A stretch of 64,000 nucleotides of DNA, taken from assembly GCA_900073065.1 (NCBI GenBank), contig FJOG01000002.1, positions 1,368,652 through 1,432,651 of the forward strand, in the 5' to 3' direction. The stretch comes from Phialocephala subalpina (taxonomy: Eukaryota > Ascomycota > Leotiomycetes > Helotiales > Mollisiaceae). This document shows positions 1-64,000 of this stretch, one piece after another. The number at the start of each line of letters is the position of its first letter. The first letter of the stretch is position 1. Made by a program: the position numbers and the translations under genes. Under the pieces are notes generated by a model that worked only from the letters and a program-made list of their open reading frames with translations, was not told the DNA's origin and did not search any database.

Positions 1-348
1 TGTAGGATGAGGATGCCCAAGGCGATTGGGGAAGCGGGTGAATTTTAAGTTTTGAATATGCAGCTAAGTGATTATGTCGCATGCAGGCCTGGGGTGCCAC
101 AAGCACTTCTCCGCGGTCGTTTTCGGGAAGTACGGATTAATAACATCGCCAAGCTCTTGGCAACGGGGAGTCGGCACATCATGTCCGGGCCAGATGACAT
201 GGCGATTGGATGAAGACGCAGCACGATGCAAGGACTTGCATTTTTTTGTCGGCCCTCATGAAGGTTCTCCGATGTAAGTTTTGGCATCCTCGACTCGAGA
301 GACGACTTCAACGACAACGACGCTCAACTTTACGATCGGCAGACAAGA
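1..348. other. Upstream region of the Zn2Cys6 gene, no gene seen
   Basis: Only short overlapping open frames on both strands are present, with no recognisable domain. The stretch directly precedes the ATG of the transcription factor and most likely contains its promoter and 5' leader. Confidence 0.5.
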
Positions 349-2289
349 ATGGACGAACAAACCTGCGACGCAATACATCATGATTCGATCGTCAATGCCT
401 TTGGTCCACTTCAAATCGATGGCTTGGACTATGGCCTCTTGTTTTCCGATTTCGATGAAACAATTGAATCATTCTCAAGAACTTCCCAGTTTGATCCTTT
501 AGATCTGCCGTGTTCATTTGATCCTCACCCACCTACTCGGGCAAAGAGCCGTGTCTCCCTGGCTTGTATTACGTGCCGCATCCGGCATACCAAATGTGAT
601 GCAAGACAACCGGTATGCTCTCAATGTCGTGAAAGCGGTCGATCCTGCAACTACGCACCGTCTCGACGAGGACGAAAAACGGAAACGCGTCAACAACTTC
701 CGAGGGACGATGGGCGGTCTGAGACAGACGGACCTCGTCAAGAATCAAATTGCCAGTCCAGATCAGGGAGTAATGCTACCTTATCTGGCTTCACTGTCAA
801 CAGCAGCTCGAGCTCGAGGCAGATTCCAGTCAATATCCATAGCGCCCCATCGAGTGTAACTTTAGAACCAGGCCACCAATCAAAATTCCTGGATCTTTAC
901 TATACTTACTTCCACGATGCCCATCCCATTGTTCTTCCGCACCAATTCTTGAATCAACGATTAGAGACCAACCAAGTCTCTTTACAACATCTCCTGCCTG
1001 CAATGGAATTTATCGGGTCGCTATTCGCGCCAAATGCAGCGAAAGAAATCCAACGGGCTCGGGTAGAGAGTGCACTTTTGTCTGACAATCTACCAGCAAC
1101 CGGCTTTACAGTTCAGGCGCTCCTCATTTTCGCCATCTCTATGCATGCTTCTAATGAGTTCGCATATGCGCGCGAAATCCTGGATCGCGCTGTCCGGGTA
1201 GCCCTAGGGATCAATATGCAATCCAAATCATTCGCAATAGCGAATAGGGAAGGTTGCGCCGTGCTAGAGGAAAGCTGGAGGAGGACATGGTGGTTTCTTT
1301 ATGTAACGGACGGAATCTTTGCTGGTATCCGGCATTGCTTGACATTCTCTTTATTTGACGTAGAGACAGATGTTGACCTCCCATGTGAGGAGGTTGACTA
1401 TCATTCCGGAGTAAGTCCGACTTCTATATAATCTATTGGGTCAAAATTGACAAGTAATAGGTGATCCCACAGCCTCGGACGTTGGAGGAATACAACACCC
1501 GCGAATTTGCGGTAGATGAACTCACTTTCTCCTCCTTCGCATATTTGATCGATTTAGGTCACATCATCGGCGTGATCTTAGCGTTAGGAACTGAACCGGG
1601 TGAGCCATTTGATCCCGAAATCATCAGTGCCGACACAAGCTTGATGAATTGGGCATTGTACCTGCCAAAGAAGAAGCAGCTGGTTGTTGAGGATCTGGGG
1701 AAGATAGATGAGATCCTGTTTCAGGCCCATATGCTCTGTAGTACGTAAGTGCTATCCTTTCCCCGCACAAAGCAACCCTCGCAATGCCACAGGCCCAAAA
1801 GCCTGACTGAAGATATCTAGGTTGAAAGTTTCTCTTCACCGACCTCGGTCTCAGTTAGCTTATGGTCCCATCGAACGCATTTCAAAATGTGCTCCTCCGC
1901 CATGTGACAAGTCTGTAGCAGAGCAACAACGAGCTTACGACTTTCATACGAAGAAGGTGCTTGAAGCTTCAGAAGCAGGCATAGGACTATTTACGCTCCC
2001 GGGTCCATTCATCATGCACACACCTCTAATCATATGCGGATTGACTTTATCGATACTAGCTCAGATTTCAGCTTGCCGTTTCAAGCTCAAGGGGGCAAGA
2101 TATACGGCTGCTAGAGACCGCGTGCGCTTGGGACTAAGTGCTATCAAGACTTTGGGCGAGGTGTGGACCATCGGTCATATTACTGTAAGGGAGATACAGA
2201 ATATCGCTCGGGAAACGCTCTTTCTACAGAAGCCAACACTCGCTGGGACATCGGACAGCGATGTTATCCGACTCATGGAGTTGAAATGA
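349..2289 (+). CDS. Zn2Cys6 fungal transcription factor
   Basis: Model: exons 349-1410, 1461-1744, 1821-2289, 604 residues. The introns start gtaagt and end in tag, and their phases agree. A binuclear zinc cluster lies at residues 73-100, with cysteines at 73, 76, 83, 90, 93 and 100 (spacing 2-6-6-2-6) followed by a basic linker. From about residue 180 the protein has the helical middle-homology region typical of the fungal-specific transcription factor domain, with a motif like LEESWRRTWW around residue 305. This is a nuclear DNA-binding regulator; its targets cannot be read from the sequence. Its neighbours are a cupin protein and an MDR oxidoreductase, so local control of these two is possible but only inferred. 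The ATG is the first in frame before the acidic N-terminus. The family and splicing are well supported. Confidence 0.88.
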
Positions 2290-2454
2290 CCTGATACGGG
2301 TAGGCAGAGAGACTTCTTTACCTGTCAAAACCGGGAGCCAGTTTGGGACAGCACTGCGCACAAAGGAAAAGTTTAATCTCAGCTCTAGATCATGCAGAAC
2401 ACTTTTCTTACCCCCGATGCACTTCTCTTCTATATCGGCGGCCTCTTACGTCGC

Positions 2455-2970
2455 TCAAACCTTCCTCTGTCCAGCCTGCAGCTTCATCATCTGTTCCATG
2501 ACCTGCGCCCGATATTCCTCATCAATGACTACCACCCCCGCCGCTCCCTCTTTCTCAATAATCCCCTCCATCGTCTCCGTATCCATAATAAGATTAGCAA
2601 TTATACTCGCCTCCTCCGTCTGCGATGCATTATCACTAATCCGATGTCTGCATCCAGGCGCCTCATAGAAGCTGTCTCCCATCTTCTTAATAGTCATAGG
2701 ATCGTCGTTCATTTTATTCAGCACGGAGCCGGTGAGGACGTGGACGGCGACGAAGGCGCCCGCGTGGGTGTGAGGTGGGGTGGAGGCGCCGGGGGGAAAG
2801 GTAACTTTCAATCCCAGGATAGTTTTGTCGGGAGTGTTTAGGAGTTTGTATTTATAAAGGACTTCGAGAGAGGGGAAAGGACGCCTAGTAGTGAAGGATA
2901 ATTAATTGCGCTTCCAAGTAAATAGGGGTAGGGGTGGCGCTCACGTGGCGTCGTACGTCGGCTCCTCCAT
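2455..2970 (-). CDS. Small cupin-domain protein
   Basis: Model: exon 1 2970-2945, exon 2 2884-2455, 151 residues. The 60 nt intron begins gtgagc and ends ctactag, and it restores frame from a proper ATG, which the long second exon lacks. The protein is a single small beta-barrel cupin: PPGASTPPHTHAGA carries the two metal-binding histidines of motif 1, and YEAPGCRHRISDNAS is motif 2 with its histidine. No signal peptide is present, so it is probably cytosolic. Such one-domain cupins act as metal-dependent oxygenases, isomerases or sensors, and no substrate can be assigned. It converges on the transcription factor gene, leaving about 165 bp between stops, and is divergent from the oxidoreductase at 3447. 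The fold is secure, the function open. Confidence 0.82.
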
Positions 2971-3446
2971 GTTGGCGACTTCGGAGAAGACCATTTTTGC
3001 CGGATTGAGAGGTGGAAATTTCAACTCTTGGGAAAACATAGGTAGGAAGGCGAAGGTCTTTTAACATGTTTTGCTGGAACTTGCTCTTGGATCTCAATCG
3101 CGTCACGTGTGAAGGCGGGAATCAGGATAAGGTGCATACCCGACGACAGGGTATCGGGAATCTAACTAGGCAATGCAGATCGACGCCATAGCCCCGCCCT
3201 AGACTACTACCACATAGCATAGGGCCTGCGGGGTAGTTGGGGATCTATACTGGTAATTCCGAAGGCTATGCTGTCCTGTGACATAGCCGATATGAGAGAA
3301 AGGCCCCTGTTGGTTATCACGGCGTTTACATGTTAGGTGCAAATGCCAATTCCTATGACATTCCGATTCCCTGTCCCGCTTTCTTCTACTATGACTGATA
3401 TATAAGTTCAACCCTTTCTACACCTCATGTTTTTGCAGAATAAGAA

Positions 3447-4547
3447 ATGCTCCCCCAAAGCCTACGTACACTCACCAGACTACAAGCCATCAAATCATCA
3501 ACCCCCCAATCCTTATTCAGTCGTACCTTCACTTCAAAAGCAGCAATGGCAATTCCTAAAACTCAAAATGCCATCGTCCAGCCGGACATGATGTCCACAG
3601 CCGTGATCATGACAACTGATCACCCCGTCCCGACGGCAGCACCCTCCACTACTGAACACCTTATCCGTGTACATGCCACCGCCATCACCAACGGCGAGTT
3701 ACTCTGGACCAAAAACTTCGGCATACCGCCCGAGTTTGCCGCCACCAAGATCCTCGTCCCCTGCAACGACGTCGCGGGCACGGTCGTCACCTCTCCGCCT
3801 ACCTCCCCCTTCCAGCCGGGGACAGAAATATATGCGCGTTCAAACTACTACCGCACGGGCTGCGCGAGGGAGTATTCGATTCTGCTGACGGAGGAGATGG
3901 CAAAGCGACCTACGAAGCTTTCATGGGCCGAGTCGGCGACGGTGCCTATGTCCGCGGAGACCGCTTGGCAGGCTCTGTTTATCCATGCTGGATTGGAAGC
4001 GAAAGCTAGTGAGGGTGCAAAGGGGAAGCGGGTATTTATTACGGCCGCTTCTGGTGGTGTTGGTGTTTGGATGGTCCAGCTTGCGAAGTGGGCTGGGGCT
4101 GAGGTTATTGCGACTTGTGGTACGGATAGCGTGGAATGGGTGCGGTCGTTGGGGGCGGATGAGGTGATTGATTATACCAAGACGGACTTGAAAGAGTGGG
4201 CTAGCGGAGAGGAAAAGAAGGTTGATCTGGTGATCGATTGTATTGGTCGGAAATCACTCGAGGATGCGTGGTGGGTCATCAAAGATGGTGGGGCTTTGAT
4301 CAGTATATTTCAGCCACCTGAGCAGATGAGACCGGCTGGAGTGGAGGGGAATATCAAAAGCTTGTTCTTCGTCATGGGCTCGAATGGAGAGCAACTCCAG
4401 AAGGTAACAGAATTGATCGACTCGGGTGTCGTTAGTAAGGTTGCATTGGACAGTGTCTTCCCATTCGACCAGTTCCAGGACGCTTTCAAGAAACTAGAAA
4501 GTGGAAAGACGAGGGGAAAAGTAGTATTAGACTTAGGCGTGAATTAG
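3447..4547 (+). CDS. MDR-family NADPH-dependent oxidoreductase, possibly mitochondrial
   Basis: Single exon, 366 residues. It has a GroES-like N-terminal domain, then a Rossmann fold with ASGGVGVWMVQLAK at residues 201-214 and an acidic dinucleotide-binding strand. The catalytic and structural zinc cysteines of true alcohol dehydrogenases are absent, so it belongs with the zinc-independent quinone oxidoreductase / reticulon-4-interacting-like group. The first 33 residues are rich in Arg, Ser and Thr without acids (MLPQSLRTLTRLQAIKS), which looks like a mitochondrial presequence; Met34 is an alternative cytosolic start. Expected chemistry is NAD(P)H-dependent reduction of a quinone or enone. 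The substrate is unknown. Confidence 0.85.
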   Translation: MLPQSLRTLTRLQAIKSSTPQSLFSRTFTSKAAMAIPKTQNAIVQPDMMSTAVIMTTDHPVPTAAPSTTEHLIRVHATAITNGELLWTKNFGIPPEFAATKILVPCNDVAGTVVTSPPTSPFQPGTEIYARSNYYRTGCAREYSILLTEEMAKRPTKLSWAESATVPMSAETAWQALFIHAGLEAKASEGAKGKRVFITAASGGVGVWMVQLAKWAGAEVIATCGTDSVEWVRSLGADEVIDYTKTDLKEWASGEEKKVDLVIDCIGRKSLEDAWWVIKDGGALISIFQPPEQMRPAGVEGNIKSLFFVMGSNGEQLQKVTELIDSGVVSKVALDSVFPFDQFQDAFKKLESGKTRGKVVLDLGVN

Positions 4548-6243
4548 GGTCTAATATCAGAAATGATTCCTCCCTCCGAGATACTTCCTCACGACCTTCG
4601 CAACTCATCCCCCCTCAAAGAATAGGAACAAGTTCTGTATTCTTGGAAACGTTATATAACTTTACTATTATATAGTAACGCGCTATAAGTCTAAGCCAAT
4701 TAAACGAAAACGCGTAAAATCGTATTGCGCGCTTCTAATCTTCTTCCTCTCTATATCCTAAAATATTACCTCAACGGGCTTTCGACCCGCCCCTTCATCT
4801 CCCATTCACTGTTGCGCCTCTCAACCCTCATCATCCATTAGTTAACCAGCTCTTACCAACCTACAAACAATAACATAATCAGCTTCACATCCCAAATATA
4901 TACATACCATCTCCATCCGTTTCTAGACCTGGCTGGACCACCCCTCTGGGCATTCGATCTAGAGTACGAACGGATTACGCGGCTCCGCTGCACAGAAAGA
5001 AGGAGTTTTAGCAGATCGGACCCAGAGTCCAATCCCTCGGCCTTGCGACTTTAGAGCCGTGCGGGGAGTGCGTGTCTTAGGGATCAGTCGAATTAACCGG
5101 ATAGTCTTAGTCCGATTCGGCTGTTCTTGTTCCCAGGAGGCGGAGGCGGTTTAACACATTTTCGTCTGTTGGTTAACCGCTCAAGAATAGTTGATTGAAG
5201 AAGTGAGTGGGAGTTTGAGCGAAATAGTTCGCGGATAGGACTTATTTGAATCTATAAGACAGGTAGCGAGGGAGTAGTTGAAGGTGAAATGGGCATGATA
5301 CTTCACTGATATGGAAGGTTGGCAAACGCGAGATGTCTGATCTGATATCTCATCTATGATCTTAACTTCAGATCAGACTTCCATCAGCCTTCAGACGCGA
5401 TCTCGTCGAAGAAGGAGGAGGTATCACGTGAAGTTTGTTTACCTGCTCACGAGCAAGATCTAAGTCCCGCTATGCCCCTCCTGCTCCTCTGGAGTCAAAG
5501 TCCCATTTAGAGTAGGGACTTTGAATATCTTTCGTTGCGCATCGATCTGAGAACATCGGTCGTTTGGCAAGGCTAAACGAGGCTGGCCAGGAGCTTTTCC
5601 TTCAGGCTCCAACACCATACCAAAGTACAAATCAACACTTGTCTGATCTTCGCGTCCCCTCTACCCCAATACCTTACTACACAAGATTGTCTTTTACCTT
5701 ACCTCGCATCTTAAGTACTCTGCTTGTGCTAAATGTTTCTCAGGGTCTCACTCCTTCCTCGATCGCACGGCCTGCTTGGCATTGGCAACCTTGACTCCAA
5801 AGATGAAAGGGAAGCAGCGAAGCACAGAATCCTCCAAAATAACCACAAATGACACAATTCTCTGAGATCGCAGTGGCAGCACGTAAATTTCATCGTTTGA
5901 AGAATGGTTAGCCCGCTACAGTAATTGCCCCATCGGCAGAGAACTACACATTTTCAGGGGTCTCGCTAAGCTTCAACTTCACTCGACATCTATCACGGAG
6001 AAAGGCATCAGATACGAAAAATTATTTCATTACATTGAAATGACTATGGTATATGCGTAAAAGCACCCTTTACCCGCTTTTTTGTATGCTTGCCAAAACT
6101 CCAAAGGTATAATCCTTTCATTTCCATGATATCGAAACCAAGTCCCAATCTATGTTGCCGTTCCATCTCTCTCCCAACAATCATGTTCCTTACTTGCACC
6201 GCATCGAGATATGCCATAAACCACACATATTCAAGCATGCAGC
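4548..6243. other. Gene-free interval between two genes
   Basis: Contains the 3' ends of the oxidoreductase and of the minus-strand WSC gene. Bases about 4650-4760 are AT-rich with TATA-type runs and look RIP-affected. Bases about 4920-5140 are richer in G+C, with several short inverted matches, but match no RNA family I know. Open frames here are short and domain-free. Confidence 0.4.
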
Positions 6244-9200
6244 TTATGCGATTGTACTCGTAGGCGCAGAACTCGCCCATTGCGTCCCAGTCGCCGTCCC
6301 CGTAATCGTAACTTGTGTCGCAACATACAAATTATACTGATTCCCAGCACCACATCTCAACTTCCCCGTACTATCACCAGGACACGTGAAAGTACACGCC
6401 TTCGTGCCAACCAAGCTGGTTGGCTCGGGTGTAGGCGCCACAGAGCCTGCATAACATTCTCGTCCGTACTCAATGCCGGCGTAGAGATAGGTAGTGGCTG
6501 GGGTGGCGGAGAGACGGGCAAGTGCGGAGGAGATGCAGAGGTCGGGTGTCATGCTGTCATTTGAGAAGAGTTTGGGCATGTTGTGGCCGCCGTAGGGTCC
6601 GCCGGCTGGGTCGGAATAGCACCCGCTGTAGGCGAAGCCGCGGAAGGTGGGGACTGTTAATGTTGATGTTGGGGATACGGAAGAGGTCGTTGACGTGCTT
6701 GTTATGAGGGTTGAGGGTGTGGATGTTGAGGATTGCGATGTTGATGTTGTGGAAGAGGTTGTTGATGATGACGATGATAGAGATGAGGAGGACGACGTTG
6801 ATTGCGATGCCGTGCTTGTTTGCGAGGTACTGGACAAAAGTGTAGACGCACTGCTCACGCTGGAGGAACTGGAGCTTACGGTCGAAGAGGAGCTGCTGAT
6901 TGTGCTTGATACGGAAGATAGCGACGACGATGAAGAACTTGGCGCCGAGCTGGAGCTGGATACGGCCGCTTTAACTTGATACATCGAGAGTTTCGATGCA
7001 CCGCCACACTTTGCCAATGTCAGTAAATATTCGGGACAATCTCGTTTGAACAATCACTCACGTATTCGAGAGAGTTAGCCGAACAAAGGTCACTGCACCC
7101 ACTATCAGCAGTCACCACACTTCCCGCAGCAAGAGAATTGCCACAGTAACCTATCACAATATTAGCAAGGCTTTATATATCACGTGCGGGTCACGACTTA
7201 CACTCTCGATGATACTCAACACCAAAGTACGTATATCCAGCGCAAGTAGTAGCACATATCTCGACAGTCATATTATCATTGGCATACACCAAGCTTGAAA
7301 GGGCCCGCGTGTTCGTTGCTTCCGTGTAACAGCCAATGTAGCTGAAATTGCCTGCAGTCTTGACAATGACAGGTCCGGTAGGCGTTGCAGACGCTGAAGA
7401 TGTCAAACTTGTGGTACTGGCACTCAGGCTTCCGAAAGCACTCGACGAGCTTGAGCTGGTAGATTGGGAAGTCGTTCCACTCGTAGACGACACAGTGGAC
7501 GATGTACTGCTCCCAGATGCCGAGGATGTCGAACTTGACGAAGACCCAGAGCTGGATGCGGTACTTTGGGACGTCGTAACCGAGGTGGATACTGTCGAAG
7601 ACACCGTACTCGAACTGACCGTCGTTGACGGAGCCGCCGATGAGGATGACGAACTCGATCCTGGAACGGTTCCATCTGCTGGACCTGGGACATATGTGGT
7701 TCGATCGTAGTAGATGGAAATGTATGTGCCATCGCCACCGCAGGCTTGGGAGACATCGCCTGGACAGCTGAATGCGCATTTCTTCAGAGAGTCGGCGGTA
7801 AACTTAGAAGCAGGAGGAACACTGTTTCCACACCAACACTCGGTATGATACTCTGTTCCCGCAAATTTGTAGCCTCCAGCAAAGCAAGTGTTCTGACACC
7901 ATCCGTTCTCATTGCTAGCATTGGTATACTCCTTAGACAAGATTCGTCCACCTCCGTCGTAGTAGCATCCTAGGTATAGATACTCCGAAGAACCGTTCGC
8001 CAACAAAGGTCCAACTTGACGGGTCACAATGTTGGCTGTGATTTCAACATCATGAACACCAAAGTTGACGTCGTCAGTGTTTAGGATCCAGACATCCGAG
8101 ACAGTGTGCGCGAGACGATCCACACCCAAAGGTGCAGCAACGATAGAGACCTGACCCAATGCACAAGAGTTGATATCGATCGATTGTCCTTCGTGGAGAT
8201 CAACATTGGAGTTGGGAGCAAGAAGCTCAGTATCGATCGGGGGCTTGCTCTTCGTGATGAGCAGGGCAGAGCCACCTGCATTGCAGATCCGGATATTCCT
8301 CGAAACTGTCGTGCCAGCGAGAACATCGCCAAAGTCCATAACGACTGGACTAGAATAATCCCATCCACCCTCAATTGTAGAGACGGAAATGTTTGCAATT
8401 GGAGCCGTAGAAGCAGATGCCGTCAGGAGAACATCTCCCGTACCTCCAGTCGTCCACCAATTGACGAATGTCGAGTACGCGCCAGTAGCATTGGACACGA
8501 ACTGCACAGGAATCGTCAAGGATCCACCAGGTGCAATGGTGTCGCCGACATTTGGCAGATTTTGGGAGCTGAAACTTGCACCAAGATTTCCGTTCGTAAT
8601 ATTTGTCCAAACAATAGGTGCCTTCGTTGTGTCAATTGAGGAGGTCCAAGCCGTACCCAAGAAGGTGAGAGTATCTGCTCCAACGTTGGCGAGAATGACG
8701 GAGGCAGAAAGACCGGAAACTGCAGCCTGAGAACCGACGACGACACCACCAAGGTCAACAGCGGGAGGGGTGACGGTAAGGTATGCTGTCTTCGAAACAG
8801 TCGTACCGCTCAAAGAGATTGGGAGGACACTGCTGTACTGGGCAACGGCATTCGTTGTGTAAAGATCGAGACTGGTACTTTCAACACCGGGCATGACCTT
8901 GCCAAACGACGCGTTCTGGGCATTGTCGATGGAAGCTTGAGTCAAGTTCCAGGTGACTGGGAAGGAGAAAGTAGCGCCTTTTGCCAAGGCCCCTTGAGGC
9001 AGTGATGAATTCGAGCACTGCCAGGTAGCATCTCCAGTTGTGCAGCCGTTGATATTTGTGATGGCAATCAAAGCTGTACAGTTGATGATCCTGGTTGAAG
9101 TGTCGCCAATTGTGAGACTGCCAAAGTCGACTGGCTGAGAACATTGCAAGGGAAGTGCGACGGGCGAGCCCAAGCAGATAACGTTGCCGTTACTGTCGGA

Positions 9201-11065
9201 AACGTACAGTCGGCCATCTCCGAAAGCTGGACGAGAGAACTTATTCAGGCCGCCAGTGGCTGGTATTGTGATCTGGGTGAGCACACCGTTAACGGGAACG
9301 GCATTGAAAGCTTGAAGTCCAGCACTTGGGTCACAAATCCAGAGAATACCAGTTCCTGCCTGACCTTTGTAAGTTGTCACAGTTGGGATACCTAGACTGT
9401 CAGTAAAGCCCGCATTTGCTGTACGTTTTGCGCTTACCGATGCCAACTCTACCAGCCGAATTTGCTGCTGTCGCACCGACCTGGGTGAACTGTGGTACTC
9501 CCGCATTGTCTAGACCCATCTTGTAGGCAACAGTTGGCGCACCAACGGGCGTGAAGTAGATGTACCCTCCTTCGAGCGGATAAGACCCCGCTCCTCCAAA
9601 CACAGATCCGGCACCGATGATAGTCTGAATGATATTATCAGTGCCACCAGATCCTTGTTTGAAACCACCGAGATTGTTGGCATTCATAATGTAAGCTTTG
9701 CCATTTTTCCCAATGGAGACGGCCATCTTAGAGACGCCAGTACCAACAAAGGTAGTTGAATCAAGCAAGGCAACACCACCAGAACCAAGATCTCTGTCAC
9801 CTGCGTCCATAGAGACGTATTCATAGGGTTCGAAGTAATCCGAGAGAGTGATCTTGCCCGAGCTAGCGACTCCAAAATTGGCTACAACTTCATCAAGCGT
9901 TGAAAGTGGCGTTCTTCCTGACGCTGCAACATCACCATTTGCGTGGCCGATACCATTGCTGTGCAAGTTTTAGCTTGAGATGATGATAGGCACGGTTACA
10001 GAGCTTACCCAGTAGCGAGGAAGACACGAGATCCGTCTGAAGCCAGACCCATTCCTCCTTGCCAGATACCAGCCTTTCCACCTTGCTGTACAGTGATATC
10101 CGTCACCACAGCGGGGGCTCCAGGAGATGCTTCCATCGCATAGAGTGACGTGACACCTACGAACCAATGAGTTGATGATAGCAAGTCTGGCATTCAGGTA
10201 CTTACCAACGCCTGCTGTAGTGCTGACCGTGACAAGCATGCCTGTGTAATTGAATAGATCGCAGTGGCCGCCGAATGCACCAACTACATTGGTACCAATC
10301 ATCGCCAAGGATGGCCGCTGCAGCACGGTACCTCCAATGAAATATCTAGGCTCGTCAGCTACAATTTTGAGAAGTCGAAACGGGAGTCATACCTCGAATT
10401 ATCATTATCTGCATAGTGTCCATCGATCAGGATGGGAAATCCTGGCTGGTCTGCCAGTGTGAGTACGTCAACCGCGTAGAATTTGTAAATTCCTAAGTAC
10501 AGCATCAGCGTTGTCCAAGCGAGCGTGAGATTTCATCCTACCATTCGCGACCCCGCCACTAGAAGCACCATTTTGGTAACCTTTCGAGAAGAAATACACG
10601 GTATTGGTGTTCGGGTCAATGATTGGGGTTCCCTTGCCAAGATGTCAGTGCCTCCAACCAAATTCCAGGTACCGGGATGCTCACAATGATTCCAATGTAG
10701 TCGGGAATATCTGTACATCCGATATCGCTCTGCAGGAACGGTGGTTGTAAAGTCCTGGAGTTCAAAAGGGTGCCATTGACCGCATCCAGAACCCGAATCA
10801 CATTCATCGACGAAGCCAGGAACACGATCTGAGAACTCCCTGGAGGAGTGTACACAAGCGGCTTGGCATACCACTTCTCCTTCGCTCCATATGTGTTCTT
10901 CCATAGAATACCAAAGATGGACGATCCGACGGTGGCAGGGTGCATATTATGATTATCCAAATACCCGGACTGAGCAGCGTCGGCATCCTGAATCTCGTCG
11001 GTTGCGGCCAAAGAATGAACGAAGACAGGCACGAATGCCAAGAGAAAGAAAAGGTTCGACCACAT
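6244..11065 (-). CDS. Large secreted protein: beta-propeller-like, Ig/ASH-like and three WSC domains
   Basis: Nine exons, read from the right: 11065-10685, 10632-10542, 10492-10393, 10345-10206, 10156-10009, 9958-9438, 9391-7202, 7150-7062, 7008-6244; 1347 residues, every junction in phase. A signal peptide starts the protein (LFFLLAFVPVFVHSLA). Residues about 30-420 form repeated strands with Gly/Asp-rich turns resembling a PQQ/quinoprotein-like propeller. Residues about 420-770 contain three segments of the type VDFGSLTIGDT and MDFGDVLAGTTVSRN, typical of Ig-like ASH/HYDIN modules. WSC carbohydrate-binding domains lie near 805-895, 1017-1095 and 1220-1325, each with paired cysteines and a GCY start; the linkers are long Ser/Thr tracts, likely O-mannosylated. 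There is no C-terminal hydrophobic tail, so it should be released or wall-bound. Function unknown; a wall, glycan or adhesion role is inferred from WSC. Confidence 0.85.
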
Positions 11066-13797
11066 CTTGACGGCCGTTGGCAGAAACGAAGGTCTGCAAC
11101 GTCGCGCGACCCGGATACACCAAAAACGAAAGACAGGTGTTGAGACGAAAATAATCTGATCCGACGAAAGAGAGGCCTGTCATACTTATGACGGGGAAGT
11201 ACTGGATAAAGCAGGTACGCGAGGACCCCGGTCAATTTGTTCGACCCCAACATTAGATTTCTGTAGCCTGTAGTAAGCGCAGGAATGTCAGCTAACATTG
11301 ACGGGTCTAGATATCAACCAGTGTAACTTCGTGAGGGTGCACTGCAGCTGCTAATTCCAAGATGGGACGTGGACGTGGGCGCGGTAAGGCGATGGTATCG
11401 GACAGGTTGAGATTCCAGCCATCTGGGTCGAGTCTCGTCGACGATAGCAAATCTGAGATCGAGGAATCCGGAGGCCGGATGAATTGTGCCCTAGAAATTG
11501 ACACTCTCGCGATCCCCAGTGTCATATTCGGTAATCAGATACGAAAAGGGGCGTGTTGTGGCTGATATCTGACGGTCCCAAAGCGGCAACGGCTCCAAAT
11601 GGCTTGCTCACACGTTTCCCAGTGGCCAGGGCGTGATGACGGTTGTCGACTATTGAATTTTGCGCGATTGCACTGATTGGCGTGTTCCAGGTCCTGGGAG
11701 AGGCTATCAGCCTTGGCAGCCTTGGCAGGTCGAGAGTGGGAATGCTGCCCTTGCCCCTGAAAATTGCTGAAATTTGAGGGCGACGCTCGACGATAGGCGC
11801 TCTCCTCCAACGTCAGAGCGTTGCAATCGTTGAATCGAATCTCCCATCCGGTATGCAAATTTGAGATTGTGGATGAAGATCTTCCTGAGAACATGGCATT
11901 TGGAGTCCAGACCTCGAAAAGTCCAGGTAACTTCGGTGGACAAGCAAAATGCGGTAGTTCTCCCCGCACTTCCACGTAGGGGTACAGCTGTTATGTTCTC
12001 AGCCCTGGATGCATCCCCGCAAGCAAAAGAAGCTTGCATCTCGTGATGAAAGACCTTGACAGCCAAGACCGAGTCGTGCAGATGGCTCAGAGACCTTCAT
12101 CAGGCGAAGGTCTGGATCTCCAACCGAGTCAAGCTAAGCCCACGTGGTGTCGTGGAGGCTCCAAGCGTGCTGTGGCTTTCCAGCGCTGAATGAACGTTTG
12201 TCGGTCCCGTTTGACGAAAACAGCCACTCGACAGACCATCTTACCACGAGCAGAGTGCGAATAAGAGTTACAGGGCCTTGAGGGTATGTCGAGCAGTGAG
12301 GTGTGTTGTTGGTTGACCCTCCGTTGGGATGCATACACGGGGCTGGCCATGCAGGCGAAATATTGTATGCAAGCTAATTTTAGCATCAAATTTTTCTCTC
12401 TAACTCGAGCTGCTCTCATCAGAACCACTCTTTTTCTCAATCTGATTTGTTGCTCGTTCGGATTACTCCCTTCTCATTGAGTTTGTCGCTGAGGTGAAGT
12501 TGCGATGACTTTTAACCTTGAAGTTAACCTTACAGCAGAGAAGGACGCTAAAATCCTCAGTGGGGCACCGTGCGAACATCTCCCAAGCCTCACTTTCTCA
12601 TCCCTCAACGATCACCAACATTCTCATATATTTATCAGATATTCCTCCACCAGAATCAAGTGATTCAGATGGCATCATTCCACGTTTCTCGGAGACAAAG
12701 CTCAAGCCATGTCTCAGCCTCGAATCTCACATTATTACTATTGCTTTGGAATGGGTATCGCGACCTCATCCCGTCGCGTCACAACTAAACGTCGAATTGA
12801 ATTGGGAGGACCAGCAAGGCCCAGAATTCCATAGTGCTGAGCCTACTTATAAGTTGTGAGATGAGCCAAATGACGATGCTCTCGTTTCTTCGGCGACGCT
12901 CGAAAGTCAAGACAGAGTCTGAGGCGGCCGACACGTCTCGGGGATACTCCTTTCTAAACCAACACCTTTAGCTTCAAGCGTTTCTCCAGCTTTTCTTCAA
13001 GGATCAAGAAAAGATCACGCACCCGAATTCAGACCCAGTTGGGGCTATTCCATCGCTTTTGCCACAGCTTTTCATACTGGCACGTGACCATTTCACATAG
13101 GTTCCCGAGTCTCAGATCACCATCTCTGTCGAAGTGCATTCTTCTGTCTAGTAACCTTTGTAATATTGAAGCAAGTAGCCCTGAAATGAATAGGTCACCA
13201 AGCTCAATTTGTCAAAGATATTGTCGCTAGGCGTGCCAAGGATTTGACGGTCCGTAAGCGAGGTCAAATTTCAAGGGTCAAAAAGTGCACTTTTGTTACG
13301 ACGTGCAACAAAACTTTGAATAACCAATGAGATGGCTCGATTTTCGTACCATGTGAAAGTCACACTCCCTGCCTCAAAGGGAATCCCCGATCGAAATTTC
13401 GAATTATTGTTCGTTTTAGAGCTCTGTTGGCCGACGAGAGATGCTAGAAAAGTGGAACCGAAACGAGGACCGTAGAAGACCTGTGGCAAATACGACATTC
13501 TTACCCCTCGTTAGGCAGATAGCTCAGGGTTTAGTGTTCTCGAGACCATGAGCTTGGATGTTGGAGGCTGTCTCATTCCTATATACATCTTCAAGTCGAT
13601 CGCCAGCTCGCACCTCTTCCACTCTTCTTCCTTTCACAAATGTACGTGAAAGGGAAAGATCAACACCATCACGTGTATCAGCGCTAAGCATATCCTCCCT
13701 CTCTTTTCGAACCTCTTCTTATCTCCTCCCTAATACTCGAGTCCCTCAAACACACATATCTTCATCAACATTATCGGAGCAAACCCCGTTCTCAAAA
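11066..13797. other. Gene-free 2.7 kb interval (promoters of divergent genes)
   Basis: Lies between the start of the WSC gene (leftward) and the start of the methyltransferase (rightward). Only short frames are seen on either strand, none with a domain or supported splice structure. A weak resemblance to the short dispersed repeat described at 16996 is visible near 13225-13265 (tcgcta ... taagcgag). A small unrecognised gene cannot be excluded. Confidence 0.45.
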
Positions 13798-14757
13798 ATG
13801 GCAGAACCCCACCCCACTGGTCCCGGCGGCCCAGGACGTGTTCACGTCCATGACGCGAATAACACCAAAGACGTCCCCTGGTACATCCCTATCATACCAG
13901 CCCTCATGTCGCCTCCACTCATCGATCTCCTCGAAAACTACGCCGGTATGCCTCCTTCGGAGCAAGAAGCACACCTGTATCGCATTCGAGATCTAGCCTG
14001 GGAGGTGTTCCCAATGCCTTCCGTCGGCCTATTCTGGTGGCTCGTCCTCGGCTTAAGCACACATCCTCATTATCGACAATTGATCGAGCTTATGAAATCA
14101 CCTCCAACCGATCCATCACATCCAAGAAAATTCCTCGATCTAGGAGCTTGTCTCGGTCAAGACTCACGAAAATTAATCCACGACGGCATCCCCTCGTCTT
14201 CCGTGTACGCCTCCGACATCTTTCCCGGGTACGAAAGCGTTGGCCACGCCTTATTCAACGACGCCCCCACCACTCACGGCCACTTCATCGCCGCTGACAT
14301 CTTCGACAGTTCACGTTCCTCACCTTTGGTACGGAGTCGGGGAACTTGGGATGCAATCAGCATCTTCATGTTTCTACACATGTTCTCACGCGAAGACTTG
14401 TTACTCGCCATCCGACAAGTCCTTCTCCTGCTGTCCGCAGAACCAGGATCGATGATCATTGGCGCTCAAACCAGCAGCACTGAAGATCATGAAGAGGTCC
14501 TCTCCACTCCATTCTTGAAAGAAGGAGTTGTGAGGAAGGTTTTCAGGCCAAGCAAAGAGACTTTTAAGCAAATGTGGCAAGAAGCAGCGTTGGATATGGG
14601 GATAGGAGTGAAAGTTTGGGCGGAGTATAGACCAAGGTGGGAATTGGGCGAGACGGAGGTAGAGCAGAACTACAGTGAAAGCCATGCTATGGTTGCGAAG
14701 GATGAGGAACAGAGGGGAAAACAGAGGCGGATGTTCTTTACTGTTGAGAGGCTTTGA
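13798..14757 (+). CDS. SAM-dependent methyltransferase, fungal secondary-metabolite type
   Basis: Single exon, 319 residues from the ATG at 13798; an upstream in-frame extension to 13558 is low-complexity leader and is not preferred. The SAM-binding motif I is FLDLGACLGQDSRKL, followed by a second strand YASDIFPGY and a later acidic motif FIAADIFD. This arrangement, and the Trp/Pro-rich N-terminus, resembles the methyltransferases that methylate carboxyl or hydroxyl groups in fungal meroterpenoid pathways (the AusD/Trt5/AdrK group). No polyketide synthase, prenyltransferase or cyclase is in the window, so a pathway role is not shown. The FAD monooxygenase 3 kb downstream could be a partner, but the GH79 gene between argues against a tight cluster. 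Confidence 0.8.
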   Translation: MAEPHPTGPGGPGRVHVHDANNTKDVPWYIPIIPALMSPPLIDLLENYAGMPPSEQEAHLYRIRDLAWEVFPMPSVGLFWWLVLGLSTHPHYRQLIELMKSPPTDPSHPRKFLDLGACLGQDSRKLIHDGIPSSSVYASDIFPGYESVGHALFNDAPTTHGHFIAADIFDSSRSSPLVRSRGTWDAISIFMFLHMFSREDLLLAIRQVLLLLSAEPGSMIIGAQTSSTEDHEEVLSTPFLKEGVVRKVFRPSKETFKQMWQEAALDMGIGVKVWAEYRPRWELGETEVEQNYSESHAMVAKDEEQRGKQRRMFFTVERL

Positions 14758-15236
14758 AGCCTTTTATTCCAATACGAATCTTTCTTTCAGCTTGGGACTT
14801 CTAGTATCTCGTATTTCGGTTCAAAGAGGGACGCACTTCATATTGTGGGGTAACTCCCAACTCCGGCCGTCGGCAACGGTTCCACGCATCTCTTGCATGC
14901 AACGTCCGCCTCTTGCCCAAGCTTCTTCTTTTGGGCTCTCCTATTCGAGGAACAAATTTGAATTAAAACCCCATGGTAAAATTCAATTGCCGACCTCAAG
15001 TCAGGATTGGCTGATCGGCAATCGAGTGTGCTCGCATCCTTTCGTATTCATCGTATCCACCGTATTCATGCAAAGTCCAGCGTATCAAGCATTACTTCCC
15101 CTCATTTCTCCAGGTTTTCGCGCAAAGTACCTCGAATATCTTCTCTGTGGGGTAGTATATAACTTGGGAACTGTCTGCTACTTCGTTATGCTTTTATTGA
15201 GGCAGTTGTAAATTGTGATCAGGTGATTGACGAAAT
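14758..15236. other. Intergenic region before the GH79 gene
   Basis: Tandem plus-strand genes flank it. A long open frame crossing this stretch has no domain and is read as chance. A TATA-like gtagtatataac at about 15151-15162, some 75 bp before the ATG, is a possible core promoter element. Confidence 0.4.
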
Positions 15237-16861
15237 ATGTTCTCGTTCCTTGCTCTTCTGTCTGTTTTGGGACTTGCATATGCAGGGACCACAACCCTCA
15301 CGGTCCCAGGAAAACCACCTCCGGGATGCGCTACTTTAGACCGAGCCCCAGTCGCCCTCTCGTAAGTATTATTTCCGTAAACCTTCACCAAAATCAATCA
15401 TTGACCTTCATCAGGTTCGAATTCTACGAATTCCCCTCCTACTTCACAAACGTCAGCAATACTGAGACTTGTATGAAGCACCTCCATGATGTCTCAGGAG
15501 TGTGGCCTCGGATTCGAATTGGCGGTACCTCGCAGTGAGTCGTTCATCCTCGATACATGTGGACATGTTATTGAATGCTGGGAAGGGACTATTCAACATA
15601 CGTCCCAAGCTTGGACCCATACATCGTGTACTCAGTTCCTGATCCTGCTACACTTGCGAAGAACATCACATTTGGCCCAAGGTTCATTGATCTCGCGGAG
15701 AGCTATCCTGGCACCGTAGTCATGGGACTCAATCGAGGAGGAGATAATTTGAATAATACCATCGAGGCAGCCGTTGCAATAGAGAAGAGGATGCATAATT
15801 TGCAAGCTATTGAACTTGGTAATGAACCAGATATCTACGCAGCTCTCAACTTTCCCCTCACTTCCAACTCCGGCTACAACCTCACAACCTGGACTCCTGA
15901 AACAGAAGCACACTCCGAGTCAACTTGGCAGCTCGCCGTCACCTCCCCTCTTGCCCAACCCAATATAATCCAAGCCGGGAACCTCGAACAACCACCTTCC
16001 CTTTACAATGCCTCGAACCTCATCAAATACGAAGATCCCCTCGCTTTGGAAACGGTCAAGACTTTCTCACATCATAATTATCCGCAAAGTACATATTTTG
16101 CGGATTCTGTGAACTTGGAAGCTCTGATGAAGCATCAAAACATCGTGGAAAACGTCGGAACTTTTAAAACTGATGTCGAAGTCGCGAGGAGCGTGGGGTG
16201 GGAATACGTATTCGGCGAAACGAATTCTGGTACCTCCTCCCATCTCCCTTCCACCTTCCCATTTCCCCTCTAACAAAACCCCACAGTCTCAGGCGGAGGC
16301 TCACCCCTCATCTCCCCCCTCTTCGGCACCGCCATCTGGCTCCTAGACTACGTCCTCCAAGCAGCAACTATAAACATAAAACGCACCTACCTCCATCAAT
16401 GCACGATTGAAACATGCTGGTACGCGTTCTGGGATCGAGAGAATGTTAATGCGCCATTTTATGGGGCGTTTGTTGCTACGTATGTGCTTGCTGGAGGGAA
16501 GTATATTTCTTCGTTAGATGATGGGACGAGTAATTATGGTGGGTATGTAGTTTTTGACGAAGGCGGAAAGCAGTTAAAGTTGGTGCTGGTTAATAGTGAT
16601 TATTATACTAATGGGACGAGAGGGGTTGAGAGGTTTGTTATTGAGGGGTTGAAGGATGGGTGGGTGAGGGGTAGGAGGTTGACGGCTGAGAGCGCGTTGA
16701 GTAAGGTTAGTGAGGGAAACCTGCCGACGTTTGGTGGTAGGTGGTTTGAGAGTGATTGTTCGATTGCTGGGAGGGAGGAGGTTGAGGTTGTGAAAGTCGA
16801 GGGTGGGAAAGCGGGGTTTGAAATTGCTGCTTCGGAGGCGTTAATTGTTGATCTTTGTTGA
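15237..16861 (+). CDS. Secreted glycoside hydrolase family 79 (beta-glucuronidase-like)
   Basis: Exons 15237-15361, 15415-15534, 15586-16229, 16287-16861; 487 residues, introns 51-57 nt, all phases agree. A clear signal peptide is present (FSFLALLSVLGLAYAG). The catalytic (beta/alpha)8 domain has IELGNEPD, with the likely acid/base Glu at about residue 162, and YVFGETNS, with the likely nucleophile Glu at about 293, as in GH79. The C-terminal part from about residue 390 is the beta-sandwich usual in the fungal members. It is expected outside the cell, removing beta-glucuronosyl (possibly 4-O-methyl) residues from glycans such as arabinogalactan proteins. The substrate is inferred from the family. 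Codon use in the last exon is more G/T-rich than in the others. Confidence 0.87.
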
Positions 16862-17861
16862 TGAGCTCGATACAATCCAGTCACGGATCAAGATATATGG
16901 GGCGGCAATCTAGTGATGCGGAATTCTAGGAAAGGAGAGATGATGATTTGCTTTCGGACTTCGATAGGTGACCGAGTCTGAATTCTGGCAGTTCTAGGGC
17001 ATTTGTCGCTAAACTTCAGGCTCCGCAACGCTAGATTTCTAGCGAGAGCTCCCCTGAAGTTATTGCGCTAAGCGAGAAGATAGACTGTTGACTTTCATAC
17101 TCCAATTATCCTCTCATGGAGGTCGAGAATCTAGGATTCTAATTCCCTTTGTATTTCGGAAAGAGTTCCAGATCCTGTTGATCTTGGACATCATGACCTC
17201 GAGGTCTGTCATTTCGGAAGCAGTCACGTGCACTAACGCCAGCTGCCTTGCCCAGGTTTGCCAAAGGTGCTTCCACGTATCTTCATCTCTCGTTATCAAC
17301 AGCGTCATCAATTCGAACTTTAGGCTGCCTCTTCCCTTGTTTCGGAACACTGTGTCAAGTTGCTCTTCCTGCAGCCTAAATAATCTCGATCGCAATAAGC
17401 TGCGCCGCAAGTCATGATGTCATAGGTTTTATGGGATCAGATCAATGTGTGAGGATTCATGCCATAGCTTGCAAAGAAAAGGGAAGGCAAGCCTGATATC
17501 AATGGGAGCCCATGGTGTGGACTGAAACACGGCTAGGTAAGAAATCACAATGTTGTCCCGCCCCGCGTTTTCTTTCCCTGCGTATTCCCAAAACGGCAAG
17601 TCTTACTTTTTTCCTCCCTCCCCCTTTTAGAATACGTGAGCGACGTCGTCGACTACTGTTCGACACACTTCAAAATGAAAGGTATTTAATGAGAACAATC
17701 CGCCCATTCAGTTTATTCCCTTTATTCACTCATTCATCAAAGGCCGAGTCTCGCATCCCATCACGACTGCACCACAGCGGTTGCCAAATTCAAGGCAATT
17801 ATCACCTCCATTTCTCAAGACTCGAACCTTTTCCTAACTTAAACCCACATAGAGACTTACC
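16862..17861. other. Intergenic region with one dispersed-repeat copy
   Basis: No coding frame with a domain. It holds the repeat copy at 16996-17077. The last 250 bp are C/T-rich and lead into the ATG of the monooxygenase, which fits a fungal promoter and leader. Confidence 0.45.
16996..17077 (+). repeat. Short dispersed repeat, copy A
   Basis: About 82 bp bounded by agggca...tcgctaaa on the left and taagcgaga on the right. The same order of motifs recurs at 19441-19526 and 21333-21407. The termini are partly inverted (tcgcta / taagcga), as in a small MITE. Confidence 0.5.
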
Positions 17862-19238
17862 ATGCCGCCAATGCGAGTCTTGATCAGTGGAGCGGGCATC
17901 GCTGGGCCTGCTCTGGCGTGGTTCCTTGCCAAGACCGGGGCACGCATCACTGTCGTCGAAAAAGCCAGCTCTCTCCTTCCCCATGGACAGAACGTCGATA
18001 TCACAGGGAGTGCAATCACAGCCGTCAAGAAGATGGGACTCATGACTGAATTTCGGAAATATCATACGAAGGAATGTGGGACGCAGCTCATCGACCTAAA
18101 TGGAAAGCCCTTTGCACCCTGTAAGTAAACCTGGGATACAGTTTCTCATATTCTGGAATATCTCATATTGTTTTATCATGATAAATCCTCACAAAAAACT
18201 TTAGCAGAGAGCAATAACTAACCTCTCCGTTTTGTAGTTCCCATCAAGGAGGGTTCAACAGCCAGCTTCACCTCGGAATTCGAGATCCTTCGTGGAGACT
18301 TAGCAAAGCTCTTCTATGAGGCTACGAAAGATCACCCGAATGTCAACTATTTGTTCGGTACCACTATCAGCAAAATCATCTCGAATGATGATGTTTCCGT
18401 TAAGGTGGAATTGAGCAATGGCGACATGCACGAGTCCGATCTCCTAGTCGCAGCCGACGGCCAGTGGTCAAAGGTGCGAAAGCAGGTCTTCCCCAAAGAG
18501 GATATCACCGTGGTCGATAAGGACATGTACGTGGTCTACTACACCATTCCACGCCTTCCCATCGACAACGACTGGTGGAACGTCTACGGTGCTCTTCGCT
18601 CAAGGGTCATCACCCTCAGACCCGACCCACACGGTACAATCCGAGCAATGTTCATGCTGATGCCCTGCAATAAGACTCAGAAGCAGGCATGGCAAGAGGC
18701 ATCCAGAAGTGACAGAAAGACCCAGCAAGAGCTTGTGAGAAGGGAGTTCGCAGATGCAGGATGGCAAACTCAGAGATTCTTGGACGCTATGGATTCAGCC
18801 CCGGATTTCTACTTCCAGGCATGCCAACAAATCAAGATGAAAGACTGGTCCAAGTCTCGCATCGTCTGTGTAGGAGATGCTGCCTATGCTCCGACGCCAC
18901 TCACAGGTGCAGGCACTACTCTGGCTATTACTGGGGCATACATCCTCGCAGGTGAACTGTGCAAACTCGAAGACGGTGAGCATCCTTCGAAGGCGCTCGA
19001 GGCTTTCGAAAACACATTCAAGCCATTTGTTGAGCAGGTACAAAGTATTCCCTTTTTCATTCCGGCAATAGCGTTTCCTACGTCGGCATGGAAGATATGG
19101 GTGCTCCAAAGCTGTCTCTCGGCACTGTCCAAGTTCGTGGCAACTTCATGGTTCGCGAAGAGATTCGGCCGGACACCAGAGAGCAACGATGACGGGTTTC
19201 CATTGCCAGCTTACCCGGACCTCGATAAATTGCTTTGA
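17862..19238 (+). CDS. FAD-dependent monooxygenase (PHBH-fold)
   Basis: Exons 17862-18120 and 18238-19238, 419 residues; the intron runs from gtaagt to tttgtag in matching phase. The N-terminal dinucleotide motif ISGAGIAGPALAWFLAKTG, with the ribose-binding Glu in VVEK, and the second FAD motif CVGDAAYAPTPLTGAG near residue 295 identify the aromatic hydroxylase (FAD_binding_3) family. Expected reaction: NAD(P)H- and O2-dependent hydroxylation or epoxidation of a small aromatic or polyketide substrate. No signal peptide is present. A C-terminal hydrophobic stretch near residues 360-390 may be a weak membrane contact. Members act in aromatic catabolism, antibiotic modification or secondary metabolism, and the sequence does not decide between these. 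Confidence 0.86.
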
Positions 19239-19440
19239 ATGGTGTTAATGGCGTTGGAGGGGTTTGATCTTCTCGTTTGGCGTCGGTATTTCGTTTTAGC
19301 CTAGAGTAAACTTCTATGTTGGCACAGTCACCGCATCTCATTTTCACATGTATACTATTCTATCAAGCCAACATCGCTTTGTTCAATTTATCCTGTGGAC
19401 AACTCATCGCTTCAACTTCAGTGAGTCAGGCTTGAGCTTC

Positions 19441-19526
19441 AGGGCAATGCTCGCTAAATTTACAGGCGCCCTTCAGTGCTGGAAGTCCAGACATTCCCTG
19501 AAAAATAGGGGGTCGCGGTAAGCGAG
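19441..19526 (+). repeat. Short dispersed repeat, copy B
   Basis: Begins cttcagggca just before position 19446, continues tcgctaaattta-aggc, and ends taagcgag. It lies about 375 bp beyond the 3' end of the SRR1-like pseudogene and is in the same orientation as copy C on its other side. Confidence 0.5.
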
Positions 19527-19901
19527 TTTACCCCGCATTTGCAGCTTTGTATCCTCATCTCTCATCTTGCTACCTACAGAAGACTGGTAACAGGAAGGTG
19601 TCTTACATTACGCCTTTTAAATTGTCTGTTTAGTTGAGATCTATTCTTCTTGCCAAAGTCACTGTTTTAGAAGCGTACTTCCAAGGCGCAGGTAAGCGCC
19701 TGAGCATATTTTCGAGTGCGAAATCCATGCATTTTGTTACTCAACGCAGACTATATTACAGGTGCAAAATCAGTCCAAGGTGGTATACAAAGCCAGTTAT
19801 TTCTTAACCACTTTTGGTTCCAACTCAGCGCTTGTTGTAGTAGGAATATTTCGTTCAGGGCGACGCGTATAGAGAGTTGGTTTGGCGCCAATACACGTAT
19901 A

Positions 19902-20886
19902 TCACCTGTGGCCATTCGATGTTCGAAGATTACCAGGTGGAGGAGTTGGATTATTTTGGTGGTCCCAAGTTGGGCTGACTTTCATACCCTTCAAGTCCAG
20001 GTGTTCTTCATCATATTCGCTGCGAAGCTGCTTCAGAGACTCGAACTCGGAATTAAAGGCGACGTGAAGAGAAAGAAGATACTGTACTTACACTACAAGC
20101 CTCGAAACCACAACCTTCTCGCCATTTTTGCTCAGGATATAAGCAAAGATTGGCTGGAACGCATTTGGTTTATCTTGTTTAAGAATGCCACTCGACAGGA
20201 TCGCTGCTGGCCTTGTGGTTTCAGAGACAATCAGATCCCAGGGTACATTTGCCTGGAAATTGACAACCAAAGTCAATTCGTCCATTTTGACCCAGCCCTG
20301 TTGTTGACCAACATCGCCCCATAAGAGTTGTAAATCTTCGCCTGCCAATACTTCCTGGTCCAACTCCGAATATTGTGGGTTCTGGACAAAGATCTCCGTC
20401 TTTCCTTGATTAGACATTTCCCAAACCCCTCTGATTACTATCAGAGCTGCATGTTGAGCATACAATCTGTATACATCAGCTGGTGTTGGTACAGAAGGTG
20501 GACTGAAGTAGCTTTCGCCTAGTGCTACAATCTTGTTGCAGGTTTTCTTCAAGAATAAGGGTTGAACGAGTTCTGTTAATCGCTTACATAGCCCACTCTT
20601 TTTAAATTCCTTCATGTTCTCTTCGAATTTTGATTTGATGAAGGCTGCATTGGTATAGATGGCGTTGCGTCCATCCCATTAGGCCTTCACGATTAAAGCT
20701 CCTGGATTCTCGGGAAACAATTTCTTTAAATCCTTGAAGTCATCAACTGTTAGCAAAAGCTTTACCTTGAAAAACGAACTTACTCTGAGGGGAAAGTCTT
20801 GATCGAATCTAGTGGCTTTTTGCCGTGCCGAAGTTGGGTGTGGTGGCGGTTGGACCGAGTATCTTGGGTTGATCGCAATAAGCCAT
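19902..20886 (-). pseudogene. SRR1-like gene, decayed paralogue
   Basis: Collinear with the intact gene at 23157-24440, including about 70 bp of similar promoter (gctttgga-gtgtaatgatgat). The first exon is reduced to a short piece. Starting from the ATG at 20886 the frame runs into TAG, while the homologous frame before the gtaagt donor (20768-20773) is shifted, so a frameshift is implied. In the second exon an in-frame TAA stands at 20681-20679, where CAA is the likely ancestor. The conserved core at about 20088-20615 is open and keeps SRR1-type motifs (NKIVALGESYF, WEMSN, ELTLVV). The donor after this core survives (gtaagtac), but the acceptor equivalent to cttag is lost. A domain-poor tail can be followed to a TGA at 19904-19902. 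It is probably not functional as an SRR1 protein, although expression of the core cannot be excluded. Confidence 0.75.
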
Positions 20887-21798
20887 CTTGGAAATCAAAT
20901 CATATTAAAGGCTATGACTCTACTTAACTATGTTGAAATTAATTACCGAAATTAGGAATTCTTGACTGAGCTAGATTGAGTATCTTGAGCTTTGGATGTG
21001 TAATGATGATAATTTTTCCCAAGGGAAGAGCATTGTTTATCCAGTAACTCTCAGTGATTCACGATTTCTAAAGTGTCATTGCGAATTTGCCAAAAGTCCT
21101 CGGTGATTCATGAAAAGAGGTGTTTTTGAGTGAATCTGAAGGTCATTGAAGAAGGACTACAGTTCATTTGAGTACCTGTTATTCAAATTCACGGAAATAT
21201 TATAACCCCAAGGTGCTTTTTGTGTATCGCATGCTCAGACTTCCACGCAACGAGAAGCTAGTTTCTTTTTCAATGCTCAAGGGTTACCAAAGAGCTTCGA
21301 CACCGACTTTCAGCAAGTCATAGCCGACCTTCAGGGCAGTATCACTAAATTTTAGGCTTTCGAGCGCCGGACATCCCGGGCGATTCAAGGGATGTCAATA
21401 AGCGAGAATGCAAGTTTAACCCCCCAATTACCCCTCAATCTCTGCTTCATCTCTCTTTCGTGGCGTATCTCTGAAGGCTGTTCATATTTACTCACCTTGA
21501 AACTGGAGTGGCAAATGATTGTATCGTCTGGGTTACTCGCCCTCAATCTTGAACCTTGTGACGCGGAACTGCCGATACATTGGCACTTTCCTACTTCAAG
21601 TATTCAACCATTGAATCTCTAGTACAGAGTCATGTTATCAAATCGAAAAGTTTGACGTTTGATCTGAACAAGTTATTGATGAAATTTCAAAACAAGTGCG
21701 TTCCTCAGAGCCGGTTATCATTCGAAGGACGATGAGCATTGATCAAGCGGATTGTGTGAAAGTCCATGCATAATTTATCGCAAAGCTAAAGCACTGTA
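20887..21798. other. Intergenic region with repeat copy C
   Basis: Promoter remnant of the decayed SRR1-like gene on the right-hand strand and the repeat copy at 21333-21407. No supported gene. Confidence 0.45.
21333..21407 (+). repeat. Short dispersed repeat, copy C
   Basis: Shares cttcagggca, the block ctaaattt-aggc and the end taagcgaga with copy B. It lies about 450 bp upstream of the start of the decayed SRR1-like gene, so copies B and C bracket that gene as direct repeats. Confidence 0.5.
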
Positions 21799-21837
21799 AG
21801 AGTTGGGGCTACAGCTCGTGGACCCCCCTAAGCGAGA
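21799..21837 (+). repeat. Left terminal inverted repeat of the mariner element
   Basis: 39 bp. It matches the right end in reverse complement with one T/C difference at position 12 of the repeat. Confidence 0.88.
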
Positions 21838-21917
21838 ACATCAAAATGAGACCTCATTTTCCAAAAATCACCATTCCTCCAATTATTAATAGTATTTCTT
21901 GAAACTTGAACTATAGA

Positions 21918-23009
21918 TTAACGAATAGTAGTTAATCCCCTTACTTCAATTACATCCTCCAATTTACAAGTCAATCTCTCAGTATAGTACCTGAAATCAC
22001 GTGGGTCCACCTGATCCCAAAGCCTCTGAATCTCCCTATACAATGCCTCCTTAGAAGTTTATACAAATGGAAGCTTCTTTAACTCCTCTTTCATCCACCT
22101 CCAAACCTTCTTAATAACGTTCAAATCAGGTGAAAAAGGGGGCCAATTAAAGCCTCGAATGCTATATTAAAGCTTAGCAAGTCTCGCATGCCCTTTATGG
22201 ACCTTTGCCCCATCTTCCATGAAGATATACTCCGCTCCAAGCTCGTCAAATAGAGGGAAAACAATGGGTTGGAGTACTTTATCACGGTACGCTCGTGAAT
22301 TGACTTCTTTGGCCTCTTCCTCTTTCTCTAAGAAGACTAATGGAGACTTGTAATCCCAGCCAATTGCTCCTCAGATCATAACCGATACTCTTCCTGACCT
22401 ATAAGTCGATCGAATACAGTCTGAATACCTCTTTTTATCTACCCTTCGAGTTACCCATACCCTCCTATTTTTCCCTAACTCAAAGATGCACTCGTCGGAC
22501 CATATAACTTTCCTCCAATCCCCTCCTCCTTCTCTCGAAGCTGCCTAATCAGATGTCCCCCACCATCGATACTTATAAGTAAAAGCAAGCCTCTTTTTAG
22601 CTTGGGCCCTTGAGATAAAGGGCCGAGGACAAGCTATACACCGTCGGTAGCCTGCTTTACGGAGTTCTCGTCGAATAGTTCGAGCAGATGCTTGGATATT
22701 TAGGGCCCTTTTGACTTGCTCAAAAGTCATGTGTCTTATGCCGTAGTTTCGAGAGATAAAGCGAATAATTTGGCGAATATCTCGTTGATTAAAAAGCTTC
22801 TTCTGATAAAGTTTCCCTTTTCTCGTGGTACGGCTGGATTTGGCTTTGCACATGCGCTTTGCAGTGCTTCGAGGGACCCCTATCTCTTCAAAGATCTGTT
22901 TCCATGATTTACCGTCGGCGCGCGCTTGGCGTACTCTAGCGCGTTTCGGGGTTTTCCAAACTTGATTAAGCTCATGGATAGGAGAGGACGAGAGGATATC
23001 TGTCTGCAT
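21918..23009 (-). pseudogene. Mariner-family transposase, inactive
   Basis: The first ATG in the long frame is at 23009. The N-terminal part is intact to about 22545, with a helix-turn-helix segment (GKSWKQIFEEIGVP) and a second helical region with RTIRRELRKAGY, as in Tc1/Tc3-type DNA-binding domains. After a frameshift near 22550 the catalytic part follows: VIWSDECIF gives the first Asp, FMEDGAKVH the second, SPDLN the third, consistent with a DDE/D transposase. In-frame TGA and TAA codons interrupt this part at several places, so no full protein can be made. Confidence 0.8.
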
Positions 23010-23094
23010 TTCGAGTTTGGTGAGGTTTGGATTAGTGGTTGAGTTGTGGCAGACGTTTAAAAAAGGAGGGTGGGAAATTAAGGTGGGGGGCCAA

Positions 23095-23133
23095 TCTCGC
23101 TTAGGGGGGTCCACGAGCTGTGGCCCCAACTCT
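23095..23133 (-). repeat. Right terminal inverted repeat of the mariner element
   Basis: 39 bp partner of the left end; followed by TA and then by the terminal codons of the SRR1-like gene. Confidence 0.88.
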
Positions 23134-23156
23134 TACATATGTGACCAAGCCGGGTC

Positions 23157-24440
23157 CTACTTTGAGGATCCTGGCACAATCGGCGTCTCAACCACGTCTC
23201 GACGTGTGTACAGAGTAGGAAAGAGGCCAATATGACTTATTGTGTCACCATTCTTCTCTCGATACCCATCCGCTCCGTAAACAATTCCATCAACACCTTT
23301 GACCGATGAGAGATCGAGGTCGTCTAAGTTAACTCTTTCCTCCTTGTACTCTTTAAGCAGGGTCTCAATAGTTTCCAGTTCATTACTAAGACATTGTCAA
23401 CAGGGAGCAGAATACCGGCAAGCAGATTCCAAGACTTACACCCCTGGTTGGGGGATCACAACTTTTTCTCCAGCATTATTCTTCACAACCAGAGAGTATC
23501 TTTTGTATCTTGCGTCCGAATAAAGTTCAGCATCGAGGTAGAATGGAGAATAGAAAGCCGCAGGTCTTGTGAACTCAAACGCCATTGGTACAATAGGAAT
23601 GGTGCATCTCAGATCGACAAGGAACGTTGACTCATCGAGCAAAGTCCAGCCTACTTGATGGCCAAGATCGCCATTAACGACTTGCATATTCAATGAACTC
23701 GCGACCTCTAAGTCAAGTTCTTGGTACTCCAGGTCTTGGATGTAGATTGGGATGTCAGCTCCAGCATCAGGATGGACTTCCTTCCAAATCGTTCGCATGA
23801 GTCGCAACACCCCATGTTGGATATGAATCCTGCTCGTTGCTTTCGTCTTGGGCGGTGACCCTACGACAAGACAACCGCCTCCCAAAGCGACGATCTTATC
23901 AATCTTCTTGGCTTTAAACAAGTCACGGAAAAGTATTTCGAGCCGCCCGTAAAGTATGCCCTTCTTGAAAAGTTCCTCGTTCTCTTTGAAAGCGGCTTGA
24001 ACAGTAGCAAGGTCAGGAAAGTTCTGAAGCCGGTTCTGTGTGGCGTTTGTAACTAAATACTCATCTAAGTGAGTCCGAGGGAATAGCTTTAACGCCTCTC
24101 TAATCCTGGATTTAGCGCTTGTGTTTGGGATATTTCTGAGCTCAAAGCATGCTTACTCGATTGGGAACTCAATATCTGGTACCGGGCGCTCTTGGTATTT
24201 TTGGTCGCCCAGTCCCTTTGCGGCCGCGACAGCATTCAGAAAATTGAAACGACTTATTCCCTTCGGTCCGCCATCATAGGCGAAGATATTGGCTCTTTTA
24301 ACTATTTGTGAGTTTCTTTCTTCTTTGCTCAAGAGCTTAAGTTTCCGCCAGTCAAGCCTGTTATGGTATATGCCGACATCAGGCTTGGCATTCAAGAGAC
24401 TAACTGGGGATGATTCAAGGGGCTTGTAAATTGTAGACAT
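23157..24440 (-). CDS. SRR1-like domain protein
   Basis: Exons 24440-24157, 24117-23440, 23385-23157; 396 residues. The first intron is only 39 nt (gtaagc to cacaag), unusually short, but it is the only join that keeps frame; the second runs gtaagt to cttag. The central part has the SRR1-like pattern: KIVALGGGCLV, then repeated beta/alpha units with DIPIYIQDLEY, VVNGDLGHQVGW and STFLVDLRC. Proteins with this domain are widespread in ascomycetes, often in several copies; the plant and yeast relatives affect circadian or stress regulation and heme-linked processes, but the fungal biochemical role is not established. No signal peptide is present. The C-terminal 75 residues are charged and outside the domain. 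The decayed paralogue lies 2.3 kb away on the same strand. Confidence 0.82.
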
Positions 24441-25154
24441 TGTTGGTCAAGGATGGAGAAATTGCTTGAGTGTGTTGATGGACAAATTAATGCTGTTTAA
24501 GAGATAGAATCTAGTAGGCTACTCAGAGCTTTGGAAGTGTAGTGATGATGGTTGGTTCCTGGCGTCGAGAAGCAGGTTTATATAGAGGTACTTATGATTC
24601 ATATCTCTCGATGCCTTCATATGAGTGTACTGACTATTCCGAGTGATCCCCAAAAAGACCCCGTCACCTCGCTGTGAGTGAAAGCTTGACTCATTGAAAG
24701 CCCTAAAGCGCCAATGGAGACTTACGACGCCTGCCCGTTATGCAAGCACAAGAGAACCTGGTGATTCACAGCAAGACTTAGTTTCTAAGTCTATCAGGTT
24801 CTGCATTTCTCACTGCGCTTGCAAAGACTAGCGAATTAGAGATCTTGCTCGATGTATTTGGCATCCACTGATTCTGCTCTCTATGTGACTTCACGGGAGA
24901 AAGAGATTCTTCAGCGCTGGCCTTCTTTATTGCCCTTCTACAGTATATTAGAGTAGGATTCGGAGATGTGGATGGATGACCCTGCTATTGCTCAGGGAAT
25001 TCTCCCGTTCAGACGGAGTGAATAGTTGGCTGCGTAGAGTGTTTGGGTTCATGCAAGACTTGAGATGTTTAATCTGAACATTTATGGCTGATGCAGTGGT
25101 TTGGGAAGTTTCGCATTATTCTTCAATCAACTTATTTCCGAACCCGCCTTCTCT
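24441..25154. other. Intergenic region
   Basis: Holds the promoter of the SRR1-like gene (right side of its ATG) and the 3' flank of the polygalacturonase gene. No gene seen. Confidence 0.45.
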
Positions 25155-26761
25155 TTAGATACAATTTATAGCAAGAGTAGTCTTGTCCACATTCTTGCAT
25201 GTCCACTGAGCTACCTTCCCACTCGGATTTGTGATATTTATATTCGTGGCCACAATGTTCTGACATACCTGTTGAACCACTGTTAGCTTCCACCTCGCAC
25301 CAGAAAAAATGGGGCTTCCTACTGTTTCATTACTGCACACCAGAGTCCCAACGATTGGGTCGTATTTCTTTGAAGTTCCAGTGAAATCATTGAAAAGTAT
25401 GTCTTCTATCAGCATTTTTGACTGCAGGTTTAATTGTTAGTATTGGGTTTTATAAGGAGCAGAGTGTTGGCCCGGCTCCAGTCAGGATGCCACTCACGGG
25501 ATACATGTTGCAGAGTGTCGCATTGCTTTGGCCGTAACATTGAGTCAATTCAATACCGTCTAACTCTTGTGTCAGTATCTATGTGGTGGAAGAGAGAAGG
25601 AGGGGGGTTTACAATCAACTCCAGTGTCGTGCATTCCATTGTAGGTCACATTTCGCACGATTCCGACCCCACCTCCAGAGCTGGTAGAGTTGCTGCCCGG
25701 TACAGCTCCGGGGTAGACTTTAATACGAGCACCATCTCCAGCATTACTCATAGAGGTGTTGTAGATGTAAAGATTCTCTTTTGGATCATAAGTCTCTTGT
25801 TTTCTCCCCGAGCGGTTAAAGAGGTGAACTTGCCTGCAATATCGGTCTCTCCAAGATATTGGCCAAGAGAGCCAACAGAGATTCCATGAGAGCCAGTACA
25901 GCGGAGATTTTGTACAACAACATTAGTGCTATTTGGTTTAAAAGAGACGCAATCATCATCATTGGAGATGTAACTGTTTTGGATGACAATAGCATCTGAT
26001 CTGTAAAGATCCCAACCATCTTCGAGATCTGTCAGCCTAGATTTCTCTTCCATGTGGGAATTTCTTTTCGACTCGCCTGAATTTTTAGCAGCATTGCTGT
26101 CATTTGACAAAGCAGTCATGGTCATCTTGTCGAAAATAAGATCAGAGCTGTTGGCAACGAAGTGGAACCAATTTGGAGGATTGGAAAGGCTCAGATCACT
26201 GAACATTCCACCTTGCAGGCCTATGACTCCAACCAAAATCGGTCGTTGAAGAGTGGTGTTGGTTACCATGCGGTCCCACCATACTTGCCCATTACCATTG
26301 ATTACTCCACCGCCGTAAACATTAACATCAACGCCACCAAACTGCCAAAACAAGGATGCGCCTTGGTAAGCATATTTGAAGCTGGCTTGCACCCAGTAGT
26401 TAATATCTTCAGTAAATCTAATTTCTCCCTGGATGATAAAATCCACGGACTGGAGAAATGTCAGATCTAAAGCCTGGCCTATGATGTACTCGGGATCTAG
26501 AAGGGCGACGGTTCCGCCGTTGTTGCAGGCTTTAGCGGCTGAGAATATTGTTTGGCTGTCATCTTGTCCGTTTCCAAAAGCGTGGACGTAGCAGGTCTTG
26601 GTTCTGGGCGGTGAGATTGCATGATGTTTCCCGTGGTTATAGGGGAAAGGAACCACTGTTGGACGAGGAGGCAGACTTGGAGCACACCCTGATGCTGCTG
26701 CGCAAAGACCGGTGAATGTACTGAGGCCCAAGAGGGCTACGTTCATGACTGACTCCCGCAT
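25155..26761 (-). CDS. Exo-polygalacturonase, GH28, secreted
   Basis: Exons 26761-26077, 26019-25834, 25777-25613, 25559-25498, 25421-25323, 25268-25155; 436 residues. Introns 1 and 2 (57 and 56 nt) begin gcgagt and gcaagt, so they are GC-AG; the others are GT-AG. These joins restore canonical GH28 sequence: KNSDGWDLYRSD, SNDDDCVSFKPNS with the catalytic aspartates, GSHGISVGSLGQY with the active-site His, and ARIKVYPG (the RIK motif). The GSHGISVGS form is typical of exo-acting enzymes (EC 3.2.1.67 type), which release galacturonic acid from the non-reducing end of pectate. An N-terminal hydrophobic segment (VALLGLSTFTGLCAAASG) is the signal peptide; Met6 is an alternative start. The gene is divergent from the pectin methylesterase gene. 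Confidence 0.9.
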
Positions 26762-27324
26762 TTTAGTGTTATTTGAAAAGGCTGCGTTTGAGTGAAAACA
26801 AAATCGAGGATGAACAGCTTTCCGACGAGGATTAATCAGTCCTGAGGTAATAGATCAACACTATCTCCAATGACGACAATCATATAAGCCCACTGACTTT
26901 GGGGCATGAAGACACATTCAATTGATGAAAGAATCGTGGCGTTTGAAGCGGCACAGGCGGAGAGAGTTTTCCCATCAAACTATTGAACTCGGAATCAATC
27001 ATCTCCGCACTTGGAGACAGAAGAAGAGCTCGAAGTGGAAATTAGAACCTTGCTGCATGGAAGGTGCCTCGAGCTTCGGACATGATCGCTTCCCGAAAAC
27101 GAGTTTTCCTGGCTTGGTATGTGATTACGGGGTTACACCTCTTCGCAGGGGATATTGAACGTCCTCGGACTATGAATTCTCCGAGAAAACTTCCCTAGAT
27201 GAGGGATATCGATATCATATTAGAATGTTCCTGACTTTCCTGCAGCGTGTAGTTTAGCCTAAACGAGGTCAAATTGGTACCTGGGCCGGTTAAACTGGTT
27301 GAATGCACAAGATTCCTCTTTTTA
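26762..27324. other. Upstream region of the polygalacturonase gene
   Basis: No coding frame with a domain. The left part should be the polygalacturonase promoter; the right end abuts the second mariner relic. Confidence 0.45.
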
Positions 27325-28557
27325 CGAGCCTGGAATCAAAAGTCCGTGTTTTATAGGCTGTTTTAGCGAGCAGATTGCGATAACCTGACTTTGAACCCCA
27401 CTAATAATTTAATCAAAATGCCAGCTTACCTTCCAGGCTTTAAAATCTTTACAAAACACAAATAAAAAGCGATACGCAAACTCCACGGCTTTGCTCATAT
27501 ACCGATTCCAAAGCTTAAAGCCTTTTATCACCTTGGCTATTCGTTAATCCTCAAAGTCCTGAATTATAAGGCTCTAGAGCGCTTTCGGCCTACCCGCACC
27601 AGTTGACCACGTATGTTAAATAAGCCACAAATACGCTGGATCATTGCCTACGTCGGTTCCTCTTGGGAGCATCAAATCCTTAACTATCAACACTTTCACG
27701 ATGAGCTTTATTTGAAGTGCACTGCCCAAACGCTCAAACGGCGGCTAAAAGAAGCTGGTTATTTCCAATGGGTAACATGCCAGAAGCCCTACCTTACACT
27801 CCTCCAAGCAAACAACCGAATGATCTAGGGGCTAGGGCACATATTCTGGAGGAAGGAGCTTAATGGGAAAATAGTCTTATAGTCCAATGAGGTTATATTC
27901 TTAGTAGACGGACAATTAAGCAAAAAGTCACAAGAAACTTCTGCGAACGATTTTGCGAAAATTGCATTTAACACCAATTTCACTGCGGCTATACTACACT
28001 TGTAAATTCTTAATGGGCAATCGGATACAATTATAAGAGTCCCTTGATATTTTTCCAGGGATTTGGTAAAAAAAGGGCCTCTACCCCGAAGGATTACTTC
28101 TCACAAATCTTGACTCCTTACATTGAGTCCATTTTGGAGGATTTTAGTACCCATGTTCATGCCCTCGGCCTAGAACCTTTATTTAGAGAGGATAGCAATT
28201 TAGCTCACAGCCACAAGTCTACATATAACTACTACGCCCAATACCGAATAAAACATGGTATTGTTTTAATGCCCCATCCTTCTACAAGCCTTGATGTGAA
28301 CCCTACTGAGAAGTGTTAGAAGCGGATTAAGTAATCGCTTCACTAGTGGCGCAGGCAGCTTACCACCGAAGCTGAAATGCGGCAATTTGTGCCAGAGGAA
28401 TGGGATAAATCCCACAAAAACGGATTAATGAGTTGATTGATAAGCAGGAGTACTGGGCGCATGTATTAGTAGAGCGCTGTTGATGATCAACTCCTAATTA
28501 AATTGATTTTGGTGATTGCGATGCCCTAAAAAGCACGGGCTTTTGATCCCAGGCTCG
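27325..28557 (+). mobile_element. Second Tc1/mariner-like element, heavily degraded
   Basis: The ends are inverted repeats beginning cgagcctgg-atcaaaag-ccgtg and continuing about 35 bp with a few transition differences; TTA flanks both ends, compatible with a TA target duplication. Between them, on the plus strand at about 27420-28470, lies a broken transposase: KAFYHLGYSL, RRLKEAGYFQWVTCQKPYL, SNEVIFLVDG, LFREDSNLAHSHKS and DVNPTEKC keep the order of the helix-turn-helix and of the three catalytic blocks. Several stops and frame changes interrupt it. It sits between the two pectin genes. Confidence 0.75.
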
Positions 28558-28961
28558 TTAGCTGCCAACTACAAATCCCCGCATGGTGTCCCCGCATGTT
28601 CGGAACTTAAACTTTTAGCCGCAGCCGAACCTTGCGCGAACATCGCGATCAATATTTTCCAGCTGGGTGTGAATTGGTGATATTTGATATCCCACCAATC
28701 GGTCCAAGCATAGAAATGGTATAACGAACAGACTTTATCGTCATCGCAAAACGGGAGAAGCAGCATGTCAGCGAAGTGGGATCTCAATCTTCCCGCTTGG
28801 TTTACGGCCACTGTAAATATAGTCCTACAGCCTTGGATATATTGATAGGCTTCCCGAGAAGCTTCCAGGATTCCTAGAGCTCATACATTATTTGAGTACA
28901 GACTTCAATACTTAAACAAATCTGCCAATCGAAGGCATCAATTGCCTGGCCACCTCAAACC
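28558..28961. other. Upstream region of the pectin methylesterase gene
   Basis: 400 bp between the mariner relic and the ATG; no gene. Most of the proximal promoter of the methylesterase must be here. Confidence 0.4.
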
Positions 28962-30263
28962 ATGACCATCATCCAGAGCAACCAGAGATGGGCAATCATC
29001 TCTGCCATTCTTTTTGCAATTTCTCAGCCAACTATTGCAGCTACATCAATTTACAGCGCATGTCAAGCTCCTACATCCAACCCACTCACAGGCTGTCCTC
29101 CAAATACTCTCTGGGTATCTCAAACCGACTGCGGAGCTGATTTCACTACGATTCAAGGAGCTATATCTTCTCTTCCAGACGACAACACCAACTATACGAT
29201 TCTCGTAATGCCCGGAATGTATATTGAGCAACTTAATGTCACTCGATCAGCTCCATTGACTATCCTTGGGCAAACGTCAACTCCAAATGAACAGGCCGAT
29301 AACACCGTGACCGTGTATTGGGCGTCGGCCAACTCTAACGGCAGATTCACGGATAACGCATTCACATCGGTTCTCACCGTAGCACCAAATCTCGCTGCGA
29401 GTCTGACAGGCTCTGGAAATACAGGGTATCTTGTGCCAGCAGACACGCCGTTTGGCTGCGTCGACTTCCGTGTTTATAATGTCGACTTCAGGAATGTGGC
29501 CACGGAATTCAGTGCTGGTCCTTCTCTGGCAGTGAGCGTCAGCAGAGCAAATGCAGGATTTTATTTTTCAGGCTTCTACAGTTATCAAGATACTGTAAGT
29601 GAACGCGCATGGAAGATGAAAGACAATCACTAACAGGAACCAAGGTCTACGTCGGCAAGCTGGGAAATGCTTACTTCTACCGCAACACTATTGCTGGTCA
29701 AACAGATTTCTTCTATGGTAACTCCACACAGATTACTCTGCACAAAGCACCAGCTAACAGTTCTCGCAGGTTTTGGGACTGCCTGGGTTCAACACTCGCG
29801 GATTCAAATGAGATCCTGCGGTGGTGGGGTTGTCGCATGGAAGGGAACGAACACCACTTTTGCGAACAAGTACGGCGTGTATATTTCCGACTCCTTCCTG
29901 AACGCAGCAAACAGCAGCATAGCTCCAGCAATGGTAGGAAAGTGCTATCTTGGACGCCCTTGGAATGCACAGCACCGAAGTGTTTACCTCAACACGTACA
30001 TGGATGCGAGTATCCGGGGTCAGGGGTACGAGAAGTGGACGTCCAACCCCCTGACTGACAACTACAACAACTATACCGTCATGGCTGAATACAACTCTTC
30101 TGGGCCTGGTTTTAACTTGACGGCTAGGATTGCAGGGAACGTAACACAGGAGTTTACGGCAGACCAGGCTAGAGCGTACCGAACTCCCAAGGACGTCTTT
30201 ATGACGCCGGATGGCTCGCAGCCTGATATTTCTTGGATTGATCCAGCTGCGTATAACTGGTAG
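28962..30263 (+). CDS. Pectin methylesterase, CE8, secreted
   Basis: Exons 28962-29594, 29645-29717, 29770-30263; 399 residues, introns 50 and 52 nt in matching phase. A signal peptide is present (AIISAILFAISQPTIAA). Family motifs in order: CGADFTTIQGAI at the start of the right-handed beta-helix, YSYQDT with the catalytic Asp region, GQTDFFYG with the second catalytic Asp, and YLGRPWN with the active-site Arg and Trp. The enzyme removes methyl esters from homogalacturonan, which makes it a substrate for polygalacturonases. There is no extra domain or membrane anchor. Length and motif order are normal for fungal CE8. Confidence 0.92.
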
Positions 30264-30289
30264 TTGGAAACATTTAGTAGTATTTGAAT

Positions 30290-31180
30290 AAACTTCATGT
30301 GATTATAATTAATAATCCTTGAATGAATTAAACGAAATCCATTTAACGAATTAAGAAAATCGCTAATACCCTTAAGAATACAAAAAGATATGTTTATCTT
30401 TATAAATCTAAATATGCTTTTCCCATTCCAAAAGAAAAAAGTTTATTCGTTTTAATTAGCTCGATAAGCAAACTAGTAATAGCCTCTTTTTTTCCTTTAT
30501 TTTAACGCGTATATTATTCTATAGGCCTCGTAAAAGCGCTCCTAAAAAAGGCTATAAAGTCTTTAACTTTATTATAATAAAAAAAACCCTTTAAAAGCCT
30601 TCTTAAGAGTTATATAATTACGTAATTAAAAAGTTATAAAAAGAATAAAATTTTGATATTTTAATATTTAATAATAAAATTTTAGTATTTTAGTACTTAA
30701 TAATTCAAATAATAATAATTTAATTATTTTAATATTTAATAACTTTAATATTTTAAATAAAAATATATTTGAAAAGTTTTATAATTATAATTTTATAATA
30801 TACGATTACTTATTAATTAATAATATGATATAATAATAAATTAATTTATAATTTAAAATATAAATATATATAATTAATTTTTAAAATATAATTAAATTTT
30901 TTTTAATATTCCTTAATAATTATTCCTTTTAATATATATAAAAAGGAAAATCAATTATTCCCTTTTTAACCTTGCTTTTCACGTGACCTCCTTTCCCCCT
31001 TGGGAGGACAAAGTTCATATTAGTCCTTATGGCGAATGGCTAATAATAGTCTAAAGTAAAGTAGTGAAGCTAAGCGAGGTAATTGGATGAGGGGTATTTT
31101 ATAATAAAGTCTATTTAAGTAGAGAGAAATCCGAAGGTAAAAGAAGATATTTACAAAATTGAAAGATAAAGAATATTTCA
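30290..31180. repeat. AT-rich block, probably RIP-affected
   Basis: Very AT-rich sequence with dense taa/ata/tta triplets and stops in all frames, most extreme at 30640-30950. No motif survives that identifies the original element. It begins about 25 bp after the stop of the methylesterase gene and ends close to the 3' end of the NLR gene. Confidence 0.65.
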
Positions 31181-31321
31181 GATATTGCAATGGCGAGGCC
31201 CACGGCTGCTTGCTACCATGAAGCCATAAACTTTAGTTTTTCTTTTTGCAAGGAATGATGAAATGGAACCGTCTCGCTCCACCAATAGCTCACAAATCGA
31301 ACCTTACCATCTCACCTCATC

Positions 31322-34300
31322 TTACCTCTGGAAATCCAATAACGGCATAATCAAATCGCAATCTGAATCCACATCAAAGTCCTCCAGCAGCGGATCTTCT
31401 CTCTTCCGCGGCTCCTCCGTAAGAGACAAAACTGCCTCTTTCGCAACCACCCATTCGCCCATATTCTGTGGCTTGAGGTACACCACTATAGGTAGCTGTG
31501 GTCGCTCACCATACATTGCGCCGATTATGATCTTCGCGCATTCGTTTCTGCTTCGAGGCGGGTAGAAGTGGATCGGTCGAACTCTTGCGGACCGGGGTAG
31601 CGCAACTTTCTTGTCGAGAGTTTGGATCTCCTCTTCAACTTCGTCTTTGAGGCGAAGATCGGGGAAATATTTGGAGATGGATGGCGTGTCATTTCTGATC
31701 GGTGGATCTTGGCGTACGGTCAAAGGTATCTTGTAGACCCGCAGCCATTCCCCGCTAAGAGAGATGTAGACATGATTTTCCTCCCATGTGAAGGTGAACG
31801 GGAGCTGCGAGATTGCAACAGCGGGCCATATACCCAGCGAGATTCCATGGCGACGCGGCAAAGTCTTCGGGCGACGAGAAGACGGGTTCTTCGTGGATAG
31901 CTCGACTGTCAAGACCTGATTGAATAGCTTGACAGTTGGAGTGCTACCCTCGAGCATTTTAGCCGAGACCCGTCCGATGTGGAGATATCGCCCGCAATTG
32001 GAGAAACGCAGTGCTACCTTGACGGCAGAGACTTCGCTTCCCTTACTCTCCGCTTCATCGAAAGAGATATGGTACGTGAGATAAGTGTTCTCCAACAGAT
32101 TGGCGAATAGGAAACGTCGCCCGTCTAAGGGAAAGACCAGAAGAGGTAAAGTTGGATGGAGTACTGGAGGCGACTCGTACAGTAAAGTCGGACTGGCAGT
32201 GGTATATCGAAAGACCGTCTCTGGTCCGGACAATCTGTTGCGCTGGACCGTGATGTTGACTCCTGGTCGAGCATCATTGCGACACGCTGTCCCAATCGTC
32301 ACAAATCGGTTCTTGCGTCCTATCATCTTGACCAGTTGGTGGTAGTTCTTAGGGCACCATTCACCCTTGCCAAAACAAGCGGAACACATATCCCAGCCTT
32401 CTGCGTTGCAAAGCCTGCATTGGTAGAATGGCAGGGGGTCGCCATCAAGGCCACAATACTCACGGCAGAGGTCACATGCTCGAAACTGGAAAGTCCTGGA
32501 CCGAGCGATCTTAGGCTGGAATTTGAAGATTCCGCTGAATTCGGAGTCTGAATCGTATCTGGCAATGTCCGACTTCTCGTCGTCGGCGTCAGACTCACCG
32601 TCGCTGTGATCGATGTCAGAATCTCCAACGGACGAAGCTGACGTTACAGACTCGACTGCAGAGCTTGATTTGTTGCTTCTTAGTGATAATGAGCTTGATG
32701 GATCCTCGGTATCGTGCCCAATCTCCGAGTTCGAATCTGATTGCAGTTCGTCTTCGCCACCTGAATGTCCGGCAGACTCTTCGTCGGCAGAGCTGTCCTT
32801 GCGCTTCAACTCTTTCTCGGATGAGCTAGCAGATGCTGAGGAATCTACGGACCAGTACTCCTCTGCGGAGGATATGAGCTCCTCGCGTTCCTGCTCATCA
32901 AGAATGTCTGACTCGTCAGAGTCGTCCTCGTCGGATGTAAGAGGACTACTTCGCTTCTCCTTCTTTCTGCGGCCGTTGCCCGCCGAACCGTCTGCAGGTT
33001 TGATCACTTTCTCCGGTTTGACCAATTTTCGTCGCGAACGGACAGTGTAGTGTCCTTGGATGAAAACATCTTCCCAATATGGAAGCGACTTCCCACCTGA
33101 TCCTCTTTCTTCAATTGTCCACTGTCTCTCCTGAGCTCGGGTGAAGAAGGCAGAACCAATTCTCAGGCCTATCCCATGCTGACTGTCAGCAATGGCTGGC
33201 ACACGTATAGGCGAATCTTGGGCAGGAATCAGAAGGAAGTCTCTAAAGTGGCAGGGGTCGTAGAGATCCCACTGTGCCAAGGATGGGTCAAACGATATCG
33301 TCTCCGTCGGACCGTATTGAAAAGGGGCTCTGGAACCATCGATATACCAGAGTTCACGTTCGAGCCTCACGTTTGAAGTTGCGCTGACATTAGAACTATC
33401 AATGTCAGTCCCCTGTGAGATGATGTTGAATGGGAAGGGTGTCTCTTTACCAGTCTGGACTTGCTTTCCATACCGATAGCCTTGTACCATCCTCACTTAT
33501 CGTGTTGTAGACACAGCGCTGACAATCATCCCTTTCCCTTTCACATTCCCTCTCAGCATCTGCTCCAGCGAGTAGAAAGCTCTGGTTCTGTTCAATGCTC
33601 CGACCACTACAAGAAGTTAGTAAGTGGTTTCAAGGGATGCTGAGGAGTTGAGGAGCCGAGGAGTCGAGCTCTTCGGGAGCTTGACTCCTTACGAACTGGT
33701 AGAATCAGGGCGGGATTTATACATACAGGACGCCAAGGAAATTTCGAGGTCCAAGAGCACCCCAAAGGCACCTCTCGATCTCGCCATTCATGAAGTCCGT
33801 CACGCCTAGTTGGAGGTACCTGCTCCACTCGGTGATGAAGATCTCATAGTCCTTTACGAGACAGCGGCCATCGGTACAATTCCTGAACCACTCTGGGATG
33901 TTTCGCTTCATCAATTTTCGCGACTTGTTCTCATGATCGAAACTGTTGATGAAATGACCTACGACGAAGAGGCTTTGGACCTGGATTGAGGTTATGAATT
34001 GTGGAGATGAGATGAAAGCCTTCATATCTTCGCATCGGTCGCAGCCCCATTCTTCGAGATGTCGATACCAGTATTTTGCTGCATATTGCAGAAAGTGGTG
34101 CTGGCGTATGTTGTCCGGGCAGCGTTCGAATCCGGTTTCGAACTCTGTTGCGGACAGCTTCCTGAGGATTTTCGAGTACCGCACCTGAGAGAGGTATTTG
34201 AGGCAGGCATCTGCAATAGTATCGTGACAGACAAGTATTTCCGGTACAGATCCGGAAGCGTTGTCACACTTGTCTACCCTTTTAGCCATATGTTCTTGCA

Positions 34301-36682
34301 AAAACTCATAAACAGATGCATGTGACAATTGGAGATGGCCATCAGCAGATTTTTCGGGCGATGAAACGAAATCTACCAAGGGTGCGCAGCGGTGCATAAT
34401 GTCTTGTTTCAAGATCAAGGTGTCCGAGTCGAGGTTTGGACAATTTCCTTCCGTAATTTTCATCTGGTGGATCGACAGAGCCTCCTGAACCTCTCCCACT
34501 TTCAACGGCCGTTTCGCAAACATTAAGATTGATAGAATGTCCCTGCGTAACCGGAACATTAGCGATGCCTAACGAGATGATGAATCGTATCCACGCAGAA
34601 TCTTACATTGATATCGGAGGGTTACCCTCTTCTTGATCGTTTTTATCGAGCCTCTTGAGTTCCTTGAAATGCATTTGGTAACTTTCACGCAAACTTTTAG
34701 GAAGACCCTGCAGCACCTTGTCAACCAGATCCTTGGGTATCTTGGTATTTGTGAGGCTATTTCCCATCATGGACGCCCAGCGAAAATTGCAGCCGGCTTG
34801 AATATGCAGCGCAGCTGTCACGGCTGCTTTATCAGCAGGATCGCTGAGCCTCACCAAGATGTTGTCCTGTGTGTGGGCAAGGTATTGGTGGATGTCTTGC
34901 TCGATACTCGTCTCGTCAGCAATTAATTCCACTGGTTTCAGCTGCATCATCCACCCGTTGACCGGATCGGCCTTTTGGCTACTACACCAGAGGCGAACCT
35001 TCGTTCCAGATGCGTCCCAGGCCATGGAGGCGAGAAATTGGAGCGTGATGAGAAGATCCTCGCGCAACATGTCTGCGACTTGGCATGCTGAGGACGATGC
35101 AGTTTCCAGGAATCGAATCTCGTCGAGGCCATCGAGAAAGAAGTAAGCAGCAGAGCATTGGGAGACAAGCAGACGAATGAGGTCGTGGATATTGCTGGCT
35201 TTGGTCGCGTTCTGGTTGAGCAAGGAAAGAACCTCCGTATCGATCCCGCCTTGCTCAGCAAGAACGTGGTCAAGCAGTTGCGACGCGAGCAGTGTGGCCA
35301 TTTGACATTTGGAGCGCTCCTTCCTGTACGTAACCATCAGGTAGGGGGTTGCAGGTCGCATTGGCGTCTGTGAGATCTGCTGGACGGCAACAGAGCATAA
35401 CACCGATTTCCCCGAACCACCCGGTGCCGTGAGCCAGAGAATGCGATTTGCGTCCTCTTTAGTTACCCAGTCTGAGAACACCGTATTGCTGAACAGCCAT
35501 TCGCAAGTGCCGTCGTGGCGTTGATTCAAGCATCTTTCATGGTCGTTTGTGTTCAATTCAGAATGGCTTTCAGCTTGGCCTCCTACTGCCATCCCAATCC
35601 AGCTTCGAACCTTTTGGATTTGCTCGTCATCCTTGGTGATACAAACCCTTCCCGCTCGAATGCGATCTAGAAGGCGCTGGTAATTGTTGTTCCTTTCTGA
35701 GAATTTGCAAATTGTCAAGTGTTTGACTCCATCCAGATGAAGAGTTCGCTCGTGGCGCAGAAATGTTAGGCCTGTATCTCCTGGAGCAACCTACAGTGGC
35801 TGTCAACATCTCGAGCCGCTCAAATTCAAAGGAACTTGCTCTCACATCGTCTGCAAACCCATTTGGTCGTAGGCTAGCACATGAGGAGGTGATGTTGAAC
35901 CCAGTTGCGATCTCGCCGAAAACCTTGCGGAGGTCACTTAGGACGCTGGACCATAACTCCCACTGCCCAATGCTCTTCTCACTAAAGGTGCCTCTCGATA
36001 AGGAACGCCATGCACCGGCGTTTAGACCTTCATGCGGGGTGTCAAGGAAGATAACATGTTTAGTCTTTCGTAGTATGAGCCCATATTGGGAGTTACGCGC
36101 GTGAGAATATGAAAGTGCCTAAGTTGTCCGGTTAATCCCTGGCTCATGCCTTTGCCATTTGAATGCATAGTCGGAGACATGGAACTCACGCTCTTGATGA
36201 CAATTCCACCTGTACCATGGCCAATGAAGGTGATAGACGGGGAGCTCTGAATCCCACATCAGCACTATGCAGAATTGATCTCTTCCTCCAGTCACTTGAA
36301 CATTGATGCATACCTTTGGCAAGAGCTTGTAATTGTCATACAAGTCAGAGCACAAAGCCTCCCCATGATTGAAGATTCTGCCTTCCTCACAGGCATCGTC
36401 AGATCGAACAGTTGGTTTGTTTGTATGATAGCCAAATGACAAGATTCTGGTGTTCTCCAGATCGTGACCGAGCAATTCTACAGGCCAGAACAAACCTCCT
36501 TCATCCTGCCAGTCGGAGATGGGGCCGGAATGGAGGCCATGAACGAGTACAATGCTGGGTGATATTCAGAACATGGTGTATACCTCAAGCTGGGGCGACG
36601 GGTCTACTCACTCGTGCAAAACCTTTCCAAGCTTCACGCCAGCCTCAGGCCAGAGTACCTTCAAGCCGAGAAAGTCCTCCAT
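31322..36682 (-). CDS. NLR/STAND protein: hydrolase-like N-domain, NACHT-type NTPase, propeller-like C-half with ZZ zinc finger
   Basis: Exons 36682-36612, 36554-36314, 36246-36190, 36118-35846, 35790-34607, 34542-33727, 33606-33451, 33395-31322; 1623 residues, all phases agree. The intron 33726-33607 has gtatgt and ends ttactaacttcttgtag, an ideal branch point and acceptor, and it joins what otherwise looks like two genes. Domains: residues 20-215 alpha/beta-hydrolase of the SesB/DUF676 type (DIVLVHGLHSG, FIGHGTGGIVIKS, FLDTPHEG); the nucleophile Ser is replaced by Gly115. P-loop APGGSGKS near 336-343 and Walker B YFFLDGLDEI near 430-440, then a winged-helix/helical region (KRPLKVGEVQEALSIHQ). 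Residues about 900-1080 are propeller-like, 1088-1218 an acidic Ser-rich spacer, and a ZZ-type finger with repeated CxxC begins near 1239. Such proteins serve in fungal nonself recognition; this role is inferred. Confidence 0.82.
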
Positions 36683-37195
36683 TCTACCCAAATAGAGACG
36701 GGATAGGATGGTCGCTTTGGGCACGATAAAAATCCGAACTCTTGACAGTGATAAACATGCAGTTGAACAAATTGGTGCAGAGAGTCGATCGCGAACTTTC
36801 GTTAACTGCAAGTTTCATCTCAAGGTGGTGTGGTACGGCTGCTGACTGCATGGGACAAGCCTCCCCTGCAACTGTGTCAGCCCCTTCTACAATCACCCAG
36901 CCTAGCGCGTTGCATTTGTGGAATCGGGTGGTGACACCATATTGCATACTCGGCGACTGCCTATTAAGAGCGATTCGAGAGGGCAATCCAGGCTGTCGCA
37001 GATCATTGGCTACAATGCTCCAGTCTTGCCACAGCGCCCACCTCCTTCAGCCGCAAGTCGACAAAATGATGAACCCCACTTGGCTGGCAGAGTTCCCTAA
37101 ACTCGCAACCTCTCGCAGACTCACATATGTAAATCGAGGTTCAACCATCAGATCAAAAGCATTTTGGTTACTCCAACATAGAGAGCATCGACAAA
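36683..37195. promoter_or_regulatory. Shared intergenic region of NLR and hydrolase genes
   Basis: 513 bp between two divergent ATGs. It must hold both promoters unless unseen 5' exons exist; open frames inside it on the minus strand lack an in-frame ATG that extends the NLR. Co-regulation of the pair is inferred from layout only. Confidence 0.45.
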
Positions 37196-38431
37196 ATGCC
37201 AGCGCAAGATAAAGATCTGCCCGATGAGGAGTGGCTAAAGCCCCCAGTGAGTTCGATGACCCCACCAGGAGCTTTGTTGATAACCCAGCCTAAAGCCCAG
37301 CACACTGGGCCTTCATCAGGTTTATCCCGACCCAAAAGTCAGAAGCAATCCGACAATTGAGTGAGTGGAATTTGCATCAAATTATTCTAGGCCACCACAT
37401 TGACGACGACAGCGTCGTGTTTGTCCATGGACTTGGGGGCGACTCATACTCGACCTGGACGAGAGATGACACCCTCTGGATCCGCGACTTGCTTCCAACT
37501 TGCGAGTACTTCGAAGATGCCCGTATCATGACTTTTGGATACGATGCGAGAGCATTTCTGCATCCTTTTGCGCGATCCAGTACTGGCAGAACCTTCACTT
37601 TCGCCGAGGCGCTCCTAAATGATCTAGAGGATAAGCGTACGACTGCCGCTGTGAGCAACCTTCCACCGATCTTTTCTCAATTCCTGGAACAGTATTAATT
37701 GCGCGAAGGCGAAGAAACGCCCAATCATCTTCATGGGCCACAGCCTTGGTGGAATTGTCATCAAGAGCGTCAGTATATTGCTTCTCATGTTCCCATTTGA
37801 GGTTCCTGACACGAAGGAATTGTTTAGGCGCTCAGACATGCGTATGCGCTCTACAGTCAGTATGGGAATATCCTCGACTCAACAAAAGCCATTGTATTTT
37901 TCGGAACTCCGCATCAGGGCGCCGACACGGCTACATGGGCAGCATTTCTCGGAGGTCTCAGCAAAGCCATTCGAATTCGCAACACTGAGGTCGTCGAGGA
38001 ACTCAAACGTTGGTCCAATCCGCTAGTTGAGCTGACAACCACCTTCGCAGAACTAGCCCCGCGCTTTCAGATCACCACATTCTTCGAGGAGCTGGCAACC
38101 AATGGCATCTTAGTGTGTCTAGCTTTCATGCTCCTAATTATCCCATGGCTAACGTGTGCAGGTTGTTCCACAAGGTTCTGCGCGGATAGGGAACGAGCGC
38201 GCGCGGGGCCTCCACGCTGATCACAGAGGCGTCTGCAAATTTACGGAACTCGACCCGAACTGGACTCCAGTCAAAGGACGTCTCGAGGGGATTGCCGTTG
38301 GCATACAGGAAGAGCTTGCCGTCCAATTGCCGAAAATGCCAACAGTGCCCACGATTGGTACTGTTGATCTGGGGGCTGGATTCGAGGAGCAGATGGCGCA
38401 GCGAATGGAAAGACTACGGTCCGGTCAGTGA
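37196..38431 (+). CDS. Stand-alone alpha/beta-hydrolase, SesB/DUF676-like
   Basis: Exons 37196-37319, 37391-37650, 37709-37768, 37828-38112, 38162-38431; 332 residues. The first donor (gtttat) is weak, so the first 42 residues are the least certain part. Motifs: VVFVHGLGGDSYSTW (oxyanion strand), FMGHSLGGIVIKS with the nucleophile Ser140, FFGTPHQGAD after it, and a late HADHRG that could hold the catalytic His. It is a putative serine esterase or lipase acting in the cytosol; no signal peptide. The fold, the motifs and two intron positions match the N-terminal domain of the divergent NLR gene, but here the active serine is kept. No NACHT part follows. Confidence 0.8.
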
Positions 38432-38884
38432 AAATGGAAAATCATGCATATGCATATGTGTGAGACGGACCAATGACCATTGTATGGCATGACCACCATC
38501 ATTTGACTCGCAATGCAAGGCGCGAAATGACAGTAATGTTGAGAGTCCACATCAATACAAAGTTCTTGATTGACAGAGATTGTAAAGTGTGCTTCGCCTA
38601 TCTAACCCGTATAGGTTAAGCTTGTATCGAAGTGAATCCGCGAGAACTGCGCTAGAGCCAATCCAGCATATACCGAAAAAGGGGGCTGACATTGTGAGAC
38701 GTTCCTCATGCAACCCACCACATTGTTCTGCGACCAGGTTCTTGGGGCTGAAAATCAGGCTGCGGCCCTGCCTTGAATGAAAGATGTTCTTTCCAACCTT
38801 CACGCTCCCAAGCGTTCAGACTCATATGTCGAGATTCCACGACATTTTTCAATCCCCTGCATGACTTGAAAACCAACTGAAGAG
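38432..38884. other. Intergenic region
   Basis: Between the hydrolase stop and the ATG of the AAA ATPase. No gene seen. Confidence 0.45.
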
Positions 38885-41827
38885 ATGCCTCCCGAAGCCC
38901 CAGTACAACTGGTACGGAAAGCGACGAGCGGAGCTAATGTCTTTGACGCATGGCAATTTAAGCGCCTCGTCGATAAAGATGTGTCTGTCGATGTCATCAA
39001 GCAATTGCAAAAAGACTGTGGTGATGATTTGACGCTCGGTACGTGTCGTCCGGATTGCACTCGTCGATCAATCTACTCACGCGTGTTATGGTGAAGCCGT
39101 GGACAAATTCCACGAAATGGAGGCCAAAGCCAAAATTTCTACAAGCCCAACTCAGGAGAAAGGAGTGAATGGAGTTGGTGAGAAGGCTGCCACGGAAGAG
39201 ACGAAAACAGTCTGCTATAGAGATCAATAGTCAGTAATTGTCCTTCACTCGATATACAGGTTAGTATTGCGAGGCAAATCAGCTGACATGTTTAACAGCT
39301 GGGATAAGTGAGTTTTGTTATGCAAAAATACGGTCATCGCTTGAGATTAAGCAGCAGCTGACGAACATGTTCAATTCAGGTCCAAGCGAAAATGGGTGTT
39401 AAAGAGAACTTCCAAGGGATCATCTGGAATCAAGAGCCTTGGGCGATATGTCCTCTTCGTCCGCCGGGTCTACACAGAGAAAATGACCTATTCTCACACC
39501 GTCATCATCGTCAAAGGTGCCATCCTTCGAAATGCCCTATGCAACATCTTCAGAGGAGCCGATGGTTTCATTTTGACAGATGATGAGAATGTCGAGGTTA
39601 GGACAAAACTTCCCGAAAGTATTATCTGTGCTAAGTTTCCATTTAGATTGAGAACATTCGTTTTCTGTTCTGGGCAAGATTAGAACTTGAGCTGTTAGCT
39701 GAGCACTACCAAAGTGTGGACAACATTCAAGCTCTCTTCGAGATCAATGCTGGCCTGCAATTTATCCAAGAAGAATGGTCAACGACACTCTCTGCTCTGG
39801 ACTCGTTGCTCCCGCATTCCATGTCGTTCGATTATCTCTGGGCTATCTTTCCTCCGGATTGTCTTGTCATTGGCAAGGACATGTTGGATCGTCCCAGTGT
39901 ATGGCGAATTCGTAGCCATGCCGTCTCCCGACAACAAGATGGGTCCGTGATCATGACTTTGAAGGCCGAGTCTCTCGACTGGAACGGCAAGAGACTAGGA
40001 ATTGCGGAACGATCATTGGTCATCCGTGCTTTCACGGGCAGCATGAGCGTTCAGGACCTGCCCTACGTCCCACTACGGCTCCACCCTGGAGCAAAGAGCA
40101 TCATGGAGAAGATTTTGAAGCGCAGTCAGAGGAAATTAGAATTTTGTCGTTCAGGATTTAAAGTTCAGGAACATGAGGGGCGTGGTATTACCGAGATCGA
40201 TGGAAAGCTCGCGTTGTGTAATGTAAGTGCATGGAGAGAGTGGAGTGACATTTCTAACCTTTCGTAGTTTCACGGCCGTGTTATCATTGATCCGAAGATG
40301 CTAACTCGTGTCCAACCTATGAGCTCGCTCGTCCCCGGTCTAAGGAAATTTCGCGACGTGAGCAGAGCATGTATCACGGAGTTCACAACATCCAAGAAGG
40401 TATTACCCGATCGTATTCCCCGCCATGCCAGGTGTGATATCAACGATATCTAATTTCATGTGTTTTCTTATGCAGGATATACTTGATGATCTCCTGAAGG
40501 ATCAATCTCAGAACACAGCAGGCAATTCCTCCAATGAAGTAGGAATATCGAACAGACGCCGCAGATACAGCTTCAGCAGTGCTAGCGAAACGGACACCGA
40601 TACCGACTCAGACAATGATCTCCTCCCTCATGAGGGAGATAAGACAAGATATCGCTCCATTGGAGAGAACTTGAATACCGAGCAGCTACTGCTCCTCTCA
40701 GGCTTCGTATACGGATACTGTCTTGGTGACGCAACTTGGGGTAAAGTCATCATCTGTGTCGTTGAGGAAGGTTGAAGTACTAATGGCGGCTTAGGGGCTT
40801 TTGGCGTTGATCGAGTCACTGATGTCGAATGGAAAGAGTCAATCTTTGGCGATGTCGTGATGGACCCTAACTTAAAGGAGATCATCTTTCGGCTCATCAA
40901 GGCACACGGCTCGCAAATATCTGACTTCGACGACTTCGTCAAGGGCAAAGGAAAAGGTCTCATCGGTCTGCTTCATGGACCGCCAGGCTCAGGAAAGACC
41001 TTGACAGCTGAAGCTATCGCCGAAACTGCGCACATGCCCCTTTACATGGTCTCGAGCGGTTCGCTTGGCCATGAGGCAGATGACATCTACGAGAGTCTCA
41101 AACGGATCTTTGAGCTGACAACACACTGGAAAGCAGTCCTGCTTCTGGATGAGGCAGATGTTTTTCTTTCACGGCGGTCATTGAGTGATCTGAAGAGAAA
41201 CGCAATAGTGTCTGTCTTTTTGCAGGAGCTGGAGTATTACCAAGGCATCATGCTCTTGACTACAAACTTAGCTCAGAACATCGACGAGGCATTTCAGAGT
41301 ACGTTCATTCTTTCCCAAACCATGGCATGACTAGCAGCTCAGACTTATCATCGTGCAGGTCGAATCCACTTCTGTCACCACTACCCCACACTTGATTTCT
41401 CTGCTCGCAAGAAGATCTGGGAAAGCTTCATCGAGAAAGCCCGAGGCACTGAGTCAGTGAAGGTTGACGTTGGACCCAGCGGGATTGAACAACTAGCAAA
41501 GTTAGAGCTCAATGGACGTCAAGTAAGAAACCTCTGCATTTCACTCCAAACCAAATGGTCTCTTCGCAATGCTGACTATTACAGATTAAAAACGCAACCA
41601 GTATCGCAATTAAGTTGGGTTCGAGCAGCGACTCTTATACCATCACCGCCGATTCCATCATTGCCACAGCGAAGTCTTTGCAGAACTTCAACTTCGAGGA
41701 CACTAGACCTGTTTCGAAAGGAAGAGGCTCTGTCGAGCAGGACGTTGCTCTACCGGCTAAACCTCAAGTCCCACTAAAGCCAAAGCCTGTGATTCGGAGT
41801 CCGTCACCCGGTAATCGTCGGACTTGA
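38885..41827 (+). CDS. AAA-family ATPase with long N-terminal domain
   Basis: Exons 38885-39038, 39097-39229, 39299-39307, 39380-39596, 39647-40222, 40268-40399, 40476-40740, 40795-41298, 41359-41522, 41585-41827; 798 residues. The third exon is only 9 nt; skipping it creates an immediate TAG, including it keeps frame. The N-terminal 500 residues match the architecture of fungal AAA proteins carrying a DUF7025-type domain (YVLFVRRVYTEK, SLDWNGKRLG, FHGRVIIDPKM). The AAA core has HGPPGSGKT near 556-563, LLLDEADVFL near 610-619 and the sensor LTTN, then a short lid and a Pro-rich tail. Expected: ATP-driven remodelling of an unknown protein partner. A repeated Thr-Asp run (TDTDTDSD) lies before the core. 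Confidence 0.85.
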
Positions 41828-42526
41828 GTTGGGACCTCCCAATATCTGATCGTGCGGCGCCGCAAAAGTACAATCGTTTGAAGCCAACCTTGGGGTATCA
41901 TTTATAATTTATAGATATGACCCTTGTCTTTGATTGCTTAAGAAGATAGACGAAATTCAAATCCATAGTCCTTCTGTATTCACCAAATCGTATTGGACAA
42001 TTCCCCCCCCCCATAGTCGAATGTCAGTTGCTGATCACGTGTAGTGGGTCCTTCCATATGTAGTATAGCTCAGGGGTAATCTCACAGACCCTTATATCCT
42101 CATTCTCCTCCCTAGCTAGATCTACAGACTTAACAATACTATTCTTTACCTACCATCTCATATCGAAGAAGTCTCTCGAAAGCTTGGCGCAATTATTACC
42201 CCTGTGATGAAAGTAGGAGCTCTTGAGAGGATGCCACCAGGCGGAAAATCACGATTCAAAAGAGAAGGAAAATATTGTGTAAGAAAGATGGATTCTCTGT
42301 AACGAAGGAGTGCTTCGAGGTAGCCTTAAATAGTACCGGCGGAAAGACTGATTACGTCATTGCTGACTACCCCATGACATCGCTAAGTTTGCATAGGACC
42401 TCAACGCCAACTGCCTCCGCTACAACATACCTCTGAACCTAAGCAAACTCCAACTATCAACTCCCAAAAGATCTCTACTTAGCCTTTACTCCGTATGCTA
42501 GCCAGTGCATCATCCATCGCACGAAC
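41828..42526. other. Intergenic region
   Basis: No gene seen. Contains a run of about 12 cytosines near 42003-42014, possibly variable in length between strains. Confidence 0.45.
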
Positions 42527-43443
42527 ATGAGCATAAACGTAAGCTCTCCTCGATTTTTACGCGCCTAGGATCCAGTTCACGGCTGCTAATCCACCAATAA
42601 GTCTGCAGTTCTCCATCAGCATGGACAACCGAATATCGCGGTCCCTCGCAAACAAACATCGTTCCTTGGTCTGCCTATCGAGCTCCGAACTGCAATCTAC
42701 GAGCACCTTATTCCCAACGATCACGTACAAGGCTACTGGTTCCGCAACAAGGGAGGACCTCCTGATCGCCGTCCTGTCCGATATGACAAGCAACCCTGCT
42801 GTCCAGCCATCCTCCGCATAAACCGGCAGATCCACGACGAAGTCATCGGCATATTCTATGGTACAGCACGCTCGGGATGTTCGTAACGGGATGCAATTGT
42901 TACTTTCTCGGCCTGAATTTTTGCACAGAAGATCTACATAATGTAACTGCCAACAAATTGCCGCCAGGCTTCCGTTTCGTCCGCTCATTGCATATTGCCA
43001 TAAACATGGGGTGGTCTTGGAACCCAGGCGTGCAACCAACTTTAGACTCGGCACTTCCCCCGTTACCCTTACCGCCGCCCGGGACAACTTTGATTGCAGA
43101 GTGCCTCTCGACGGGCTCATACGAGCTCCGCCAGGTCACTCTTCACGAGGCCGCACCCTCCACACGTCGGATGCCCGCGGTAATCGATTCCACTCTCGAG
43201 GATCGCGGCGAGCTATTTAGAGCGGTTTTGAAGCAGTACTTGGCTCCTCTGCGGATACTGCGTGGGGTCGACCTCAGGTTTGATGGCCTCTATAGAATCG
43301 GAGGCAAGGGAGTTAATCGTGGGCATATTATTAGAGATTCTCTACGATCCAGGGAGGAAGTGTTACTCGTCTTTGCGAGATTAGAGCGGATTAGGATGCG
43401 TTTCTTGCGGAAGTTAGTCGAGCAAGTATCGCAATATGCTTAA
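42527..43443 (+). CDS. F-box-like family protein, model uncertain
   Basis: Best spliced model: exons 42527-42538, 42602-42860, 42929-43443, 261 residues, phases agree. The start FLGLPIELRTAIYEHLIP is the signature of a very large group of short fungal proteins with an F-box-like or 2EXR-like N-terminus, followed by CPAILRINRQIHDEVIGIFYG, also typical. After this a second frame continues with FRFVRSLHIAINMG and a helical C-terminus. Either the intron 42861-42928 is real, or the gene carries a frameshift near 42870-42885; the skipped stretch still reads like family sequence (CYFLGLNF), which favours a frameshift and partial decay. The biochemical role of the family is unknown. Confidence 0.6.
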
Positions 43444-43670
43444 ACAAGAAATTCCGAGACGAATGACATTGTATCAGTAAGAGGTATATGCTGAGCTTGA
43501 TTTCTACATATAACCCATCTCGAAATCGTTCCAACCTCGTGAGTATAGTCCCTTCTGAATTTAGGAGAAGTAGTGCAAATTCACCATCTATGCCGTTACT
43601 AAACTACCTAACTAACTGAGACAAGTCAGAGACCACTAAACAAATTATAGGTTCGGTTCGTCTTGTTGAC

Positions 43671-45076
43671 TTAACAAGAGTCCAACGTTCCTATTTCCAT
43701 TGCCATTGCACCCTTTCCTGTCACATCACCTGGGATCTGAGCCCAAGTGAAGACCCTGGTCACAACCTTGCATTTCATGGCAGTAGGGTGATCCGTTGGC
43801 ATAAATACACCCGGACGTCCATTCCTATTGCCAAGGAGCCTCCTGTAGACCTCGCCATCAGCAGCAGTCCAGGCGCCCATATTCGTTGGCGCGAGGCCCT
43901 TCGATTCGTGCGCATCTCTCAACACTGCTATGGTTCCTTTTTGAGTGATAACGTGCCTTATGATGAGGCGCGTGTCAGACACCGCGCCGCCAGCTTGTTG
44001 CTGCAAGAGTTGGAACATCAGCTCGGAATTTGGAACCTTTGGAACGTCAGGGTTAGCAGGATCAGGGATATCGTTAATGATGCTGTCGGGCTTGGTCACA
44101 ATAATGGTTTTCTGAGACTGTGAACCGTAGGTGACAATCGTTGCATCATCCTCAATATCGGACCCTTTGTCCGGCATGGGGTGGCCCTTGGCGGTGAGCA
44201 TTCGAAATGTCCAGTCCTCTGCTTTCAGATCTATGGCGATCCTGGCGGGGTGGGGGGTTTGCAAGAGGCTCCAGGTGCAGTACAGCAGCCATGCTATTTT
44301 GAGAATCCTTAGGATCGGGATCGAGGGGAGAGCGCTGCTCACTTCTGAGCCTGTATCGGTCGTTGAAGCTGGCGTATGTTGGTTCTCGTTTTGGCATTCG
44401 GTGGACCGCCCCCATCATAAGGTCGTAGTAACTTTGGCTGTTTGCTGCGTATTCTGACAGAGGTAGAACTTCCTGACTTTCAGGGCTGATATCGCTGGAC
44501 GAATCATCAATTCCGATATCACTGCTTGGGCGGTCTGAGAGGGATCTATCCGACGTGGCAAGGAAATCAGAAGGCTCGCTCGCGGGACGTGAAGGAGATA
44601 CTCCGGGACCTTCGGACGGCGGATTGCCTGATGATTCTCCTTGAGCTCCCTCTCCTTGAGCTCCTTGTCCTTGAGCCCCTTCTCCTGCTGCTCTCTCTCC
44701 GCTAGCCCGTGCCCAGACCAGCGAAGCTAGGTCTCTGCGTTTAGAACTTTCCACATATGACCCGCGGCAACCGTGGATGTCATTGCAAAGAGTGACTCCT
44801 GAATTGTCAGTTAATGATTGGAATCTCAGTAATGCCATGCTACATACCCCTAAGGAAACCACCTTTTACATCTCTCTGAAAAATTTCCACGGGTTTTCCT
44901 TGAGCAGGAAGAAGGCGTGCGCCTAGTATGGCTCCAACGCTGAAGATAATGCTGAGTAGCTTCACATCGCCGAACAATCGAATATGGTTTTCGATAGAAA
45001 GAAATGGGTTCAACGACAATTCTGTATGCCGAAAACTAAAGAACGCTGTTTGTGTTTTTGTGATTGAATCAGACAT
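43671..45076 (-). CDS. Unrecognised protein with Gly/Ala/Gln/Glu repeats
   Basis: Exons 45076-44848, 44798-44343, 44293-43671; 435 residues, introns 49 nt each, phases agree. The N-terminus has one hydrophobic stretch (LLSIIFSVGAILGARLL, about residues 40-56) that could anchor the protein. Residues about 108-130 are short tandem repeats of the type GEGAQGQGAQGE, followed by a Ser/Pro-rich acidic region. A second hydrophobic segment (WLLYCTWSLL) lies near residue 230. The last 200 residues look globular (IVTYGSQSQKTIIVTKPDS). I recognise no family. The upstream 500 bp carry no gene. Confidence 0.6.
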
Positions 45077-45816
45077 GATCTTGACGGAAAGGCTGGCATT
45101 TATTTATACTCGAGTTGACTTTCACTCTTTTAATTTTGAACACCTTTTGCAATTCTTTGTTGGAAGGACTGGCGGTTGGATTGTGTTGCCCCGCTAGCCG
45201 CTGTTCTGTGCCTTGCTGAACCTTCGACCTTTTGCAACGTTCTTTTTTAGTCGCACTGGACGTTGGTTGTCTTGCTTAAGCTTTCTCTATTTTTACTAGG
45301 CGCCTGGTTGAGCATTGCCTAGCCTTCGCAATGCCCTAGTGACGGATTGACAAATATCCGTGTTAGCTAACTCTTGACCATGGTCGCCTAATGTTGACAG
45401 TTGTTGGTGTTGGCTCATATTGGCCAGCATTGCGGAACTGTACCATTGAGCGCACTGACGGTTGGTAATCCTGCTTAGCTTTGCCTAACTCGTTGCCCTC
45501 TGTTGGATGACTGGTGGCTGTGCTCACGGCTGTTAGTATTGGTGAAGGTTACCTCGCCGGACTGGAATGTTTGACGCCCCGAAGTTGATGGCCTTGCTAG
45601 ATTGTTTGGCAATGTTAGCCACTATATAACTTGGGCGTTTTCCGGTATTATAAACTATCAGTCATCTTATTTGCACACTCAAGACAGCATACCGGAAGCT
45701 TTGTCCTCGGTTAAATCTCGTGGCCCTACCTTAATCACACCTTCTTCATACTCCATCTTTAGATCATTCAACTCTCCAATCGTTCTTTACATACCACCCT
45801 TCGATCCTTCTCTAAA
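45077..45816. other. Intergenic region
   Basis: Rich in short direct matches to ttggttgt and gcctagc-type words, without a clear repeat unit. No coding frame supported. Confidence 0.4.
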
Positions 45817-46823
45817 ATGGCGGGCATGGCTTTCAGTGTCCTTACCACTAGAGTTTTCTCGTACCCGCTCCTATCCGGCCTCCTAAAACCAAATGCAGCT
45901 AAGGCAACGGTAGTCATTATTACTGTTGGATCTACTGGTTTTAAAAATGACATTGCCGGTATAGATAGAAATATTCCTAATATTACTGTTTACGAGGAAG
46001 ATGGTACCGAAATTAGTCGTACTTAGGGCACTAATAAGAAAACTCGGGCACCCGATACGACCAATTTTATCAGCATTAATCTTAATCGAGGCATAAACGG
46101 TAGACAGGCAACTTACGTCTCCGTTACCACCGGCGGCAATAATGCAATATGCATTTTTGCCGTCTTTATGGCTTGGCCGGACAATAACAGCCCAAAAATC
46201 TAGTTAAGAGATATAGAGTAGAATTTCTCGATAGCCGACGACTATTCTAGACAAACTCGGTTACGCAAACCGATTCGGATCCTCAGTTTCAATCTAAGTG
46301 TATATAGATTAATGGCGACGGCACGAATAAAATACCAAATTAAAGCTTCTTACTCTATATCGTCGATTTCGGTCGTACTAATGGCGCTTTCACTAAAGAT
46401 AAAGAGCCAATAACAAATCCTGTTGCGCGACAATGGACTGATAACAAGGACTTGCTTTGCAAAGCTCTTGGCCGAATGAGCTTTTACAATAGCCTTAAGC
46501 CCGACGATTATCCTATTGTATATCAACCACCGCTCGCATACAATGACGACGGGACCGACAAAGACCCGAATACAATTCTGAACGGGGGCTGCGATGACGA
46601 CCCAGAATTCATAAATTCACCATGTGCGACACTAAAATCACGAAAATCGAAACGTATTGCTCAAGTCGCTCAATACCCATGGGGTTTGAACTCTTCCACT
46701 TTTATAGCAAACACTCTCGTCCACAGCAGCAGCAGCGCGTATAGCGCGGAAGATCTTTGCAACCATCCTAGATCTCTCGGCCCATTTTTTGTTCCTATTA
46801 CGAGGGCAAATTTTGTGATATAG
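45817..46823 (+). pseudogene. RIP-damaged gene for a probably secreted protein
   Basis: Starts with MAGMAFSVLTTRVFSYPLL at 45817 and reads well for 69 codons to a TAG at 46024-46026, then continues in the same frame (TNFISINLNRGINGRQ, VFMAWPDNN) through further TAG codons near 46201 and 46218, and in another frame from about 46420 (KALGRMSFYNSLKPDDYP) to 46823. At least three TAG codons stand where TGG is likely, which equals CpA-to-TpA change on the other strand, the RIP signature. No active family is recognised. The N-terminus could be a signal or anchor segment. Confidence 0.6.
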
Positions 46824-47534
46824 CAACAAGGATTATTTAGCCCCTGTGCTCCGATACAGTCCCTTTTGAATGCTTTGATCCCAGTTCTAACAAGCTTATT
46901 CTGGATTAGAAGGGATTGAATAGCACTTATATAGATCTTTTGAGTCTAAATAGTAATGGAAACTATACACGGGTAGTCTATTGGTAAACCAGAACAAGAA
47001 TTCCAGGTTTGGGAGGTCGAGGCGGGGGTGCTTCGAATGTCACGTTGTATAAGTATATCGTCATAATTAGATTATGATTAAGACCCTATAATCTAATCTA
47101 ATCTAATTATTTTGTATGCTGAATAGCACCAATCAAAATAGTTTATTTATTAATTGATTATCAACGTCATTAACAGCACCAGTTATTAGTCAATTAGTAT
47201 GATCTTTTTATATTTTAAAACCTTTTATCAAGCACATTCGAATAGTCTAGAGGATTTTTTATACTACAGGGATTGCTCAGGTGAGCTGACTGAACCGATG
47301 AGCCGAGGGTGATTAGGGCCTGAGTAGGAGCGGCCAGGCTTACTAACAGATCTTGGAACGAACATTAAGAGATTAGAGTTCAACTACTAGAAATGAGATG
47401 CCCATATCCATTCAGATAAGTACAATTCCAAAATCCAAGTACAATCCTATGCCATGCCATGTCATCCCATCCCACGATTCCCGTCCTATCCCACCCAATT
47501 GCCTCAATATCCAATCCCACCGAATGCTCCAATT
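46824..47534. other. AT-rich intergenic region
   Basis: Includes a short tandem aatct run near 47090-47106 and an AT-rich part at 47040-47240. No gene seen. Confidence 0.45.
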
Positions 47535-49166
47535 TTAATACCCATAAACATTAAATGGAATCTTTGGATCCACCATCCTCCCATGCGCAGTCCTAAACTC
47601 CTTCCCCGCATACTTCATCTCCTCCCCACTCGCCCGAATCTCATCCTCAATATCCATCAACCGATTATACTTCACCACCCTCTCCCCTCGAGCCGGAGCA
47701 CCAGTCTTCAAGTGTCCGGTACGAAGACCGACGGTAAGGTCGGCGATGAAGTCGTCTGTTGTTTCGCCTGATCGATGGGAGACGAATACGCCCCAGCCGT
47801 AGGAGAACGCTTGGTTTGCTGCAGCGATGGCTTCGGAGATGGTTCCGATTTGGTTGATTTTTAGCAACAACCCATTACATGCCTCCTTCTCTTTTGCTTC
47901 TTTGACTCTCTCGACATTCGTCACCGTCAAATCATCACCTACAATCTCTGGCATGGCGAGTTCACCATCATCTACCTCCCTATCTTTCGCCATGAACTTG
48001 GACCAGGTTTCCCAATCGTCTTCTGCGAAGGGGTCTTCGAGTAGTACAATTGGGTACTTTTTGATGAGCTCGCGGTAAAGGGAAGAGAGTTCTGCTGGTG
48101 TGAGTTTGGGAGACTTCTTGTCTTTTAGGCCGAGGTTGTATTGGCCGTCTTGGAAGAATTCGGAGGAGGCCGGGTCCATGGCGAATTTTATTTTCCCAGT
48201 GTAGCCGGCTGCTGCTACGGCTTCGACGAGGAGGTCGAGAGCCTCATGTGGTTGGGAGATTGGTGGAGCAAAGCCGCCTTCGTCGCCGATACTCGTTGCT
48301 GTTCATAAATCAGTACCGATCCTCGACTCCACAACATCAAAGGAAAGATTGATGGAGGCAGGAATAGACTTACCAGAAGCACCAAATTTCTTCGTGATGA
48401 CTTTCTTAAGCTGTTGATACGTCTCGGCACCCATCCGCACCGCCTCCGTAATACTACTAGCGCCAATAGGCGCAATCATAATCTCTTGAAACGCCATCGT
48501 GTTCCCTGAATGCACGCCTCCATTCAAAACATTAAAGAACGGAACTGGCAATACGTATGGCGCTTTCGGGGCTCCTGCTTCGTGGCGTAGGAATTCGTAG
48601 AGCGGGATGCCCTAGATGTCACGTGTTAGCATCACACCATTTTGGTTTGTTTCGGTCCTTCTTTCTCCCTCTCAAGATCTCGAGATTTGGAAGCTGACAG
48701 AATGGAAAGGAAAATAGAGGATAACTCACAGCAGCAGCCGCCCCAGCCCTAGCACACGCCATACTAACCCCCAAAATCGCATTCGCACCAAGCCGTTTCT
48801 TCCCCTTCGTCCCATCCAACTCACACAAAAACCGATCAATCTCCCTCTGCTGCGTCTCGACATTGAATCTCTTCGCGATCAACGCTGGAGCGATGGTCGA
48901 TGTTACGTTGAGGACGGCTTGGAGGACACCTTTTCCTCCATAGGCGGAGGATTCGGTGTCTCGGAGTTCGAGAGCTTCATGGATTCCGGTTGAGGCGCCA
49001 GAGGGGACGAGGCCGCGGAACGTGCCTACGAATTAACAGTAAATAGCAGTCAACAAGATTGGGAAAGAAAGATACCTCTGTCGGTAGTAAGAGTAACCTG
49101 CACCGTCGGGTTCCCTCTTGAATCCAAACGTTGTGCTGCAGTGATCGAAGTGATATAAGACGGCAT
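47535..49166 (-). CDS. Enolase
   Basis: Exons 49166-49076, 49025-48730, 48611-48374, 48298-47535; 462 residues, phases agree. It converts 2-phosphoglycerate to phosphoenolpyruvate in glycolysis. Motifs: [10 protein letters not shown] at the N-terminus, [11 protein letters not shown] (the mobile loop serine), GDEGGFAP with the general-base-side Glu, LEDPFAEDD and GDDLTVTN with metal ligands, [10 protein letters not shown] with the catalytic Lys, and SHRSGETTD. The enzyme is about 25 residues longer than the usual 438, from small insertions before GDDLTVTN and a longer C-terminal tail. An in-frame ATG 36 codons upstream (49274) exists; the chosen start gives the normal N-terminus. Whether it is the main or a second enolase cannot be told here. 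Confidence 0.92.
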
Positions 49167-49685
49167 TGTCAATGGAACCGTGATTTGTATTTTATCGTCG
49201 AGAAACAAATAATCTTCGATAAAACGGGGAGGAGTGTGTGTCTTTATATCTTGATCTAGATCCGCGAAAGGCATTTTCTGCTTATTGGTGGTGGTGTGGT
49301 ATGATCTTTTAGAGGAAAGGATGGACGAGTGAAGAGAGGGAAAGAGCGTGGGCGTGCAGGTACGAAGCGAATTGTTGCGTGGAACGAGGCCGAGTCGTTT
49401 TGTCGAACGACCTCAAGAAAGTGGCATGATGGGAGAAAAACTTCATGATGACGAGATGTGGGGAGTTGGGCGGATGAAAGCGGGACCAACTCATGCATGT
49501 AACAATCACAAGATCTTGAATGAAAGATCATCGTTAAGCTATCAATTGATTCGAGTGGAGAAGAGACGATGCGATGCAAAGATGTTGAAGTGAACTTTTG
49601 GAGTCACCTGACTGGATCTCAAATGCAGCAAAATTCCAAAAATATGATCTAACACTGCTCCAAATCTCTCTCACCTCCTTTTAAT
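49167..49685. other. Enolase promoter and 3' flank of the synthase gene
   Basis: Both neighbouring genes are on the minus strand, so this stretch holds the enolase promoter (or 5' coding extension to 49274) and the end of the synthase transcript. No further gene seen. Confidence 0.45.
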
Positions 49686-51260
49686 TTACGCCTTCTCGGC
49701 AAGCTCGACTAGTCCCTGAAGGTTGATACTCTTTGGTCGCTCGATCGGAAGGCCAAGTGCACGATCCCAGATCAACTGAGCCAGAGGTCCCAAACCTCTG
49801 CTAACACCGAACGTCGCGGTGTAGTATAAGGTCTCGTGGAAGCCATAATGATGGAAGAGAACACCAGAGCTTGAGTCGACGTTGGGATATGGGTTCTTCG
49901 TCTTGCCATGCTCCTTCAAGACCTCTGGGGCGATCTCTGAGTTCTTCTTGACTAGTTGGAACACTGGGTCATTGGCAATCTCTGGTCGCGATGATGCATA
50001 GTCCATCAAGGCTTCGAATCGTGGATCGGGCTTGCGGAGAACGGCATGGCCATATCCTGGAACGACCCGGCCAGATTTGAGGGTGGACCAGAGATAGTCG
50101 GAGACGTCCTTGTCACTGAAGTTGGTCCCGACGTGCTCTTGCATCTGAATGATCCATCTGAGGACCTCTTGAGCGGCGAGACTATGGCTGTTAGCAACAC
50201 CACAGAAATGGACTCGTTTCTCTTACCCATGCAAAGGTCCAGCAAGACCTTGAAGACCAGCACTGTAACTCAAGAACGGATCACTCAATGCGCTACCGAC
50301 CAAGTGTGTGGCATGTGCTGATACATTACCTCCCTCGTGATCACCGTGCAGAGCCAAATATAATCGAAGCAAATCCTGGAAATTCTCGTTCTCCTTTCCT
50401 CCCTTGCCGAGCATAGCAGCAAAATTGTACGACCAATCCTGCTCCAAGTCGACCTTTGCTGGGAGAGCCCCACCACCTTGGTAGGAGTTCTGGTAGATCT
50501 TCGCAGCAATCACTGGGAGCTTGGCCAGGAGTGAGATGCTGTCATCAAAGGTGGGCTCCCAGTAGTCGGCCTTGTTGATGCCCTTCTCATATGCTTTCGC
50601 GAATTTCGAGGTATGTGACAGAGCCGAAACAGCAATTGCAAATTGTGTCATTGGGTGAAGGTCTTTGGGGAAGTTGTCCAACATCTTATTCACAAACTCT
50701 GGAAGCTCGGATTGTTCTGCGAGTTCACGGGAGAACTTTCGGACTTGGTTCGTGGATGGAACTTGGCCAGTCAAGAGCAACCAAAACATGGCTTCTGGCA
50801 ACATTTCTGTGCCGGTTTTACCCTTTGGAAGCTCCTTTTGGCAGTCTTTGATTGTTCGTCCATGGAATCGGATCCCCTCGTTTGCATCAAGAACGGAGCC
50901 TTCCCAGACCATGGCCTTCAAGCCTCTGTTTGACGATCAGTCTCCCAGCATTCCAATGTTGTGATTCGGGCGAACCTCATGCCACCAATTGTGTTCTCCA
51001 CCTTGACATCTCCAATGACTTTTCCGCCCAAAGCCTTGACCTTCTTCAGGAGTTCGCGTTTGGCTGGGATGCATTGCTCGAATGTCGTCTTGAGATCTGG
51101 TTCGGAGGCAGCGGAGTAGTGTCGGTAGGTGGGGACAATGGCAGAACGGGCACCAATTGGCTAGAGAAAGGTTAGCATATGTATTTTATTATCTGTTCCT
51201 GCCATGACCTACTCGCAGAGCCCTCAATGCCGTCGAGGCAGACCTAGCATTCATTGCCAT
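49686..51260 (-). CDS. mcsA: Mitochondrial citrate-synthase-family enzyme, probably 2-methylcitrate synthase
   Basis: Exons 51260-51213, 51160-50976, 50925-50227, 50181-49686; 475 residues, phases agree. The N-terminus ([16 protein letters not shown]) is a typical mitochondrial presequence. Catalytic motifs: LHGDHEGGN with His at about 274, PGYGHAVLR with His at about 356, and [12 protein letters not shown] with the late active-site residues. The variant [19 protein letters not shown] and the segment [16 protein letters not shown] are as I recall them for Aspergillus McsA rather than for the main citrate synthase. Expected reaction: propionyl-CoA plus oxaloacetate to 2-methylcitrate, usually with some citrate synthase activity. 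The head-to-head methylisocitrate-lyase-like gene supports this reading. Assignment between the two synthases rests on recall and context. Confidence 0.85.
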
Positions 51261-52071
51261 GTTGTGAAGCTTGGACGCGGGGTATGTGGGGTAATTGTTG
51301 AATCTGGGGAAGGATTGTGTGAGGAATCGGTAGAGAGTTTATATGGAAGGAGGAATCGGCGAGAATACAATAATACTGCCGTATTATGGTTCCCCGAAAT
51401 TGTTTGTTCTTCGCAAAAACATGGGAGATGTGCAGTTTTGGAGCTGCACATCATCACTGGGAGCTTCTGAGCCGAGGGAGTGAGATTGCCCACTCACGGC
51501 TGTTTGATATGCATACCTGCATTCCCACTATTTGCACCAGGCACCACGACAAATGTTGGAGGCATCTTTCATACTGACGGAAGAATTAATGTTCAAAAGA
51601 CATCTGATAGGCTTTACAGGCTCTTGCTCTGCCACCGGGTTCTTGAATCATGTTTTAACGAACATCCTCGTATTTCCGGTAATATTTTTTATGTCTTTCC
51701 CGTGATGTTTGAAAGGTGTGTACCGATCATGAAAGTGCAGCGCATGGATCAAAGCTCTTTCACGACTCACGGCAGAACGGCGCAACAATGCCGAAGAGAA
51801 CCGGATGAGCCTCGCCATCAGTTCCCCATACTTTGACTGCCAGCCGATTACGGATCTCAATGCTTTATTATTGCTTGCTTGAATAAGCAGCAGAGAGGTA
51901 CTTAGGTAGGACAAGCTTTCACTTCCGGTTCTCTCCTCCTTTCATCCGATTTCCAATCTTGAGGCGTAGGTTTTAGCCACATTACGATCGAAATCCTGTC
52001 CGCCACGCCATCCATTTTCCAGCGTGAATGTCCTTCGCGTTGCGGGACTTTCAAAAAATTTGGGCTTCACA
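51261..52071. promoter_or_regulatory. Bidirectional intergenic region of the methylcitrate-cycle genes
   Basis: 811 bp between the ATGs of the synthase and lyase genes, divergently transcribed. No gene is seen inside. Shared control by propionate or amino-acid carbon sources is plausible but not shown by any motif I can name. Confidence 0.5.
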
Positions 52072-53906
52072 ATGCTTCGCAGAGTAGCTTCAGCAGTTCC
52101 TCGGCGAGTGATGGCCGCGAGGTCACCGAATCTTTATATACGAAACTTCTCGATATCAGCTCGAACAATGTCCCTCAAACCTTTGAACTTTCCAATCTCC
52201 ACCGCTCTCCCCTCCGACTCCTTCCAACTACTTCCTGAATCAGAAAAGGCTGGGGCCGCGGAGGACGAGCTGTACGAACAGCAGCTCAAAGATGTGGAGG
52301 CTTGGTGGGCGAGTCCAAGATATGAAGGGATCAAGAGACCATACTCTGTGGCGGATGTTGTATCGAAACGAGGGAGTCAATTACAATCATATCCAAGCTC
52401 GGTGATGGCGAGGAAATTATTCAATCTGCTCAAGGAGAGAGAAGCAAAAGGAGAGCCAGTACACACAAGTACGTTAATTCATACCGCGGAATAGCCAGGC
52501 ACTTACGAGTTGTAGTGGGAGCGATCGATCCTGTGCAAATGACACAACAAGCACCGAATCAAGAAGTCCTCTATATCTCCGGTTGGGCATGCTCATCAGT
52601 CCTCACTACCACAAACGAAGTTTCCCCCGACTTTGGCGACTACCCCTACAACACGGTCCCCAACCAGGTCCAGAGACTTGCAAAGGCACAATCGATGCAC
52701 GATAGGAAACAATGGGACACACGGAGGAAGCTGAGTAAGGAGGAGCGAGCGAAGACACCATACACAGACTATCTACGGCCGATAATTGCGGATGGAGATA
52801 CTGGACATGGAGGACTGTCAGCAGTCTTGAAGCTGGCCAAGCTCTTCGCTGAGAATGGTGCCGCAGCTGTACACTTTGAAGATCAGCTACACGGAGGGAA
52901 GAAGTGCGGACATCTTGCAGGGAAGGTTCTGGCGCCGGTTGGGGAGCATATCAATCGACTCGTGGCAGCCCGATTTCAATGGGATGTAATGGGGTCGGAA
53001 AATCTTGTGATTGCGAGAACAGATTCCGAGAGTGGCAAGCTTCTCAGCAGCGCCATCGACGTACGAGACCACGAGTTCATCCTTGGAGTTGCGGACGAGA
53101 GCATCGAACCCTTGGCAGAGACACTACAAGCTATGGAGATGTCAGGTGCAGCTGGATCCGAAATCGACTCTTTCGAAGCAGCATGGGTCGAGAAGACCAA
53201 GCTGGTTTCTTGCGACGAAGCCATGGTCCAACAACTGGAGATGCATGGAGTTTCACAGGATGATATCAAGAAATACCAGGACACAACATTAAAAGACCGA
53301 GACATGTCCATCACAAAACGAAAACTGCTAGCCTCAACCTTCACATCCAAGCCCGTACAATTCAGCATCGACATACCCCGCACAAGAGAAGGATTCTACC
53401 ACTACCGCGCTGGCATGAAGGCAGCCACCAAACGTGCCATCGAATACGCCCCCTACGCCGACCTCCTCTGGGTCGAGACCGGCGATCCAAACGTCGCGAA
53501 CGCTGCTCAATTCTCCGGCGAGATCCGGGCTCAATACCCAAGAAAAGGGCTCGTATACAACCTCTCCCCATCATTCAACTGGATGAGCCACGGCTTCACT
53601 CCCGAAACGTTGAAGTCCTTCATTTGGGATATTGCGAAGCATGGATTTGTGCTTCAGCTTATCTCGTTGGCGGGTCTGCATAGTACGGCTACTATCACGA
53701 ACGAATTGAGTAAGAAGTTTAAGGAGGAGGGGATGTTGGCTTATGTTGATTTGGTGCAGAGGAGGGAGAAGGAGTTGGGGGTTGATGTTTTGACGCATCA
53801 GAAGTGGAGTGGTGCGAGTTATATTGATGGGATTTTGGGGGCTATTCAAAGCGGGAGTTCCAGTAGTAAGAGTATGGGTGATGGGAACACTGAGGGCCAA
53901 TTCTAG
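52072..53906 (+). CDS. mclA: Mitochondrial isocitrate-lyase-family enzyme, probably 2-methylisocitrate lyase
   Basis: Exons 52072-52468 and 52516-53906; 595 residues, with the Met codon at residue 133 split by the intron. The N-terminal 45 residues are Arg/Ser-rich without acids ([18 protein letters not shown]), a mitochondrial presequence, unlike glyoxysomal isocitrate lyase. The catalytic loop [13 protein letters not shown], with Cys at about 263, the metal-binding DGDTGHGG and the late SPSFNW block are those of the ICL superfamily. Expected product pair: pyruvate and succinate from 2-methylisocitrate, the last step of propionyl-CoA disposal. There is no C-terminal SKL-type peroxisomal signal (it ends TEGQF). 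A non-ATG (GTG) extension to 52024 is open but not used. Confidence 0.87.
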
Positions 53907-54497
53907 GATGCCCATGATATCTAGCAATGCCATCTCAAACTATAAATACCACCCCTCGTTTCTTTGATTGTACAGTGTACCCCCCTAATCATATGTTAGT
54001 TTGCCAGCCGAGTGGTATCCAATCCGATCCCCAATACATACTTTTCAACCTCTCATTGACCCTCGAATCTCGGGACATTTACAAAGCTAGACAAGTGATC
54101 CGGGAGTGGGGGGCGGGGTGGACTGTATGCTCTTCGCTATCTCTTTGAGTTTTCAGGACTTTTACTCATCATTGAGTTCGCGTTTTCTTGCATCAAAAGT
54201 TCTGCTCCTCCAGCTCAAAACTCGGAAGTCGTTCCTGCTTACCTCATCGTGTACCCGCTCCCTTTTCCACCTTCCCTAATTCAACACGAACACTTCAGTC
54301 GGAAGATCGCTTCTCGCCGAAAGTCTTATCTTCTTGCGCCGCAATGGTGAAACGATTCCATTAATTTCGTCGCATATATCTTAACGCTCCCCCTCACCTC
54401 CCCACTCTCACAAACTCAGTTATTTTCACCAATCAAACTGATCATTCTGCCTTGTATTTTATTCTGCAGAAAATCAGAAACTATTGAGCAGTTCACG
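53907..54497. other. Intergenic region
   Basis: Contains the 3' end of the lyase gene and a C/T-rich leader before the acetyltransferase ATG. No gene seen. Confidence 0.45.
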
Positions 54498-55362
54498 ATG
54501 GCAGAAATTAAGATCCGCCCTGCGCTCACGACAGATTTGCATCAGATTGTTGTTCTTGATCTCGTCGCTAATGCACAACGTAAGTCTCGCCCGTGAGAGA
54601 AATAGAAGTTACTTGCCCACACGAATCTAGACCCCATCATCGCCATCCCATGGAAATCCTACTCAGACCTCTATGGCGTATTTCTTTCACGATATCTGAA
54701 TTTTCTGAATTATCCGAAGAAGTTTCAATTTTTGGTTGCTACGATCCCCTCGTGCGTTTCTATCATCATCCCCACCACCCTTTTCACCAAGCTAATTCGA
54801 AACAGAAATTCGACTACGGTAGACGATCCCTGGGGAGGCAAAGTAGAGGTAGAAGAAGTTGTGGGATATTTGGTGGGTGCTACGCCGAAGGCTAAAAGTG
54901 GAAAGGGGGATGGGAAAGGAGGGGAAGGCGGCGAGGAATGGAACCCTGTCCTTCCTGAAGGAACCAACATGAAGCTCTTCACATATTTTCTTGGGGGTCT
55001 GACTGAAGATAAGAAGAAGTATAAGAAGGATGATCATTGGGGTATTTCTTCCTCTTCCACCTCCTTCCTTTTCCCCCTCTTCTTCTCATCCTCATTCTAA
55101 CATGAAACCAGAGCTTGAGGGTCTTTCGATTTCCGCGAATCATCAAAGAAAAGGCATAGGAGCGAGAATGCTGGGTCAGTGGCTGAAGGAAATAGATGAG
55201 GATGGGAGGGGAGTATATATCTTCGCCAGTAAGAAAGGAAGAAGGTTGTATGAAAAGCTTGGTGCGAAGGAGGTTGGTATTTTGGATACTGAGTTGGGCG
55301 ATTTTGGGGTGAGTGTGCCTCATAGGAACTTCCATATGGTGAGGGAGGGGAAGGGGGCTTGA
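54498..55362 (+). CDS. GNAT N-acetyltransferase
   Basis: Exons 54498-54579, 54631-54751, 54806-55041, 55112-55362; 229 residues, phases agree. The start IKIRPALTTDLHQIVVLD is typical of the first strand and helix of GNAT enzymes, EVEEVVGYLVGA is strand 4, and LEGLSISANHQRKGIGARML is the acetyl-CoA pyrophosphate-binding motif A. The final GRRLYEKLGAKEVG matches motif B. A Gly/Lys-rich insert (about residues 102-125) lies between strands. Acceptor amine unknown. It is presumably cytosolic. Confidence 0.83.
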
Positions 55363-57460
55363 GGAAGTTTGGGGAGAAGGGGGCTGGGGATGATGGCGAA
55401 GGGGGTGATGGGGGGAGGAGACGGTAGAGAATAGAATGGAGATTTTGCTTCTGGAAATGTTCCCGGATTTGTGGGATATTGAAGGCGTCGATATTAGAGG
55501 GGTTTGGGGTGGGTTCGAAGGAGGTATATGCGGAACATGAGTTCATTCCAAGGATCACGATACTTGAAGGAGGTGTGTCCGGTTGCGATACCTATTCCAT
55601 GGCCGTGGTTTGGAGGCAGGTGGCTCTTCTTTATCAAAAGCCATTAATAATTTAGAGAGATACGATAACTATTAAATCCAAGAGTAGACTTTTGTCATTT
55701 GAAAGTACTTATATCGCATAGAACAATGTGAATGACCTTGGGAAGGTGCGTTAGGTTAGAGGGAGGTAGGTGGCTCTTTGTTTTTCAAATGTATCTAAAG
55801 AAACTCAATGGTCATTAAATCTAAGAGTATACTTTTGGCATCCAGAAGTTCTCTCGCTCCATAGGACAATAGGAATCACTTGAGAAATAAAGAGAATAAC
55901 GTGGGCTTGTACATCTGAATGCAATAAAATATTGGGTTTAAACCTAACGTTAGTTATACAAAAGGTTATTAGTTCATATTGTGACTCTTTTAGTATTAAT
56001 CACCCAGTTTATAGTTGAATAAATTTGAAGTAATGAAGTATTATTTTGAGCAGGTCTCGAGTTCTTCGCCCGCCGTGGGTGGGACTATGAGGTCTTAAAG
56101 GTTTGTCTTTGGGAAATAAAACGTTGCCTTGCGCCATGTATAGCTTTCTGACATTCTCACTAGGCTAGGGGGACGTCGGAAGGCTGTTCTGGCTTCTTGG
56201 AGCTTGCTCATATGTGGCCTAGCTACCAGGAGCACTTCTCAATAATCGAAATACGAGTCTCACAATTATATTCGCAATCTCATTTTGAATGCCCAAGCTA
56301 TGATAGTACATTCACGAGTGCCGAAAAGCACTGACTCCTACTTCCCGGTAGTGTTCTAGAGACAGAATCTGAAACTCAATATCTCGTGAAAGAAAGTGTC
56401 TGCGGGGATCATTATATTATTGCGCTGTTTCTCATCCAATATATATACTTCTATGCCTCCCATCAACTCAGGGTATTACAACGGCGAACTTTTCAAGCGC
56501 ATCACCATCAAACGAGGACAGCGCTAAGTCAAAGAACGAAAGTTACAAAATATCAGCAAATTATCCTCTTTTGTACTACGGAGTTTATCACTACTATACG
56601 AAAAGATAAATCTCCTTTTGTCTTTTAATTCAGTCTCGTTATTGCTATTAAAGACTTTTTATCGTTTTAATAATTATTATTAATTTATTAAATAATCAAA
56701 TTAGAATAAAGATTAAAGTATTAATGCGAGCGTATTAAATAAAGTTAATTAAATTCGAGAAATTGCAGATCTGCTTGTGATAAATAGTAACGATAAGTTG
56801 CTCTTACGTAGGCAATCTTATAAGAGTATAAGTTCTAGTGTTTTCGTTCGGGAAGGTTGATACGGTAGTGTAAGTGACCGTGATGCCCCTTAAATACCCT
56901 AATATCCTCTAAATAAGCGTAGGGAAGTGTTTCTCTCTCTATTCACTTATCACCAGAAGGAATTCTGCCGGCAAATTATTCATCTCTGGGTACTACAGTC
57001 ATTGCTCCTTTCTTCTATTCCACCACGTATTCCGGAAACGTTCCTTGACTCTTTCCCAATCAATGACACACATATGCGTTCAAATAAAAGCTTCCCAAGA
57101 CTCCCCTAATAGTGCAAGATAGGGAGATTTGACAATAATTGAATCCAGGCCTATGATTGCGGCATTTAATAGTACTCTAGTCGTATGGGACAACGGGGGC
57201 GCCTTTGAAACGCTGGAAGGTGAATAGAGCGGGTGCGATGATTTCGTTGGAAGATGCAAGCAAAATGCTTCGGGATGTCGAGTCTTGAATGACCCAATAT
57301 CCTGCGAACATTCAAGAAGAGGTTTTGACGGCGATACCGAAAAACTCGAGCGAAAAAAAAATATCACGAAGGTCTCACACGTCAAAACAGGAAGGGATGA
57401 TGGGGACAGATCCTTTCTCATTTCCTACTACACTCATCGCTCCTTCCCGAACCCCATAGC
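55363..57460. other. Gene-free 2.1 kb interval
   Basis: Includes a degenerate tandem duplication at 55616-55882 and an AT-rich, probably RIP-affected part at 56590-56830. Open frames are short and on both strands, none with a domain. Confidence 0.5.
55616..55882. repeat. Two-copy degenerate tandem repeat
   Basis: Copy 1 at about 55616-55740 and copy 2 at about 55762-55882 share, in order, aggtggctctt, attaaatc-aagagta-actttt-gcatt and ata-gacaat. The period is about 147 bp and the copies have diverged. Confidence 0.55.
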
Positions 57461-58006
57461 TCAATCAATACGTTTAAATACAATCTTCCCACTACCAGGA
57501 ATTCCCCGAATAGCCCGATGTCGCTCCGCCTTCTGTGGGACCCCCTTCCCCTTCTTCATGACACGAACTGGTCGCTCCTTCGGTGTCGATTTCTTTGACT
57601 TATTCTGACGTAGTGTGGTAAGCTTGATCTTGATGGTGATTCGCTTGCCCCGGGGGGATTCGTCGGAGTCGTAACCGTCGTATTCGACGGTTGGAAGTGG
57701 TGTATCGCAGTGGAGTGTTGGGTGGTAGGCGGGGGAGAGGACTGGTTGACGGTGTGTGGCGGTGACTTGGGAGAGCTCTGGACTCTGTGATGGCGACGTG
57801 TTGGGCGATGTTGGGAGGGAGAGATTTTTTGTGATGTAGGCTATAGCTTGCGCCTGCGAATTGAGCATCTCGGAGACGTAGCCATCCCGCGTTCTCGTGG
57901 CTTCTGGTGTCTCGGACTCTGAAACGGGAGCGGAAGATGATATACTCGGCGGTAGTTGAGCTCGAAGGAGACGTTCGTAGTTCTCTTGGTGTCGCAGTGA
58001 TGCCAT
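57461..58006 (-). CDS. Small basic protein of unknown function
   Basis: Single-exon reading from the ATG at 58006 gives 181 residues; the frame remains open to about 58072 without an ATG, so a further 5' exon is possible. The N-terminal half is Ser/Pro/Glu-rich and disordered-looking. The C-terminal 60 residues are strongly basic (TIKIKLTTLRQNKSKK, VRVMKKGKGVPQKAERHR), which suggests a nuclear or nucleic-acid-binding role. An overlapping frame of similar length starts at 58208 but has a shadow-like composition. I recognise no family. Confidence 0.5.
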   Translation of the reverse strand: MASLRHQENYERLLRAQLPPSISSSAPVSESETPEATRTRDGYVSEMLNSQAQAIAYITKNLSLPTSPNTSPSQSPELSQVTATHRQPVLSPAYHPTLHCDTPLPTVEYDGYDSDESPRGKRITIKIKLTTLRQNKSKKSTPKERPVRVMKKGKGVPQKAERHRAIRGIPGSGKIVFKRID

Positions 58007-59175
58007 TGCTCGAGTGCGGTGTTGTCGTAGCTGGCGGATTGCGAAAAGGGGTTGGTAGTTTCTTGTGTCCAAGGTACCTTAAATATTCGCAAGTCGAGGT
58101 TGTGCGCGCTAAAAAGTTTGCAGCAGTTGCACCCTCTTCATGTGTTGGGTTTGCTTGGCTTGCACCTCTTGTGGGTGAATCTTTTGGGATGAAGTTGGAA
58201 GGTGACAAGATGCGTGCATTTCTCGCTTAGCCTTAGGAATCCCTCCTTTTTGGGGCCCACCACTCAAGGCCAACCACCGATTGGCGTGCGGAGATGTAGG
58301 AAAGCTGGTTTTTCGAATTTTTGGGATGATTTGGAAGATGTAGGATGATTTGGTATTTCGAAGGACAAGGTATAGAGGGCATATTGACAAATACTTTGAT
58401 CTGTGGATTTCGTGACCCGTGTACCCCAACACAATTGCAACACTTCTCGCTTGCATAAGCGCGTAATATTGTGTTAGGTTGAAAAACAATAGAAGTTGAG
58501 AAAGGGGCTGCAAAGTTCATGTTATGGCCCTTTCTTTTTTGATCACATAGTTTGGAGTCGAGAAAATTTTCAGTGTCGGTGGTGCATCTCGGGGCGCGTC
58601 TCAGGTTCTTCGCTTCCATGGATGGGATCGTGAGTTCTTGTGAACCTACCAGCGCAACCATACGTAAGCCAGGCCCGAAGGGATCACATCACAGGATAGA
58701 AGTGGTAGCTCAACGAAATAGCATTTGCGAAGAAACAATCGCAATCGGAGACCATTCATGGAAGTCAAGAAATTTTTGAAAATGGCTGTCACGTGGGGGT
58801 CTCCACTGCTCCCCTTGACTCATATAAAGGACCTTGTGTACTTGAAGATGGAATGTTGGTCTTGAAGGTGGCTACCATTTGCCGCAATTACTCTCACTGG
58901 GCTTGCAATACCTTATATAGTATTGTACTGTACAAGTGATGATTGCCAATAATAGCAGTTCTAAAGGCCCTTTTTCTTTCCTACGACGAGACACAATTGA
59001 CTCTCTTTTCCGCTCAGAGATCACCTAAGCGAGAATGTGGTCATCGACATACCCATGATCTTACATCCGGTATATTCGTAACTCCACAGTCTTCTACCCA
59101 GTATCTGGATCCTCAGTCTAGAACTCTAGGTTCTTGATTTTGGTGTTTTGGCAGAAGGTGGAGGCCGCTCAACTC
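58007..59175. other. Intergenic region
   Basis: No supported gene. A motif cctaagcgagaa at about 59028 recalls the end of the short dispersed repeat and of the mariner TIR. Confidence 0.4.
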
Positions 59176-61483
59176 TCAAACCCACCTTCCCTGGTTAAGC
59201 GGCCACCTCCTCCACTTCAAATTCAAAAAATCCGAATCATAAAGCGGCCCAGATTTCGGGCTCCCCAATGGGTACGGCGCAAAAACACCCGAAAAGTACA
59301 TGTACACAATTTCTATCGCCGCATAAAAGAACGCGAATCCAAAAAGCAGTGTCGCAGCAGTGCTTAACGGTGCCTCAGGAATCGTCGGTTCCGCTAAAAT
59401 GAGATGGATGTCCTTCAGGATAGTAGCTTCTCCTGTTCTCGTATTCCGTGTCGTCGAGGTCTCGCTCTCGTTCTCGACTCGTACTCCCGTGATCAATCTC
59501 CTCGTGAGGTAAGTCAGGACCTGATAATAACCCGCCAGAATTCTTGCGAGTCAAAGGAGAGGATCCTTGCAGTTCTTGCTTTAGCGAAGCTTGGAAATCC
59601 GACTTGTTGCGATTCACGGATTTGAGGTATTGGATTCGTCCCGGTGCGACGGGACGTCGGATAGGGATGTGACCGACGCCAGCGAAGGGATCGAGGTTTA
59701 TACTCAGGTGGCTGAAAGAGAGTTGGATGGCAATTGGGCTCGCGAGGAAGACTTTTATGGGGTCAGGGACGCAGTTGGGGGTAGGTGTGAGGTTGAGCGT
59801 GGAATTGGAGTCCCAGCTCAGCATATAGGCTTGACTGAGGCGGTTGATGTACTTTGGGTTACGCATTAGTATGATTCTTGTATGATTCTTGTATGATTGT
59901 GGTATGAAATTGGGGAAACGCACTTCGGTACTGGGATATTCGGCGTAAACTTCAGTGGCGCCGTGAACTTGCATAAACCGCGGCTTCATCATGAGGTTGA
60001 ACGTGGATGGGAAGGGTTGATTGAGAGGGGAATAGAGCTGCCGGACCTGAAAGGGAGACTTGGTTCCTGATAGCCAGGACTGGTAGAGTTTCCTAGAGCG
60101 CACCTCGTCATTGAGCGCTTGATGAATGGACTCCAGTTCCTTGACTACTTTCAATTGTCCCGCTCTCCTAGCGACTGTGAGCGCCGTGTCGCCATATACG
60201 TCTCGAAGACGAGCCTCGATGCCTGCTTGTGCGAGAAGACGGACCACCTCTTCGGGGAACTCGAATCCTCGTACAGCAGCGTAGTGTAAAGGGCTTAGTC
60301 CTGCGTAATCTAGGAAACTTGGTGCCAGGTAATGCTCGTCTAGGAAATTGAGAAGTTTCCGGATGGCGGATACAGGCCAGAGGTAGGATGCGTAATGTAG
60401 AGGAGTAGTACCATGACTATCCCATTCGATGAGATCTCGGATGTCGGTCAAGAGGAGGTCGATACACTCGTTTAGATCTTGTTCGCGCCAATTAAGCTCC
60501 GAATCTTTGGGGATTTCCTTCCATTCAGGGACGTAGATGCGTGCCAATGTCTGGAATGGAGTATTCCCTTGCTGGTCTCGAGCTCGAGCTTCAGCTCCGG
60601 CATCGAGGAGAAGCTTGATGACTCGTGCTCGAGAAATCCAGGGAATTCCAAGTTCTAGAATGGCGCTAGTTTCACAAGAGGTTAATGGCATACAGGCGAA
60701 ATGTAAAGGGGTGAGACCTCGTTCGTTTTCAGCATTCACATCGATTTTGTTTTGCTTCAAGACTTGCTTAACGATTTCGGAATTCCCAGATTGAGCTGCG
60801 ACGTGAAGAGTGGTTGTCTGGTCATGATCACAGTAAGAAACGCCTGCATTCTGCCGTATGAGGAGATCAACGGCGGGGTAGTGTCCGCCCTTGATTGCAT
60901 CAAACAAAGCCGGACTGTCGGGATTGAGAAGATTGGTTGCACTTCCACCGTATGTCCAAGTAATGTAGAGGCAGAAAATGAGAGTGCAGTTGTACAACGT
61001 TGCTGCATCGGCGTTGGAATGAAGTTCGGTGTTCGATGCGGTTGCCAGAGGTGAAAGGAGTTGGTAGGCATTTAGGACATTTCCTTCGAGGATGCTCACC
61101 TCTAATTCTGACCGGGTGATCTTTCGTCCTCTTTGTTGTTTGCTTCGTAGTGAGTATAGAAGTTCCTCGATTTGATGCTTGTACTTCATTGAGTGTCCCT
61201 CTACATCTTCGTGCTCGTCAAAAATAACGTCCTCGTTGTATTTCTTGCTACTTTCGCTTCTCCAAGTTTGCTGGAGGAGATGCACACAATCTATTGGCGT
61301 TTCCAACATTATCTCATCAAATGATTTTATCACGATTGATACGCACTCTTTGCCCTTCCCTATGACGGCTTCATATAGCAGATGGAAAAGATCAGAGCAA
61401 TCTTGTTCTCCTGACATGGGGAATATGACTCGAGCGAGTAGTTTAGGTAAGTTGGGTTGTGCAGCGAAAGATGCTGCATTCAT
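59176..61483 (-). CDS. Ankyrin-repeat protein, possibly membrane-anchored
   Basis: Preferred model: exons 61483-59924, 59851-59485, 59393-59176; 714 residues. The intron 59923-59852 (72 nt) is in frame but has gtgcgt, tactaat and aaag signals, so it is probably real. The last intron, gtacga to cattttag, moves into a frame with a clear membrane segment (AATLLFGFAFFYAAIEIVY) and a basic tail; reading through instead gives a 702-residue soluble protein ending at 59375. Ankyrin repeats run from about residue 195 to 450 (TTLHVAAQSGNSEIVKQVL, GLTPLHFAC, GTTPLHYAS, GLSPLHYAAVRG). The N-terminal 190 residues are helical and unassigned. Role unknown; ankyrin repeats imply protein binding. Confidence 0.72.
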
Positions 61484-61639
61484 AATTTTCGGCCTCCAAA
61501 GCGATTGAGAGACTGGGAGTGTTCCTGGCTTAAGATTTTGTGTTGTCAGTTAAGGACTCGTAATCTGTGACGATGGTCTCAATGCGATGGGGAAATTGTA
61601 GCATGTTAGCATAAGGCCGCATCATCAGTTATATCACAT

Positions 61640-64000
61640 CTCACTAGGCGGTTTGGCCTAAAGCCGATATTTTAGTAAAAGCATTATATCAAGTAAATAT
61701 TTCCACTTAGCTAAATAAATAGATTTAATATTAATACCATATATTTTGCCTTTAACCGCTTTTATAACTAATAGTTATTAGTATTATTACTCATATTAGG
61801 TTTCTACTTATTAATCACTCGATTTAAAACCCATTGCGTTATCCCTTATTCGGTATTTCTACTTAAATCTCCCTCGAAAATATATAAATAATTTTACTTA
61901 TTACTAAAACGCCTTAATTACTATTACCAACTTTACTAGCGTAACTTTACTATACTTCGTTATAAGAAAATACCCTTTTTATTATAGCTAATATCCAAAG
62001 AAACGTAATTATCCTAATCGATAAAACAAACTAAGACGATTTCCTGGAATCCACTAAGGTTATTACTATAAAGGAAAACATCTGGAAATATATAAACCTT
62101 AGAGTATCTATAAAGGAAATTCTGGTCTTAAACCATAATAAACCAATTAAGCTAAACCCCTCGGAATTCTATATCTCAATCTTAATCCTAGTAATTAATA
62201 ATATAATAATAATTATACGATTTACTAAATACTTAAATCTTAACGAAAACAAGAAAAAAGCTATACGTTAAGAGATAAATAATTATAACTACCAAAAAAA
62301 ACTCTAAGATAATTAATATTTAGCTCTTAGCGGTATACGAAAGCATATTTATAATATTATAAACAAAAACAACTAAATATATTACGAAAACTATAAAAAC
62401 CCACATAAAATAATATTTAACCTATAATAAGAATTTGCCCCTATAAAATAAGCACGAGAATAACAAATCACCACCTTATAAAATAAACTAATTATAATTA
62501 CTAAGAACTTAATAAATATAAATATAATCCTTAAGTAATAATATATTATCTACGATAAAAAGAAAAAAATCAAATACTCTAATATAACTAATAATCGATT
62601 TTATTATAAATTCTTAACTTTAATTCGAGATATTATACTTAATTTTACTAATTTTAAGTTTTTTAAATTATTAAACGAGAATAAACTACTTTTTATTAAT
62701 TTCAAAATGCTTTTTCGCAAATATTATAACTAAAAACGCTATAATATAAAACCAGTATATAAATAACATAGTATATTTATTATAACTTAAAACTAAAATA
62801 ATTCTTCTTAACTAGTAACACTTAATAATCGAGATACCTTAGGGAAACCTATAAGTCCTTATATTTGCGGAAACCTCTATTAGTACGAAAATTACTTATA
62901 TATTATCGACGCAAAATAACCTAGGGGGTAAAAGCCAAATTTAAAAAAAAATAAAGGCTAATTAAGGAAATATATAAAAATAATCAAAAGATTATTAAAA
63001 AGGTTAAATTTCTCCGCAAACAAAATAATAAAACGGCAAATAATAATAATAACGCTAATAATAACTTTAGAACAAGTAAAAACAAATTACCCCTCTTAAT
63101 TAACGCAAATCCGGGGAAAGGTTATACTATTTATAATATTAGCACCTCGAGTATAAATATTAACAAGAATTTTAACGATTTTCTCAGGACGAAAAAACTT
63201 ATTACCAAGCCAATAAATACATGGTTTTTTACCAAATTTAATATTACTAAGCTAAGCAAGCTAATTACCACGTCGTTTTTTACTACTTCTAATAAACTCG
63301 AAAATATTATAATTCCAGTTAATATAACATTTTAACTCTTTTTTTATATGGTATTTTTAATTATATAACGTAATTATAAGCTTAAAAATAATTTTATCTT
63401 AAATTCTAAGTTAATAATTTATATTTATAATAACTATAAACGATTTAGCGCCTTTTGGCCCGCAGAAATTAACGAAGTAATTTATATTAATAATAAAAAA
63501 TAATTATTTTAAGATATAATATTATTATTATTATCATAAAATGCCTTAGTTTCCCTTATAGCAAGCTTATTACGTTTAAGAATATAACTTATTATCCTGG
63601 TTTTTAAATTAATATTATTTTTTTATAGTACTTAATGCGCCAAGGAACCCATTAGGATATAAAGTACTTAGTTCTTAAGGAAAATAAATATATAATTTAT
63701 TATATTCCCTTTTGTTATAAGTAATATATACTCGAATATAATCCCCTAAATTACAAATAAGTTATTAACGCGGCTTAAAATTCTTATAAACCCCTTAATT
63801 AAACTATAAGTATTACTAAGAACTAATATAAATATCTTAGATATTTTTACTACGAAATAATTAATTACCTCGAAATAAATACCCATAAAACTAAGGTTAT
63901 CACGAAACACGATTAAAGCTATATCTGCGAGACTTATAAACTCGGAAATACTAAAGAAATTATTTCTAAACGCTTTTATACTCGCGGTAACTAATTATTT
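61640..64000. repeat. AT-rich, stop-saturated block (RIP-like transposon graveyard)
   Basis: From about 61640 to the window end the sequence is strongly A+T-rich, dominated by TA, AA and TT steps, with stops in all frames. Fragments such as the Lys/Asn-rich stretch near 62990-63110 followed by ggggaaagg could be a remnant of a retrotransposon gag-pol polyprotein, but nothing is clear enough to assign a family. No gene can be supported. The block continues beyond the window. Confidence 0.7.

Follow-up and report, generated by a model that had tools for sequence, protein, structure and literature searches.

The locus described here raises the question of what an alpha/beta-hydrolase domain contributes to a fungal NLR once two of its three catalytic residues are gone, when a neighbouring gene encodes a relative that has kept them. 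It lies in a window of 64,000 nucleotides (the whole stretch of DNA that was analysed) belonging to the 68.1-Mb assembly of the helotialean ascomycete Phialocephala subalpina. The NLR is encoded by PAC_01633 on the minus strand (31322..36682). Splicing of its eight exons (36682-36612, 36554-36314, 36246-36190, 36118-35846, 35790-34607, 34542-33727, 33606-33451 and 33395-31322), separated by seven introns that all read GT..AG, gave a model of 1623 amino acids with one terminal stop, identical to the database protein P0001. Residues 1-262 constitute a SesB-like/DUF676 domain for which an alpha/beta-hydrolase fold is predicted. This domain is 35% identical to the product of the neighbouring gene (E 2e-37); its DUF676 score of 19.9 bits lies just below the cut-off of 20.3, and the orthologue models P0014 and P0143 score above it. 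A nucleotide-binding core follows (Pfam NPHP3_N, residues 308-443, E 2.5e-20; 35104..35511, minus strand), which at 73.7 bits (cut-off 24.8) and with the P-loop GGSGKS marks the protein as a fungal NLR of the STAND/NACHT type. The C-terminal half had no Pfam match. Its last exon (31322..33395, minus strand) encodes a conserved region of unknown fold, presumably the recognition region, and by our own reading a ZZ-like zinc-finger cysteine pattern (about 32325-32480, minus strand), preceded by a long acidic Ser/Asp-rich stretch.

The nucleophile elbow is encoded by exon 3, a symmetric (phase 0-0) micro-exon of 57 nt (36190..36246, minus strand) with the sequence SITFIGHGTGGIVIKS. It reads GHGTGG and thus places Gly115 (GGT, 36214..36216, minus strand) at the nucleophile position. 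The original prediction had claimed precisely this replacement of the elbow serine in a 1623-residue NLR, and the splice model confirmed its coordinates, codon and architecture. A second loss had been overlooked: the catalytic acid is replaced by Ala204 (35876..35878, minus strand), which leaves His238 (35719..35721, minus strand) as the sole remainder of the triad. These assignments are based on alignment and on the topology predicted for P0015, a relative of the neighbouring hydrolase (mean pLDDT 87.1), in which Ser128 follows strand 122-127, Glu223 ends strand 217-223 and His254 follows strand 245-250. The PDB matches of this model were alpha/beta hydrolases.

The neighbouring gene, hereafter the partner, is transcribed divergently on the plus strand (37196..38431), and a gap of 513 bp between the two start codons (36683..37195) presumably holds both promoters. 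Our own gene model with six exons (37196-37246, 37296-37360, 37413-37650, 37709-37768, 37828-38112 and 38162-38431) encodes a stand-alone SesB-like/DUF676 serine hydrolase of 322 amino acids, for which no database entry was found among the matches listed. As originally predicted, it keeps the elbow serine, Ser130 (AGC, GHSLGG; 37742..37744), and in addition Glu225 (GAG, ITTFFE; 38086..38088) and His254 (CAC, ADHRGVCKF; 38222..38224). The three positions fit the topology of P0015, and together with a DUF676 score of 33 bits they qualify the partner, judged by its residues, as a putative catalytic SesB-like enzyme. At the DNA level the two genes match with clear significance only in the elbow exon (42 of 51 positions identical, 23 bases exact); since protein conservation can explain this match, a recent exchange of DNA need not be invoked. 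The partner is adjoined by an AAA ATPase gene (about 38885-41827, plus strand; Pfam AAA E 4.3e-18 in exon 40776-41330).

To place both losses in their family, we aligned 19 N-domains of the NLR clade with 118 stand-alone relatives and ten other entries from the NLR search, the latter being those with a pattern-readable elbow out of 27. Three short models lacking the NACHT part (P0014, P0037 and P0049) had been reassigned from the stand-alone set to the NLR clade on the strength of their sequence and tree position, and six NLR-search entries without N-domain letters (P0134, P0137, P0140, P0141, P0142 and P0144) are absent from the alignment. At the nucleophile column, the 12 readable NLR-clade rows carry Gly (11) or Asp (1) and never Ser; the seven gaps come from gene models that skip the micro-exon or begin after it. 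Stand-alone relatives by comparison show Ser in 114 of 117 readable rows (Gly 2, Cys 1; one gap), and the ten other NLR-search entries Ser (9) or Cys (1). The acid column, which corresponds to Glu225 of the partner, contains Ala (15), Val (1), Gly (1) and two gaps in the NLR clade, Glu in all 112 readable stand-alone rows (six gaps) and Glu in all ten other entries. His is kept in 15 NLR-clade rows (one Arg, three gaps); among the stand-alones, which align more poorly there, it is found in 89 rows, with 23 gaps and six other residues. The residue following the nucleophile site varies within the clade (Thr, Ala or Val). The loss of catalytic residues in the NLR clade exceeds chance. With two of three triad residues replaced throughout the clade, the sequences strongly support a catalytically dead N-domain, as the original prediction had proposed from the serine.

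Simpler accounts of the replaced serine were rejected. No GxSxG motif is present in residues 1-265, and the introns flanking the micro-exon, at 67 and 71 nt, are too short to accommodate another exon for the elbow. A sequencing error or recent mutation does not agree with two adjacent codons that differ from GHSLGG and with orthologues in the same state. That glycine is common in active homologues likewise found no support: both stand-alone rows that carry it, P0126 (Hypoxylon crocopeplum, GHGLGG) and P0062 (a JGI metagenome-source protein, AHGLGG), keep the Glu.

Some variants of the elbow were observed elsewhere. In P0012, an ankyrin-type NLR from Geoglossum simile, the nucleophile site is occupied by Cys (GHCFGG, residues 113-118). 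P0004, P0009 and other database orthologue models lack the micro-exon with the frame kept, by annotation error or real in-frame exon skipping. A census of the P. subalpina genome found Ser in 22 of 23 distinct elbow strings, which is a lower bound because the search pattern missed PAC_01633 itself. At a second P. subalpina locus (L077, G000:C62:1937000-1946900), a SesB-like N-domain with the elbow CHGLGG and with Glu and His kept (7685-8890, plus strand) runs, by our own reading, into an apparent NB-ARC start. A divergent relative with CHSLGG (3061-4272, minus strand) lies about 3.4 kb away, with an apparent cytochrome P450 gene, again our own reading, in between. This Gly elbow is possibly an independent, younger loss.

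When the columns of nucleophile and acid were masked, the N-domains of the NLR clade came out as one group (SH-aLRT 100 in a tree of 17 selected rows, from which N_P0010 and N_P0139 were dropped as short; 100/100 with 15 rows). One change each accounts for the loss of nucleophile and acid in a 65-row tree sample, which omits O_P0013, S_P0125, N_P0008, S_P0075, S_P0070, N_P0049 and S_P0062, rows of fewer than 120 letters, and all but three of the stand-alones numbered P0060 and above. The non-Ser stand-alones P0062, P0125 and P0126 fall outside this sample and would therefore represent further, separate losses. Judged by these trees, the double loss is an old state common to the NLR clade, whose members we take to belong to Leotiomycetes, Sordariomycetes and Dothideomycetes. 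The dead domain was the best-conserved adequately covered region of the NLR in six of six comparisons, all with P0001 as reference; identities for the domain and the NACHT region were, for example, 93.5% and 86.1% in Acephala and 63.2% and 54.7% in Xylaria. In the structure predicted for the Acephala orthologue (mean pLDDT 83.2), the elbow is still framed by strand 108-114 and helix 117-130; definition is poor at residues 72-81 and 208-217, the latter adjoining the lost acid. The PDB matches of this model were weak (best E 1.4e-5) and comprised alpha/beta hydrolases, including KAI2- and D14-like folds, as well as AAA and STAND ATPases including CED-4.

The arrangement of a dead beside a live hydrolase, which the original prediction had pointed out, is not restricted to the window. 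At least nine of 22 NLR-clade entries (21 besides P0001) lie on the same contig as a stand-alone hydrolase, as inferred from an identical size printed for the longest contig of both entries. The corresponding count for the other NLR-search entries was 0 of 27 (Fisher p 2e-4), a control that is biased because the stand-alone list was built from relatives of the NLR clade. This list, which for the linkage count included P0014, P0037 and P0049, comprises 120 of 334 matches after clustering at 90%, so that further partners may be hidden. Linked pairs were found in Acephala, Xylaria, Hirsutella, Clonostachys, Phyllosticta, Nemania, two Colletotrichum species and one metagenome contig, giving ten pairs with that of the window. 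In the two Colletotrichum species the locus tags of NLR and hydrolase follow directly on each other (CORC01_07187/07188 and CMEL01_16554/16555), and in Xylaria they are three apart. Gly could be read directly in five of the ten paired NLRs (P0001, P0002, P0003, P0006 and P0145), that is in four of the nine others, and Ala occupies the acid site in these five as well as in P0009 and P0010; P0138 lacks both letters, and the N-domain is missing from the models P0137 and P0140. Among the matches listed, no partner was seen on the contigs of 12 of the 21 other NLR-clade entries, several of these contigs being only 5.7-41 kb long. The smallest group holding the partners (97/87, support that counts only rows assigned to groups) includes rows from fungi in which no such NLR was seen.

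NLRs and partners also diverged in a correlated manner. Across the ten pairs, distances between NACHT regions correlated with those between partners at r 0.97 (permutation p 5e-5), a value partly driven by Clonostachys; once Clonostachys and near-duplicates were removed, the seven remaining pairs gave r 0.78 (exact p 0.0004). In the NLR trees, C. orchidophilum clusters with Hirsutella (94/96; 78/79), apart from C. melonis, the NLR of which is poorly placed. The partners of the first two group in the smaller tree (81/84), and in the larger tree only within a Xylaria/Nemania group (97/96). By raw identity, the C. orchidophilum NLR is no closer to that of Hirsutella (37% over 1145) than to that of C. 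melonis (44% over 584), which speaks against a clean split within Colletotrichum. Because the distances correlate, NLR and partner have likely been co-inherited, and shared descent accounts for part, and perhaps much, of the correlation.

A subclade of four entries, P0005 (Hypoxylon), P0136 (Pestalotiopsis), P0143 (Amniculicola) and P0037 (Ophiobolus), showed no partner on the listed contigs among the hydrolase matches listed. Two of its gene models, the only source of this fusion, carry a HET domain behind the NLR (P0005, residues 1925-2087; P0136, residues 1886-2048) and are collinear across the junction with 50% identity; the HET domain is absent from the two shorter models, P0143 and P0037. 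All four members have a broken TPHxG motif; in the ten remaining readable domains it is intact. One of the four carries Asp at the nucleophile site and one Arg in place of His. Capture of a HET domain and decay of motifs where no partner is seen would be expected for a partner that acts as effector and a dead domain that is there to serve it.

According to parts of PMC4986451, the N-terminal slot of fungal NLRs holds an effector or an adaptor, and SesB-like domains, among the most frequent annotated N-domains, are listed there as lipase/esterase effectors. NLR/effector pairs, SesB beside STAND genes, communication through shared amyloid motifs and the all-in-one alternative are known from sections of PMC3321046 and PMC9815663. 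In the amyloid pairs HET-S/NWD2 and sesA-sesB/het-eN (PMC3321046, in part), an NLR gene likewise lies beside a likely effector, a sesB-type alpha/beta hydrolase. PAC_01633, by contrast, has no N-terminal extension, its hydrolase homology beginning near residue 5, and it carries a dead relative of the putative effector instead. Three simple regular expressions for the PP, sigma and HET-s amyloid patterns matched neither NLR nor partner, and an amyloid pairing was rejected on this basis. All-in-one SesB-like NLRs such as NWD4 (PMC3321046 and PMC4986451, in part) also fuse an alpha/beta-hydrolase N-domain to a NACHT-type ATPase; the ten other entries of the NLR search in which the elbow is readable differ from the clade in having Ser (9) or Cys (1), all with Glu. 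Dead SesB domains in NLRs were not reported among the literature matches listed, with subscription journals and bioRxiv outside the search scope, and the word "catalytic" occurs zero times in the main text of PMC4986451, PMC9815663 and PMC12258605.

We propose that the window holds a divergent pair of NLR and effector, the former carrying an inactive copy of the latter as adaptor to the live enzyme, a reading on which our confidence is evenly divided. The NLR would combine a pseudo-hydrolase N-domain, a NACHT-type ATPase and a long C-terminal region presumably used for recognition. As a dead member of the effector's own family, the N-domain would be a protein-interaction adaptor rather than an enzyme. 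Upon activation the NLR would oligomerise and cluster its dead domains, which would bind the neighbouring serine hydrolase through like-with-like contacts, thereby activating or releasing it; this enzyme might then act as a lipase or esterase, probably limiting or killing the cell. For this pair we infer the role of the partner as effector, physical contact, direction of control, substrate and cell death. Precedents exist for parts of the scheme. DPP6 and DPP10 are inactive alpha/beta hydrolases in which Ser is replaced by Asp (DPP6) or Gly (DPP10), with elbow conformation and His kept in a role unrelated to catalysis; they differ in being membrane proteins of Kv4 channel complexes, and DPP10 retains the Asp (PMC4350108, in part). 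The lipase-like alpha/beta-hydrolase heterodimers of EDS1, PAD4 and SAG101 in plant NLR signalling are joined mainly by those domains, but they are not fused to an NLR and act downstream of TIR products (PMC9528080, in part).

Other functions of the dead domain were weighed against the adaptor. If the live hydrolase, bound to the dead domain, held the NLR off, its loss or inhibition would free the NLR, much as DPP9 restrains NLRP1. The same linkage evidence would favour such a guard, yet the NLR of the paired lineages would be left without an identified effector, and we regard this arrangement as decidedly unlikely. In plant integrated-decoy NLR pairs, a copy of another protein is built into the NLR. 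Such pairs are mentioned in parts of PMC12258605, where integrated decoys are also proposed for fungal NLRs; unlike in them, the linked gene here encodes an enzyme rather than a second NLR, and the domain is N-terminal. A dead domain that mimics the live hydrolase and serves as bait for a foreign effector or an incompatible allele targeting it would account for the recurrence of a dead relative beside a live one. However, the domain occupies the N-terminal slot and is the best-conserved rather than a diversified part of the NLR, which would, with this domain dead, need another effector; a partner that is itself the effector also accounts more readily for the HET fusion found in the subclade where no partner is visible. 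A decoy thus appears unlikely. The original prediction had favoured a sensor or decoy; its non-catalytic domain and dead/live pair stand, and in place of that role an adaptor recruiting or restraining the live partner explains the observations no less well.

Alternatively, the pocket emptied by the losses (Gly, Ala, His) might bind a small ligand or retain other chemistry, like the plant alpha/beta-hydrolase receptors. The retained His, the TPHxG motif kept outside one subclade and the KAI2- and D14-like folds among the structural matches are consistent with this idea. It is nevertheless improbable, as KAI2 and D14 keep their catalytic triad and the clade accepts either Gly or Asp at the nucleophile position, followed by Thr, Ala or Val. 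A leftover domain decaying under relaxed selection would have no present role, and it is indeed losing motifs in the HET subclade; a domain more conserved than the NACHT region in every comparison, with a double loss that is old, makes this explanation highly improbable.

In more general terms, the adaptor reading would suggest a third route from NLR to effector, in which a pseudoenzyme copy of the effector activates the live enzyme through homotypic assembly based on the fold and in which, once the partner is lost, a HET domain is captured and the adaptor decays; to this wider proposal we attach slightly less than even confidence. If true, this route would stand beside amyloid templating and the all-in-one fusion. 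Nature would then have separated scaffold from enzyme in an old NLR clade with a dead domain and a linked, triad-complete relative, and the dead/live pair would make SesB-type NLR signalling directly testable. The finding also carries a warning that annotation by fold overstates the number of enzymatic effectors.
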